A DNA stretch of 56,002 bases from Capnocytophaga catalasegens (GTDB lineage: Bacteria; Bacteroidota; Bacteroidia; Flavobacteriales; Flavobacteriaceae): NCBI RefSeq assembly GCF_026005215.1, contig NZ_BPMA01000036.1, forward strand, positions 15,295 through 71,296. Direction: 5' to 3'. Below are positions 1 through 56,002 of this stretch, in pieces. How positions within the stretch are numbered: position 1 is the stretch's first letter; the number at the start of each line of letters is the position of its first letter. Below the pieces are notes generated by a model, which was given only the letters and a program-made list of their open reading frames with translations, ran no database searches and was not told the origin of the DNA. Made by a program: the position numbers and the translations under genes.

Positions 1-20
1 CCGGGCTACGCTACACCCCG
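1..20 (-). tRNA. tRNA-Pro, 5' part only (cut by window edge)
   Basis: Read on the minus strand from base 20, the sequence CGGGGTGTAGCGTAGCCCGG matches the acceptor 5' strand and D-arm start of bacterial tRNA-Pro, which unusually begins with C. The rest, including the anticodon, lies outside the window, so the isotype rests on the first 20 bases. It follows the tRNA-Ser gene by about 11 bases and is probably cotranscribed with it. Confidence 0.65.
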
Positions 21-31
21 AATAAAAAAAG

Positions 32-115
32 CGGAGAGACAGGGATTCGAACCCTGGCGACAGTTACCCGCCGACAGATTAGCAATCTGCTCCGTTACCA
101 CTCCGGCACCTCTCC
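32..115 (-). tRNA. tRNA-Ser (anticodon GCT)
   Basis: The minus strand folds as a class II tRNA. The acceptor strands GGAGAGG and TCTCTCC pair, with one G-U. The anticodon arm holds GCT in CAGATTGCTAATCTG, which reads AGC/AGT serine codons. A long variable arm follows (CGGCGGGTAACTGTCG region), then the T arm CAGGG-TTCGAAT-CCCTG. The discriminator base is G, as expected for serine. The 3' CCA is not encoded. A TAnnTTTG box lies upstream at 160-167. Confidence 0.95.
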
Positions 116-159
116 TTAAAACTTTATTTCAATTGTATATGAACTTTCTTTTGCGAGTG

Positions 160-167
160 CAAATTTA
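160..167 (-). promoter_or_regulatory. -7 box for the tRNA-Ser/tRNA-Pro unit
   Basis: Minus strand TAAATTTG fits the Bacteroidota -7 consensus TAnnTTTG. A TTG lies about 20 bases further upstream, where the -33 element is expected. It sits about 45 bases before the tRNA 5' end. Confidence 0.45.
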
Positions 168-242
168 CAACTCTTTTGCAAATACAGCAACTTTTTACAA
201 AGTTTTTTTTTCTTTTTTTTTTAAATTAAATATAATTACCTG

Positions 243-2282
243 TTATTCAGGATATTCTATACGTAAATGATAAATATTGACTAATTTTTCTTTAAGAATT
301 TTTTTTATTTTTTCTATTTCTTTAAGCGTAATATCTGTATTCATATATTGTTTTTCCTCGTATTGCTTTCTAATAATAGATTCTACAAAATTTTCAATAG
401 CTTCGTATGTAGGATTTTTTAAACTTTTAGAAGCAGCTTCTATAGAGTCAGCCATCATTAGTATTACGGTTTCTTTTGAAAAAGGGATGGGACCTTTGTA
501 ATGAAAATCGGCTTCATCAAAAGGTTCTCCACTATCGAGTTGTTGTTTGTAAAAATAATAAACTAAACTATTTCCGTGATGTGTACGAATAAAATCAATT
601 ATCCTATCTGGTATATTGTTTTGTCGAGCCATTTCTATTCCTTCAATAACATGATTGATAATGATTTTAGCACTTTCTAACGGAGTAAGTTCATCATGTG
701 GATTAACCGAAGTTTTCTGATTTTCAGTAAAATACATTGGATTATTCATTTTTCCTATATCATGATACAAAGCCCCGACTCGCACCAACATTGTATTGGC
801 TCCTATTTCTGATGCAGCTGCTTCTGCTAAATTGGCAACTTGCAATGAATGATGAAAAGTACCTGGTGCTTTTTCTGAAAGTTCTCGAAGTAATTTAAAA
901 TTCGTATCCGAAAGTTCTAACAGAGAAACATTTGATACTAATCCGAAAAGTTTCTCATAAATATACGTAAGAGGTTGCACAAACAACGTTAGAAAACCAT
1001 TGAGTATAAAAAAACCGATGATTTTTGTATCAAAACTTAGCCAACTACCTTCAGAAAGAGCGCTGTATATTATATAAGTAAGCACATAAACCAATGTGAT
1101 GTGTCCAGCAGTCAGAAAAAGATTCACTCTGTAGTGTAATTCTCTGATATTGAGCATTGAAAAACTTCCTGCAACAATACTTATAAAAATAAATTGAAAA
1201 CTATTAGGAACGACAAATCCTATAATAAGTACCGTCATCGTATAAATAAATATTCCCAATCGGATATCAAAAAAAGCTCTACAAAGCAATGGCAAAATAC
1301 AAATAGGCGTTGCATACATATAATTTATATCTATTTTCAATGCCAAACTGGTCAAAACAACCATCAATAACACATTGGTCAAAATAAACGTTAGCGATGT
1401 ATTATTGTGATATATTTCTGGATAGAAACGATTCAAATACAATACAATGATAAAAAGAGTGACTGCTACCAGTAGTAAATATCCTATATAAGTTGGTGTA
1501 TTATCTTCTGTATTCCAATGCTCTGATTCGTATTCTGTTTGTAAGGATTGCAACATCTCTAATTTTTCTGCTTGTACAATTTCCCCCTTAGTTATTATAA
1601 GCTGATTCTTTTTAACAATTCCACGCGAATAAACAAGCTGATCTAAGTTTTGTTCAAGTGTTTTTTTGGTAAAATATTCATTAACAGCTATATTGGGTTT
1701 CATTACTTCAAAGAAAACAGCATGATATACATCAATATAATCCGAATAAGGTTTTGTTTTGAAATAGGCTAAAATTTCATTTTTAAGATTTCGAATTGAA
1801 AATAATTCATCTACTTTTTGTTCAACAATTTCATTTCCTTCAATCAAAGCCATATTCTTATTTTCTATTTCATCGGCTGATGTAATAACGCCTTTTTGAT
1901 ATGTATTAAACAAAAATTGCTTTCCTTTTTCTATCAAACGCGTTCGTAAATCGACAGGAAGTTCATTTACATACACAAGAATTTCTCGTTGGTAATTATC
2001 CAATACATTTTGATAAGCCGTAGTATCTTTGGAATAATATACCAACGATTGGTCTTTGATTGCTTGTTTTTCTTTGGCAATTTGTTCTGCTGATTTTTTG
2101 AGAGAAAACTCAAAAGGAGCATACAACGTTTCATATTGCCACAATTTGCCCTGTTGAAATTCGTATTTGAATTTAACACCTTTTGGAAAAAAATAGACAA
2201 TCGAACACGTAATTGCTACACAAAGTAATATTTTATAGAAAAAAGATTGCTTTGCGTATAATTTATGCCAAAAATTTTTCAT
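243..2282 (-). CDS. pgpH: PgpH-type 7TM-HD cyclic-di-AMP phosphodiesterase
   Basis: This is a 679-residue membrane protein of the 7TM-receptor-like HD hydrolase family, whose characterised members cleave cyclic-di-AMP. It has an N-terminal TM segment (about residues 17-32), a large extracytoplasmic 7TMR-HDED-like region (about 40-260), a cluster of hydrophobic helices (about 265-445), and a cytoplasmic HD domain. Metal ligands are visible as HH at about 477, HD at 507-508 (LYHDIGK), THHG near 568 and a downstream MADSIEA. Length fits the family. The start is 11 bases after mgsA, so it is probably the last gene of the pncB-pgpH run. No cyclase gene is in the window. The family is clear; the exact substrate is inferred. 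Confidence 0.88.
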   Translation of the reverse strand: MKNFWHKLYAKQSFFYKILLCVAITCSIVYFFPKGVKFKYEFQQGKLWQYETLYAPFEFSLKKSAEQIAKEKQAIKDQSLVYYSKDTTAYQNVLDNYQREILVYVNELPVDLRTRLIEKGKQFLFNTYQKGVITSADEIENKNMALIEGNEIVEQKVDELFSIRNLKNEILAYFKTKPYSDYIDVYHAVFFEVMKPNIAVNEYFTKKTLEQNLDQLVYSRGIVKKNQLIITKGEIVQAEKLEMLQSLQTEYESEHWNTEDNTPTYIGYLLLVAVTLFIIVLYLNRFYPEIYHNNTSLTFILTNVLLMVVLTSLALKIDINYMYATPICILPLLCRAFFDIRLGIFIYTMTVLIIGFVVPNSFQFIFISIVAGSFSMLNIRELHYRVNLFLTAGHITLVYVLTYIIYSALSEGSWLSFDTKIIGFFILNGFLTLFVQPLTYIYEKLFGLVSNVSLLELSDTNFKLLRELSEKAPGTFHHSLQVANLAEAAASEIGANTMLVRVGALYHDIGKMNNPMYFTENQKTSVNPHDELTPLESAKIIINHVIEGIEMARQNNIPDRIIDFIRTHHGNSLVYYFYKQQLDSGEPFDEADFHYKGPIPFSKETVILMMADSIEAASKSLKNPTYEAIENFVESIIRKQYEEKQYMNTDITLKEIEKIKKILKEKLVNIYHLRIEYPE

Positions 2283-2293
2283 TATTTAAAATT

Positions 2294-2680
2294 TTATTTT
2301 TTTTCTACTTTCGAGAAAACCAAACCTTTCAGAACCAGTTCGGCAGTAGCACGATTGGTTGCGATTGGTACATTATGTACATCACAAATACGTAATAACA
2401 TATTAATATCTGGTTCGTGAGGGTGTTTATCCATTGGATCTTTAAAGAAAAAAACTGCCTGTATTTTACCTTCTGCAACTTGCGCCGCAATCTGAGCATC
2501 ACCTCCAAGAGGTCCAGAAAGTACTCTTTCTACTTGTAAACCAGCATCTTGTGCATGTTTTCCTGTTGTTCCTGTGGCAATAATTTGAATATTTGCCGAA
2601 TGCAAAAACTCAATATGTTTATTGAGAAAAGATACCATTTCTGCTTTTTTTCCATCGTGTGCAATAACTGCTAATTTCAT
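2294..2680 (-). CDS. mgsA: Methylglyoxal synthase
   Basis: The enzyme converts dihydroxyacetone phosphate to methylglyoxal and phosphate, a glycolytic bypass. The reading frame is open to 2722, but the conserved N-terminus MKLAVIAHDGKK begins at the ATG at 2680; I chose it, giving 128 residues and removing an unrelated 14-residue leader. Family signatures are ATGTTG (35-40), the phosphate-binding SGPLGGD with the catalytic Asp at 61, D81, and HPHEPD with His88 and Asp91. These match the E. coli residues at an offset of ten. It lies between the Smr-domain gene and pgpH on the same strand with short gaps. Confidence 0.93.
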   Translation of the reverse strand: MKLAVIAHDGKKAEMVSFLNKHIEFLHSANIQIIATGTTGKHAQDAGLQVERVLSGPLGGDAQIAAQVAEGKIQAVFFFKDPMDKHPHEPDINMLLRICDVHNVPIATNRATAELVLKGLVFSKVEKK

Positions 2681-2718
2681 ATGATATTGATTATTAAATA
2701 GTTTTATAAAATAATTTT

Positions 2719-3273
2719 TCAATCCTCTTTTAAAGTTTTGGATTGGTAAATATAAACTTCGGTTGCTCCAAATCCATATTTAGAATATTCTGCATCATAA
2801 AAGGTTACATTTTCGTATCTTCCGAACAAATATTCGAGTTCTGTTCGTAGTACCCCCTCACCTACTCCATGGATAAATACTATGCGTTGTATTCGGTTGG
2901 CTATGGCAAATTCCAATTGCTTACGAGCGGTTTCTATTTGTAGTGTAAGCATATCGTAATTAGTCATATTGTGCATACTATCAATTAGTTGCCCGATATG
3001 CAAATCTATTTCTAAACGAACTTGATTTTTTTCTTTACTCTTGGGAACTATTCGTCTTCTACGATGTTTTGTTTCTTTTTCTTTTATAGCTTGAAGCGAA
3101 TCTTGATAATTCACACGTATTTCGTCAGAACTCACATTAACTACCTGATTTATAGGAAATTTCAACGAAAACCCATCTTCTGTTTGTAGGGTACAGTTCG
3201 TTTTATCTACTTGGATTACTTTTCCTTGCAAAGTCTCGTCAATTACTTCAACAATATCGCCTATTTGTATCAT
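2719..3273 (-). CDS. Smr-domain protein (DUF2027-like)
   Basis: A 184-residue protein. The N-terminal part (about 1-55) looks like a small beta domain (IGDIVEVID...GKVIQVD), followed by a basic linker (KHRRRRIVPKSKEK). A C-terminal Smr domain (about 88-180) has an EIDLHIGQL start and the HGVGEG loop typical of this MutS2-associated fold. Smr domains bind or nick nucleic acid, and some act in ribosome rescue. The role of this stand-alone Bacteroidota version is not known to me. The start codon overlaps the stop of the preceding 78-residue gene by four bases, so the two are translationally coupled. Confidence 0.8.
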   Translation of the reverse strand: MIQIGDIVEVIDETLQGKVIQVDKTNCTLQTEDGFSLKFPINQVVNVSSDEIRVNYQDSLQAIKEKETKHRRRRIVPKSKEKNQVRLEIDLHIGQLIDSMHNMTNYDMLTLQIETARKQLEFAIANRIQRIVFIHGVGEGVLRTELEYLFGRYENVTFYDAEYSKYGFGATEVYIYQSKTLKED

Positions 3274-3506
3274 TTTTCGCTATCTTTTTTGGTACGTACC
3301 AAAGGCTCTTTGTAATCTTCGGCTCGTTTTGAAGACAGCTTTTTGGCTAATTGATAAATTCCTATAATCAAAAATGCCAATCCTGTAATAAGTACATACT
3401 GATTGTTATCTTCTTTCGTAATTTCAAACCAAAAAAGAAATAAAACTCCAATCATCATAAACAAATATGATATTAAATTCGTGCTTTTCAGAATATTTTT
3501 CAACAT
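3270..3506 (-). CDS. Small two-TM membrane protein, unknown function
   Basis: A 78-residue protein with two predicted TM helices (about 11-27 and 38-54, the second LITGLAFLIIGIYQLA) and a charged, Lys-rich C-terminus. I do not recognise a family. It overlaps the Smr gene by four bases and starts 29 bases after the pncB stop, so coding is supported by operon position. The gene order pncB-this-Smr is the only hint of function. Confidence 0.7.
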   Translation of the reverse strand: MLKNILKSTNLISYLFMMIGVLFLFWFEITKEDNNQYVLITGLAFLIIGIYQLAKKLSSKRAEDYKEPLVRTKKDSEK

Positions 3507-3535
3507 TTTTATTTAGATTTTTCTATTGAATATTT

Positions 3536-4720
3536 TTATTTTACTTGCAAAAGTTCTTTAGCAAGCTCTATCATTCGTAGATTTCCTGTATGTTTATTAG
3601 GTTCGTCAGAAAGTTTAACAGTAGGAATCCATTCATTATCACTGGTTAAAACTTCTGTTAGCTTCATTACAATATTCATCGGACGAAGCCCCACATCATT
3701 GGTCAAATTAGTACCAATACCAAAAGAAATTCCGATTCTCCCTTTGCAAGCCTCTGCGATAGATTTTACTTTTTCAGGATTTAGCCCATCTGAGAAAATA
3801 ATATATTTTGATAACGGGTTGATACCAAATTTTTTATAATGTGTAATAGTTTTATTAGCAAAAACAATCGGGTCTCCGCTATCGTGCCGTACCCCGTCAA
3901 AAAGTTTGGCAAATTTCGTATCAAATTGCTTGAAAAACACATCAGTCGTATAAGTATCTGAAAGTGCCACGCCTAAGTCTCCTCGATAAACATCTACCCA
4001 GTGTTCAAGCGACATTGCGTTCGACATCTTAAATCCGTATTCAGCAGCGTGAAACATAAACCATTCGTGTGCGTGCGTACCAATAGGTTTTACCTGATAC
4101 TTCATCGCCATATGTACATTGCTCGACCCCGAAAAATTATACTTTTGTGACTTGGTAAGAGTTCGCATTACTACATCATGTACATGATACGAATGGCGTC
4201 TTCGCGTACCAAATTCAGCAAAGACAACCCCTAACTCTTCATACATTTTTACTTTTTCTATCGTATTATCTACAATTTGGTCATCTGTCCATTGTTTGGC
4301 ATTAGTAAGTCGATAATAAAGCTCACTAATCATCGCAAGTAAAGGGACTTCCCAAAGGATTGTTCGATACCAATATCCTTCTACCTCAACCTCCAAATCA
4401 GTTCCGTTTTGAGTAATTTTTACCTCCGAAGGGTCGTAACGATATCCTTCCAAAAAGTCAATATACGCAGGGTTCAGATACGGACAAGAACCTCTTAGAA
4501 ATTGTTTTTCTTCTTTGGTTAATTTTAATTGTGCCATATCATCAACTGATTTTTTCATTACCTCGGCAAATCCTTGCGGAAATTCATGCTTACCTCGATT
4601 GATAAACTTATATCTTCCTTTTACATTAGGAAACAACTTAACTACTGCACACTGCATAGTGAATTTGTAGAAATCATTATCTAATATCGAATTAAACACA
4701 TTATAATTATGTAACGCCAT
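3536..4720 (-). CDS. pncB: Nicotinate phosphoribosyltransferase
   Basis: A 394-residue enzyme of NAD salvage, making nicotinate mononucleotide from nicotinate and PRPP. Family features in order are the N-terminal NDFYKFTMQCAV, the region EFGTRRRHS with the regulatory His-containing loop, HDSGDPI, FSDGLNPEKV, and the phosphate-binding FGIGTNLTNDVG. Length is typical. It is probably the first gene of the minus-strand run ending at pgpH; a TACCTTTG box lies at 4753-4760. Confidence 0.95.
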   Translation of the reverse strand: MALHNYNVFNSILDNDFYKFTMQCAVVKLFPNVKGRYKFINRGKHEFPQGFAEVMKKSVDDMAQLKLTKEEKQFLRGSCPYLNPAYIDFLEGYRYDPSEVKITQNGTDLEVEVEGYWYRTILWEVPLLAMISELYYRLTNAKQWTDDQIVDNTIEKVKMYEELGVVFAEFGTRRRHSYHVHDVVMRTLTKSQKYNFSGSSNVHMAMKYQVKPIGTHAHEWFMFHAAEYGFKMSNAMSLEHWVDVYRGDLGVALSDTYTTDVFFKQFDTKFAKLFDGVRHDSGDPIVFANKTITHYKKFGINPLSKYIIFSDGLNPEKVKSIAEACKGRIGISFGIGTNLTNDVGLRPMNIVMKLTEVLTSDNEWIPTVKLSDEPNKHTGNLRMIELAKELLQVK

Positions 4721-4752
4721 ACTTTTCTATTTTTTGTAAAATCAATTTACGG

Positions 4753-4760
4753 CAAAGGTA
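4753..4760 (-). promoter_or_regulatory. -7 box for pncB
   Basis: Minus strand TACCTTTG matches TAnnTTTG, 33 bases before the pncB ATG and just past the PUL terminator, so the two transcription units are separate. Confidence 0.5.
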
Positions 4761-4793
4761 CAACATTTTTTAGTATAATCCTTTTTATATACT

Positions 4794-4820
4794 AAAAAAA
4801 GCACAAAGTCTCCTTTGTGC
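4794..4820 (-). terminator. Intrinsic terminator of the PUL
   Basis: A perfect 8-bp stem (GCACAAAG / CTTTGTGC, loop TCTC) is followed on the minus strand by seven Ts. It lies 25 bases after the GH3 stop codon and closes the susC-to-GH3 transcription unit. Confidence 0.85.
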
Positions 4821-4845
4821 TTCTCAAACAAAATAACCCCAAATA

Positions 4846-7125
4846 TTATTTCAACTCAAAATCCAGTTCGTTACTATTGTCGGCCGAGTGTTGGGCAATC
4901 CAAAGTTTGAATTTACCTGTTTCGGTTATTTTTTTCATTGTTTGCTGGTAGAAAGCAAGGTCATTTTCGGTAATTTCAAAGGAAATATCTTTGCTTTCTC
5001 CAGCTTTTAGAGCTATTTTTTGGAATTTTTTTAGCTCTTTTACAGGTCGAGTTACACTTCCTACCAAATCACGAACATAAACCTGTACGACAATCTCACC
5101 ATCTGTACTTCCAGTATTGGTAACTTTGGCAGTGGCGGTTATTTTTTCGCCCTTAGAGAAGGTGTTTTTGTCTAATTTGGCATTGTTTATCGCAAATGTA
5201 GTATAGCTAAGCCCATAACCAAAAGGATAAAGAGCCGTGATAGGAGCATCTTCGTATTTGGTTCTGTAATCGCCTTGCGGATTGTCAGGCATTACGGGAC
5301 GTCCTGTATTTTTTTGGTTATAATATACGGGAACTTGCCCCACATTTCGAGGGAAAGACATTACCAAACGCCCCGACGGATTATAATCTCCAGTGATGAC
5401 ATCAGCAAGACCGTATCCGGCTTGTGTGCCAGGGAACCACGCTTGTAAAATAGCATCAATGTTTTCGTCTTCCCAGCTTAAATCTAACGGGCGACCGCTG
5501 AAAATCACCAAGGCAATCGGTTTTCCAGTTTGTTTTAACGCTGCAAGTAATTCACGTTGAGCTTTGTGCAAACGAATGTCAGTCAGACAGGCCGCTTCCC
5601 CCGACCAATTAAAATCTTCGCCCAAAGCAAGTAATACCATATCTGCGTTTTTGGCTACTGAAACGGCTTGTTGTATGCCTTGCGAAGTAGTCTCAGTAAG
5701 TGAGCAACCTTGTGCGTAGGTAAATTGTACGTTGCTATCCTTGTAGGCTTCTTGCAATCCTTTGTAAAGTGATACGCTTTGGTTTCGGTTACCTCGTCCT
5801 TGCCATTCTCCGTTTAGGTTGATAGAATCTTTCATCATAGCACCAATTAGAGCTACTTTTTTGCTAACATCTCTTCGGATAGGAAATAAATTACTATTAT
5901 TTTTTAACAAAACAACTGATTCAGCGACTGCTTTACGAGCGGTTTGCATAAATTCGGGTTTTTGAAGTGTAGATTTGGCTCTGTTTTCGTCCAGATAACG
6001 ATACGGGTCGTCAAATAATCCGAGTAAGAATTTCATTTCCAATATTCTACGAGTAGCCGTGTCGATAGTAGCTTCGGATACTTTTCCTTCTTTTACCAAT
6101 TCAGTCAGATATTTAATGAAAGTAGCTCCCGTCATATCCATATCAATTCCTGCATTGGCGGCTAACTCAGCGGCGTGTTTGTCATCGGAGGCAATTCCGT
6201 GTGGAACAAGTTCGTTAATGCCTGTGTAATCAGATACGACGAAGCCTTTAAAATCCCATTCCTCCCGCAGAATATCGGTCATAAGCCACTTGCTTGCCGT
6301 AGCAGGAATTCCATTTACTTCATTAAAAGAAGCCATAAAAGTGGCTACACCTGCTTCTTTGGCGGCTAAATACGGAGGCAGGTAGAAATTGCGAAGCGTA
6401 TGCTCCGAAAGCTCGGCTGTATTGTAGTCTCGGCCTGATTCGGCAGCTCCGTAAGCGGCAAAATGTTTGGCACAAGCCAAAAGAGTATGTTTTTCTTTGA
6501 GTGATTTCCAGTCGGTTCCTCCTTGAAAGCCGATAACACGTGCTTTGGCGATTTCGCTACCCAAATAAGGGTCTTCGCCAGCACCTTCCATTACACGCCC
6601 CCAGCGAGGGTCTCTTGCGATGTCTACCATCGGAGCAAAAGTCCAATGTTGCCCATCGGCAGCGGCTTCTTCGGCTGCAATTTCGGCAGAACGCTTCATA
6701 AGTTCCAAGTTCCACGAGCAAGATTCTGCAAGAGGTATGGGGAAAATAGTTTCGTATCCGTGAATGACGTCGTAGCCAAATAAAATAGGAATCCCCAAAC
6801 GCGTTTTTTCTACTGCGACTTTCTGCATATTGCGAAGCCCTTCCACCGTAGCGGCATTGAAGACACTTCCTACCAAGCCTTTTTTCAAATACGGCAGAAA
6901 ATCATCTGCTACAGACGGTCCTGTGGTAGTCCAGCTGGAAGCAAATTGGGTCATTTGCCCGATTTTTTCTTCCAAAGTCATCAGTTTCAGAACAGAATCT
7001 ACTTTCCGCTCAATAGTTTTGTCACCACTGAAACTTTTCCAGTTAGATGATGCTTGTCTGTTGGAAGTTGTACAACCTATCAAAAGGATTGTCGTACCTA
7101 AATAAATACTATTTTTTATTTTCAT
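4846..7125 (-). CDS. bglX: GH3 beta-glucosidase, periplasmic lipoprotein (predicted beta-1,2-glucooligosaccharide hydrolase)
   Basis: A 759-residue glycoside hydrolase family 3 enzyme. The lipobox LLIGC puts the lipidated Cys at 18. The following residues TTSNRQ lack the acidic/Lys export signal seen in surface lipoproteins of this group, so an inner, periplasm-facing location is likely. The TIM-barrel domain (about 45-370) contains RDPRWGR, the KH pair (220-221) and the nucleophile Asp299 in VVSDY. The alpha/beta sandwich (about 400-620) and a C-terminal fibronectin-III-like domain (about 670-750) complete the BglX architecture. As last gene of the PUL it would remove glucose from imported oligosaccharides. 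Family is certain; the beta-1,2 specificity is inferred from the GH144 neighbour. Confidence 0.92.
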   Translation of the reverse strand: MKIKNSIYLGTTILLIGCTTSNRQASSNWKSFSGDKTIERKVDSVLKLMTLEEKIGQMTQFASSWTTTGPSVADDFLPYLKKGLVGSVFNAATVEGLRNMQKVAVEKTRLGIPILFGYDVIHGYETIFPIPLAESCSWNLELMKRSAEIAAEEAAADGQHWTFAPMVDIARDPRWGRVMEGAGEDPYLGSEIAKARVIGFQGGTDWKSLKEKHTLLACAKHFAAYGAAESGRDYNTAELSEHTLRNFYLPPYLAAKEAGVATFMASFNEVNGIPATASKWLMTDILREEWDFKGFVVSDYTGINELVPHGIASDDKHAAELAANAGIDMDMTGATFIKYLTELVKEGKVSEATIDTATRRILEMKFLLGLFDDPYRYLDENRAKSTLQKPEFMQTARKAVAESVVLLKNNSNLFPIRRDVSKKVALIGAMMKDSINLNGEWQGRGNRNQSVSLYKGLQEAYKDSNVQFTYAQGCSLTETTSQGIQQAVSVAKNADMVLLALGEDFNWSGEAACLTDIRLHKAQRELLAALKQTGKPIALVIFSGRPLDLSWEDENIDAILQAWFPGTQAGYGLADVITGDYNPSGRLVMSFPRNVGQVPVYYNQKNTGRPVMPDNPQGDYRTKYEDAPITALYPFGYGLSYTTFAINNAKLDKNTFSKGEKITATAKVTNTGSTDGEIVVQVYVRDLVGSVTRPVKELKKFQKIALKAGESKDISFEITENDLAFYQQTMKKITETGKFKLWIAQHSADNSNELDFELK

Positions 7126-7228
7126 AAATTGTTATTTTTATTCAATATGTATTATTTTATAGATGTTTTTGTTAGAAAACATTTTTGAATGATTGTTTTT
7201 ACATTTTTCTATATTGCTTAACAGAAAA

Positions 7229-7489
7229 TTAGTTTTTTGTATAAATATGATTTTTTTTATTAAAAATATTTGCAAAAAAATTTAAAAATATTCCAATTAC
7301 AAGACCAATTAAGATGTAAATCAATGTATTTTTGTTAAAAAAATGATTTGAAACTACATTACTAAATGTTTTTATTATAGATTCATCAGGAGGAGCTATG
7401 TCATTGTATGATACCAATCCTTCCCAGAATGAGAATGAAATGCCTACAAATACTCCTAAAAACAATAATATGTAATTTATTTTTATCAT
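7229..7489 (-). CDS. Small two-TM membrane protein inside the PUL, unknown
   Basis: An 86-residue protein from the ATG at 7489 (MIKINYILLFLGVF). The frame is open to 7549, but that extension is not hydrophobic and looks like untranslated leader. There are two hydrophobic stretches (about 4-20 and 52-72) separated by a short extracytoplasmic loop with acidic and Pro residues, and a basic C-terminal tail (NKKNHIYTKN). It lies between GH144 and GH3 on the same strand with gaps over 100 bases on both sides. I recognise no family, and it is not a usual PUL component. Confidence 0.5.
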   Translation of the reverse strand: MIKINYILLFLGVFVGISFSFWEGLVSYNDIAPPDESIIKTFSNVVSNHFFNKNTLIYILIGLVIGIFLNFFANIFNKKNHIYTKN

Positions 7490-7622
7490 TATCTTGAAAT
7501 AACGTACATTTATTGCAATTAAATCATAGATACAATTATAACCTCTCAAAAAATTTCGTTTATAGAGAAGGCTCCAGATTAAATTTTGTTCCTAGTAAAT
7601 TGCTTTACAAAAGTACAAAAAA

Positions 7623-9032
7623 CTATAAAGAGTTTGTATAAAAATTTAATTTTTTTAATCCGTTTTGCACTTCAGGACAACTCATAAAGAGCCTCCAAAG
7701 CAGTCCTGTACGGTGGTTTTCTATCATCGGAGCGATTGTAAGCTGGTCAATAGCTAAATAACGCTGAGGATACCATATATATTGCTCACTAAAAGCATCG
7801 TAAAAGCCATATTTCCCCCAAATAATATCACCCAAATCGTAATAAAAATGTTTTAGTGCTGTTATTGATTCGTTGGGAGTGTACGGAAAACTCGAAAGTG
7901 AGGCTGTTGGTACAATTACTCCGAAATCATTGGTTGGTGAATGTGCCGCATAACCTTTCACGGAATAACTTGCGGTAAGTCCCCAACTATTTGACCCATA
8001 ACCTTTATAACCTTTGGGATTTTCTACGCAATATTTATAATTTATTAAGGTATGATTTTTATTCAATACCCAATAATCAGCATATTGATCTGTAAGTCCT
8101 TTAGGATTCAATCCAATGAACGAATAATGAGCCCAAAAAAGTGGCCCTCCATATCGTTCAGCTCCATTGTGTTTGAGAACAAGTGGCAATCCGTAAGTAA
8201 CTTGACTACTTTTGATAGCTCCATTTCGTGCCCAACCCTTATGATATGCCGATGCAGGTATCGGGTGCGTAGGCGATGATGCTCCAAGAATATAAGCGAT
8301 GAAACACTCATTATATCCTTCCAAAGGAAAATTCATCTGCCATTCATACTGCGGGCTCCAATGCCAATACAGTACATCTTGTCCATTTAAGTACCAATCC
8401 CACTCCATTTCTTTCCACAAATTATCAATGCGAGTGGCTATTTCCTTTTCTTTGGTGTCTCCATTTTGGAAGTATTGACGAGCGCAAAGTAGTCCTTGTA
8501 TCAAAAAAGCACTCTCTACGATATCTCCTCCATTATCTTTCTGCCCAAAAGGCTTGGTTTTACCTGTTTTTCCATCAATCCAGTGCGACCACATTCCGTG
8601 ATAACGATCAGCTTTTTCTAGAAATGTTATAATTTTTTCGAAGCGTGCTACAGCTTCTGTTCTATCTATAAAACCTCGTTCTATAGCTACAAGCAATCCA
8701 GCTATACCAAAACCACTTCCACCAGTAGTAATGATGTCTTGATCATTTAGTGGATAGTTTCCATCAATATGAATACGTTCACGCGCCAGTCCTGAATTAG
8801 ATTCTGCTCCTTCCCACATATAATTAAAATGGGCTTTTTGAATAAAATCAAGAAACATATCATCATTATCAAAACTTGTAGGTCTGTTATGAAATGTTTG
8901 TATTGGTTTTTGTGGTGTAATAGGCGTTTTTTCTTGCGAATTTTTATCTTTCGAACATCCACAGGCGGTAAATGATAGTCCAATAAGAGTAACTACCAAA
9001 GTATACAGATTATGAATGATATTCTTATTCAT
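7623..9032 (-). CDS. GH144-like endo-beta-1,2-glucanase, surface lipoprotein (predicted)
   Basis: A 469-residue protein of the 'glycoamylase' fold family (Pfam PF10091), which holds GH144 endo-beta-1,2-glucanases. Signatures are the N-terminal AHFNYMWEGA and ARERIH, TTGGSGFGIAGLLVA, MWSHWIDGKTG, GGDIVESAFLIQGLL, and the Trp/Tyr-rich C-terminal half with NSWGLTAS and WAHYSFIGLNP. The lipoprotein signal ends at FTACGC; the following SKDK fits the lysine/acidic export signal that sends lipoproteins to the outside in Capnocytophaga and relatives. Together with GH3 and SusCD it forms a beta-1,2-glucan locus like those known in Bacteroides. PF10091 also contains enzymes of other specificity, so the substrate is inference. 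Confidence 0.85.
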   Translation of the reverse strand: MNKNIIHNLYTLVVTLIGLSFTACGCSKDKNSQEKTPITPQKPIQTFHNRPTSFDNDDMFLDFIQKAHFNYMWEGAESNSGLARERIHIDGNYPLNDQDIITTGGSGFGIAGLLVAIERGFIDRTEAVARFEKIITFLEKADRYHGMWSHWIDGKTGKTKPFGQKDNGGDIVESAFLIQGLLCARQYFQNGDTKEKEIATRIDNLWKEMEWDWYLNGQDVLYWHWSPQYEWQMNFPLEGYNECFIAYILGASSPTHPIPASAYHKGWARNGAIKSSQVTYGLPLVLKHNGAERYGGPLFWAHYSFIGLNPKGLTDQYADYWVLNKNHTLINYKYCVENPKGYKGYGSNSWGLTASYSVKGYAAHSPTNDFGVIVPTASLSSFPYTPNESITALKHFYYDLGDIIWGKYGFYDAFSEQYIWYPQRYLAIDQLTIAPMIENHRTGLLWRLFMSCPEVQNGLKKLNFYTNSL

Positions 9033-9128
9033 TTTGATATTAATTTTATTGATTTTCTGATGTAAGGCTTCTATCTATAATGAAATCTCCCAAAATTTTT
9101 TACATTATTTTTTGTATGATAGCATTTT

Positions 9129-9965
9129 TTATTCGCCTCCGTTAGCAAGTTCTTTTATTTTTGCATTACTCAATGCTTTGTTATAAAAGAAAAATTGGTC
9201 TAACAATCCACTATAATTTGTTGCCCATGTCTGTGCTTTGGCACTAGCGGTAAGACTAGGCTGAGTCTGGAATTGTAATGCTCCGATAACAAACTGTCCC
9301 ATATTGTCAAAACGAATATTATTATCAAAGTTTAACTCTTTGGAAACCACTTGTTCTCCTTCTCTGAGAATAGAGAATGTTTTGGTTGTAGCATCATAAC
9401 GGAAAGCCATATGCACCCATAGGTCTATGGTATTAGGAATTTTTTCTTCTATCCAAATTTCTTTTGTTCCGTTATAAAGATGTACTTTGAAACGCCCTTC
9501 TCCAGCTACATTATGAGAATCTAAAAAAATATCTAGATTCCCCCAAAATTTCAATGTATTTGAAATGGAAAATATCCCTGTGGCTTTACTTGCCTGCTCT
9601 GATTTCATAAAGAAAGCCACGGTAAAACTGCCCAAGTTGGCAATAGTATCTTTTATTGAAACATCACCTGCAAATTCGGGTGTGGTAGGCGTAATAAGTA
9701 TATACGATTTTTCACTACCTTTGTAAGCTTCCCCTACTTTACCTTCTTGATAAGTGATTGCCCCATTGGTAGTTACTAAAAATAAATAATCTGTTTTATT
9801 TCGTGGGTCATGTTCAAATGTAAAAGATAACTTCTTAGCGTTGTATTCTGGTGCTTTTGATTCAGGATAGTTAAAGCTGGGAGTATTATCTAAATCTTGA
9901 TAGCAAGAAGATATAAGTAATACTCCTGCTAAGATTGTTCCATATTGTAAAAATATTTTTTTCAT
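9129..9965 (-). CDS. LamG/concanavalin-like surface lipoprotein (candidate glycan-binding protein)
   Basis: A 278-residue lipoprotein with Cys21 (LLISSC) followed by YQDLD. Residues about 110-275 have the LamG/concanavalin A-like pattern: GSFTVAFFMK, a central beta region with SHNVAGEGRF, WVHMAFRYD, and the C-terminal LLDQFFFYNKALS typical of this fold. The position directly after susD (16 bases) is where PULs usually encode a surface glycan-binding protein. No catalytic motif is evident, so binding is more likely than hydrolysis. Confidence 0.78.
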   Translation of the reverse strand: MKKIFLQYGTILAGVLLISSCYQDLDNTPSFNYPESKAPEYNAKKLSFTFEHDPRNKTDYLFLVTTNGAITYQEGKVGEAYKGSEKSYILITPTTPEFAGDVSIKDTIANLGSFTVAFFMKSEQASKATGIFSISNTLKFWGNLDIFLDSHNVAGEGRFKVHLYNGTKEIWIEEKIPNTIDLWVHMAFRYDATTKTFSILREGEQVVSKELNFDNNIRFDNMGQFVIGALQFQTQPSLTASAKAQTWATNYSGLLDQFFFYNKALSNAKIKELANGGE

Positions 9966-9981
9966 TGCTATTTGTTTTTTA

Positions 9982-11514
9982 TTAGTAATCAGGATTTTGT
10001 TTTAACACACCATTAGAGTTATCAATAGCTGTTTGGGGCAAAGGCAAATACCGATGTCTATCTTGATAACCTGTTTTGCCTGCGGCGTGCAATACTTGTA
10101 GAGCAATTCCCCAGCGTACCAAATCATAAAATCGATCAAATTCCATAGCAAGTTCTATACGACGTTCGTGGCGAATAGCTGTTTGCAAATCGACAGGATT
10201 CGTAGTGGTTATTGTAGGTAAAGCGTTAGGTGCTTCACGTCGAGCTCTGGCACGTACTTGTTCTAAAAAATTAAGTGCATCATTTGAATTTCCAAGTTCA
10301 TTAGCAGCTTCGGCTGCCATCAGAAGTACATCAGCATAACGAATCATTCGTACATTGTACCAATACCCTTGTCTATGCCCATATGAAGTTCTTAATGCAG
10401 GATTTGTATAGGCTTTTTTGTTATAATATACATTGACAACATTACTTTGAGCTATTGGCTTTTCATTATAAGGTTTGTTAGTAGGAGTAGCTGCAATAGT
10501 TGCTGCATCAGCTCCTTGTTTATAGAAATAAAGTAAGGTTTCATCTTTACGAGGATCATCTGCTTCAAAAGCATTTGCTAAAATTTGTGTAGGTGTATTC
10601 CAACCCCAACCTAAATCCCATTGCCCCGTACCACGAACTCCTTGTACTTGAGCATATTGACAACCTATATCAGTCGATGCATTTTGCGATTCTGTAGCCG
10701 TAGCTTGTAATTCCCATACAGATTCTGAGCTATTTTCACCATCTTCTCGGAATATTTTGGAGAAATCAGTATTAAGATTATAAAGTCCCGAGTTGATAAC
10801 ATCTGTGGTAGCTGTGTAAGTATTCATCCAATCGTTACGCATTAGATAAGTTTTGGCGTGCAAAGAACGAGCAGCTCCCCAAGTAAGACGCCCTACATAA
10901 GCACTTGCCCAAGTACGTGGTAAATTTTCTTCGGCTACCTTCAAGTCATCATCAATCAAAGTATAGATTTTATCAATGGTTGATTTTGGTACATTTGCTT
11001 GATCAGCAGTTTTGATAGGAAAGTTAATCAACGGAACTTCTCCAAAAGCCCGTACTAAATTAAAATAGGCATATGCTCTGAAAAAATGTGCTTCTCCTTT
11101 GTTGATTTTATCTCCGTCGGTTATGGCACTTCCCAGAGAATCTATCTTACTGATAGCCATGTTAGTCGTATGGATTATCTCATAATTTTTGTTGTAGTAA
11201 GACAATATCAATCCATTGGTAGCTACATAATTGAAATTATCAAACATATCAGCTTGAGAAGCACCATCTGAGGCATTCGATCCTTTTTCAGCGTCTTCGC
11301 TACGGAAGCTATGAATTGCCAATCCTGGTAGTGCTACAAGGTCATAGTGTCGAACTTTGGCATAAAGAGTTAATACATCACTCTCTACACTTCCAGAAGC
11401 TTGGTCTCCATCAACCCATTCTCCTTGAGGTTCTTGATCTAGAAATTTGGAACAACTCGTTGTAAATATTCCAAATGAAATTATGGTTGCGATGAGTAAA
11501 ATATACTTTTTCAT
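9982..11514 (-). CDS. susD: SusD/RagB-type glycan-binding lipoprotein
   Basis: A 510-residue outer-membrane lipoprotein with lipid Cys21 in FTTSC followed by SKFLD, a typical SusD start. The N-terminal TPR-like region includes GEAHFFRAYAYFNLVRAFGEVPL. The C-terminal half has the RYADVLLMAAEAANE and RHERRIELAMEFDRFYDL motifs that define the family. It forms the lid on the SusC channel and captures oligosaccharides. It starts 11 bases after the susC stop, in the same operon. Confidence 0.95.
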   Translation of the reverse strand: MKKYILLIATIISFGIFTTSCSKFLDQEPQGEWVDGDQASGSVESDVLTLYAKVRHYDLVALPGLAIHSFRSEDAEKGSNASDGASQADMFDNFNYVATNGLILSYYNKNYEIIHTTNMAISKIDSLGSAITDGDKINKGEAHFFRAYAYFNLVRAFGEVPLINFPIKTADQANVPKSTIDKIYTLIDDDLKVAEENLPRTWASAYVGRLTWGAARSLHAKTYLMRNDWMNTYTATTDVINSGLYNLNTDFSKIFREDGENSSESVWELQATATESQNASTDIGCQYAQVQGVRGTGQWDLGWGWNTPTQILANAFEADDPRKDETLLYFYKQGADAATIAATPTNKPYNEKPIAQSNVVNVYYNKKAYTNPALRTSYGHRQGYWYNVRMIRYADVLLMAAEAANELGNSNDALNFLEQVRARARREAPNALPTITTTNPVDLQTAIRHERRIELAMEFDRFYDLVRWGIALQVLHAAGKTGYQDRHRYLPLPQTAIDNSNGVLKQNPDY

Positions 11515-11525
11515 TATTTTAATTA

Positions 11526-14500
11526 TTAAAAGGTTAAATTAACTCCATAAGTAAATATTGTAGGCATTGGGTATCCACCATTATCTATACCAAAACTGGT
11601 AGCTCCTCCACCTATTTCAGGGGTATATCCGCTGTTTTTACTCCAAGTTTTTAAATTTTGTACATTGGCATACAAACGTATTTTTTTCACTTTGAATCGA
11701 TTAGTTACTTCTTCGGGGAAAGTGTAACCAAGTTGTACGTTTCGGATACGGAAGAAACTACCATCTTCTATATAATAAGAAGAGTTCATACGATTGATGG
11801 CTCTTGTTCCATCAAGGATTGGTTCCCAGTTCGATGTTCCTTCTCCGTTCCATCTTCCGATTCTGTCAGAAAGATAATTGAGCTGAGCGAAAGACCCTTC
11901 ACCAAAATTTCTATAAACTTCATTTCCATACACTCCCATAAATTCGACTCCGATATCAACACCTCGGTAACCAAGATTGATATTAAATCCGTAAGTAACA
12001 TCGGGGGTTGGATTCCCAATCATTTCGCGGTCATCAGTTGTGATTCTTCCATCATTATTTATATCAGCAAACTTCAAATCACCAGGTTTTACAGTAGTAA
12101 GTGTATTGAGTGGTGATTTGTTAATATCTCGATTATTTTGATAAACGCCAATTACTTTATATCCATAAAAATGCCCAATAGGATAACCTTCTAATGAGCG
12201 AGATACATTACCTGTTCCGGCATAAATAGCATCATTTTTTCCACGTCCAAGCGAAATTACTTCGTTATTTATAGTAGTCAAATTCGCTGAAATGCTGTAA
12301 GTAAAATCGGTATTTTTTACTTTGTCATTCCAACCTACTGAAAATTCCCAGCCTTTGTTTTGTATTTCACCCAAGTTTTCAAGGGCATTTTTTGCTCCCG
12401 AAATACCACTTAGTAATACAATAAGGTCTTTTGTGTTTTTGTGATAATAGGTAGGTTCAATACTCAGGCGATTATTTAAGAAACGGAACTCTGCACCTAC
12501 TTCCCAGGCATAGGTTTTTTCCCAACCTAAGTTTTGAACCAAATACTTGGGAGCATATCCTGTAACAATTCTGTTACCAAATACCGCACTACCCGAACTT
12601 GCCAACAGTGGATAGGTGGGATAATTATAACCTCCTGTATTTTGACTACCTAACACACCATAGGAACCTTTTATTTTCAAGTAATCAATTATTTTTTGAT
12701 TTTCTAAAAAAGCCTCTTCGGTAGCCACCCAAGCAGCACCTACAGAATAGAAATTATCCCAAGCATTACCTGAATTACGAAATACAGAAGCTCCATCTCT
12801 ACGAAAAGAAGCATTGAATAAGTATCTTCCATCGTAGCCATACAAAGCACGCACTAAGTACGACATTGTAGCACGTTTATATTGACTTGAACCATTCGTT
12901 GTCTTTGTATCATCAATAGATGATATCCACCATTTATCACTATTATCATTAGGAATAGAAAATATAATATCTTCATATTTCTGCGAGCGTCCTGCTTCTA
13001 ATGAAGAATACTCAATATAGTTGGTTGTCATACCTGCCATTGCCGTTAGATTATGTTTGTCAAAAGCTTTTTTAAAAGTCAAAATATAATCTGTTTGTGT
13101 TGAAACTGAAGTAGATTTCTTTTGAGAAATACTTTCAGCTTCATTGAGTTTTTGGTCATTTCCTTGTGTAGCAGGGTTAATATAATCTGGATTATAAACC
13201 CAAATGATAGGACTAAATTGGCGCGATTCATTTACAACATAATCCATAGAAAGCGTTGCTCTGAAATTAAAATTTTTCAAAAAATCAACCTCTCCATAAA
13301 CATTCCCCATAATGCGATAATTGGTCGCTTTATTATGATTAGCCCGAGTTTCAACCTCAATCATCGGATTCCAAACTTGCGCACTCTGAAAGTCAGGCAT
13401 TACATAATAGAGTCCTGTTGGCTGGTTCATTATAGGAGCAACTGGAGCAGCTCGCAGTGAAACACTTCCCCCCTTGGCATCAACTGGAAGCGTCCGTGCT
13501 CCATTGGTTTGAAATCCAAATCGAAGAAAATCCGTTACATTATAGTCACTACTAAGATTGAGCGTAATACGTGACATTTCTTCATTTTTGATAGAACCTT
13601 CTTCTTTGAGATAACCTGCCCCAATGTAAAATTTGTTTTTCTCTCCCGAACCTGTAATACTTATATTATGGTTTGAAATCCATGCATCTCGGAAGATTTC
13701 ATCTTGCCAATCGGTATTAGCTGTCCAACGTGAAAAATCAAAAGGCGGAGCTCCTTGATTTTGCAATTGCTCAGCATACAATTCACGGAATTGGTCGCCA
13801 TTGGTAACTGAAATTCTGTCGTTAATGGTTTTAAGCCCCAAAGACGAATTGATATTAACTGTTGTTTGTCCTTTTTTAGCTTTTTTAGTAGATATAATAA
13901 TAACTCCATTTGCTCCACGTACCCCAAAGATAGCTAGCGAAGAAGGATCTTTAAGGATTTCCATTTGTTCAATATCAGCAGGATTTAAGTGATTGATATT
14001 GTCTGTAAATAGCCCATCAACTACATACAGTGGTTTATATCCATTGATAGAGTTCGTACCTCGCACCCGTATTTCGGGGTCTTGCCCTGCCCTACCAGTA
14101 TTTACTACTTGTACACCTGCTATTTTCCCTTGTACCGAAGCCAACGGATTACTTGAAGGTTTATCAGCAATTTCTTCAGCCTTAATACTTACAATAGAGC
14201 CGGTAAGGTCTCGCTTTTGAGCAGCACCATAACCAATGACTACCACCTCTTTTAGTTCTTGGGTGTCTTCTTCCATCGTTATACTAATTTGAGAACGTCC
14301 ACCAATGGCAACCTCTTGTGTTTTCATACCAATGTAACTGAAAACCAAAACCCCATTAGAAGGAATATTAGAAAGCGTATATCGTCCATCGATATCGGTC
14401 ATTGCACCCGTAGTCGTCCCTTTGAGTACTACATTAACTCCAATAATAGGAGCTTTACTAGTCTGTTCAGAAACGATACCACTTACGTTAATTTGTCTTT

Positions 14501-14561
14501 GAGCCAAAAGACTCAATGAGAACAAATAAAAACATACACATATAAAATTTCTTAGTTTCAT
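11526..14561 (-). CDS. susC: SusC/RagA-type TonB-dependent outer-membrane transporter
   Basis: A 1011-residue transporter. It has a signal peptide (1-20), a carboxypeptidase-D regulatory-like domain (about 23-97, VSGIVSEQ...GVNVVLKGTT), a TonB-box region (EVVVIGYG, about 105-112), a plug with LASVQGKIAGV, YVVDGLF and ILKDPSSLAIFGVRGANGVI, and a 22-strand barrel ending in YGVNLTF with the terminal aromatic residue. It imports oligosaccharides with SusD using energy from an ExbBD-TonB system; one such set is at 38386-40369. It is first in the PUL. No regulator gene (SusR, hybrid two-component or sigma/anti-sigma) is adjacent within the window. Confidence 0.96.
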   Translation of the reverse strand: MKLRNFICVCFYLFSLSLLAQRQINVSGIVSEQTSKAPIIGVNVVLKGTTTGAMTDIDGRYTLSNIPSNGVLVFSYIGMKTQEVAIGGRSQISITMEEDTQELKEVVVIGYGAAQKRDLTGSIVSIKAEEIADKPSSNPLASVQGKIAGVQVVNTGRAGQDPEIRVRGTNSINGYKPLYVVDGLFTDNINHLNPADIEQMEILKDPSSLAIFGVRGANGVIIISTKKAKKGQTTVNINSSLGLKTINDRISVTNGDQFRELYAEQLQNQGAPPFDFSRWTANTDWQDEIFRDAWISNHNISITGSGEKNKFYIGAGYLKEEGSIKNEEMSRITLNLSSDYNVTDFLRFGFQTNGARTLPVDAKGGSVSLRAAPVAPIMNQPTGLYYVMPDFQSAQVWNPMIEVETRANHNKATNYRIMGNVYGEVDFLKNFNFRATLSMDYVVNESRQFSPIIWVYNPDYINPATQGNDQKLNEAESISQKKSTSVSTQTDYILTFKKAFDKHNLTAMAGMTTNYIEYSSLEAGRSQKYEDIIFSIPNDNSDKWWISSIDDTKTTNGSSQYKRATMSYLVRALYGYDGRYLFNASFRRDGASVFRNSGNAWDNFYSVGAAWVATEEAFLENQKIIDYLKIKGSYGVLGSQNTGGYNYPTYPLLASSGSAVFGNRIVTGYAPKYLVQNLGWEKTYAWEVGAEFRFLNNRLSIEPTYYHKNTKDLIVLLSGISGAKNALENLGEIQNKGWEFSVGWNDKVKNTDFTYSISANLTTINNEVISLGRGKNDAIYAGTGNVSRSLEGYPIGHFYGYKVIGVYQNNRDINKSPLNTLTTVKPGDLKFADINNDGRITTDDREMIGNPTPDVTYGFNINLGYRGVDIGVEFMGVYGNEVYRNFGEGSFAQLNYLSDRIGRWNGEGTSNWEPILDGTRAINRMNSSYYIEDGSFFRIRNVQLGYTFPEEVTNRFKVKKIRLYANVQNLKTWSKNSGYTPEIGGGATSFGIDNGGYPMPTIFTYGVNLTF

Positions 14562-14610
14562 AAAATGTCTTTTTTGGTTTGAATTTTTAATAAATAGCTA
14601 CTTTTGTAGG

Positions 14611-14618
14611 ACAAAGTA
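14611..14618 (-). promoter_or_regulatory. Possible susC promoter element
   Basis: Minus strand TACTTTGT is an imperfect TAnnTTTG, about 50 bases upstream of the susC ATG. It is the best candidate in the leader, but weak. Confidence 0.25.
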
Positions 14619-14819
14619 CGTAATTAACATTTTTTCTTCCAAAAAAAACTCCTCTATAAAACTACTTCATAATGAAAATATAATTTTCATACACTACGTC
14701 ATTACTACTACAAAAAAAATTATTTTATTGATTATCAAATATTTAAAAATGGTATTTTTTGAAATATATTTTAATAAGTTAATCATTCTATTTGAAGATT
14801 TAGTCAAAATTAGTTTGTG
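14619..14819. other. Intergenic region upstream of susC, no gene seen
   Basis: About 200 very A/T-rich bases between the susC promoter region and the alaS terminator. Both strands are full of stops. A short palindrome GAAAATATAATTTTC occurs near 14674. It is the obvious place for a regulator of the PUL to bind, but I see no recognisable operator. Confidence 0.4.
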
Positions 14820-14856
14820 CCAAAAATAAAATAGAGTCGTACTTATACGACTCTAT
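14820..14856 (-). terminator. Intrinsic terminator of alaS
   Basis: A perfect 11-bp stem (ATAGAGTCGTA / TACGACTCTAT, loop CTTA) at 14831-14856 is followed on the minus strand by TTTTATTTTTG. It lies 37 bases after the alaS stop. Confidence 0.85.
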
Positions 14857-14893
14857 CTAAGATATTTATTTTTATGAAATTATAACCAAATTA

Positions 14894-17509
14894 TTATTTT
14901 ACATATTCGATAGCTCTTTTCAAAGCCTCATCAATTCCGTCAGTATTTTTTCCTCCTGCGGTGGCAAAAAATGGCTGTCCTCCTCCGCCTCCTTGTATGT
15001 ATTTACCTAATTCGCGAACTACTTTACCTGCATCATAGCCTTTTTCTTTAACCAATTCTTTGGAAATATAACACAGAAGCATTGCTTTATTGTCTTCGGT
15101 TTGTATTCCTATTACAACGAAAATATTTTTCATTTGTTCACCAAGTTCAAATGCTATATTCTTAGCTGTTGCCATATCTGTATTTAATTTTTTTGCCAGA
15201 AAATATACATTATTCACTTGTATTGCTTCATTTTTGAATGCTTCTATCAATCTACGAGCTTGTTCACGTTTGAGTTCTTCAATTTCTTTTGTCAAACGAG
15301 CATTTTCCAATTGCAAATTGATAATTGATTTTACAGGTTCTTGGGTATTTTTGAGTGTTTGTTTAATTTCAATCAGTGTCTGTTCTTGATTTTTAAAATA
15401 TTGCAAAGCTGCCTCATTGGTAATTGCTTCTATACGGCGAATACCTGCTGCTACAGCACCTTCTGAAAGAATTTTAAAATACCAAATATCGCCTGTATTC
15501 TTAACGTGCGTTCCTCCGCAAAGTTCTTTGCTTTCACCAAACTGAATCATACGAACATTTTCACCATATTTTTCACCAAAAAGTGCCATAGCACCTGCCT
15601 CTATTGCTTTTTGAATAGGAATATTGCGATGTTCTTGCAGAGCAATACGTTCAACTATTTTTTTATTAACAAAATCTTCTACTTGCATGAGCTCTTCACT
15701 TGTCATTTTTCCAAAATGAGAAAAATCAAAACGCAAAGTTTCATTATCAACTCGTGAACCTTTCTGCTCTACATGCGTTCCCAAAACGCTTCTAAGCGCC
15801 TGATGTAACAAGTGTGTAGCGGAGTGATTACTTGATGTTTTTTCTCGCAGTTTGTCTCCTACAAAGGCTTTGAAAGTTCGGTCTAAATCCTCAGGGAGAG
15901 ATTCTACAATATGAATAATAACATTATTTTCTTTTTTGGTATCAAGTATATATGTAGCTTCTCCATTTGGAGCTTGAATATATCCTTTATCTCCAACCTG
16001 CCCCCCTCCTTCGGGATAAAAAGGCGTCATATTGAATACTAATTGGTATAAAGTTCCATCTTTTTGGCTTTCAATTTTGCGATAACGTGTAATACGTACT
16101 AAAGCCTCCAAAGTATCATATCCGATAAATTCTTCCTCTTCATCTTCTTTAAGTATAACCCAGTCTCCTGCTTTTACTTGTGCAGCTGCTCTGGAACGTT
16201 CTTTTTGTTTTTGTAATTCTTTTTCAAATCCTTCTTCATCTAAAGTAAATCCTTTTTCAGCAAGAATTAAAGCCGTTAAATCAAACGGAAATCCATAAGT
16301 ATCATACAATTCAAAGGCTTTGGCTCCCGAAATATGCTTATTGGGAGCATTATTCATCATTGCATCAAGTAGCAAAAGTCCTTGTTCGAGAATACCTAAA
16401 AATGAATTCTCTTCTTCACGGATAACTCCCTGAACAAGAGCTTGTTGTGTTCTTATTTCAGGAAAAAAATCTCCCATCTGATGTGAAAGTACTTCAACCA
16501 ACTTGTAAATAAAGGCTTCTTTCTGATTCAAAAACGTAAATCCGTACCGAATAGCACGTCTCAAAATTCTACGAATAACATATCCAGCACCTGTATTACT
16601 TGGCAATTGTCCGTCAGCGATAGCAAATGATACAGCTCGCACGTGATCAGCGATAACTCGAATTGCAATATCTATTTTTTCATTTTTGCCATAAACAGAG
16701 TGTGTAATTTCTTGAATTTTAGTAATTAAAGGGGTGAAAATATCAGTATCATAATTCGATTTTTTATTCTGTAAAACCATGCACAAACGTTCAAATCCCA
16801 TTCCTGTATCTACGTGTTTGGCTGATAAACGCTCCAAAGAACCATCAGCTTTTCGGTTGAATTGCATAAAAACCAAATTCCATATTTCAACTACTTGTGG
16901 GTGGTCTTTATTGATTAAATCACGTCCTGGAATCAATTTTTTTTCATCTTCGCTTCGCAAATCTACATGAATTTCTGTACAAGGTCCACAAGGTCCTTGG
17001 TCTCCCATTTCCCAAAAATTATCTTTTTTATTACCATTTAATATACGTTCTTGTGGAAGGTATTTTTTCCAAAAATTGAACGCTTCCAAATCACGTTCCA
17101 AATTTTCTTTTTCATCACCTTCAAAAATAGTTACATAGAGTATATTTTTATCAATTTTGTAAATTTCAGTCAAGAGTTCCCACGCCCAATCAATAGCTTC
17201 TTGTTTGAAATAGTCTCCAAAAGACCAATTACCAAGCATTTCAAACATCGTATGATGATACGTATCAAAACCTACATCGTCAAGGTCATTGTGTTTACCT
17301 GAAACACGCAAACACTTTTGTGTATCGGCAATACGCTTGCTTTTGGGAGTTGCATTTCCTAAAAAATATTCTTTAAATTGAGCCATTCCCGAATTGTTAA
17401 ACATCAGTGTTGGGTCATTCTTCAAAACAATAGGTGCAGAAGGAACAATAAGATGTTTTTTCGACTCAAAAAAATCTAAAAATTTTTGACGAATTTCATT
17501 AGAAGTCAT
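14894..17509 (-). CDS. alaS: Alanyl-tRNA synthetase
   Basis: An 871-residue class II synthetase with full AlaS architecture. The catalytic domain has [18 protein letters not shown], and [20 protein letters not shown]. The editing domain has the Zn ligands HSATH and the later CGGTH. A C-Ala domain ends in the Gly-rich [14 protein letters not shown]. It charges tRNA-Ala and clears Ser/Gly mischarging. A single-gene unit is likely, with a -7 box at 17541-17548 and a terminator at 14820-14856. Confidence 0.98.
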
Positions 17510-17540
17510 ATTTATATCTGTAATTTTTATTTTTGATGGG

Positions 17541-17548
17541 CAAAAGTA
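17541..17548 (-). promoter_or_regulatory. -7 box for alaS
   Basis: Minus strand TACTTTTG, exact TAnnTTTG, 32 bases before the ATG at 17509. Confidence 0.55.
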
Positions 17549-17604
17549 GTAAAATAATTTCGGAAAAAAATGAAAAACATTTTTTTATTCCAAAATTTTT
17601 CAGA

Positions 17605-18729
17605 TTATTCAACATCTTTTCGATACGTTACTCTACTTCCGTAATATTTTGGATTAAAATTTTTCCATAATTTTTGTACAGCAAGATTATCTTCAAGTTC
17701 GGGAGTAACGATACATTTTTCTATTCCTTTGCGCAATAAAAGTTCATAACAATCTCTAAAAAGCATAGCAGGAACACCTTTCGATTGATATTCGGGAGAA
17801 ATTCCTATCAAATAAAATTCTAATATTTTCGGATTTCTCCGAGCTTTTAGTAAATGCCAAAATCCTAAAGGAAATAATCGCCCATTGGCTTTTTGTAAGG
17901 CTTCTGAAAAAGAAGGTAACATAATAGCAAAACATACTATTTTTCCATCTTTATCAAGCATAAATTTAATATACTGAGGGTCTATGAAAGGGATATATTT
18001 TTTTTTAAAAAATTGTTTTTGTTTTTCAGTAATAGGAATAAATGTTGACAAATTAGCATACGTTTTGTTGAATAAATCAAACATTTCATCAACATATGGA
18101 ACAATATCTTTGGTCGATTTGAGTGATGCATACGTAAATCCGTATCGACGTTCTACAATGTCTCCCATTTTTTTTAACGTTACGGCATCTACGTCTTTTA
18201 CCAAAAAAGAAATTTCTACATAACCTTTTTCTTTTTTCCAACCAAGAGTTTCAAAATGTTCTTTGTAATAAGGAAAATTTGTCCACGTTACCATATTTCC
18301 CATATGTTCAAAACCGCTGGTTTGTACACCAACTTTGTCCATATTGGAAAACCCCATAGGACCTTCCATATAGTCCAAGTTATGCTTCCGAGCCTTTTCT
18401 TCTACTTTTTGCAAAAGTGCTTTGGTTACTTGTAAATCGTCAATTATATCAAACCAACCAAAACGAACTTTTTTAACACCTTGTACTTCTACTTCATAAT
18501 GGTTGATAATAACAGCTATACGCCCTACAATTTCTTTTTGCTCATTATAAGCCAAATAGAAATCAGCTTGAGCATTTTCAAAAACAGGATTTTTCTTAGA
18601 ATCCAAATAATTTAATTCTTCTTCAATAATAGGAGGTATCCATGTTTTGCTATTTTTGTATAATTTGAAAGGAAATTTGACAAAATCAATCATTTCCTTA
18701 CGTGTTGTCAATTTTTTAACAATAATCAT
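17605..18729 (-). CDS. GNAT-like acetyltransferase-fold protein, unknown substrate
   Basis: A 374-residue cytoplasmic protein. The N-terminal part (about 1-120) includes FPFKLYKNSKTWIPP and EIVGRIAVIINH, and the C-terminal part includes LIGISPEYQSKGVPAMLFRDCYELL, where the Q-S-K-G stretch resembles the acetyl-CoA pyrophosphate-binding loop of GNAT enzymes. The central GPMGFSNMDKVGVQTSGF motif is shared by long GNAT-like proteins of unknown substrate. It starts 26 bases downstream of the barrel-protein gene and is probably cotranscribed with it. The substrate cannot be read from the sequence. Confidence 0.7.
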   Translation of the reverse strand: MIIVKKLTTRKEMIDFVKFPFKLYKNSKTWIPPIIEEELNYLDSKKNPVFENAQADFYLAYNEQKEIVGRIAVIINHYEVEVQGVKKVRFGWFDIIDDLQVTKALLQKVEEKARKHNLDYMEGPMGFSNMDKVGVQTSGFEHMGNMVTWTNFPYYKEHFETLGWKKEKGYVEISFLVKDVDAVTLKKMGDIVERRYGFTYASLKSTKDIVPYVDEMFDLFNKTYANLSTFIPITEKQKQFFKKKYIPFIDPQYIKFMLDKDGKIVCFAIMLPSFSEALQKANGRLFPLGFWHLLKARRNPKILEFYLIGISPEYQSKGVPAMLFRDCYELLLRKGIEKCIVTPELEDNLAVQKLWKNFNPKYYGSRVTYRKDVE

Positions 18730-18755
18730 TTATTATTTTTTTATAAATTCTTTCT

Positions 18756-19700
18756 TTAAAAACCAAAAAGTTCTGCATCTGCTTTATTTTCTTCTTCTCG
18801 TGCTTTTAGTTTTTCTTTGAATTCAATCTCACGATGCTTGTCGTAAAAGCGGTAAGAAACCCCAACAGCACCCATATATCTTGTGGGAGTTATCTTCCAA
18901 GTTGAGCCTATCCAAGCGTTTACTTGCAAATTATCATTTACCAAAAAAGAGGCTCCTCCTCGCAAAATAACATCTTTGTAATACGAGCTAGTAATTCCTT
19001 CATTTTCAAGAAAAATACTCCATCGTTCATTGTATAAATTATGGGTCAATGTTACAATATAACTCCATTGTGCATTTTTAGAAGCAAAATTATCTCCAAT
19101 TAAATTAGCTACCAAAACTACACGTGCAATAGGATGGCTCTGCAACGAAACCATTGCTTTGGGAGTAACAACAGCAGGGTCTTCATTTAGTGCCTCGTAT
19201 AAAAATCTATTTTTTGAAAACAAATTGGCTCCCAAATACACCGATACCGCAGGAATTAGATTACTCCAACGAAATTCGTTATTAACCTTCCAACTATATA
19301 AACTTGATTGTTGCTGAAACTCAGGATTATAAAGCAAGTATTTTGCTCCAAGTGTATTGCGATAAAACCCTAATTTTCTCTCATTTGTACTTAAAAAACG
19401 ATATGTTTCGGTATCATTATAGAGCAATGTTCCATCAAAAATTGCTTCAAATTGTTCGCGCCAAACTCCATAACGAACCTCATAATTAACCCCAAAATTG
19501 TGTTGGCGCGTATAAAGTCCTCTGTGTTCACTTTTTTCGTAAAAAAACTCACTTTCTGCCTGAATTACTTTTCGCCCTACGCTATATGCTCCAATAGATT
19601 TTCCAGGATTATTAGAATTAACTACATCGGTATATTGTCCAATTGCTAATGAACTAATATTTAATAAAATAGTTGTTAGTAATATGTTTTTTTTCATCAT
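18756..19700 (-). CDS. Outer-membrane beta-barrel protein (PF13557-like)
   Basis: A 314-residue protein from the ATG at 19700. The frame is open to 19742, but a -7 box at 19713-19720 lies inside that extension and the signal peptide (KKNILLTTILLNISSLAIGQ) starts here. The mature part is a series of alternating hydrophobic strands with aromatic girdles (ESEFFYEK, NNEFRWSNLIP, AVGVSYRFY), consistent with a small outer-membrane barrel of the 'phenol MetA pathway' transporter-like family common in Flavobacteriia. A charged C-terminal tail (KEKLKAREEENK) follows the last strand. Transport function is not established. Confidence 0.75.
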   Translation of the reverse strand: MMKKNILLTTILLNISSLAIGQYTDVVNSNNPGKSIGAYSVGRKVIQAESEFFYEKSEHRGLYTRQHNFGVNYEVRYGVWREQFEAIFDGTLLYNDTETYRFLSTNERKLGFYRNTLGAKYLLYNPEFQQQSSLYSWKVNNEFRWSNLIPAVSVYLGANLFSKNRFLYEALNEDPAVVTPKAMVSLQSHPIARVVLVANLIGDNFASKNAQWSYIVTLTHNLYNERWSIFLENEGITSSYYKDVILRGGASFLVNDNLQVNAWIGSTWKITPTRYMGAVGVSYRFYDKHREIEFKEKLKAREEENKADAELFGF

Positions 19701-19712
19701 TAAAAAATTTTC

Positions 19713-19720
19713 CAAAGATA
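19713..19720 (-). promoter_or_regulatory. -7 box deciding the start of the barrel-protein gene
   Basis: Minus strand TATCTTTG, exact consensus. Transcription would begin only a few bases before the ATG at 19700/19697, which rules out the longer frame and implies a very short leader. Confidence 0.55.
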
Positions 19721-19859
19721 CATATAAAATCAAAAGCAACAAAATTTTATTATTTTTTTTTAATAATTTTTAATTATTTGTTTTTTTTTAAAATTTGTGC
19801 TAAAATAAAATAAATCTATCAACAAACTATATCTATATAATAATCAATTATTTATATTA

Positions 19860-19893
19860 AAAAAAGCAAGAATTTTTTAGTCCTTGCTTTTTT
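19860..19893 (-). terminator. Intrinsic terminator of sucC
   Basis: An 11-bp stem (AAAAAAGCAAG / CTTGCTTTTTT) with a 12-base loop, 22 bases after the sucC stop; the T side serves the minus strand. Confidence 0.8.
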
Positions 19894-19915
19894 GAAATAA
19901 TTATACAAAAAATTT

Positions 19916-21106
19916 CTATTGTAAAACTTGTTTTACTTTATCGGCAGCTTCCTGAAACTGAATAGCTGAATGTACTGCCAATCCCGATTTATCAATCATT
20001 TCTTTGGCTATTTCAGCATTTGTACCTTGTAGGCGAACAATAATAGGAACTTGGATATTTCCCATATTTTTGTAAGCGTCAATAATTCCTTGTGCTACGC
20101 GGTCGCAACGAACAATTCCTCCAAAAATATTGATTAAAATAGCCTTTACATTTGGATCTTTTAGAATAATACGAAAAGCTGTTTCTACACGCGAAGCATC
20201 AGCCGTTCCTCCTACATCAAGAAAATTGGCAGGCTCTCCTCCTGCTTGTTTTATCAAATCCATCGTAGCCATTGCGAGTCCAGCTCCATTAACCATACAA
20301 CCTACATTTCCGTCCAAATCTACATAATTAAGTCCCACTGCTTTTGCTTCGACTTCAATGGGATTTTCTTCACGAATATCACGCATTTGAGTATAATCAT
20401 TATGGCGAAAAAGAGCATTGTCATCAAGGGTTACTTTGGCATCAACTGCCAATATTTTATTATCAGAAGTTTTCAGTAATGGATTGATTTCAAACAAATT
20501 AGCATCAGAAGTGATATATGCTTTATACAACGAAGTTACAAACTTAACCATTTCTTTAAAAGCTTCTCCTGACAATCCTAAATTGAATGCTATATTACGA
20601 GCCTGAAAAGGTAAAAGTCCTAACATTGGATCTATTTCTTCTACAAAAATAAGATGTGGAGTCTTGTCTGCAACAGTTTCAATATCCATGCCTCCTTCTG
20701 TGGAATACATAATCATATTTTTTCCTGTAGAGCGATTCAAAAGTACTGACATATAATATTCCTTAGGTTCACTTTCTCCTGGATAAAAAACATCTTCTGC
20801 AATGAGTATTTGATGAACTTTTTTTCCTTCTTTGGGTGTTTGTGGGGTAATTAAATTCATACCTATCATCTGTTCAGCAATCTCTTTCACCTGGTCAAGG
20901 TTTTTGGCTAATTTAACTCCTCCACCTTTTCCACGCCCTCCTGCATGTATTTGAGCTTTGACTACAAACCATTGTGTGCCTGTTTGTTGGGACAATTTTT
21001 TGGCTGCCATAACAGCCTCATCGGGGCTTGTAGCTACAATACCTCGTTGAGTTTGTACCCCAAAACTTGCTAATATTTCTTTGCCTTGATATTCGTGTAA
21101 ATTCAT
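19916..21106 (-). CDS. sucC: Succinyl-CoA synthetase (ADP-forming) subunit beta
   Basis: A 396-residue ATP-grasp subunit. Features are MNLHEYQGKEILASFGV, the Gly-rich HAGGRGKGGGVKLA, FEINPLLKT, VDAKVTLDDNALFRH, the power-helix region GCMVNGAGLAMATMDLI, and the C-terminal ligase part with ILINIFGGIVRCD. With SucD it interconverts succinyl-CoA and succinate in the TCA cycle. sucD is not in the window, so the subunits are encoded apart. It is flanked by its own -7 box (21128-21135) and terminator. Confidence 0.97.
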   Translation of the reverse strand: MNLHEYQGKEILASFGVQTQRGIVATSPDEAVMAAKKLSQQTGTQWFVVKAQIHAGGRGKGGGVKLAKNLDQVKEIAEQMIGMNLITPQTPKEGKKVHQILIAEDVFYPGESEPKEYYMSVLLNRSTGKNMIMYSTEGGMDIETVADKTPHLIFVEEIDPMLGLLPFQARNIAFNLGLSGEAFKEMVKFVTSLYKAYITSDANLFEINPLLKTSDNKILAVDAKVTLDDNALFRHNDYTQMRDIREENPIEVEAKAVGLNYVDLDGNVGCMVNGAGLAMATMDLIKQAGGEPANFLDVGGTADASRVETAFRIILKDPNVKAILINIFGGIVRCDRVAQGIIDAYKNMGNIQVPIIVRLQGTNAEIAKEMIDKSGLAVHSAIQFQEAADKVKQVLQ

Positions 21107-21127
21107 AGAACAATAATTTTAATAGGA

Positions 21128-21135
21128 CAAAAATA
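21128..21135 (-). promoter_or_regulatory. -7 box for sucC
   Basis: Minus strand TATTTTTG, exact TAnnTTTG, 22 bases before the ATG. Confidence 0.5.
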
Positions 21136-21304
21136 CATCTTTTTTTGAAAAAAAACTATTTTTCTTGAAAAAAAATGAAATTTTCATATTTAAAATAACT
21201 TCTTTGTCAAAATTTCTTTCTCTTTATTTAATTCTGATATTGAATTTCTGTTAATTTTTTAAAATTATCCTCTAAGAATTTTTTTTTTTTACCAAAAAAA
21301 TATT

Positions 21305-21312
21305 TATCTTTG
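21305..21312 (+). promoter_or_regulatory. -7 box for the roadblock-like pair
   Basis: Plus strand TATCTTTG, exact consensus, followed by CCC and the ATG 33 bases later. It defines a two-gene unit ending at the hairpin 22233-22263. Confidence 0.55.
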
Positions 21313-21344
21313 CCCAAATAAATCCAATAAAAAAATTACGATTT

Positions 21345-21794
21345 ATGACACAGCAAAAATTTGATCAATATGCCACTCAAATGGGAAATAAACTCCACGG
21401 ACTTTTGTCTGTGAATTTTATAAATATTGACAATGGCTCTCTTATTCACTCTGTTTCCTTTTCAGGAATAGATTATAAGGCTACGGCTAAATTTGAAGCT
21501 GAAATTGTTAAAAATTCATTGCGAGCTATTAAATTTACAGATAGTAGTGATGAGACTTTGCATGAAATTATCATAAGTAATGATGAGCATATTCATTTTC
21601 TATATGTTGCAACAAATGCTGATTTTTTAGTACATCTTATTACAAATGCACAAAGTATAAACTATGCTCTTTTGCATATGACTCACAATGAATGCTGGCA
21701 AAGTTTGATTGCAGAATCTTTTGAAAAAGACAATTCTACAACCGAAGTATCCCACAAGAAAGTAAAACAATTTAAACAATTATTTTTTAATTAA
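21345..21794 (+). CDS. Roadblock/LC7-like protein A (first of a paralogous pair)
   Basis: A 149-residue soluble protein. I see an N-terminal helix, a beta pair LLSVNFINIDNGSLIHS, a helix KFEAEIVKNSLRAI, two strands (EIIISNDEHIHFLYVA and DFLVHLITN) and a C-terminal helix. That order matches the roadblock/LC7 (MglB-like) fold, and the protein aligns with its downstream neighbour along its length. The Lys-rich tail KKVKQFKQ is extra. Roadblock proteins dimerise and often regulate small GTPases, but no GTPase gene is nearby. The fold is inferred from pattern and no function is established. Confidence 0.72.
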   Translation: MTQQKFDQYATQMGNKLHGLLSVNFINIDNGSLIHSVSFSGIDYKATAKFEAEIVKNSLRAIKFTDSSDETLHEIIISNDEHIHFLYVATNADFLVHLITNAQSINYALLHMTHNECWQSLIAESFEKDNSTTEVSHKKVKQFKQLFFN

Positions 21795-21805
21795 AAAGTA
21801 AAAAA

Positions 21806-22198
21806 ATGGTTGATTATTTGAATCATTTTGTAGAGAAAATACAAGAAAATATACCCAGTTTTATTTCAGTCTCGCTCGTTAATACGAATGATGGTACAAT
21901 TCTAGCATATAAAGCAAAAAACAACGAAGATAACAGTCCAGCAAGTTCATTTCAAATAGAAATTTTCAAGGATGCCATTCGCTCGTTTGAGAATACCGAA
22001 GGACTGACTGATAAGAGAGTAAAAGATGTTTCTATTATTTACAAAAATCAGGTACATGTTACATCTATTTCAGATAACAAACAATTATTAGTACATTTGG
22101 TTTTGGACAATACAGCCAATTTGGTTCTTGCCAAAATGATAATGATTCGTTTTCGTGAAGAACTGACAATAAAGTTGGAACAAGAAAATTTTTTTTAA
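21806..22198 (+). CDS. Roadblock/LC7-like protein B (second of a paralogous pair)
   Basis: A 130-residue protein 11 bases after its paralogue. Matching segments are FISVSLVNTNDGTILAY, FQIEIFKDAIRSF, VKDVSIIYKNQVHV and LLVHLVLDNTANLVLAK, which align with the corresponding blocks of protein A. The order helix-beta-beta-helix-beta-beta-beta-helix is that of roadblock/LC7 domains. The C-terminus is acidic and aromatic (KLEQENFF). Divergence of the two copies suggests a heterodimer rather than a recent duplication. Function unknown. Confidence 0.72.
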   Translation: MVDYLNHFVEKIQENIPSFISVSLVNTNDGTILAYKAKNNEDNSPASSFQIEIFKDAIRSFENTEGLTDKRVKDVSIIYKNQVHVTSISDNKQLLVHLVLDNTANLVLAKMIMIRFREELTIKLEQENFF

Positions 22199-22232
22199 CA
22201 ATATAGATTAAACATTGAATTATTAAATTAAA

Positions 22233-22263
22233 AATCCTGAAAAAAACAACTATTTTCAGGATT
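22233..22263. terminator. Bidirectional terminator between roadblock pair and CoA-transferase
   Basis: An 11-bp stem AATCCTGAAAA / TTTTCAGGATT between two convergent genes, with A-rich and T-rich flanks that serve both strands. Confidence 0.8.
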
Positions 22264-22271
22264 TTTTGTAT

Positions 22272-23561
22272 CTATAAATTATCTTTTTTCCAAGTTTCGT
22301 AAAAAGTTCGCTCAATAGCTTCTTGATGTTTCGGATGAGCAATATTAACAAGTATTTTCTGACGTTGAGCTAATGTTTTTCCTCGCAAATCAGCAATACC
22401 ATATTCGGTAACTACATACTGAATATGAAAACGAGTAGTTACAACTCCTGCTCCTAAACGTAAAAACGGAACAATACGACTTTCTCCATGTCTTGTCTCA
22501 GAAGGAAGAGCTATAATAGCCTTTCCTCCAACACTTTGTGAAGCTCCACGAACAAAATCAATCTGCCCACCAATTCCTGAATACATCTTTGTCCCAATAG
22601 AGTCAGCACAAACCTGACCTGTTATATCTACCTCAATAGCAGAATTAACCGAAATCATTTGTGTATTTTGAGCGATAATAGCGGGGGCATTTGTGTATTT
22701 GCTCTCACGAACTTCAATAATTGGATTGTCGTGAGCAAAATCATACAAGCGTTTTGAACCAAACATAAAAGTACAAACTACTTTGCCTGTATTTATTGTT
22801 TTTTTCTGTCCTGTAACAACACCTTTTTCAATCAAATCAACGACACCATCAGTTAATAATTCGGTATGTACTCCTAAGTGCTTTCTATTACTCAATTTTT
22901 TAAGAACTGCATCTGGCACAGACCCTATTCCCACCTGTATAGTCGAATTGTCTTCAATAAGTTGTGCTACATTTTCAGCTATCTTTTCCTCAACACCAGA
23001 GGTTCTCTCTGCATATTCCAGACCATACAAAGGACTATTATGAGGAACCAAATAGGTAATTTCACTTATATGAATTGATGTATCTCCAAAAGTACGAGGC
23101 ATATTTTCATTAACTTGCGCGATAACATAACGAGCGTGTTTGATTGCTGCCCAACAAGCCTCTACAGAAACTCCCAAAGAACAATATCCGTGGCGATCAG
23201 GAGGCGAAACACTTATAAAAACACCATCAATCGGAACTATTTTCTCATAAAAAAAACGAGGTAATTCACTTAGGAAAACAGGCGTATAAGAACCATTTCC
23301 TTCTTTTATGATATGTCTTACATTGTTTGATAGAAAAAATGAATTCACATAAAAACTCTCACGAAGCGAAGGGTCAGCATAAGCCGCATAATCAGAAGTT
23401 AAAATATGAGAAACTTCTACTCCTCTTAGTTCAGTAGCTCTTTTCGCTAAAGCATCTGTCAGAATTTTGGGAGTTGCTGCTGCTGCTTGCACGTAAATTC
23501 TATCACCCGATTGTACTATTTTTACAGCTTCGTCGGCTGTTGTGTATATGCAATTTTTCAT
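22272..23561 (-). CDS. Acetyl-CoA hydrolase/transferase family CoA-transferase
   Basis: A 429-residue enzyme of the family that includes 4-hydroxybutyrate CoA-transferase and acetate:succinyl-CoA transferases. Motifs are VSPPDRHGYCSLGVSVEA, STIQVGIGSVPDAVL, the nucleophile region HTELLTDGVVDL, GIGGQIDFVRGAS and the C-terminal VTEYGIADLRGKTLAQR. It would move CoA between acyl groups, perhaps in butyrate, succinate or acetate metabolism; the sequence does not fix the substrate. It starts 16 bases after hisS and is probably cotranscribed with it, although there is no metabolic link. Confidence 0.88.
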   Translation of the reverse strand: MKNCIYTTADEAVKIVQSGDRIYVQAAAATPKILTDALAKRATELRGVEVSHILTSDYAAYADPSLRESFYVNSFFLSNNVRHIIKEGNGSYTPVFLSELPRFFYEKIVPIDGVFISVSPPDRHGYCSLGVSVEACWAAIKHARYVIAQVNENMPRTFGDTSIHISEITYLVPHNSPLYGLEYAERTSGVEEKIAENVAQLIEDNSTIQVGIGSVPDAVLKKLSNRKHLGVHTELLTDGVVDLIEKGVVTGQKKTINTGKVVCTFMFGSKRLYDFAHDNPIIEVRESKYTNAPAIIAQNTQMISVNSAIEVDITGQVCADSIGTKMYSGIGGQIDFVRGASQSVGGKAIIALPSETRHGESRIVPFLRLGAGVVTTRFHIQYVVTEYGIADLRGKTLAQRQKILVNIAHPKHQEAIERTFYETWKKDNL

Positions 23562-23577
23562 TTATTGTACTACGTTT

Positions 23578-24948
23578 TTAAAATTTAAATTGGTTAATGT
23601 CTGAAAAATTATATTCGGTTTGCTGTCCCGATACCATATTTTTTAAAATAAATTGTTGCTTTTTGAGTTCATTTTCACCTATAATAATTACATAATTAGC
23701 CCCTCGCTTGTCAGCATAAGCGAGTTGTTTTTTGAGTTTGGAAGTCTCGGGATATAATTCCGTTTTGTAGCCTTTTTGTCTTAGTTGATTGATAATTCTC
23801 AAACTTTCGATAGCTTCTTCATGACCAAAATTGATAAAAAGAATGTCCAAAGCTTGGTTAATTTCCTCGGGAAATAAACCAAGCTGTTCAAGTACTAAAT
23901 AAATACGGTCTAATCCGAAAGAAATTCCTACGCCACTCATATTTTTCAATCCGAAAATTCCGGTTAGGTCATCATAACGTCCTCCGCCACCAATAGAACC
24001 TAATTGTATTTGTTGAGGTGCAACTACTTCAAAAATAGCCCCCGTGTAGTAGTTCAAACCACGAGCCAATGTTACATCAAGTTCCAATGAAGCTACGGAT
24101 AACGGTAGCTGTGCTATTGCGTTGCAAATGAATTCTAATTCAGTTATTCCTTGCAATCCTACTTGGCTATCTACCAAAATTTCTCGTAATTGATTTATCT
24201 TTTCGAGGAAAGTTCCGTTTAATTCAAAAATAGGATTGATTGTTTGAACATCCACAGAAGAAATTCCTCGTGAGAGCATCTCTTGAATTACTTTTTCTTT
24301 TCCTATTTTATCAAGTTTGTCCAGAGCTGTGGTAAAATCAATAAGTTTATCGCTTTGTCCGATGATTTGAGCAAAACCACTCAATATTTTTCGGTGATTT
24401 ATTTTGATAGTAACTCCTTTCATATTTAATGAATTGAATACAGAATCGTATAGCTGAATCAATTCAATTTCTTGCCACAGACTTTGGCTACCAACCACGT
24501 CTGCATCACACTGAAAGAATTCTCGATAGCGTCCTTTTTGGGGTCTATCGGCTCGCCAAACGGGTTGTATTTGATATCTTTTGAAGGGTAAAGTCAGTTC
24601 ATTTTGATGTTGTACTACATAGCGTGCAAAAGGAACAGTCAGGTCATAACGGAGGGCTTTTTCGCTAATTTGGGGAGTCAGCCTCTGGCTATTTTTCTCG
24701 TTTAAAAACTCATCTGAAACGTTGGTGAGGAAATCGCCCGAATTTAATATTTTGAAAATCAATCGGTCGCCTTCTTCGCCATATTTGCCCATTAGCGTTT
24801 CATAATTTTCAAAACTAGGTGTTTCAATGGGTTGAAAACCAAATAGTTCAAATTTTTCTTTTATTTTATTTTGTATATAAATTCGCTTTTTCAGCTCAGT
24901 GGGCGAAAAATCGCGTGTCCCTTTAGGAATACTGGGTTTGTATATCAT
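23578..24948 (-). CDS. hisS: Histidyl-tRNA synthetase
   Basis: A 456-residue class II synthetase. Features are the start PSIPKGTRDFSP, motif 2 around RPQKGRYREFFQCDADVVG, the His-binding LARGLNYYTGAIFE, motif 3 region GGGGRYDDLTG and SGVGISFGLDRIYLVLE, and a C-terminal anticodon-binding domain (about 360-456). Length is typical of Bacteroidota HisS. A -7 box is at 24972-24979. Confidence 0.97.
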   Translation of the reverse strand: MIYKPSIPKGTRDFSPTELKKRIYIQNKIKEKFELFGFQPIETPSFENYETLMGKYGEEGDRLIFKILNSGDFLTNVSDEFLNEKNSQRLTPQISEKALRYDLTVPFARYVVQHQNELTLPFKRYQIQPVWRADRPQKGRYREFFQCDADVVGSQSLWQEIELIQLYDSVFNSLNMKGVTIKINHRKILSGFAQIIGQSDKLIDFTTALDKLDKIGKEKVIQEMLSRGISSVDVQTINPIFELNGTFLEKINQLREILVDSQVGLQGITELEFICNAIAQLPLSVASLELDVTLARGLNYYTGAIFEVVAPQQIQLGSIGGGGRYDDLTGIFGLKNMSGVGISFGLDRIYLVLEQLGLFPEEINQALDILFINFGHEEAIESLRIINQLRQKGYKTELYPETSKLKKQLAYADKRGANYVIIIGENELKKQQFILKNMVSGQQTEYNFSDINQFKF

Positions 24949-24971
24949 TGATAATTATTTTTTTCAAAAAA

Positions 24972-24979
24972 CAAAGATA
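24972..24979 (-). promoter_or_regulatory. -7 box for hisS
   Basis: Minus strand TATCTTTG, exact consensus, 24 bases before the hisS ATG. It diverges from the bioD promoter at 25085-25092. Confidence 0.5.
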
Positions 24980-25084
24980 TGAAAAAAACTAATATAAAAA
25001 AAATATTATTTTCGATAAAAATATTCATTTCTAAACCTTATATTTTGAAGATAAAAAAGTAATTTTATTCTCTAAATAATTTAG

Positions 25085-25092
25085 TATATTTG
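25085..25092 (+). promoter_or_regulatory. -7 box for bioD
   Basis: Plus strand TATATTTG, exact TAnnTTTG, 28 bases before the bioD ATG. Confidence 0.5.
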
Positions 25093-25119
25093 CAAATTGA
25101 AAATTAGAACAGAATTCAA

Positions 25120-25755
25120 ATGACTTTTTTTATAACGGGGATTTCGACCGAAGTAGGAAAAACCATCGTTTCAGCCATTGTTGTACAAGCGCTCAAAGCA
25201 GATTATTGGAAACCAATACAGGCTGGCGAATTAGACAATTCGGACACTATGAAAGTTCAAGAGCTTGTCAGTTGTGAAACTACTACTTTTTTTCCGAATT
25301 CGTATGCATTGAAACACCCTGCCAGTCCGCATCTTTCTGCGCAGATGGAAAATATTGATATTAGTTTGGCACATATTATTCGCCCCAAGACAAACAAACC
25401 CTTAGTTATTGAAGGTGCGGGAGGATTATTAGTACCTATCAATTCGTATCAGACCATTGCCGATTTGATAGCTCCGACTGATAAGGTAATTATCGTCTCG
25501 CGACATTATTTGGGCAGTATCAACCACACAATGCTTACTATTGAAGCTCTAAAACGCCGTCATTTGTCTATTGCAGGAATAATTTTCAGCGGAAAAGAAA
25601 ATACTGCCACCGAACAATGGCTCGCCGAAAATACACAAGTTCAGATACTTGGTCGCATTGATGAAGAAAAATATTTTGACAAAGAAATTATAAATAACTA
25701 TGCAAAATCTTTTGCTTCGAAACTTCTTCATATACAAAATCAGGTTAATTCGTAA
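25120..25755 (+). CDS. bioD: Dethiobiotin synthetase
   Basis: A 211-residue ATP-dependent enzyme closing the ureido ring of dethiobiotin from DAPA and CO2. Features are the P-loop FITGISTEVGKT (residues 3-14), KPIQAGELD, SPHLSAQMEN, the switch region IEGAGGLLVPI and IIVSRHYLGSINHT. Length is slightly below the 220-230 common for the family. kdsA follows by 14 bases. The other biotin gene here, bioF, is 25 kb away. Confidence 0.93.
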   Translation: MTFFITGISTEVGKTIVSAIVVQALKADYWKPIQAGELDNSDTMKVQELVSCETTTFFPNSYALKHPASPHLSAQMENIDISLAHIIRPKTNKPLVIEGAGGLLVPINSYQTIADLIAPTDKVIIVSRHYLGSINHTMLTIEALKRRHLSIAGIIFSGKENTATEQWLAENTQVQILGRIDEEKYFDKEIINNYAKSFASKLLHIQNQVNS

Positions 25756-25769
25756 AAAAAATAATTCGC

Positions 25770-26588
25770 ATGCAAATAGAACTTATCCCACAAATCAAAA
25801 ATACGACGTATGGCAACTTTTTTCTCATAGCTGGACCTTGCGCTATTGAGGGAGAGGAAATGGCTCTTCAAATTGCTGAAAAAATAACTCGCATTACGGA
25901 CAGATTACGTATTCCATATATATTTAAGGGTAGTTTTAAGAAAGCTAATCGTAGTCGTATTGATTCATTCACAGGAATTGGAGACGAAAAGGCACTTAAA
26001 ATCTTACAGAAGGTATCGAGTACCTTTGCAGTACCTACCCTAACAGATATACACCAAGTGGGCGATGCTTTTATGGCATCCGAATATGTAGATGTATTGC
26101 AAATCCCCGCTTTTCTGGTACGTCAAACAGATTTGGTTGTGGCAGCCGCTCAAACAGGTAAAGTGGTTAACCTGAAAAAAGGTCAGTTTATGAGTCCTGA
26201 GAGTATGAAACATGCGGTGCAAAAAGTGCTCGATTGTGGCAATCCGCAGGCTATTATAACCGATAGAGGCACAATGTTTGGCTATCAGGATATGATTGTA
26301 GATTTTCGAGGCATTCCAACAATGAAAAAGTATGCACCGGTAGTCTTAGACGTTACTCATTCGCTTCAACAGCCCAATCAGGACAGCGGTGTAACGGGTG
26401 GTCGCCCCGAAATGATTGAAACTATCGCCCGAGCAGGGGTTGTTAATAATGTCGATGGTTTATTTATCGAAACTCACTTCGACCCTAAGAATGCTAAAAG
26501 TGATGGAGCTAATATGTTACACTTAGACCTATTAGACAAACTTCTGACACGTTTGACAGCTATAAGACAAACGATAAACCAATTTTAA
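25770..26588 (+). CDS. kdsA: 3-deoxy-8-phosphooctulonate synthase
   Basis: A 272-residue enzyme condensing PEP with arabinose 5-phosphate to Kdo-8-phosphate for lipid A/LPS. Signatures are FLIAGPCAIEGEEMALQIAE, YIFKGSFKKANRSR, TLTDIHQVGDA, QTDLVVAAAQTGKVVNLKKGQFMSPE, TDRGTMFGYQDMIVDFRGI and FIETHFDPKNAKSDGANML. It is probably cotranscribed with bioD. A degenerate tandem array begins at or just after its stop codon. Confidence 0.97.
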   Translation: MQIELIPQIKNTTYGNFFLIAGPCAIEGEEMALQIAEKITRITDRLRIPYIFKGSFKKANRSRIDSFTGIGDEKALKILQKVSSTFAVPTLTDIHQVGDAFMASEYVDVLQIPAFLVRQTDLVVAAAQTGKVVNLKKGQFMSPESMKHAVQKVLDCGNPQAIITDRGTMFGYQDMIVDFRGIPTMKKYAPVVLDVTHSLQQPNQDSGVTGGRPEMIETIARAGVVNNVDGLFIETHFDPKNAKSDGANMLHLDLLDKLLTRLTAIRQTINQF

Positions 26589-26623
26589 TCAAGATATAAA
26601 GCTGCTTTTTAATGATTTTTTAT

Positions 26624-26989
26624 AAAAATTAACTTCAAAAAGATACCGAACAACATTTTATAAAAACAATCAACATAAAAAAGTTACCTTACTAATTTTT
26701 ATAAAAATATTTTAGACTGAAAAGCCACTTGATTAGTATTTATAAAAATATTTTAGTCTAAAAAGCCACTTTATAAATTAGAATAAAAATATTTTAACCC
26801 AAAAAGCCGCTTGACAAGGTAAAATAAAAACATTTTATCCTGAAAAGTTACTAGATAAGGTAAAACAAAAATATTTTATCCTAAAAAGTCGCTTGACAAG
26901 GTAAAATAAAAACATTTTATCCAAAAAAGCAACCAAATAAGGTGAATTAAAAATATTTCAACTAAAAAAACCTCTTTTTAAAGATAAAA
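26624..26989. repeat. Tandem array of 41-bp degenerate A/T-rich repeats
   Basis: Eight consecutive 41-bp units start at 26662, 26703, 26744, 26785, 26826, 26867, 26908 and 26949, preceded by a 38-bp unit at 26624. Decayed traces reach back to the kdsA stop and forward to about 27045. Each unit has an A-tract start (AAAAATATTTTA), a central AAAAAGCCGCTTGA-like block and an end like AAGGTAAAAT. Copies differ at many positions but the period has no indel across eight units. There is no open frame. The array fills the 462-base gap between kdsA and manA. Confidence 0.9.
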
Positions 26990-27050
26990 AATTAAAAAAA
27001 TCACCAAATAGACACTATATTAGTTAATAATAAAAATAAAATTATAAAAA

Positions 27051-28022
27051 ATGAAGCAATTATATCCATTCAAATTTCGTCCAATACTAAAAGAGCGTAT
27101 TTGGGGCGGAACAAAATTAAGAGATGTTTTTTCAAAACCCATTCCAAATGAAATCACAGGAGAAAGCTGGGAAGTATCGACTGTAAAAGGCGATGTTTCT
27201 ATAATTGATAACGGAAGTCTATCTGGCGAAAGCCTACAAAAACTACTTGATGAACAACCAGAGGCATTAGTAGGAAAACACATTTATGAGCGCTTCGGAA
27301 AGGAATTTCCTATTCTTATTAAGTTTATTGATGCCCGAGAAGACCTATCTATTCAGGTGCATCCGAATGATGAATTAGCAAAAAAGCGGCATAATTCCTT
27401 CGGAAAAACTGAAATGTGGTACGTTATGGACGCTGACAAAGACGCTCAACTTATTGTAGGGTTTAACAAATCAGTAACTAAGGAAGAATATCAGCAGCAC
27501 TTAGAGAATGGTACCCTGACCGAGATACTGAATTATGAACCAGTAAGCGAGGGTAGTACTTTTTTTATAAATACAGGTAAAGTACACGCCATAGGTGCAG
27601 GAACATTGTTAGCTGAAATACAACAAACCAGTGATATTACTTATCGGGTGTATGATTTTAATCGCCGAGACAAAAATGGCAATTTGCGCGAACTCCACAC
27701 AGAGCAAGCCCTCGATGCGATTGATTATCAGAAGAAAGATGATTTCAAGGTGCAATATAGCCACTCACTAAATGAGCATAATACTATGGTAAGCTGTCCG
27801 TACTTCATTACGAACTATCTGAAACTAAATCAAAATCTGCCAGTTGCTATTTCAGCCCGTGACTCTTTTCATATCTATATGTGTGTAAAAGGACAAGGTG
27901 CTATAACATACGGAGACCTTACAATGCCCATACAAAAGGGCGAAACGATTTTAGTTCCCGCAAGTTGTGAGCAGATTACCATTGAAACCAATGATATTGA
28001 GTTGTTAGAAGTATATTTGTAG
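27051..28022 (+). CDS. manA: Mannose-6-phosphate isomerase, class I
   Basis: A 323-residue cupin enzyme interconverting mannose 6-phosphate and fructose 6-phosphate. Features are KFRPILKERIWGGTKL, the Zn-binding SIQVHPNDELA and KTEMWYVMDA, the active-site GKVHAIGAGTLLAEIQQTSD followed by RVYDFNRRD, and a C-terminal cupin half ending in KGETILVPASCE. It is the short bacterial form. It lies after the 41-bp array and 96 bases before a GH130 enzyme, which suggests a small mannose-handling unit. No clear TAnnTTTG box is visible immediately upstream. Confidence 0.93.
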   Translation: MKQLYPFKFRPILKERIWGGTKLRDVFSKPIPNEITGESWEVSTVKGDVSIIDNGSLSGESLQKLLDEQPEALVGKHIYERFGKEFPILIKFIDAREDLSIQVHPNDELAKKRHNSFGKTEMWYVMDADKDAQLIVGFNKSVTKEEYQQHLENGTLTEILNYEPVSEGSTFFINTGKVHAIGAGTLLAEIQQTSDITYRVYDFNRRDKNGNLRELHTEQALDAIDYQKKDDFKVQYSHSLNEHNTMVSCPYFITNYLKLNQNLPVAISARDSFHIYMCVKGQGAITYGDLTMPIQKGETILVPASCEQITIETNDIELLEVYL

Positions 28023-28118
28023 CCAATTTTTTCAAAAAAAGATAGAAAATTCGCTCAATAGCATCTCTACAAAATACAAAACAAAAATAAAATACTTTTT
28101 AATTTAAAATAAAATATA

Positions 28119-29093
28119 ATGAATACACAAATCCAAATTCCTTGGCAGGAACGCCCCGAAGGTTGTTCAGAAGTTATGTGGCGATACAGCCAAAATCCAA
28201 TTATCGGACGATATGACATTCCTTCATCTAATAGTATTTTCAATAGCGCCGTAGTGCCGTTCAAAGAGGGCTTTGCAGGTGTTTTTCGCTGTGATAACAA
28301 AGCAGTTCAAATGAATATTTTTGCAGGATTCAGCAAAGACGGCATTCATTGGCAAATCAATCACAATCCAATCCAGATGAAGGCCGGTAATACGCAAATG
28401 ATAGATTCAGATTACAAATACGACCCACGAGTTACGTGGATTGAAGACCGATATTGGATTACGTGGTGTAACGGATATCACGGACCTACAATCGGGATTG
28501 CTTACACCTTCGATTTTGAAGAATTTTTCCAATGTGAGAATGCTTTTCTACCATTTAATCGAAACGGAGTTCTTTTCCCTGAAAAAATTGACGGAAAATA
28601 CGCAATGCTTTCGCGCCCAAGCGATAATGGACATACTCCTTTTGGCGATATTTATATTAGCTATAGTCCTGATATGAAATACTGGGGAGAGCATCGCTGT
28701 GTGATGAAAGTGGCGCCATTTATGGATAGCGCTTGGCAATGCACCAAAATCGGAGCCGGTGCTGTGCCTATCCGAACCAACGAGGGGTGGCTTATGTTCT
28801 ATCACGGGGTTATCAATACTTGCAATGGTTTTAGATATTCAATGGGTGCTGCCATTTTAGATATAAACGACCCAAGTAAGGTCAAATATCGTACCAAACC
28901 TTATCTATTAGCCCCTGCCGAGCTATACGAACTAGCCGGTGATGTACCCAATGTTGTGTTTCCGTGTGCAGCTCTACATGATATCGAACAAGACAAAGTA
29001 GCTGTGTATTATGGCGCTGCCGATACTGTTGTAGGGGTGGCTTTTGGTCGAATTTCTGAAATAATTAAATTCACCAAAGAAAATAGTTTATAA
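28119..29093 (+). CDS. GH130 beta-mannoside phosphorylase/hydrolase
   Basis: A 324-residue five-bladed beta-propeller enzyme of family GH130. Features are the N-terminal [94 protein letters not shown] and the closing [15 protein letters not shown]. Most relatives phosphorolyse beta-1,4-mannosyl sugars and release mannose 1-phosphate; one subgroup hydrolyses beta-1,2-mannosides. There is no signal peptide, so it acts in the cytosol. manA is directly upstream. Which GH130 subfamily it belongs to I cannot decide. Confidence 0.88.
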
Positions 29094-29114
29094 AACTGAT
29101 ATCTATAAATAATT

Positions 29115-29149
29115 AAAACTGCATATTGTAAAAAAATATGCAGTTTTTT
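29115..29149 (+). terminator. Intrinsic terminator after GH130 gene
   Basis: A 13-bp A/T-rich stem around AACTGCATATT / AATATGCAGTT with a poly-T tail on the plus strand, 21 bases after the stop codon. Confidence 0.8.
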
Positions 29150-29167
29150 CAATACAAATAATTTCAA

Positions 29168-29641
29168 ATGAATATAAAACTTTTAGTAATTGGAAAAACC
29201 GATAGCAATCTACTGCAACAACTAATAGAAGTATATCAAAATCGGCTTCAATTTTACACCAAATACCATGTAGAAATTATTCCCGAAGCAAAAAATACCA
29301 AGAATTTGACTTTTACACAACAAAAAGCAAAAGAAGGCGAATTACTTCTGAAAAATATCACTCCGTCTGAATATTTGATACTCTTAGATGAGCGAGGTAA
29401 AGAATATACTTCCGTTGATTTTTCTGTTTTTCTACAAAAGAAAATGAATACAGGTGTAAAGCAGATTACTTTTGTCATCGGTGGTGCATTTGGCTTTTGC
29501 GAAGAAGTTTATAAGCGTGCCAATGAAAAAATTTCGCTCTCCAAGATGACTTTTTCCCACCAAATGATTCGGCTTTTCTTCACCGAACAACTCTACCGAG
29601 CCTTTACCATACTTAACAATGAACCTTATCATCATCAATAA
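29168..29641 (+). CDS. rlmH: 23S rRNA pseudouridine-1915 N3-methyltransferase
   Basis: A 157-residue SPOUT methyltransferase acting on 70S ribosomes. Family features are the N-terminal MNIKLLVIGKTD, LLDERGKEYTS, the SAM-binding knot ITFVIGGAFGFCEEV, LSKMTFSHQMIRLFFTEQLYRA, and the invariant C-terminal YHHQ. Length is exactly as expected. It converges on purL, with only a weak hairpin around AAAAAGTAACTTTTT (near 29665) in the 65-base gap. Confidence 0.96.
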   Translation: MNIKLLVIGKTDSNLLQQLIEVYQNRLQFYTKYHVEIIPEAKNTKNLTFTQQKAKEGELLLKNITPSEYLILLDERGKEYTSVDFSVFLQKKMNTGVKQITFVIGGAFGFCEEVYKRANEKISLSKMTFSHQMIRLFFTEQLYRAFTILNNEPYHHQ

Positions 29642-29706
29642 TCAGTACGTTTTTATTTGCTGTAAAAAGTAACTTTTTTAGGTTCATTTACATCGTTTCA
29701 AACAAG

Positions 29707-32700
29707 CTATATGCTATTTTGTTCTATCCATTTTCTGGCATTGACAAACGCTTCAAGCCAAGGAGAAACTTCATCAAATCGACCCTCAGGATAGTCTGCC
29801 CAGTTCCATTGGAAAATAGACCTTTCAAAGTGTGGCATTGACACCAAGTGTCTGCCTGTATTATCGCAAAGCATTGCCGTATTATAATCCGACCCATTCG
29901 GATTGGCGGGATAATTCTCATATCCGTACTTCGCCACAATATTGTATTTATCCTCACTCTCAGGAAGATAGAATTTCCCTTCTCCGTGCGAAATCCAGAT
30001 ACCCAATACCGCTCCTTCCAAAGAAGAAAGCATTACCGAGTTATTTTTTTGTATCATTACGGAAGTGAAAGCGCTTTCATGCTTCTGAGATATATTATGC
30101 TTCATTTTTCCATGTGTAATATGCTCTGGATGAATAAGTTCTAATTCCATAAACAACTGACAACCATTGCATATACCTACCGAAAGTGTATCCTTTCGCT
30201 GAAAGAAACTCTCTAATGCTTGTTTAGCTTTTTCATTATAACGGAAACTTCCTGCCCAACCTTTGGCACTTCCCAGTACGTCAGAATTAGAAAATCCACC
30301 AACAGCTCCGATAAATTGTATATCTTCGAGCGTTTCTCTACCCAAAATAAGGTCTGTCATATGCACATCTTTCACGTCAAAACCTGCCAAAAACATAGCG
30401 TGAGCCATTTCTCGTTCTGAATTGCTTCCTTTCTCACGAATAATTGCCGCTTTGGGGCGTTTATGTGGCTTTTGAGGTAGTTTTCCCGTAAAAAATGAAG
30501 GAAATTGATACACCAATGGCTGATTTTTATAATTTTCGTATCGAGCCTTAGCCATTCCATTCTTCGATTGTTTGCTATCTAAAAGAAATGAGGTTTTGTA
30601 CCAAATATCTCGATATTTTTCAATCTCAAAAGTAAAACTATCTTCTCCATTGGTTATTTTTAGGTCATTAGAAGACTTTGCTTCACCTATTTTGACAAAA
30701 CGAACCTTATTTTCGGAAAGTAATTTTTCTAACAATTCATTGTTTGTTGCTTGAATAACTACCGAAATATTTTCATTGAAAAAGGTTTTCACACTATCTT
30801 TTTCTCCCAAATTAGTTAAATTAATTTCAGCTCCCAATTGATTTTCAGCAAAACACATTTCTAAAAGTGTAGTAATCAGTCCCCCACTACCTACATCGTG
30901 TCCTGCGGAAATAATTCCTTGATTGATAACTTCTTGCAAAGTATTAAAAGCCGTTTTAAAAGCTTTGGCATCTTGTACTGTAGGGGCTTTTTCTCCTATT
31001 TTATTACAAATTTGCGCAAATGAAGAACCTCCTAATTCTAATGTATCATGCGAAAAATCAATATAATATATAGACCCTTTGCCTACTTTTAGCACAGGTT
31101 CTATCACTTTGCGAATATCGGAGCAATGCCCCGCTGCCGAAATAATAACCGTACCAGGGGCAATTACATCTCCATCAGGATATTTCTGTTTCATTGAGAG
31201 CGAATCTTTCCCTGTTGGAATATTGATTCCCAACTCAATAGCAAAATCTGAACAACCTTTTACAGCTTCGTACAATCGAGCATCTTCTCCTTTATTATTA
31301 CACGGCCACATCCAGTTTGCCGAAAGAGATACACTTTTTAATCCATCTTGTAAAGGAGCAAAAACAATATTGGTAAGTGCTTCACCCACTGCATTTTTAC
31401 TTCCTGTGATGGGGTCTATTAAAGCCGTAAGTGGCGAATGTCCAATAGAAGTAGCTAAACCTTCTTTACCTTTAAAATCCAAAGCCATAACTCCTACATT
31501 ATTAAGCGGAAGTTGTAAAGCTCCTACGCATTGTTGCTTAGCTACACGACCTCCTACACATCTATCAACTTTATTCGTAAGCCAATCTTTGCAAGCTACG
31601 GCTTCAAGCTGTAAAACTTGTTCCAAATAATATGGAATTTTACTGGTCGTATAAGTTATTTGTTCATATTTGACCGGTGAGGTTTCATCTTTCAAAATTG
31701 TTTTAGGCGAGCTTCCAAACATATCAGAAAGTGCCAAATCCATTGGTTTTTCTCCTTTTTTATACGAGACAAAAACAAAACGTTTATCAGCTGTAACCTC
31801 TCCTACTTCATACATTGGCGAACGTTCTCGCTCTGCAATTTTTTGTAGTTGAGAGATATTTTCTTTACCGATAACCAATCCTATGCGTTCCTGAGATTCA
31901 TTTCCGATAATTTCTTTGGCAGAAAGCGTTGGGTCTCCAATAGGAAGTTTGTCAAGGTCTATTACTCCTCCTGTTTCTTCGACTAATTCGGAAAGGCAAT
32001 TCAAGTGTCCTCCTGCTCCATGATCGTGAATAGATACAATTGGATTATTTTCACTTTCTACTAACCCTCGAATAGCATTAGCCGCTCGTTTTTGCATTTC
32101 TGGGTTGGAACGTTGGACAGCATTAAGCTCTATTCCAGAACCAAAAGCTCCTGTATCAGCAGAAGAAACCGCAGCTCCCCCCATTCCGATACGATAATTT
32201 TCACCTCCCAAAACAACAATTTTATCTCCTTGATTAGGAATTTCTTTCTTAGTCATTGTATCCTTCCCATAACCAATTCCGCCAGCAAGCATGATTACTT
32301 TATCAAAACCAAGTTTGCGCGCTTGTTCTTCGTGTTCAAAAGTAAAAACAGAACCTGCAATAAGTGGTTGTCCAAATTTATTTCCAAAATCAGAAGCTCC
32401 ATTAGAAGCCTTGATAAGAATATCCATAGGTGTTTGATAAAGCCACTTACGTTCAGACATAGCTTGTTCCCAAATTCTATCAGTTTCCAAGCGAGAATAA
32501 GCTGTCATATAAACTGCTGTTCCTGCTAGAGGCAATGAGCCTTTTCCTCCTGCTAATCGGTCTCGGATTTCTCCCCCTGACCCTGTAGCAGCTCCATTAA
32601 AAGGCTCTACCGTTGTTGGAAAATTATGTGTTTCTGCCTTTACGGAAAGTACTGATTTGAAAGGAGTTTCTTTATAAAAATCAGGTTTATCCGCAGATTG

Positions 32701-33369
32701 TGGTGCAAATTGAACGATTTCAGGTCCCTCTAAAAAGGCCACATTATCTTTGTATGCTGAAACAATACTATTTGGATTTTCTTGTGAAGTTTTTTTAATC
32801 AATTTGAAAAGAGACAACTCTTTCTCTTGTTCATCAATAACAAATGTGCCATTGAAAATCTTGTGGCGACAATGTTCCGAATTAACTTGAGAGAATCCAA
32901 AAACTTCTGAATCAGTAAGTTTTCTACCTAATTTTTTAGACAAATTCTCTAAATAAACTACTTCATCTTTACTCAAAGCCAATCCTTCTTTTTCATTATA
33001 AGCGGAAATATCATCAATTTCTAAAATATGTTCAGGTTGTATGTTCGTTGTAAAAATATCTTGCCCTAGTGTGTCATATTTTTGCAATAACATCGGATCA
33101 AAATTGATAGAATTATCAGCATAAAAAAACTCTTCAATACGTGTAATACCTTCAATTCCCATATTTTGAGTTATTTCAACTGCATTAGTACTCCAAGGGG
33201 TTATCATCACAGCACGTGTTCCAACAAAGATTCCTTCAATATTTTTTTCAGTTAAATAAACTGCCTCACCAAAAAGCCAATTTAATTTCTCAATAGTTTC
33301 TATCGAAAGCTCCGACAAGGCTTGTACAGCATAAATAGTATTTGCTTTGTTTTTGAAAAAGTGTATCAT
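29707..33369 (-). CDS. purL: Phosphoribosylformylglycinamidine synthase (single-chain PurL)
   Basis: A 1220-residue purine enzyme converting FGAR to FGAM with glutamine. The start at 33369 (MIHFFKNK) is chosen because a -7 box lies at 33393-33400; the open frame to 33435 would begin upstream of transcription. It has an N-terminal PurS-like domain, synthetase halves with FSQVNSEHCRHKIFNG, KAETHNFPTTVEPFNGAATGSGGE and GGIGYGKDTM, and a class I glutaminase domain with the nucleophile in VGICNGCQLF and a later HGEGKF. This large single-chain form is typical of Bacteroidota and Gammaproteobacteria. Confidence 0.97.
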   Translation of the reverse strand: MIHFFKNKANTIYAVQALSELSIETIEKLNWLFGEAVYLTEKNIEGIFVGTRAVMITPWSTNAVEITQNMGIEGITRIEEFFYADNSINFDPMLLQKYDTLGQDIFTTNIQPEHILEIDDISAYNEKEGLALSKDEVVYLENLSKKLGRKLTDSEVFGFSQVNSEHCRHKIFNGTFVIDEQEKELSLFKLIKKTSQENPNSIVSAYKDNVAFLEGPEIVQFAPQSADKPDFYKETPFKSVLSVKAETHNFPTTVEPFNGAATGSGGEIRDRLAGGKGSLPLAGTAVYMTAYSRLETDRIWEQAMSERKWLYQTPMDILIKASNGASDFGNKFGQPLIAGSVFTFEHEEQARKLGFDKVIMLAGGIGYGKDTMTKKEIPNQGDKIVVLGGENYRIGMGGAAVSSADTGAFGSGIELNAVQRSNPEMQKRAANAIRGLVESENNPIVSIHDHGAGGHLNCLSELVEETGGVIDLDKLPIGDPTLSAKEIIGNESQERIGLVIGKENISQLQKIAERERSPMYEVGEVTADKRFVFVSYKKGEKPMDLALSDMFGSSPKTILKDETSPVKYEQITYTTSKIPYYLEQVLQLEAVACKDWLTNKVDRCVGGRVAKQQCVGALQLPLNNVGVMALDFKGKEGLATSIGHSPLTALIDPITGSKNAVGEALTNIVFAPLQDGLKSVSLSANWMWPCNNKGEDARLYEAVKGCSDFAIELGINIPTGKDSLSMKQKYPDGDVIAPGTVIISAAGHCSDIRKVIEPVLKVGKGSIYYIDFSHDTLELGGSSFAQICNKIGEKAPTVQDAKAFKTAFNTLQEVINQGIISAGHDVGSGGLITTLLEMCFAENQLGAEINLTNLGEKDSVKTFFNENISVVIQATNNELLEKLLSENKVRFVKIGEAKSSNDLKITNGEDSFTFEIEKYRDIWYKTSFLLDSKQSKNGMAKARYENYKNQPLVYQFPSFFTGKLPQKPHKRPKAAIIREKGSNSEREMAHAMFLAGFDVKDVHMTDLILGRETLEDIQFIGAVGGFSNSDVLGSAKGWAGSFRYNEKAKQALESFFQRKDTLSVGICNGCQLFMELELIHPEHITHGKMKHNISQKHESAFTSVMIQKNNSVMLSSLEGAVLGIWISHGEGKFYLPESEDKYNIVAKYGYENYPANPNGSDYNTAMLCDNTGRHLVSMPHFERSIFQWNWADYPEGRFDEVSPWLEAFVNARKWIEQNSI

Positions 33370-33392
33370 AAAATCCTTAAAATAAGATGTGC

Positions 33393-33400
33393 CAAAAGTA
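33393..33400 (-). promoter_or_regulatory. -7 box deciding the purL start
   Basis: Minus strand TACTTTTG, exact consensus. It lies 24 bases upstream of the ATG at 33369 and inside the longer open frame. Confidence 0.55.
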
Positions 33401-33452
33401 CAAAAATAAAGTTTCAACAACAAATTTTTGTACAAAAAGAATTTACAAAAAT

Positions 33453-33485
33453 ATAAAGAGTTGCTCTATTCGGGCAACTCTTTAT
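33453..33485 (-). terminator. Intrinsic terminator of the rplM-tsf operon
   Basis: A 12-bp stem ATAAAGAGTTGC / GCAACTCTTTAT, followed on the minus strand by ATTTTTG, 21 bases after the tsf stop. Confidence 0.8.
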
Positions 33486-33506
33486 ATTTTTTATTTGAAA
33501 ATAAAT

Positions 33507-34478
33507 CTATGATAAAGAAACTCTTTTAAAACCTATAATTTCTAAATCTTTATTCACTGATTTAATGTAATCTGAAACCTTTTTAGAATCATCTTTGATA
33601 TAAACTTGGTCTAACAAGGCTTTTTCTTGGTCTAATGTAGTATTATCACTTATAAAACGTTGTAGTTTCCCTGGTAAAATTTTATCCCAAATTTGCTCTG
33701 GTTTTCCTTCTGCTTTCAATTCCGCTTTGGCATCTTCCTCAGCTTGTTTTAGCACTTGGTCTGTTAATTGAGCATACGAAATATATTTAGGAACATTTTT
33801 TAGTGTTTTACCTAAACGAGCCAGTTCTTCATTTTCTTTCTGAATAATTGCAATACGAGCTTCTGTTTCATTTGCAATATATTCAGGAGAAAAATCTTTG
33901 TAAGACAAGGTTTGAGCTCCCATTGCAGCTACTTGCATACAGATATTCTTAGCAACCTCTTCTACACCATCAAATTTAGCAGAAAGTGCTACCAATGAAG
34001 CTATTTTGTTACCTGCATGAATATAAGAACCAACAAATGTTCCATCTAATACTTCGAATTGACCTACTTCTATTTTCTCTCCGATAACTCCTGTTTGTTC
34101 AGTAAGTTTTTCAGCAACAGAAATTCCTTTAAAATCAGCAGCTAAGAAGGCTTCTTTATTATCGAAATTAAGAGCCAATTCTGCCAATTCTTTTGCCAAA
34201 GTAACAAAAGATTCATTCTTAGCAACGAAATCAGTTTCACAATTAAGCGAAACGATAGCACCTTTGGTATTTGTTGCATTTACTTTGGCAATAACAGCTC
34301 CTTCGGCAGAATCTCTATCTGCACGTTTTTCAGCTACTTTTTGTCCTTTTTTACGAAGAATTTCGATAGCTTTATCAAAATCGCCTTCGGCTTCTACCAA
34401 AGCATTTTTACAATCCATCATACCTGCTCCGGTAGCTTGTCTTAGTTTATTTACTTCTGCGGCAGTAATCTGTGCCAT
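33507..34478 (-). CDS. tsf: Translation elongation factor Ts
   Basis: A 323-residue nucleotide exchange factor for EF-Tu. It has an N-terminal UBA-like domain (ITAAEVNKLRQATGAGMMDCKNAL), the TDFVAKNESF core contact motif, a dimerisation domain and a C-terminal helical module. It is longer than E. coli EF-Ts (283) through an expanded central and C-terminal region, normal for Bacteroidota. It is last in the ribosomal operon, separated from rpsB by an 83-base spacer holding a strong hairpin (34499-34538). Confidence 0.97.
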   Translation of the reverse strand: MAQITAAEVNKLRQATGAGMMDCKNALVEAEGDFDKAIEILRKKGQKVAEKRADRDSAEGAVIAKVNATNTKGAIVSLNCETDFVAKNESFVTLAKELAELALNFDNKEAFLAADFKGISVAEKLTEQTGVIGEKIEVGQFEVLDGTFVGSYIHAGNKIASLVALSAKFDGVEEVAKNICMQVAAMGAQTLSYKDFSPEYIANETEARIAIIQKENEELARLGKTLKNVPKYISYAQLTDQVLKQAEEDAKAELKAEGKPEQIWDKILPGKLQRFISDNTTLDQEKALLDQVYIKDDSKKVSDYIKSVNKDLEIIGFKRVSLS

Positions 34479-34498
34479 ATCTTTTATTATTTTTAAGA

Positions 34499-34538
34499 AA
34501 AAGTAATTATGTTTGATTGGGCAAACATAATCACTTTT
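34499..34538 (-). terminator. Attenuator-like hairpin between rpsB and tsf
   Basis: A 17-bp stem (AAAAGTGATTATGTTTG with CAAACATAATTACTTTT on the minus strand, one G-U pair, 6-base loop) is followed by Ts. It could act as a partial terminator reducing tsf relative to rpsB, or protect the rpsB 3' end. It ends about 20 bases before the tsf start. Confidence 0.6.
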
Positions 34539-34561
34539 GTTAGGGTTAGTAATAAATTAAA

Positions 34562-35284
34562 TTATTTGTCTGTTTTTTCTTCTTTGCTTTCAGGTTTTTT
34601 CTCGTTAATACCTTCACTGATAGCCTCTGTTACATAAGAGAGTATTTTCTCGATTGATTTAGAAGCATCGTCATTAGAAGGGATTACGTAATCAATCAGT
34701 TTAGGGTCTGAATTGGTATCAACCATTGCAAAGACTGGAATGTTTAATTTTTGTGCTTCTTTGACAGCAATATGCTCACGCATAGTGTCCACTACAAAAA
34801 GAGCCGATGGAAGACGCGTCATATCAGCAATAGAACCTAAGTTCTTTTCCAACTTTTCTCTTAAACGAGTTACTTGCAACTTTTCTTTTTTAGAAAGAGT
34901 ATCATATGTACCATCTTTCTTCATTTTGTCAATAGATGACATTTTTTTAACAGCCTTACGAATAGTAACGAAATTTGTTAGCATTCCCCCAGGCCATCTT
35001 TCGGTAATATAAGGCATTCCGATTGATTTTGCTTTTTCAGCAACAATATCTTTTGCTTGTTTTTTTGTAGCAACAAAAAGTATTTTCTTTCCTGATGCAG
35101 CAATTTTCTTCAAAGCCTCATTAGCCTCTTCTAACTTAGCGGCTGTTTTATATAGGTTAATAACGTGAATTCCATTACGTTCCATATAAATATAAGGAGC
35201 CATACTCGGATTCCACTTTCTTGTAAGGTGTCCGAAATGTACACCTGCTTCAAGTAAATCTTTTACTTCTATTGTATTTGCCAT
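34562..35284 (-). CDS. rpsB: 30S ribosomal protein S2
   Basis: A 240-residue ribosomal protein. Signature segments are LLEAGVHFGHLTRKWNP, YIYMERNGIHVINLYKT, KILFVATKKQAKDIV, ERWPGGMLTNFVTIRK and FAMVDTNSDPKLIDYVIPSNDDA. The C-terminus is an acidic/Lys tail (KKPESKEEKTDK). It is the third gene of rplM-rpsI-rpsB-tsf. The 148-base spacer before it holds a structured element (35312-35365). Confidence 0.98.
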   Translation of the reverse strand: MANTIEVKDLLEAGVHFGHLTRKWNPSMAPYIYMERNGIHVINLYKTAAKLEEANEALKKIAASGKKILFVATKKQAKDIVAEKAKSIGMPYITERWPGGMLTNFVTIRKAVKKMSSIDKMKKDGTYDTLSKKEKLQVTRLREKLEKNLGSIADMTRLPSALFVVDTMREHIAVKEAQKLNIPVFAMVDTNSDPKLIDYVIPSNDDASKSIEKILSYVTEAISEGINEKKPESKEEKTDK

Positions 35285-35311
35285 TTTTGTAATAGTTTAC
35301 GTTCCGTTGAG

Positions 35312-35365
35312 TTAGCAATGTTGAAGTGGTTGCTCAAAAGCATGCCTACAACATTTGGATGCTAA
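35312..35365 (-). ncRNA. Candidate structured leader RNA upstream of rpsB
   Basis: On the minus strand TTAGCA and ATGTTG (interrupted by a 5-base bulge) pair with CAACAT and TGCTAA, forming a 12-bp long-range stem. The enclosed loop holds a second stem, TGCT-TTTG-AGCA. The element ends 27 bases before the rpsB ATG. It resembles autoregulatory ribosomal-protein leaders in position and shape, but I cannot assign it to a known class. Confidence 0.45.
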
Positions 35366-35432
35366 ACTAATTTTCTCTTTTGGAGAAACAACGACAACTG
35401 GATTTATACTTTTTAAAATTAAATAATAATGA

Positions 35433-35819
35433 TTAACGTTTTGAGAATTGGAATCTCTTACGAGCTTTTTTCTGACCAAATTTCTTACGTTCAACCATAC
35501 GTGGGTCACGAGTAAGAAGTCCTTCTGGTTTCAAAACGGCTCTATTTTCAACATCTATTTCGCACAAAGCACGAGAAACAGCCAAGCGAATAGCTTCGGC
35601 TTGTCCTGTAATACCTCCTCCATATACATTTACATTCAAGTCATAAGACTCTTCTGCGTTTAACAATGTAAAAGGTTGTTTCACTTTGTATTGAAGAATT
35701 GGTGTTGTAAAATATTCGTTCAAATCTCTTTTGTTCACCACAATTTTACCGCTTCCAGCTTTCATATATATACGAGCTACGGCAGTTTTTCTTCTTCCAA
35801 TTTTGTGAATTACTTCCAT
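35433..35819 (-). CDS. rpsI: 30S ribosomal protein S9
   Basis: A 128-residue ribosomal protein. Features are the N-terminal IGRRKTAVARIYMKAGSGKI, GGGITGQAEAIRLAVSRAL, LTRDPRMVERKKFGQKKARKR and the family-typical terminal FSKR that reaches the P site. It starts within the TAATG overlap with rplM. Confidence 0.98.
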   Translation of the reverse strand: MEVIHKIGRRKTAVARIYMKAGSGKIVVNKRDLNEYFTTPILQYKVKQPFTLLNAEESYDLNVNVYGGGITGQAEAIRLAVSRALCEIDVENRAVLKPEGLLTRDPRMVERKKFGQKKARKRFQFSKR

Positions 35820-36274
35820 TATTTTAGTTCGTTTAAGTTAATAAGTGTAGGTTTTTGTGCATCGTGATTATGCTCTGTTCCTACATACACTTTAAGATTA
35901 CGGAATATTGCTGCGCCCAATTTGTTTTTAGGCAACATTCCTTTTATTGCTTTTTCCACAAGTCTTTCGGGGTGTTTTGCTAAAATCTGCTTGGCAGTTT
36001 GTGAGCGTTGTCCTCCTGGATAACCTGTGTGACGAATATATTCTTTCGTCTCCATCTTCAACCCACTGAGTTGGATTTTCTCTGCATTGATAACAATTAC
36101 ATTATCTCCACAATCCACGTGCGGGGTGTAACTTGGCTTGTACTTACCTCTTAAAAGTTTTGCTACTTTTGAAGCAAGACGCCCTAACATCTGTCCTTCG
36201 GCATCAACTACTACCCATTTTTTGTCGGCAGTGGTTTTATTAACCGAAATCGTTTTGTAGCTTAATGTGTCCAC
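35819..36274 (-). CDS. rplM: 50S ribosomal protein L13
   Basis: A 151-residue ribosomal protein. Signatures are [56 protein letters not shown], and [35 protein letters not shown]. First gene of the rplM-rpsI-rpsB-tsf operon; the promoter is at 36343-36350 with a leader of about 65 bases. Confidence 0.98.
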
Positions 36275-36342
36275 ACTAAATTATTTTAAAAAATTAAACA
36301 TTCCTTTTATTTAAGATTTTACTTAAAAATCTATACAGCGGG

Positions 36343-36350
36343 CAAAAGTA
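36343..36350 (-). promoter_or_regulatory. Promoter of the rplM-rpsI-rpsB-tsf operon
   Basis: Minus strand TACTTTTG is an exact -7 box. A TTTG lies 19 bases upstream, the spacing expected for the -33 element. It is one of the best-formed promoters in the window. Confidence 0.65.
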
Positions 36351-36518
36351 CAACAATTTATTGAATTAGCAAATTTTATTTCAAAAATATTTAAAAAAAC
36401 TTAGGTCTTACTATAAATAATCTGTTCGAAAAATCTATTTTTAATTTTCTCATCTTCAATTTATATTTATTTGAAAAAAAATTGTAATTTCGTCCCGAAT
36501 TTTTGATACATAATTATT

Positions 36519-37037
36519 ATGAATAAAATTATAGAAATCATTGCTTATTGTATTCCAGCTATTATAGTAGGAATTGTTGCATACTATTTCTTCTTTTTAC
36601 ATTACAAAAACGAAGAAAAACGTCGCAAATTTTATCTTTTAAAAGAAAATCAAAAACAAGCCTTGCCTCTTCGCTTACAGGCTTATGAACGAATAACGTT
36701 ATTTTTGGATAGAATTAGTCCGCAAAAAATGCTTATGCGAGTAACTCCTCTCTCTCAGGATAAACGAGCTTATGAACTACTTCTCATTCAGCAAATTGAC
36801 AGCGAATTTGACCATAATATTACACAACAAATTTACATCAGTGAAGCCACTTGGAATGTTGTCAAAGCTGCCAAAAGCGCTACAATTCAGATTATTCGTA
36901 AAGTAGCAACCAGTGAAAATATAACCGATGCCGATACGATGCGTACAGCTATTCTTTCGGAATTTATTGATAAACAAACGCCTTCTAATCAGGCACTTTC
37001 GCATATTGTCAATGAAGTAAAAGAATTTTTATATTAA
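36519..37037 (+). CDS. Single-TM protein of unknown function, Bacteroidota-type
   Basis: A 172-residue protein with one N-terminal TM helix (about 9-29, CIPAIIVGIVAYYFFFLHY) and a cytoplasmic domain. It has a recognisable block LPLRLQAYERITLFLDRISP followed by QQIDSEFDHNITQQIYISEATWNVVKAAK. I have the impression of a short family conserved next to rplM in Flavobacteriia, but know no function. It is transcribed divergently from rplM and has its own terminator. Confidence 0.8.
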   Translation: MNKIIEIIAYCIPAIIVGIVAYYFFFLHYKNEEKRRKFYLLKENQKQALPLRLQAYERITLFLDRISPQKMLMRVTPLSQDKRAYELLLIQQIDSEFDHNITQQIYISEATWNVVKAAKSATIQIIRKVATSENITDADTMRTAILSEFIDKQTPSNQALSHIVNEVKEFLY

Positions 37038-37058
37038 ATTTCGTTTAGAAAAATAAAA

Positions 37059-37090
37059 AATCCCCGAAAATCAAGTTTTGGGGATTTTTT
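37059..37090. terminator. Bidirectional terminator between 36519 gene and aroB
   Basis: A stem AATCCCC-(G bulge)-AAAA / TTTTGGGGATT with A-run and T-run flanks, between convergent stops. Confidence 0.8.
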
Positions 37091-37114
37091 TATACGACAT
37101 ATATATAATAAAAT

Positions 37115-38176
37115 TTACACCACATAATATTCAAAAGCCTGATAAATCAAATCATTATCAACGTGACAATCTAACTTGGGGTTAGCTATATCCTCCAAAA
37201 GGACAAAGTTAATTGCTCCGTGTGAATTTTTCTTATCAAACTTCATCAGAGAAATTATTTCAGATATTTCATTTTTGGTAAAAGATTGTTGTTCAAAGTA
37301 TTGTAATAAATTTTCTTTGATAAAATCACATTTTTTCTGAGGAAAACTTGTCTTTTTGACCGAAAGAAAACTTGCCAGAATGATACCTATTATAATAGCT
37401 TCGCCGTGCAAAAGTCGTCTTCTATGTTCATTTTGCAAGCAAAATGACTCAATCGCGTGCCCTAATGTATGTCCAAAATTAAGTATTTTCCGAAGTCCTT
37501 TTTCGGTAGGATCTTGCGTAACTATCTGATTTTTAATCTGTACAGAATCATATATAAGTCCTTGCAAGTCTTCTAATGAAAAATCTGACAAACGCGTCAT
37601 TTGATTCCAATAATTTTCGTCATAAATAAGTCCATGTTTGAACATTTCAGCCAAACCGCTACGTAATTCTTCACTTGGTAAAGTCTGCAAATATTGTATA
37701 TCAATACAGATTTGCTCAGGGGTATTGATAACTCCTATTTGATTTTTCAGCATGCCCAAATCAACTCCTGTTTTTCCGCCTACCGAAGCATCAACCATTG
37801 CTAAAAGAGATGTTGGAATATTGATAAAATCAATTCCACGCATATAGGTTGAAGCTACAAATCCTCCCAAATCAGTAACAACTCCACCTCCCAAATTGAT
37901 AAGCAAACTTTTTCTATCTGCTCCCAACTCTGACATTGCACCCCATACTCCTAAGCAAGTTTCTATATTTTTATATTCTTCTCCAGTTTCTATTTCAATA
38001 ACTTCTACCTCAAAAGGAAATTTTTGTAAAAAATACATCAAACAATATTCGTTCGTATGAGTATCTACCAAAATAAAAATTTTAGAATAATTTTTCTTTT
38101 CAACTAAATCAATTAAAGGTTGATATGTATCTTCTATAAAATAAATAGGATAATTTGATGTTTGTATTTTTTTCAT
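37115..38176 (-). CDS. aroB: 3-dehydroquinate synthase
   Basis: A 353-residue NAD- and metal-dependent enzyme of the shikimate pathway, converting DAHP to dehydroquinate. Features are FILVDTHTNEYC, GGGVVTDLGGFVASTYMRGIDF, PTSLLAMVDASVGGKTGVD, the metal-binding FGHTLGHAIES and LLHGEAIIIG. Length fits. A -7 box lies 23 bases upstream of the ATG. Confidence 0.96.
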   Translation of the reverse strand: MKKIQTSNYPIYFIEDTYQPLIDLVEKKNYSKIFILVDTHTNEYCLMYFLQKFPFEVEVIEIETGEEYKNIETCLGVWGAMSELGADRKSLLINLGGGVVTDLGGFVASTYMRGIDFINIPTSLLAMVDASVGGKTGVDLGMLKNQIGVINTPEQICIDIQYLQTLPSEELRSGLAEMFKHGLIYDENYWNQMTRLSDFSLEDLQGLIYDSVQIKNQIVTQDPTEKGLRKILNFGHTLGHAIESFCLQNEHRRRLLHGEAIIIGIILASFLSVKKTSFPQKKCDFIKENLLQYFEQQSFTKNEISEIISLMKFDKKNSHGAINFVLLEDIANPKLDCHVDNDLIYQAFEYYVV

Positions 38177-38198
38177 CGAAGTTTATTAAAAATAAGTG

Positions 38199-38206
38199 CA
38201 AAGATA
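38199..38206 (-). promoter_or_regulatory. -7 box for aroB
   Basis: Minus strand TATCTTTG, exact consensus. Confidence 0.5.
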
Positions 38207-38334
38207 CTGATTTTATTCACAACAATTTTATCTTTAGTACAAAAAATATTTCAATTTTGATTTTCTGTAAAAAAAATATTTTGATAAAAAGTGAATATTT
38301 TTTTAAAATAATAGGTTGTTTTGAAAAAAAAATG

Positions 38335-38342
38335 TAGTTTTG
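38335..38342 (+). promoter_or_regulatory. -7 box for exbB-exbD-tonB
   Basis: Plus strand TAGTTTTG, exact consensus, 43 bases before the exbB ATG. Confidence 0.5.
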
Positions 38343-38385
38343 TGCCTTGAAAACAAAAAGTATAATTTTTAAATACACATAAACT

Positions 38386-39081
38386 ATGTTATTTTTACAA
38401 ACTGATTTAGCAACAGACCCCGTAATAGATACTGTTGCAAGCGAAGAAAAAACGCTTTCCATTATGAATCTAATTCTTGATGGAGGAACATCAAGTATAA
38501 TTATCATTGGAGTGTTATTCCTAATGTTGGCAGTAGCTCTTTACATTTATTTTGAGCGTTCATTTGCTATTGCTGCTGCCTCTAAAATAGATTCAAATTT
38601 TATGAATATGATACGTGACAATATAGCTGCTGGACGATTAGAAGCTGCTAAAATGCTCTGTGCTCAATCCAATACTCCCGTATCACGATTAGTAGCCAAA
38701 GGGATTTCACGTATAGGAAAACCATTGACAGATATAAACAAAGCTATCGAAAATGCTGGAGCTTTGGAAATTTACAAGTTAGAAAAAAATTCAGCTATTT
38801 TGGCAACTATAGCAGGAGCAGGTCCTATGATTGGTTTCTTAGGAACAGTTGTTGGTATGATTATGGCTTTCCACGAAATGGCTACCAGCGGTGGTCAAGC
38901 TGAAATGGGAGTTTTGGCAGGAGGTATCTACACAGCAATGACAACTACTGTCGCTGGACTTATTGTAGGTATTGTAGCATATATGGGATACAATCACTTA
39001 GTGGTTCGTACCGATAAGGTAGTTCATAAAATGGAAGCTACCGCAGTAGAATTTTTAGACCTTTTGAATGAACCTATTTAA
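38386..39081 (+). CDS. exbB: ExbB/TolQ/MotA-family proton channel subunit
   Basis: A 231-residue inner-membrane protein. TM1 (about 37-56, IIIIGVLFLMLAVALYIYF) is preceded by an acidic periplasmic N-terminus. A cytoplasmic loop with CAQSNTPVSRLVAKGI follows, then TM2 (about 140-165, ATIAGAGPMIGFLGTVVGMIM) and TM3 (about 185-208, GGIYTAMTTTVAGLIVGI). These are the family hallmarks. With ExbD and TonB it couples the proton gradient to outer-membrane transport. It is followed by exbD after 12 bases. Confidence 0.93.
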   Translation: MLFLQTDLATDPVIDTVASEEKTLSIMNLILDGGTSSIIIIGVLFLMLAVALYIYFERSFAIAAASKIDSNFMNMIRDNIAAGRLEAAKMLCAQSNTPVSRLVAKGISRIGKPLTDINKAIENAGALEIYKLEKNSAILATIAGAGPMIGFLGTVVGMIMAFHEMATSGGQAEMGVLAGGIYTAMTTTVAGLIVGIVAYMGYNHLVVRTDKVVHKMEATAVEFLDLLNEPI

Positions 39082-39093
39082 TTCTGATTTAAA

Positions 39094-39486
39094 ATGAATA
39101 TCAAAGGAAGAAACAAGGTAAGCCCTGAATTTAGCATGTCGTCAATGACAGATATCGTATTCTTGTTGCTTGTCTTCTTTATGCTAACTGCTAATAGTCC
39201 AAATGCTTTAGATTTATTACTCCCTAAAGCTAAAGGAAAATCGACCAATACACAGAATGTTTCAGTAAGTATCAACAAAAATTTAAAATATTTTATTGAT
39301 AAAAAAGAAATAGATCCTACCGATATTGAGAGCGAATTGCACCAAGTTTTACAAAGCAAAAATGTAGAAACTCCAACAATTATACTACGTGTTGAAGAAA
39401 GTGTTCCTATTGAGAATGCAGTAACTGTAATGGATATTGCAAACCGAAATCAATACAAACTAATTTTGGCTGTTCGTCCTAATTAG
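39094..39486 (+). CDS. exbD: ExbD/TolR-family biopolymer transport protein
   Basis: A 130-residue protein. A cytoplasmic start is followed by SMSSMTDIVFLLLVFFMLT, where the Asp in the TM helix is the proton-carrying residue. The periplasmic domain contains KYFIDKKEID and ILRVEESVPIENAVTVMDIA. It is a single ExbD, whereas many Bacteroidota clusters carry two. Confidence 0.93.
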   Translation: MNIKGRNKVSPEFSMSSMTDIVFLLLVFFMLTANSPNALDLLLPKAKGKSTNTQNVSVSINKNLKYFIDKKEIDPTDIESELHQVLQSKNVETPTIILRVEESVPIENAVTVMDIANRNQYKLILAVRPN

Positions 39487-39526
39487 TAAAAAATAATCAA
39501 TATTTTATTTAGTATTTTATATAAAA

Positions 39527-40369
39527 ATGCTATTAGATACAGTACATAAACGAAAATCTTTTGCCTTAACAAGTGTCATACTTTGCCTACTTGTACTTCT
39601 GATGTTTCTCACGGGAATGAAATATTTAGACCCTCCCGAAGAGAAAGGTATCACTATTACCTTTGGTACAGATTCTCGTGGTATGGGCGAAATCAAACCG
39701 CCTGCTCCTGCTAAATCAGCACCGCAAGTACCTCAGACACCCCAAGAACCTATACCAACTCCTTCTGAACCTGTTGCTTCGCAAGAACAAGTTGTTACAC
39801 AAGAAACTGATCAAGAAACAATTGTTGTCCCAGAAAAAAAGAAAAAAACAACTCCTAAACAAGAAATAAAACCCAAAGTAGCTGAAACACCCAAAGAACC
39901 TGAAAAGCCAAAACCATCTTCTGAAACAACCGATGCTTTGTCCAACATCTTAGGAGCTTCAAAAAAAACTGATGCAAACACTTCGGGAGGTGGACAAGGT
40001 AATGATAACGTTGCTGGACATAAGGGTAGTCCCAACGGCAATCCTTATTCAAGTAGTTTCTACGGAAGTGGTGGTAGTGGTGGTTCTGGAAGTGGTAAAG
40101 GATGGGGATTGAATGGACGCAACTTGGAAGATGGACAAAAAATACCACAAGATTGTAATGAATCGGGACGGGTTGTTGTTCAAATTGAAGTTGATCGAAG
40201 TGGTAAAGTAGTCAAAGCGACTCCAGGAGTAAAAGGTACAACCAATTCTGCGCAATGCTTGTTAGATGCTGCCCGAAAAACAGCACAAACATATCGTTGG
40301 AATGCAGATACAAAAGCTCCTGTACGACAAATCGGTTTTATTGAAATAAACTTCCGTTTAGGTGAATAA
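39527..40369 (+). CDS. tonB: TonB-family energy transducer
   Basis: A 280-residue protein. It has an N-terminal cytoplasmic KRKSF and one TM helix (about 13-31), a periplasmic Pro/Lys/Glu/Gln-rich spacer (about 55-145), a Gly/Ser-rich stretch (GSGGSGGSGSGKGWG, about 182-197), and a C-terminal domain with GRVVVQIEVDRSGKVVKATPG and IEINFRLG. It contacts TonB boxes of outer-membrane receptors such as the SusC at 11526-14561. It lies 40 bases after exbD, in the same operon. Confidence 0.88.
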   Translation: MLLDTVHKRKSFALTSVILCLLVLLMFLTGMKYLDPPEEKGITITFGTDSRGMGEIKPPAPAKSAPQVPQTPQEPIPTPSEPVASQEQVVTQETDQETIVVPEKKKKTTPKQEIKPKVAETPKEPEKPKPSSETTDALSNILGASKKTDANTSGGGQGNDNVAGHKGSPNGNPYSSSFYGSGGSGGSGSGKGWGLNGRNLEDGQKIPQDCNESGRVVVQIEVDRSGKVVKATPGVKGTTNSAQCLLDAARKTAQTYRWNADTKAPVRQIGFIEINFRLGE

Positions 40370-40398
40370 ATTTGATTTTAAAAATCAAATTTATTCAC
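40362..40398. terminator. Long perfect palindrome, bidirectional terminator tonB/ligA
   Basis: An 18-bp perfect inverted repeat (GTGAATAAATTTGATTTT and its complement) separated by one A. The left arm includes the tonB stop codon; the right arm ends 8 bases before the ligA stop codon. Almost entirely A/T. Confidence 0.75.
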
Positions 40399-40406
40399 TT
40401 TTCTTT

Positions 40407-42443
<2,037 letters not shown>

Positions 42444-42452
42444 TTAAATTAC

Positions 42453-42490
42453 AAAAAAGCTATCCAATCAAATTTATGAATAGCCTTTTT
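42453..42490 (-). terminator. Probable terminator of the deoxyhypusine-synthase-like gene
   Basis: Stem AAAAAAGCTAT / ATAGCCTTTTT with a bulged C, 22 bases after the stop codon. Weaker than the others because of the bulge and low GC. Confidence 0.55.
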
Positions 42491-42511
42491 CAACTTACTT
42501 TGTAATAAATA

Positions 42512-43486
42512 TTATTTTCCTAAAACATATGCAAAAATAAGTGGAGCTACAATTGTCGCGTCAGATTCTACGATAAACTTTGGAGTATTAACATCTAATT
42601 TACCCCAAGTAATTTTCTCGTTAGGCACTGCCCCCGAGTAAGAACCATAGCTGGTAGTTGAGTCTGAAATTTGGCAGAAATATGCCCAGAAAGGCACATC
42701 AGTCCATTCCAAATCTTGGTACATCATCGGTACGACACAAATTGGGAAATCACCTGCTATCCCTCCCCCTATTTGGAAGAAACCTACACCTTTCCCACCC
42801 GAATTGGCTCTATACCACTCAGTTAAATATACCATATATTCGATACCTGACTTCACTGTTGCGGCTTTTAATTTGCCTTTAATAACGTTTGAAGCGAAGA
42901 TATTCCCCGTAGTAGAGTCTTCCCAACCAGGACAAACAATCGGTAAGTTACGCTCGGCAGCGGCTACAATCCACGAGTTTTTCGGATCGATTTCGTAATA
43001 TTGCTCCAACACTCCCGAATTGACTACTTGGTATAGAAACTCGTGCGGAAAATAACGTTCTCCATTGGCTTCTGCCTTATGCCAAACAGCTTCCAAATGC
43101 TTTTGTAAACGACGAAAAGCTTCTTCTTCGGGAATGCACGTATCTGTTACTCTATTGTAGTGATTTTCAAGCAAATCCCACTCATCTTGTGGAGTCAAAT
43201 CACGATAATTAGGAACACGTTTGTAGTGTGAGTGAGCCACCAGGTTCATTACATCTTCTTCGAGATTAGCTCCCGTGCAAGAAATGATATCTATTTTACC
43301 TTGGCGAATCATCTCGGCAAGCGAAATGCCAAGCTCGGCTGTACTCATTGCCCCGGCAAGCGAAACTAACATCTTTCCTCCTTCCAAAAGGTGTGTTTCG
43401 TATCCTTTGGCTGCATCTACCAATGCTGCAGCATTGAAATGCAAAAAATTCTGCTCAATAAATTGAGAAATTGCTCCTTTATTCAT
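42512..43486 (-). CDS. Deoxyhypusine-synthase-family protein
   Basis: A 324-residue protein from the ATG at 43486 (MNKGAISQFIEQNF). A TTG at 43501 extends the frame, but it lies only 12 bases from the -7 box at 43513-43520. The fold is the NAD-binding one of deoxyhypusine synthase. Visible motifs are LVSLAGAMSTAELG, ISCTGANLEEDVMNLVAHSHY, CPGWEDSTTGNIFA, FQIGGGIAGDFPICVVPM and SYSGAVPNEKITWGKL; the last matches the active-site Lys segment of eukaryotic DHS. Bacteria lack eIF5A, so the product may be a polyamine such as homospermidine, or unknown. No agmatinase or polyamine gene is adjacent. Confidence 0.9.
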   Translation of the reverse strand: MNKGAISQFIEQNFLHFNAAALVDAAKGYETHLLEGGKMLVSLAGAMSTAELGISLAEMIRQGKIDIISCTGANLEEDVMNLVAHSHYKRVPNYRDLTPQDEWDLLENHYNRVTDTCIPEEEAFRRLQKHLEAVWHKAEANGERYFPHEFLYQVVNSGVLEQYYEIDPKNSWIVAAAERNLPIVCPGWEDSTTGNIFASNVIKGKLKAATVKSGIEYMVYLTEWYRANSGGKGVGFFQIGGGIAGDFPICVVPMMYQDLEWTDVPFWAYFCQISDSTTSYGSYSGAVPNEKITWGKLDVNTPKFIVESDATIVAPLIFAYVLGK

Positions 43487-43785
43487 TTTTTTATATTTCA
43501 ATTATTAGGGAGCAAAGATATAATTTATAATACAAAAAACCTATTTTAACCTCTATTAAATTTAAAAATAAAATAAATACTTGCATTCCTTTTCATTAGG
43601 GAAAATCTACAAAAGGAAATAGCTACTATTAGAATAAAACAGGAATAACCTTTTTATAATTTAGGGTAGTTATAGATAAATTAGATAACTATTTTTAATA
43701 GAATAAACTTATTTTAAATAATAAAAATAAATGTTTTATTACTAAAAATATAGACAAATATTATACTTATAGTAACTACAAAATA
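43487..43785. other. Intergenic A/T-rich spacer, no gene seen
   Basis: This stretch holds the promoter at 43513-43520 and otherwise stop-rich A/T sequence. Two related segments starting ATAACC and ATAACT (43645 and 43685) are 40 bases apart, but I could not extend this to a real tandem array. Like the two arrays elsewhere it lies directly 3' of a gene (the aminopeptidase). Confidence 0.4.
43513..43520 (-). promoter_or_regulatory. -7 box deciding the start of the DHS-like gene
   Basis: Minus strand TATCTTTG, exact consensus, 27 bases before the ATG at 43486. Confidence 0.55.
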
Positions 43786-43813
43786 AAAAGGCTATTATTA
43801 TGAATAGCCTTTT
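43786..43813 (-). terminator. Intrinsic terminator of the aminopeptidase P gene
   Basis: A perfect 11-bp stem AAAAGGCTATT / AATAGCCTTTT with a 6-base loop, followed by T-rich sequence on the minus strand, 17 bases after the stop. Confidence 0.85.
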
Positions 43814-43830
43814 CTCTTCTTTTTTATTTA

Positions 43831-45600
43831 TTAGATAGCTTTGCAAGCATTTGCAAGCCAATTTCGTTGCTCGGTAGGTAATAGTGGTGCAATTTCTTTC
43901 TCTACACGACTATGATAAGCATTAAGCCAATTTCGTTGTTCGGTGGTAAGGAGATGTACAAGTATTGGTCGTGTATCAATGGGACAAAGTGTTAAAGTCT
44001 CAAAGTGATAAAATTCGCCAAACTCAGAAGTTCCATCTTTTTGGACAGCTACTAAGTTTTCAATGCGAATACCATACATATTCTCTCGGTATAAACCTGG
44101 TTCATTGGAGCAAACCATACCTTCTAATAAGGGGATATCACGTAAGTCTTTACGAATGTTTTGAGGACCTTCATGTACATTTAGAAAGCTTCCTACACCG
44201 TGTCCTGTTCCGTGTCCATAATCGCGGTGCTGACGCCAAAGGGGCATACGAGCAAAAGCATCAAGTTGGACACCACGCGTACCCTTTATGAATTTTGTCA
44301 TGCTCAAATCAATCATACCTTGAAGTACCAACGTATAATCATATTTAAAATCATCAGAGTACTTACCTAAGGGAATAACTCGTGTAATATCGGTCGTACC
44401 TTCTCGATACTGACCTCCTGAATCAATAAGTATTGTACCTTTATCAAGAACAGACTTTGCAGTTTCTTTATTAGCTGAATAATGTACAATAGCACCATTC
44501 CCTTCGTAGCCAACTATCTCTCCAAAGCTATTCCCTACAAAATTTTCTTGCTTTGCTCTAAATTCCTCTAAGGTACGACCTATGCTATACTCATCCATAG
44601 CCTCTTTCCCTACTTGCGTCTCTAACCAATATAAGAAATGAATCAATGCTACAGCATCTTTTTTCATAGCTATACGAAAGCCTTCTAGCTCTGTAGTATT
44701 CTTTATTGCCTTTTGAAGTTGTGAAGGAGGTTCAGCTTGTATAAATGTATTTGTACTTTTAAGTGCTTCATATACAGACTGATTTGCATTACCAGAGATT
44801 AAAACCTTTTGAGCTTCTATCTTAGCTAATTCATCAAAAAAGCTATTATAAGGTAGCAGGGTTATATTAGCTTCTGATAAGTGCTTTTGTACCGAAGCGT
44901 CACATTTATCTATATCGGTAAATAGCTTCACTTTGTTGGGGGTAATAATCAGATAACTTAAAAATACTGGATTATATGCTACATCACTACCACGCAAATT
45001 GGTTATCCATGCAATATCATCTAAGGTAGTTACAATGTGAATTGTAGCACCTTCTTTTACCATTTGGCTACGAATCGAAGTTATTTTATCCTGAACTGAT
45101 TTGCCTGCATATTGTATTGGTTGTATAAAGATAGCATGTTTTTGGTCAATAGGCCGCTCTTTCCATACTGATTTTAGTAATGGATTATCTACTAAAGTAG
45201 CTTCTTTAGTTGCTAACTTATGAGTAAGTAGCTCCCAAGCTATGTGTGAGGTACAAAGGGCATTTACTGCTACTTTACCTGCTTGTGGTATTTCTTGTAC
45301 GAGCCAATCTATATAGCTTGGTGTTCCTTCTACGCCATCTTTGAATAATACAAAACCAGAGTCTTGAAGCTGGTCAGCTGCTTGTACAAAGTAACGAGAA
45401 TCTGTCCAAACACCTGCTTTATCTAACGTAATTACAGCTAAACCTGCCGAACCTGTAAATCCTGAAATCCAAGCACGTTCTAACCAAAACTCAGGGAGGT
45501 ATTCACTGGCATGTGGGTCAGCGCTATATACTACAAAAGCATCTATCTGGTTTGCTTTCATTTCGGCTCGTAAATCCATTAGCCTTTCTCTTGTTTTCAT
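43831..45600 (-). CDS. pepP: Xaa-Pro aminopeptidase (M24B, three-domain type)
   Basis: A 589-residue cytosolic metallopeptidase removing an N-terminal residue before proline. It is the long aminopeptidase P1 form, with two creatinase-like N-terminal domains (about 1-300; SADPHASEYLPEFWLERAWISGFTGSAG, DDIAWITNLRGSDVAYNP) and a pita-bread domain. Metal ligands are seen in ILIDSGGQYREGTTDITR (two Asp), GHGTGHGVGSFLNVHEGP (His), NEPGLYRENMYGIRIENLV (two Glu). The C-terminal end has a direct repeat, LLTTEQRNWLNA and LLPTEQRNWLAN, about 25 residues apart. It follows the 45639 gene by 38 bases. Confidence 0.95.
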   Translation of the reverse strand: MKTRERLMDLRAEMKANQIDAFVVYSADPHASEYLPEFWLERAWISGFTGSAGLAVITLDKAGVWTDSRYFVQAADQLQDSGFVLFKDGVEGTPSYIDWLVQEIPQAGKVAVNALCTSHIAWELLTHKLATKEATLVDNPLLKSVWKERPIDQKHAIFIQPIQYAGKSVQDKITSIRSQMVKEGATIHIVTTLDDIAWITNLRGSDVAYNPVFLSYLIITPNKVKLFTDIDKCDASVQKHLSEANITLLPYNSFFDELAKIEAQKVLISGNANQSVYEALKSTNTFIQAEPPSQLQKAIKNTTELEGFRIAMKKDAVALIHFLYWLETQVGKEAMDEYSIGRTLEEFRAKQENFVGNSFGEIVGYEGNGAIVHYSANKETAKSVLDKGTILIDSGGQYREGTTDITRVIPLGKYSDDFKYDYTLVLQGMIDLSMTKFIKGTRGVQLDAFARMPLWRQHRDYGHGTGHGVGSFLNVHEGPQNIRKDLRDIPLLEGMVCSNEPGLYRENMYGIRIENLVAVQKDGTSEFGEFYHFETLTLCPIDTRPILVHLLTTEQRNWLNAYHSRVEKEIAPLLPTEQRNWLANACKAI

Positions 45601-45638
45601 ACTTACTAATTTTTTTAATAAATAAGTTATATCTCTAC

Positions 45639-46409
45639 TTATAGGTTTATAGAATCTTTATCTTCGGTCTTCATTCCATTTTTAGCAGAAGAAGATTGCG
45701 CTAATCGTTGTTTATTAGCATTCTTAGTATCTTCAATTAATTTATTAAGTAGGTTAATAAAAGATATACTTTCTTCTGACGGATTTATCAAATTCATCGC
45801 ATAGGCATATCTTACTACTTCATAATAAAGCTCACGAGTTTCTTTACGAACTTTCTTTACATTAACTAATAAAACATTAACCTGATTTTCAGCACGTCCT
45901 TCTAAGAGCTTTTGATAGCGTTGGTTCAAATCTTCCAAAGCGGTTACGGACTTTTGAAGTCCTAATATATTCACGTATTGTTCTAACTGAGGTTTTTTAA
46001 GATCTTTGAGTAGTGCATCAATCGCTTGTGATTTTTGCCGAATAGGCAAGGTTTGTACTCCTTTGTAGTTTTTAAACTCTTTATAGAGTACAGTAGCTGC
46101 TTCTTTACGTGAAGTTACTACATTTTTGCGCTCTAAACTAAACGAAGATACAACAAACGATAGCAATTCGCTACGTTGTTTATCAAGTGATATTAGTTTT
46201 TCAGTCTCTTGGCTTAATCTACTTTGTCGAGAAGCCTCGGTAAGTAGTTCCAAATTTCGTTTTAGCTCATTGAAAACATCTTCTTTTACTGATAATTTTT
46301 CCAATGTTGCATTGGTTGCTAGATTGACAACCCCTTTCATAAATTGAGCAAACTCATCATTATTTAGCTTATCTAAGGCTAATGAGTTGATAGTTGTTAA
46401 ATTTTTCAT
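45639..46409 (-). CDS. Helical protein of unknown function (DUF6261-like)
   Basis: A 256-residue protein from the ATG at 46409 (MKNLTTINSLALDKLNNDEF). The longer frame from 46433 would start inside the -7 box at 46431-46438. It is almost entirely alpha-helical with heptad-like patterns and many charged residues, e.g. GRAENQVNVLLVNVKKVRKETRELYYEVVRYAYAM split over two helices. It has no signal peptide or TM. It resembles a Bacteroidota-only DUF family of similar size; function unknown. It is transcribed before pepP and preceded by the 42-bp array. Confidence 0.75.
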   Translation of the reverse strand: MKNLTTINSLALDKLNNDEFAQFMKGVVNLATNATLEKLSVKEDVFNELKRNLELLTEASRQSRLSQETEKLISLDKQRSELLSFVVSSFSLERKNVVTSRKEAATVLYKEFKNYKGVQTLPIRQKSQAIDALLKDLKKPQLEQYVNILGLQKSVTALEDLNQRYQKLLEGRAENQVNVLLVNVKKVRKETRELYYEVVRYAYAMNLINPSEESISFINLLNKLIEDTKNANKQRLAQSSSAKNGMKTEDKDSINL

Positions 46410-46430
46410 TTGAAAGCTATTTAATTGTTG

Positions 46431-46438
46431 CAAAGGTA
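46431..46438 (-). promoter_or_regulatory. -7 box deciding the start of the DUF6261-like gene
   Basis: Minus strand TACCTTTG, exact consensus, 21 bases before the ATG at 46409. Confidence 0.55.
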
Positions 46439-46534
46439 CTATATTTTATTTATATAAAGTTACTTTTTTTACTATTTTTTTTATTATTTTTTTCAATGAA
46501 GTAGTTTTTTTTATAAAAATATATAAGAAATGCT

Positions 46535-46954
46535 ATTTTTTAGAAGCTAATAAATAAGATAGTTCTTATAAAATCTATTGGCTTAGCACTAATTTTTTTT
46601 CAGTGTACAACAAAATCTATTTTTTTATACCTAAAAAAAATAAAAAGTTATAGCAAATACATTTTCTTATAGCTAACAAACTACAAAACCTATTTCCAAT
46701 ACATTTTTTTATAGCTAACTAATTAAAAAATACTTTTCCAATCTATTTTCTTTTACCTACAAAATAAAAAATCTACTTTCCAACTTGTTTTCTTTTATCT
46801 AAAAAAAATAAGAGGTCATAGCAAATACATTTTTTTATAGCTAATATGTATAAAACTATATTTCTAATCAATTTTCTTTTACCTAAAAAATAAAAAATCT
46901 ATTTTCAAATCTGATGAATAACTAATAAAAAATATAAAATCTATACTATTATAT
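46535..46954. repeat. Tandem array of 42-bp degenerate A/T-rich repeats
   Basis: Ten 42-bp units start at 46535, 46577, 46619, 46661, 46703, 46745, 46787, 46829, 46871 and 46913; the first two and last are decayed. Each begins ATTTTCTTTTACCTAA or ATTTTTTTATAGCTAA and continues with an A-rich block ending near TTTTCCAATCT. Units 3-4 and 7-8 share the junction AGCAAATACATTTT, pointing to a past four-unit (168-bp) duplication. No frame is open. The array fills most of the 582-base gap between the S9 peptidase stop and the DUF6261-like promoter. Confidence 0.9.
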
Positions 46955-46991
46955 ATAATAGGTATATCCCACTTGTTTTTTATCCTTATTC

Positions 46992-48887
46992 TTATAATGT
47001 TTCTTTAAGCCAACGATAAAAAGTTCTTTGCCAGAATATTCCGTTTTGGGGCTGTAATATCCAGTGGTTCTCATCAGGGAAGAAAAGCAGTTCGCTTTTT
47101 ATACCTTTAAGCTGTGCCGCTGTAAAGGCTTGGAAGGCTTGTTCTTTGGGTACTCGGTAATCTTTTCCTCCTTGTATAATCAAAATAGGTGTTGTCCAGT
47201 TATTTACAAAATTGATAGGATTAAACTCACTATATGAGCGTACTGCCGTAGCATTTTTTTTCCAATACGCTCCTCCTTGTTCATTATTATTAAAGAATTT
47301 TTCTTCGGTTGTACCATACATACTACGAAGGTCAAATACACCACAATGGGTTATAAAGGTCTTAAATCGGTTTTGGTGAATACCTGCTAAGTAGAACACT
47401 GAGTATCCGCCATAGCTTGCCCCAACGGCTCCTATCCTATTAGCATCTACATACGATTCTTTTTTAATGTCATCAACTGCCGATAGGTAATCGCGCATTA
47501 CCTGTCCACCCCAATCACCACTTATTTGTGCATTCCATTCGACACCGAATCCCGGCATACCCCGTCTATTGGGTGCTACCACAATATAACCATTCGATGC
47601 CATTAGCTGAAAATTCCATCGGAAGCTATAAAATTGACTTAATGGAGACTGCGGACCTCCTTGGCAATAAAGTAAGGTAGGATATTTCTTACTTGGGTCA
47701 AAATCGGGTGGATAGATAACCCACGTAAGCATCTTTTTATTATCTGTAGTAGTTACATAACGTTCTTCTACACGGCATTTTTTAATCGTTGTATATAAAG
47801 CATCATTCTCTTTGGTAAGCTGCATAAGCTGACCGCTCTTAATCGAATATGTATAAATATCACTTGCATGATTCATATCCATTTTCGTAACAAGTAGCTT
47901 ATCACCACTTTGACCTACAATGCTACTAATGTCATACTTCCCGCGTGTTAGTTGTTTTATAGCTACTTTATTTTTATTAAATGGAAATAGCTCAAAGAGC
48001 TGCGTTGTACCCTGAGTAGCAATAATACAATAGATAGAATTGCCCGAATCATTCCACATAAAGCTCTCAATAGTAAGATCAAAGTCTTTGGTTAGGTTTA
48101 TTTTTTTTCCTTTATAATCTATATACAAATCATTCTTATCAGCTTCATTACCATCAGTTGCCATACTAAGCCAAGCCAGTACACCTTGAGAGCTGAAAGC
48201 TGGATTTCTATCATATCCCATCATACCTTCAGTTAAGTTTTTAGTCTGCTTGGTTTGCAGGTCATATTCATAAATATCTGTATTGGTACTCACTACATAG
48301 TCAGTCCTACGCTTAGCTTTGGTTACATAGAGTACTTTACTACCTGACGGATGCCAAATATAGTCTTCACTACCTCCAAAAGGCTCTTGCGGACAATAGT
48401 AAGGTAGCCCTTCTAATAGATCTATTTCTTGGGAAGGGTTAGCTACGCTTTGCAAAAATACGTGTCGGTACGTGCCATCTGACCACTTATCCCAATGACG
48501 GTAGTCAAGATTTGTATAGAGTTTCCCAGAGGATTTTTTTAGGTCAGCGTATATCTCAGGGGCTAATACATTTTCTATGCGAACAGGTTTATCAATTAGT
48601 ACCCACTTTCCGTCTTTTGATACCTTTTGCTGCAATTTTTGAGCGGTCTCTGCCGATATTTCTACAGAAGCCCCTCCTACAATAGGGCACTTATAATAGG
48701 TACGCTCAAAGGAGTTTTTTTCTACATCGGGTGTAGTAACCGAATAAATAATTTCGGTTTTATTATCACTTAGCCCAATAGGACTAATGCGTTTTATCTG
48801 CCACAATTTCTCAATGGTCAATGCCTCTTGGGCAAAAGAATACCCCCCTACAAGGAGCGCTCCTAATAGTACAATTTTCTTTATCAT
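46992..48887 (-). CDS. S9-family prolyl oligopeptidase-like serine peptidase, secreted
   Basis: A 631-residue protein from the ATG at 48887, where a clear signal peptide begins (MIKKIVLLGALLVGGYSFAQ). The frame is open to a GTG at 48911 that overlaps the previous gene's stop. The N-terminal beta-propeller (about 40-370) has WD40-like SDNKTEIIYSV and PSGSKVLYVTK repeats. The alpha/beta-hydrolase domain shows LLYCQGGPQSP, the nucleophile elbow GASYGGYS, the Asp in IIQGGKDYRVP, and the His in FPDENHWI. It cleaves oligopeptides in the periplasm, likely of the dipeptidyl/acylaminoacyl peptidase group. Confidence 0.93.
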   Translation of the reverse strand: MIKKIVLLGALLVGGYSFAQEALTIEKLWQIKRISPIGLSDNKTEIIYSVTTPDVEKNSFERTYYKCPIVGGASVEISAETAQKLQQKVSKDGKWVLIDKPVRIENVLAPEIYADLKKSSGKLYTNLDYRHWDKWSDGTYRHVFLQSVANPSQEIDLLEGLPYYCPQEPFGGSEDYIWHPSGSKVLYVTKAKRRTDYVVSTNTDIYEYDLQTKQTKNLTEGMMGYDRNPAFSSQGVLAWLSMATDGNEADKNDLYIDYKGKKINLTKDFDLTIESFMWNDSGNSIYCIIATQGTTQLFELFPFNKNKVAIKQLTRGKYDISSIVGQSGDKLLVTKMDMNHASDIYTYSIKSGQLMQLTKENDALYTTIKKCRVEERYVTTTDNKKMLTWVIYPPDFDPSKKYPTLLYCQGGPQSPLSQFYSFRWNFQLMASNGYIVVAPNRRGMPGFGVEWNAQISGDWGGQVMRDYLSAVDDIKKESYVDANRIGAVGASYGGYSVFYLAGIHQNRFKTFITHCGVFDLRSMYGTTEEKFFNNNEQGGAYWKKNATAVRSYSEFNPINFVNNWTTPILIIQGGKDYRVPKEQAFQAFTAAQLKGIKSELLFFPDENHWILQPQNGIFWQRTFYRWLKETL

Positions 48888-48910
48888 ATTAAAACAATTT
48901 ACATATTTCA

Positions 48911-49405
48911 CTAAGGTTTTATATCACTCACGTATAAGATTTGGTCAAGTGTTTTGAATGATAAACTCTTATCATCATTCAAGTCGAAGCGAACCAATAA
49001 GTGTCCCCAATCAAGTCCGTCCGAAAAGTCACATATCGCCCACTTTTGGTTTAGGACTTTAATTTTATTTATCTGGAATTTTTTCCCACGTCTTGGGCGA
49101 TATTCAATAAGTGGGTGATGCTCATCTTTGGTGATATTCGTCTCCAAAAGTTTTGAGATAATATAATTCTCAGCATCTTCTATTCCATTTTGCTCAAAGA
49201 AGTAAAGCGCATCTTCATTACTCTTAATATCGAAGTACTGGAAGTCATATCGCTCATCTTGTAGTTTAAGTAGCGAATCTTTAAGTTGCTCTAAGGTAAG
49301 TTCTTCTACATGATCCAACGAATTTTGTTTCGTTAAAACCTTGTCTTTACAGGCATATATAGCATAAAAGCTAATTGCCAATGCAGTTAAAATAATCTTT
49401 TTCAT
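48911..49405 (-). CDS. Small lipoprotein of unknown function, possibly surface-exposed
   Basis: A 164-residue lipoprotein: signal MKKIILTALAISFYAIYAC, lipid Cys19, then KDK, which resembles the lipoprotein export signal of Capnocytophaga-type bacteria. The mature part is mixed alpha/beta with IEYRPRRGKKFQINKIKVLNQKWAICDF; the ending LLVRFDLNDDKSLSFKTLDQILY suggests a compact beta domain. No family recognised. It is cotranscribed with the S9 peptidase (its stop lies 24 bases before that ATG), so it may assist or anchor that activity. Confidence 0.78.
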   Translation of the reverse strand: MKKIILTALAISFYAIYACKDKVLTKQNSLDHVEELTLEQLKDSLLKLQDERYDFQYFDIKSNEDALYFFEQNGIEDAENYIISKLLETNITKDEHHPLIEYRPRRGKKFQINKIKVLNQKWAICDFSDGLDWGHLLVRFDLNDDKSLSFKTLDQILYVSDIKP

Positions 49406-49423
49406 TCGTTAGTGTTTGATAGT

Positions 49424-49542
49424 TCGCACAAAAGTAAACTTTTTTTTCAAAAATGATACAATTTTTCTAATTTTTTATACAAAAAATAGTTTTTAGCTCC
49501 TTTCTTATTGTTTTTTTAGAAAACTTTTGTACTTTTGTGCGA
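49424..49542. promoter_or_regulatory. Divergent promoters sharing a 13-bp inverted repeat
   Basis: TACTTTTGTGCGA occurs on the minus strand at 49424-49436 and on the plus strand at 49530-49542. Each copy starts with an exact -7 box (49429-49436 for the lipoprotein/S9 unit, 49530-49537 for brnQ-bioF) and runs into the likely transcription start. Identity beyond the -7 consensus (the TGCGA part) is more than expected from promoter similarity alone. Confidence 0.55.
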
Positions 49543-49556
49543 TAAGAAGTTAGTAT

Positions 49557-50846
49557 ATGAAACAAGCCAATAATTCTTCAAGCAATCAATTTACTAAAAA
49601 AATATGGATTACTGCCTTTGCTATGTTCTCTATGTTCTTCGGGGGTGGAAACTTTATTCTTCCTCCGCAGTTAGGAAGCAAAGCTGAAAGCCAATGGTTG
49701 ATTGTTGCATTAGGTTTCTGTCTTTCTGCAGTAGCAATTCCACTATTGGGAGTACTTGCACAAGCTAAATTACAAGGGACAATGCTCGATTTTGGTAAAA
49801 AAGTATATCCTAAGTTTGGGCTTATTATTGGCGCAGTTATGTATATAATCTGTCTTACGCTACCTATACCTCGTACAGCCTCTGTAGTGTATGAACTCTC
49901 AGTAGCTCCAGTGTTTTCTATCAATCCGCTACTATTCAATAGTCTATATTTTGCCCTTGTGGGCTACTTGTGTTTCAATCGGAATAAGATTATAGGTATC
50001 TTAGGAAAGTATCTAACGCCTCTTATGTTAGTTATTATTCTTTTTATGATAGGTAAAGCAATTTTCTTTATAGATAACCAAATCCCAACCTCACAAGCAA
50101 CTAATCTGTTTGCAACTGGATTGCTCGAAGGGTATCAAACCTTTGACGGAATAGCCTCTATTATTATTGGGGGCGTAATTACCATATCACTCAATATGGA
50201 CTCTTCACTTTCCTTTTCACAGAAAAAAAGAATTACTATATATGCTGGAATTATAAGTGGTATTTCCCTATTTATCATTTATATAGGTTTTATATATACA
50301 GGTACTATTCTTAGTAGCCAGTTTCCTGAACAAGCAACTCGTTCGCAGATACTCAGTGGAGTAAGTCAGCATACCTTAGGACAAATGGGGTATCTATTGC
50401 TAACAACAGCTGTAACTATTGTTTGTTTTACCACTGCCGTGGGAATTATTACTGGGGCTGGAGATTTCTTTAAGACCATTAGTGGAGGAACAAATAAGAA
50501 CTACAACATCATAGTGATACTCTCTTGTATCGTAGGTATATTATTAGGAAAAACCGGAGTTGAGTACATTATCAAAATAGCAATACCTATTTTAGTACTT
50601 ATCTATCCAATGGTCATTATGCTAATATTCTTAAATTTAGTATCAGACAAATGGACATCTACATTCATATTCCGATTAGTTATTAGCATTACCTTCCTAT
50701 TTTCATTACCTGACTTTATCAGTGCATTAGGTATTACGCTACCAAGTTGGTTTAGTACTATTCCATTATCAAGGTATAATCTGGCATGGGTATTACCTGC
50801 TTTTGCAAGTTGGGGAATAGGTATTTTAATACAAAAAAGAAGCTAA
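49557..50846 (+). CDS. brnQ: Branched-chain amino acid transporter (LIVCS family)
   Basis: A 429-residue inner-membrane protein with about 12 hydrophobic helices. The N-terminal FAMFSMFFGGGNFILPPQLG is the family signature, followed by CLTLPIPRTASVVYELSV, a stretch FDGIASIIIGGVITIS, and TAVTIVCFTTAVGIITGAGDFF. It imports Leu, Ile and Val with Na+ or H+. The bioF ATG follows its stop with no gap, so the two are cotranscribed. Confidence 0.94.
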   Translation: MKQANNSSSNQFTKKIWITAFAMFSMFFGGGNFILPPQLGSKAESQWLIVALGFCLSAVAIPLLGVLAQAKLQGTMLDFGKKVYPKFGLIIGAVMYIICLTLPIPRTASVVYELSVAPVFSINPLLFNSLYFALVGYLCFNRNKIIGILGKYLTPLMLVIILFMIGKAIFFIDNQIPTSQATNLFATGLLEGYQTFDGIASIIIGGVITISLNMDSSLSFSQKKRITIYAGIISGISLFIIYIGFIYTGTILSSQFPEQATRSQILSGVSQHTLGQMGYLLLTTAVTIVCFTTAVGIITGAGDFFKTISGGTNKNYNIIVILSCIVGILLGKTGVEYIIKIAIPILVLIYPMVIMLIFLNLVSDKWTSTFIFRLVISITFLFSLPDFISALGITLPSWFSTIPLSRYNLAWVLPAFASWGIGILIQKRS

Positions 50847-51992
50847 ATGAAAATTCCAAAGTCTATTTATGACAAATTAAACCAGCGAAAAGAAGAAAAT
50901 GCCCTTAGAGAACTCTCCTCAGAAGCATTTCCGATTGATTTTTGGTCAAATGATTACTTAGGATTTGCCCGAAGTGAAGTTATTCAGATAGAAGCTGAGG
51001 CTATTTTAAAGAAGCTACCTCTGCAAAATGGAGCTACCGGCTCTCGACTTATATCAGGAAATCACCCTTTATATACCCAAGCAGAATCCTTTTTAAGTAG
51101 CTTTCATAAGTCAGAAGGCGTTTTGATATTTAACTCCGGATACGATGCAAATTTAGGAGTATTTAGCAGTATTCCTCAGCGAAATGATTTGATACTCTAT
51201 GACCAATATATACACACTTCTATCCGTGATGGAATTTCACTTAGCCATGCAAAAGCTTTAAAGTTTAAACACAACGATTTATCACATCTTGAAGAATTAT
51301 TAAGCCGATATACTCCATCATACAATGCAGTATATGTAGCTACCGAATCCGTATTCTCTATGGATGGCGATAGCCCCAATTTGGAACAAATGGTTCTACT
51401 CTGCAAAAAATACAAAGCATTTCTCATCGTTGATGAAGCACACGCCATAGGTATTTATGGTAAAAACGGAGAAGGACTTGTACAGCATCTATCCCTCCAA
51501 GATAGTATCTTTATCCGATTAGTTACCTTCGGAAAAGCATTAGGTAGTCACGGAGCAGCTATCTTAGCCCACAAAGAAGTAATTAGCTATCTTACAAACT
51601 TCGCACGTTCATTTATTTATACTACGGGCTTACCTCCACAGGCTATTGCATATACCTTAGCAAGCTATAAGCTCCTTACAGATAGCTCATGCAGAGACTT
51701 ATTACATGCCAACATACATTTATTTCAAACCGAAATTACCCAACTCGGTTTATCGCACCTATTTATCTCATCTGAATCCCCTATTCAAGCTATGAAGCTC
51801 TCTTCTACTAATCTGGCAAAGAGCTATGCTACTAATTTGCAACAACAAGGTATCGGTATAAAACCCATTCTTGCTCCCACAGTCCCCAAAAACGAAGAAC
51901 GATTACGCATATGCCTACACGCATTCAATACCAAGCACGAAATAAACCAGCTACTGACTCAAATAGCCCAAATAAAAAAATCCTACGCATAG
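50847..51992 (+). CDS. bioF: 8-amino-7-oxononanoate synthase
   Basis: A 381-residue PLP enzyme of the alpha-oxoamine synthase family, joining pimeloyl thioester and alanine in biotin synthesis. Features are DFWSNDYLGFA, GATGSRLISGNHPLYTQAE, FNSGYDANLGVFSS, ATESVFSMDGDSPNL, VDEAHAIGIYG and the PLP-lysine segment TFGKALGSHGAA. Glycine C-acetyltransferase is a close relative, but length and the bioD in the same window favour BioF. It is joined to brnQ and ends in a terminator overlapping its stop codon. Confidence 0.88.
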   Translation: MKIPKSIYDKLNQRKEENALRELSSEAFPIDFWSNDYLGFARSEVIQIEAEAILKKLPLQNGATGSRLISGNHPLYTQAESFLSSFHKSEGVLIFNSGYDANLGVFSSIPQRNDLILYDQYIHTSIRDGISLSHAKALKFKHNDLSHLEELLSRYTPSYNAVYVATESVFSMDGDSPNLEQMVLLCKKYKAFLIVDEAHAIGIYGKNGEGLVQHLSLQDSIFIRLVTFGKALGSHGAAILAHKEVISYLTNFARSFIYTTGLPPQAIAYTLASYKLLTDSSCRDLLHANIHLFQTEITQLGLSHLFISSESPIQAMKLSSTNLAKSYATNLQQQGIGIKPILAPTVPKNEERLRICLHAFNTKHEINQLLTQIAQIKKSYA

Positions 51993-52006
51993 CATAGGAT
52001 TTTTTA
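51974..52006 (+). terminator. Intrinsic terminator of brnQ-bioF
   Basis: Stem ATCCTA / TAGGAT flanked by seven As and six Ts, so the paired region is longer. The left arm lies within the last codons of bioF and the bioF stop codon falls in the loop. Confidence 0.75.
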
Positions 52007-52034
52007 CGCACTAAAACTACTAAGATGATAGGTA

Positions 52035-52406
52035 TTAGCGTAATCGGTCAGCTGATTTTACAAGTTGCTCGTCTCTGCGAATGGCTCTATTAGCCATAAA
52101 TAAGAATACGATAGAAATGAGCGGAACAAGCACCAGAACACCTTTCTCAGAAATTTCCACCTCTCCAGATGAATTTAGCTTCCAATACACCAATACTCCC
52201 AGTATGATAAGGTTACAAAGTATGTTTATTCTATTGAAAACAAACTGCTTTTTTCTATTTTTGAACAAGAAAATACTAATAAGTGCCAATGTAGCAACAA
52301 TTCCCATTCCGATATTTGTTATAAAATCTATCGGAAAAAGAAAAAGAACTATACTATTTATAAGTACAATTATTAGTAAATAAATAGTTTGTATGCGTTG
52401 TATCAT
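52035..52406 (-). CDS. DUF4293-family membrane protein
   Basis: A 123-residue protein with four TM helices, from the ATG at 52406 (MIQRIQTIYLLIIVLINSIV). The open frame to 52484 is excluded because a -7 box lies at 52427-52434. The MIQRIQT start and size are those of DUF4293, a Bacteroidota family typically found beside rho. The C-terminus has ANRAIRRDEQLVKSADRLR after the last helix. Function unknown. Confidence 0.85.
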   Translation of the reverse strand: MIQRIQTIYLLIIVLINSIVLFLFPIDFITNIGMGIVATLALISIFLFKNRKKQFVFNRINILCNLIILGVLVYWKLNSSGEVEISEKGVLVLVPLISIVFLFMANRAIRRDEQLVKSADRLR

Positions 52407-52426
52407 TATATCAATATTATCAAGGG

Positions 52427-52434
52427 CAAAGGTA
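52427..52434 (-). promoter_or_regulatory. -7 box deciding the DUF4293 start
   Basis: Minus strand TACCTTTG, exact consensus, 20 bases before the ATG at 52406. Confidence 0.5.
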
Positions 52435-52481
52435 ATAAAAAAAAATTGAGTAAAAAAATTGTTTTTTATAAAAAAATGTTG

Positions 52482-52489
52482 CAACTTTG
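52482..52489 (+). promoter_or_regulatory. Probable rho promoter with long leader
   Basis: CAACTTTG (one mismatch to TAnnTTTG) with a TTG about 20 bases upstream. It implies a leader of about 175 bases before rho. The leader starts with an imperfect hairpin GGGTA...TACCC (52500-52531) and is otherwise A/T-rich and unstructured to my eye. Rho leaders are often autoregulated. Confidence 0.4.
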
Positions 52490-52670
52490 CACCTCACTTC
52501 GGGTAGATACTTCATAATAAATACCCAAAAGATTAAAAAAACCTCATTATAGTTTATTATCTAAACAATATATTCTATTTTTACAACAAAATGAATTTAA
52601 TTCTTTTGAGAATCAGTTCATTGATTTTACTTTAAGTTACGTATTTAATTATTAAATTTATTCATAACAA

Positions 52671-54425
52671 ATGTTTGACATTTCAGATTTAAAGGAAAAG
52701 AAACTCCCTGAGCTTCAAGAACTTGCCAAAACGATGGGCATACCCAAATTTAAGAGCTTCAAAAAAGAAGAACTCATTTACCAAATTATTGATTTTCAGG
52801 CAGAAAATCCTAAAACAATAGAGATTTTTGCTCCAAAAAATCAGAAAACAAATTCAGCAAAAAAGAACGAAAAGAAACAAACAGCCAAAAAAGCTACACA
52901 AACTAAACAACTCAAAACCATAGAAACTTCTACTAAACCTACTATTGAAAAATCTTTGGAAGAAAAAACTCAAAAAGACGAAATAAAACCCAAAGAAACT
53001 TCTTCTGAAAAACCACAAATAGCTAAGAAACAAAATAAAAAAACTCAGAAAACCAATCAAAAAGTTGAAAATTCTTCACAACAAACACCAGCTACAAAAG
53101 AACCACAAAAAGTAGTGTCTCTGCAAACGAACACACAGCCTGCTCAAAGTATTCAAAATACTCAAAATCATAATAATAAACAAGTTTCTCAAAATCATAA
53201 TAATAATATAAAACCAGAAAATGGTACAAAACAACCCAAAAATTCTTCGGGAAATAATGAAAATTTTGACAAAGAAAAACGCAATCGCTATCGCTCACCC
53301 GATTTTGAATTTGAGGGTATTGTAGAGTGTGAAGGTGTTCTTGATATTGTTCAAGATGGATACGGATTTTTGCGTTCTTCGGACTATAATTACCTATCGT
53401 CTCCTGATGATATTTATGTTTCTCAATCGCAAATTCGCCTTTTTGGACTTCGTACAGGAGATACTGTTTTTGGAACTGTACGCCCACCGAAAGAAGGAGA
53501 AAAATATTTTCCTTTAATCAAAGTTGTAAAAGTAAATGGTTGCGACCCACAAGAAATTCGTGATAGAGTGTCTTTCGATCATTTGACACCACTTTTTCCA
53601 ATGGAACGCTTCAAAATAGCTGACAAAAATGCTACTATCTCAACTCGAATAATGGATTTATTTACTCCTATAGGTAAAGGACAACGCGGTATGATTGTAG
53701 CACAGCCAAAAACTGGTAAAACAATGTTACTCAAGAATATAGCTAATGCTATCGCTATCAATCACCCAGAGGTTTATCTAATGGTTTTGCTTATTGATGA
53801 ACGCCCCGAAGAAGTTACCGATATGCAACAAAGTGTAAAGGGAGAAATTATTGCATCAACATTTGACAAAGAAGCTTCAGAACATGTAAAAATTGCGAAT
53901 ATTGTACTTGAAAAAGCAAAACGCCTTGTAGAATGTGGGCACGATGTTGTTATTTTACTTGACTCCATCACTCGATTAGCACGAGCTTATAACACTGTGC
54001 AACCGGCTTCGGGCAAAGTACTTACAGGGGGAGTTGATGCCAATGCTTTGCACAAGCCAAAACGTTTTTTCGGAGCTGCACGCAATATCGAAAATGGAGG
54101 ATCTCTTTCTATCATAGCTACAGCACTTACCGAAACGGGGTCAAAAATGGACGAAGTTATCTTTGAAGAATTCAAAGGAACTGGTAATATGGAGCTACAA
54201 CTTGACCGCCGTATTGCCAATCGCCGTATTTTCCCTGCTATTGACCTTGTTGCTTCTTCTACCCGTCGTGATGACCTATTGCTCGAAGAAAAAACACTTC
54301 AACGAATGTGGCTTATTCGTAAATATTTAGCTGATATGAACCCTATTGAAGCTATGGAATTTATGGAAGATAGAATTAGAAAAACACGTGATAATGAAGA
54401 ATTCTTATTGACAATGAATGAATAA
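52671..54425 (+). CDS. rho: Transcription termination factor Rho with long disordered insert
   Basis: A 584-residue hexameric helicase. It has an N-terminal helical domain (1-50, [24 protein letters not shown]), then a low-complexity insert (about 52-208) rich in Lys, Gln, Thr, Asn and Pro with repeated QNHNN. The CSD RNA-binding domain is at about 215-290 ([15 protein letters not shown]). The ATPase domain contains the P-loop AQPKTGKT, the Walker B-like [17 protein letters not shown], the Q-loop/R-loop segments [24 protein letters not shown], and [20 protein letters not shown]. coli Rho is 419 residues; the extra length is the insert. Confidence 0.97.
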
Positions 54426-54441
54426 ATTTAAAATAAAATAG

Positions 54442-54470
54442 AAAAAAGCTACCATTTAGGTAGCTTTTTT
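54442..54470. terminator. Bidirectional terminator between rho and 54495 lipoprotein
   Basis: A perfect 12-bp stem AAAAAAGCTACC / GGTAGCTTTTTT with loop ATTTA, between convergent stop codons. Confidence 0.9.
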
Positions 54471-54494
54471 CTATGCTTATAATAATTTTACCCA

Positions 54495-55793
54495 TTATTC
54501 AGGAAAACTTACTTTACGTGTTTTGTTAGTACTTGATAAAGTTGTTTCGTATGTTTCTATTGTTGGATTAAAAATATATCCTCTAATTTGAGTAACTTTT
54601 ATTGTGTAAGTACCATACTCCAAAGAATATTGTTTAGACGATTTTCCTTCCATTCGTACATTAACGACCTCTTTCCCTGTACTATTGGTAATAACTACCT
54701 GATACGGATTTTTTGAGGTACATTCCAAAGTAAGTGTTCCTTTTTCGACAGGCGGTTTTACTGCACCAACATCAACAGTTCGGTTTTGAGCTGTTCTATC
54801 CACAGTTAGAGCAACACCTGCATATTTAGGTTTTGCAATTCCTGTTGTAGTAACAAATACATATTGTGATTTTTTTAAATTATCAAAAACAGCAACTCCT
54901 TCTGCATTAGTTTCTGCAACTGTTGATAAATGTGTATTTTTTATTGCAAGATCTATTGCTCTCTCAGAAGTTTCATCTTCTACTATTTTTTTGTAAAAAT
55001 CATCATCTTTTCCAGAAATCCAATAACTTGCTTCAATAGCATAAACCTTTTGTAATGCAACTTTTTTACCATTTTTAGTAATTGTAATTTTCACAGGTTG
55101 TTCTGAAACAATATTGATAGTAGCTTGTTTCAAAGTTTTTTTATCTACATCTACATCAACTGCTTGGTATTCATTTTTCCCGAAGATTACAAATTTATAT
55201 TTGCCAGAATATGTCAAATTATCAAAGGTTACAACACCCTCATTGTCAGTAGTTTTTTTAGTATTGAATGTTTCCTTCATCGTTTCTCTATATCCTGTAG
55301 TCTTTACTAATGTTTCAAAAGATTGAATTTCAAAACTACTTAATGCATACACTTCTTCATTAGCCGAAGGTTTCCCATCTCTTATTACTTTTATTTTTGC
55401 CCCAACTTGTTTCTTTTCAGCAGAAAGCGATATAGCATTATCTCCCTCTACAATAGTATGTTTTACCTCAGAAGAGATAAATTCATTTGTAGCTTTAACA
55501 CTAATAATAAAATACAAATCTTTTCCTATGTAGTTTGCTACATCAAATGATGCTTTCCCATCAGTAGAAAGGTTTCTTTCTTGTTTATTAGTAACATATA
55601 TATCTCCATTACTATCTGGTGTAAAAGTAGTTTCAGAAAGAATTACGCTTACTTCTGACATAGAAATACCTTTTACTGTCGCTGTAACCACTACTGTTGC
55701 TTTTTTATTTGTAGGTGGCGTTGGAGTTGGGTTAGGTGCTGGTGTTGGTTCATTACTATCTTTTGAACAACTTAATACACATAATGTTAGCAA
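54495..55793 (-). CDS. Surface lipoprotein with repeated beta-sandwich domains; start uncertain
   Basis: At least 432 residues. The lipobox VLSC is followed by SKDSNEP (surface export-like signal) and a Pro-rich linker. Then three related domains appear, marked by LSTDGKASFDV, TTDNEGVVTFDNL and ETNAEGVAVFDNL, each ahead of an aromatic strand (YKFVIFG, YVFVTTT), plus a fourth C-terminal beta domain. The folds look like carboxypeptidase-regulatory/Ig-like modules. Given here from the TTG at 55793, which leaves too short a signal. The same frame continues upstream to KKIYSLVAISLLTLCV, preceded by ATT ATC at 55824-55829 and no ATG before the stop. The role may be adhesion or binding; unknown. Confidence 0.8.
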   Translation of the reverse strand: MLTLCVLSCSKDSNEPTPAPNPTPTPPTNKKATVVVTATVKGISMSEVSVILSETTFTPDSNGDIYVTNKQERNLSTDGKASFDVANYIGKDLYFIISVKATNEFISSEVKHTIVEGDNAISLSAEKKQVGAKIKVIRDGKPSANEEVYALSSFEIQSFETLVKTTGYRETMKETFNTKKTTDNEGVVTFDNLTYSGKYKFVIFGKNEYQAVDVDVDKKTLKQATINIVSEQPVKITITKNGKKVALQKVYAIEASYWISGKDDDFYKKIVEDETSERAIDLAIKNTHLSTVAETNAEGVAVFDNLKKSQYVFVTTTGIAKPKYAGVALTVDRTAQNRTVDVGAVKPPVEKGTLTLECTSKNPYQVVITNSTGKEVVNVRMEGKSSKQYSLEYGTYTIKVTQIRGYIFNPTIETYETTLSSTNKTRKVSFPE

Positions 55794-55918
55794 ACTGATT
55801 GCTACTAATGAATAGATTTTTTTGATAATAAAAAAATTAATAATTAAATTCCTCTTAATTCGATTTAGTTACATCTTGATAATTTACTTTTGTATATCCG
55901 TAATTAAAAATAATTTTG

Positions 55919-55926
55919 TATATTTG
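55919..55926 (+). promoter_or_regulatory. -7 box for the IS1595-type transposase
   Basis: Plus strand TATATTTG, exact consensus, 17 bases before the ATG at 55944. A second box TACTTTTG is at 55885-55892. Confidence 0.5.
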
Positions 55927-55943
55927 CCTCAAAATCAATAGTT

Positions 55944-56002
55944 ATGAATATTTTCAGTTTCATGGCGCATTTCGGTACAGAAGCAGATTGTCGCAATCAT
56001 TT
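55944..56002 (+). mobile_element. IS1595-family transposase, N-terminal fragment (cut by window edge)
   Basis: The plus strand opens MNIFSFMAHFGTEADCRNH, then the window ends. The pattern M-N-I-F-x-F-x-x-x-F-x-x-E-x-x-C-x-x-H-F is the start of IS1595-type transposases, whose N-terminal region next contains a zinc ribbon. Only 19 full codons are visible, so the call rests on this short motif. The left inverted repeat should lie between about 55850 and 55920, but I could not pick it out with one end only. Confidence 0.6.

Follow-up and report, generated by a model that had tools for sequence, protein, structure and literature searches.

The gap between two genes of Capnocytophaga catalasegens, which we take to be kdsA and manA, is AT-rich and contains a tandem array of 41-bp units. 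What kind of element is this array, and what could hold its spacing constant while its sequence drifts? These questions were approached from a window of 56,002 nucleotides, the whole stretch of DNA that was analysed, together with further parts of the genome and of its relatives.

The array at the kdsA locus

The 41-bp array between kdsA and manA is real (Table 1). In TRF it appears as three overlapping 41-bp rows between 26615 and 26958, where 77-78% of positions match and indels make up 0-1%. An ungapped scan gives its best score, 97.2, at lag 41 over the core; when the gap was shuffled 200 times with dinucleotides preserved, the score never rose above 15.7. The core is free of indels by construction of the ungapped scan, a result with which TRF concurs within 1%. 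On either side of it the sequence resembles decayed units with indels, as judged by eye; the strict period, which the first-pass annotation had assigned to the full 26583..27045 span, is thus limited to the core. The same annotation was right that spacing is conserved more strictly than sequence, and its reading of 41 bp as close to four helical turns agrees with the genome-wide rule described below.

Table 1. Positions of the two arrays and their neighbouring genes in the window.
Feature	Position	Strand	Description
kdsA	25770..26588	+	ORF, 272 aa, 5' of the array
Decayed left end of array	26583..26615	+	from the kdsA stop codon; letters judged by eye
Core tandem array, orphan (no adjoining DUF6261 gene)	26616..26969	+	41-bp units, 8.6 units, kdsA-manA gap
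Decayed right end of array	26970..27045	+	reaching the manA start; letters judged by eye
manA-like gene	27051..28022	+	ORF, 323 aa, 3' of the array
DUF6261 (PF19775) gene	45639..46409	-	256 aa; Pfam E 1.6e-37
Second array, DUF6261-linked	46613..46944	.	42-bp units, 7.9 units; TRF; scan score 53.5, lag 42

The locus itself differs among relatives. All 20 genomes of the genus have kdsA and 19 have manA, which is not next to kdsA in the other 18 genomes that possess it. Neither a 41-bp nor any other long-period array lies directly behind kdsA in the 19 congeners, one of which (G001) has a 7-bp repeat at that place. The first-pass annotation had named absence of the array from close relatives as a result that would refute its reading, and at this locus the array is indeed absent from them, though the class of array as such is present in several relatives.

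Repeat periods across the genome

The scan covered 1,202,345 bases of the 2.92-Mb C. catalasegens genome (G000), window included, plus parts of its relatives. For each non-coding region we took the best-scoring lag from 8 to 150, with a threshold score of 15; when 1,232 regions were each shuffled once, the highest score obtained was 13.9. The other 6 of the 1,238 regions contain N and had no shuffled control, and three G020 stretches, read as N, yielded nothing. In the C. catalasegens genome, 39 non-coding arrays were found, with lags of 8, 14, 21 (4 arrays), 22 (2), 41 (7), 42 (9), 43, 44, 63 (3), 65, 73, 82, 84 (4), 86, 109 and 130. Thirty of these periods fall within 1 bp of a multiple of 21 (21n), for which uniformly distributed lags would give a binomial p of 5e-18. 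A single period comes close to 10.5 times an odd number, and 18 of the 39 arrays have their best lag at 41-44 bp. The count does not include C16:156805, C12:43755 and C18:124864, gene-linked arrays that were identified subsequently. Pooled autocorrelation over 388 intergenic regions of the genome peaks at 42 (z 14), 21 (10), 84 (8), 126 (6.6), 63 (4.3) and 41 (4.0), with no peak at 10, 11, 31 or 52. Unit sequences, a few families excepted, are mostly no more alike from array to array than shuffles, and coding repeats were rejected as an explanation, 1 of the listed AT-rich arrays of at least 80 bp falling in an ORF of at least 100 aa. C. catalasegens therefore contains a constant-size, variable-sequence class of non-coding repeats, and the kdsA array belongs to this genome-wide class, which keeps approximately two or four helical turns regardless of sequence.

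The rule extends unevenly to the relatives. In the congener G016, 8 of 13 arrays lie within 1 bp of 21n (p 1e-4); the corresponding counts are 3/3 in G003, 2/3 in G018, 2/3 in G009 (lags 125 and 127), 2/4 in G010, 1/5 in G017, 0/3 in G001, 0/2 in G007 and 0/2 in G011, and the remaining sampled congeners yielded no array at score 15. Pooled autocorrelation in G010 peaks instead at 11, 22 and 14. Among other genera, eight sampled genomes gave three arrays, one of them at 21n, and 80 flavobacterial kdsA loci gave nine arrays, none at 21n. A 21-bp unit resembling TCAGTCAGAATTCATTTC recurs in exact 21-bp steps in G003, G006, G008, G009 and G016 as well, partly at corresponding loci. We also observed a 21-bp array beside the gene of a 389-aa protein at the same place in three species (G000 C17:7498-7736; L275 in G016; L278 in G008). 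A different repeat habit is seen in G017, a genome with one DUF6261 copy, where 11-bp arrays of ACGAACAAAAG-like units occupy C1:215-452, 22565-22804 and 36502-36684.

Arrays upstream of DUF6261 genes

The second array of the window lies upstream of a DUF6261 gene, whose start faces it at a distance of 204 bp. DUF6261 matches number 29 in C. catalasegens and from 0 to 25 in other members of the genus (none in 6 of 19), and the family was present in 6 of 296 sampled Bacteroidota genomes, C. catalasegens included. Nine of ten sampled C. catalasegens DUF6261 genes have a 41/42-bp array upstream (scores 41-167) and one has none; this count covers ten of the 29 copies, the gene on contig 32 having been read separately. 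By comparison, an array of any kind within 900 bp upstream was found for 46 of 869 genes of this genome overall, or 37 of 859 once these ten are set apart (Fisher p 1.4e-11). Three of the ten genes had themselves suggested the link, and excluding them leaves six of seven with an upstream array (p 7e-8). At one counted gene (C18:100626) the array is 745 bp off with a 181-aa ORF in between; a 120-aa ORF, which we took to be spurious, coincides in part with the array at C12:43000. The association is one-sided, in that the downstream sides of the same ten genes show no array at score 15. Comparison of arrays with their neighbours showed that paralogues flank arrays of differing sequence.

Within the genus the association varies. 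One of three DUF6261 genes in G016 has an upstream array, and that one had helped to suggest the link; the other two have none. In G009, one gene has an upstream array scoring 15.7, while the other reaches no more than 14.9 upstream and has a lag-85 array downstream instead (21.9), and one G019 gene, whose upstream letters are missing, was excluded. Beyond the family, Parabacteroides distasonis (Bacteroidales) has two DUF6261 genes, one with a strong 42-bp array (57.0) and the other with a faint one (11.2) whose score was reached by none of 200 shuffles. Two genes were picked unseen: that of G028, from another family of the order, has a 42-bp array (23.8; shuffle maximum 8.6), and that of G108, listed as sharing only the phylum, a 41-bp array (15.3; shuffle maximum 12.5). 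Taking all evaluable DUF6261 genes at score 15, with the contig-32 gene left out, 14 of 19 have an array, or 10 of 15 when the four genes that suggested the link are excluded. An upstream array thus accompanies most of the DUF6261 genes examined, and within Bacteroidota the link reaches beyond the family and the order of C. catalasegens. In G028, the 42-bp units 5' of the DUF6261 gene (L284, 432-558) are nearly full-length inverted repeats, CCGGGAAAGGTTGTTGC...GCGACAAACTTTCCCGG, both arms of which change between units. No DUF6261 gene was found in phages or viral contigs, and among plasmids only in two Parabacteroides records of one strain.

DUF6261 proteins may be candidate recognisers of the arrays upstream of their genes. 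The protein encoded in the window has no recognised DNA-binding domain; Pfam assigns it to a family of unknown function, its NCBIfam match is far below the cut-off, PADLOC gives no match, and a sequence search of the PDB returned nothing below E 0.09. A single-sequence AlphaFold model (pLDDT 48) was set aside as unusable. We considered coevolution of protein and array and rejected it for the 13 modules compared, where protein likeness does not predict array likeness (Mantel r 0.10, p 0.22, not significant). Such a mismatch would fit fast turnover and is not evidence for recognition.

Orphan copies

Unlike the window's second array, that at kdsA lacks an adjoining DUF6261 gene. When the genome was searched with it and 40 of 130 candidates were scored, the best match other than itself (E 0.002, 68% identity) fell on contig 32, some 400 bp 5' of where a DUF6261 gene is estimated to start. 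A degenerate 41/82-bp array is present in this contig-32 region (scores 17.0 and 18.0, where shuffles reach at most 11.9); AAAAAGCAACTCGACAG is one of its units, and a comparable kdsA unit is AAAAAGCCGCTTGACAAG. The region was selected as the best match of a genome search. Its alignment score is 50; in 1,154 further intergenic comparisons the score did not exceed 35, and 300 column-permuted (unit-permuted) versions reached at most 34 against 44. Scored array against array, the pair has z 11.5 (9.1 and 10.8 in other runs), against -2.3 to 2.3 for the kdsA array and thirteen other gene-linked arrays. Single z values need care, since one reversed control reached z 12.5; taken together, a z of at least 8 with a gene-linked array was obtained for 8 of 36 orphan arrays and for 1 of 36 reversed controls. 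There are thus orphans, that at kdsA among them, which resemble one particular gene-linked array in sequence. With a 41-bp period inside the 41-43 bp typical of DUF6261-linked arrays, no DUF6261 neighbour and its closest kin in the contig-32 array, the kdsA array is read here as an orphan copy. A second orphan with an identifiable gene-linked relative is the 42/84-bp array at L047:19383-19749 (G000 contig 7), which resembles the second array of the window (z 13-16).

Other gene families beside arrays

Arrays also adjoin genes of other families. All three sampled C. catalasegens members of the PQLLE family (NF052641) over the cut-off have upstream 21n arrays, as does a more distant G016 gene joined to the family by similarity. 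It was the arrays that drew attention to this family, and the 21-mer itself led to four further cases, so the PQLLE cases are not independent. Homology between DUF6261 and PQLLE was considered and dismissed (hhalign probability 0.4%), and no PQLLE gene was found in plasmids.

Two further associations, each from few cases, lie on the 3' side of genes. In four of six HU-HIG-like genes (G000 C16:112931-113320, C16:131656-132045 and C5:12094-12480; G003 C1:33582-33971) the best lag right after the stop is 22 bp, with scores of 9.5-17.8, one of them over 15; the unit at the G000 C5 gene contains AAACCA-AGCG-TGGTTT, resembling duplicated terminators. The genes of two related 166-168-aa proteins are each followed immediately by an array, with periods of 63 and 65 bp (G000 C1:15583-15786 and C14:127602-127733); a third relative, in G017, has no array.

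Proposed mechanism and alternatives

Four features are consistent with a DNA-binding protein that may also polymerise along the DNA: the whole-turn period, the one-sided link to genes, the kinship of orphans to gene-linked arrays, and inverted repeats, which 9 of the 16 gene-linked arrays have at z >1.5 against unit-permuted controls. We suggest that the kdsA array is an orphan of a dispersed set based upstream of DUF6261 genes, whose paralogues would bind the arrays; we give this reading a probability slightly short of even. Each paralogue might be an oligomer with its own array, in double-stranded form, as target; one complex would occupy each four-turn unit, which would place adjacent complexes on the same face and in contact. 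The protein would then fix the spacing, and the sequence could drift from paralogue to paralogue. Next to its own gene the array could serve as an autoregulatory operator, and at orphan sites such as kdsA-manA as a remote binding or bridging site, or it may be a decaying relic; PQLLE-family proteins might play an equivalent role with 21-bp units. A broader version, in which DUF6261 and, separately, PQLLE would be dedicated recognition proteins of constant-period satellites, is a more speculative and somewhat unlikely extension. Its paralogue-by-paralogue network would have each protein coat its own array in steps of four (or two) helical turns and bridge orphans such as kdsA-manA to its gene. 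If true, such a network would be a new kind of locus-specific chromosome organiser.

The first-pass annotation saw in the array helically phased A-tracts that would bend the DNA and, as a possibility, a curved-DNA or nucleoid-protein platform. The phasing did not hold up. Tract centres in the kdsA array are 5.5-25.5 bp apart. For the thirty A/T-tracts of at least four letters in the core, coherence at 10.5 bp is 0.14, below the shuffle mean of 0.19; at 10.25 bp it is 0.35, within the 95% limit of shuffles (0.38). No phasing appeared at any helical repeat tried from 10.0 to 11.0 bp, so that the array falls outside phased A-tract curved DNA. At 10.5 bp per turn, 41 bp is one base short of four turns, and successive units shift progressively in phase; the results do not support a bend that is phased and planar. 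The predicted bending fared better in part, as a wedge model with Bolshoy wedge values places the kdsA array well above dinucleotide shuffles (z 4.0), though barely above controls in which the units were permuted and the period kept (z 1.7). For the whole set of 49 arrays the model gives mean z 1.39 and 0.74 against the two controls, with 17 arrays at z of at least 2.0 and 32 below it, so that in this model arrays are somewhat, and unevenly, more curved than controls. The period is retained in GC-richer arrays of the genome as well (GC 0.56, 0.39 and 0.38; periods 43, 41 and 41/82). With no phasing, modest curvature and the same period at higher GC, phased A-tract bending was rejected as a general cause, and a curved platform of this kind is very improbable for the kdsA array. 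The other function proposed at first, an RNA spacer or 3' UTR element shielding the kdsA mRNA, has in its favour that the array begins at the kdsA stop; yet 19 of 19 congeners lack such an array behind kdsA, the Rfam scan of the window found one tRNA elsewhere and no match at the array, and no intrinsic terminator was found in 26400-27300. We consider that role to be extremely improbable.

Closer to the observed gene link, the array might be transcribed as a string of hairpins bound by the downstream DUF6261 protein, by analogy with type III toxin-antitoxin modules. The position of arrays 5' of the gene and the inverted repeats would suit such an RNA, as would folding energies that, over the 49 arrays, are lower than after permutation of the units (mean z -1.44 on one strand and -1.48 on the other) and a small sense-strand wobble excess in the nine arrays with inverted repeats, 13 GT versus 6 AC among units that are not independent. 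However, near-whole-turn periods (21, 41-43, 63) have no obvious RNA reason, wobble in the kdsA array favours the other strand (3 versus 8), the minus-strand folding excess over dinucleotide-kept unit shuffles is only mean z -0.86, and DUF6261 matches no toxin or defence model; an RNA module is distinctly unlikely. Marginally easier to accept, but still unlikely, is that the arrays are neutral satellites of a lineage that duplicates DNA in steps of two or four turns and persist without function. The higher-order repeats of 42, 63, 84 and 126 bp and the turnover evident behind kdsA, where none of the congeners has a long-period array, are what such satellites would produce, but neutrality leaves unexplained why arrays lie upstream of nine of the ten sampled C. 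catalasegens DUF6261 genes and downstream of none, and why the link recurs in distant relatives and in Parabacteroides.

Comparison with known systems

Several known systems resemble the proposed pairing of DUF6261 proteins with arrays. In type III toxin-antitoxin systems, the gene of the toxin directly follows a tandem array whose units are constant in length but variable in sequence, and the arrays here likewise lie directly 5' of a protein gene. Unlike in those systems, DUF6261 matches no toxin or defence model, orphans occur, and lengths track helical turns; in Pfam, NCBIfam and PADLOC searches the window DUF6261 gene does not appear as an adjacent toxin of what we take to be the ToxN/AbiQ/TenpN/CptN type. 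Iterons and operator arrays are direct repeats approximately two helical turns apart that are bound, in the familiar cases, by a protein encoded beside them. The arrays described here share the direct repeats and the gene alongside, with binding that is putative, and differ in being many per genome and of differing sequence. REP/BIME elements with their RAYT transposases are dispersed repeats with inverted parts adjoining a gene family, a description that also suits the present arrays, except that DUF6261 is not a transposase by Pfam and the arrays have no one common sequence.

The closest counterpart is the class described by Subirana and Messeguer in 2021 (PMC8161180), in which repeats of constant size and variable sequence, with units of 20-21 or 52 nt and a few of 40-41 nt, were found in Bacillus and other groups; their function was unknown and they were termed enigmatic. 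Those authors noted that 20-21 nt makes two helix turns and suggested a polymerising protein or small RNAs (PMC8161180). The arrays reported here are likewise non-coding, constant in unit length, unrelated in sequence and grouped in species-specific families, but 41-44 bp is their largest class beside 21n, and the kdsA array, with its 41-bp unit outside the published 20-21 or 52 nt, is a variant rather than a plain member of that class. The main text of that paper has no mention of Bacteroid or Capnocytophaga, and the parts of it consulted name no linked gene or binding protein, whereas DUF6261 and PQLLE genes are linked to arrays here. We found no published report of the DUF6261-array link among open-licence papers, one of which names DUF6261; a 2020 paper by Subirana and Messeguer may list Bacteroidota or 41-42 nt units. 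The general kind of repeat has thus been described before, and the link of constant-period arrays to DUF6261 genes is what is new here. The presence of DUF6261 genes at arrays in several families of one phylum provides concrete candidates for a binding protein, turning the question of constant size into a binding experiment and offering a starting point for the unstudied DUF6261 family.
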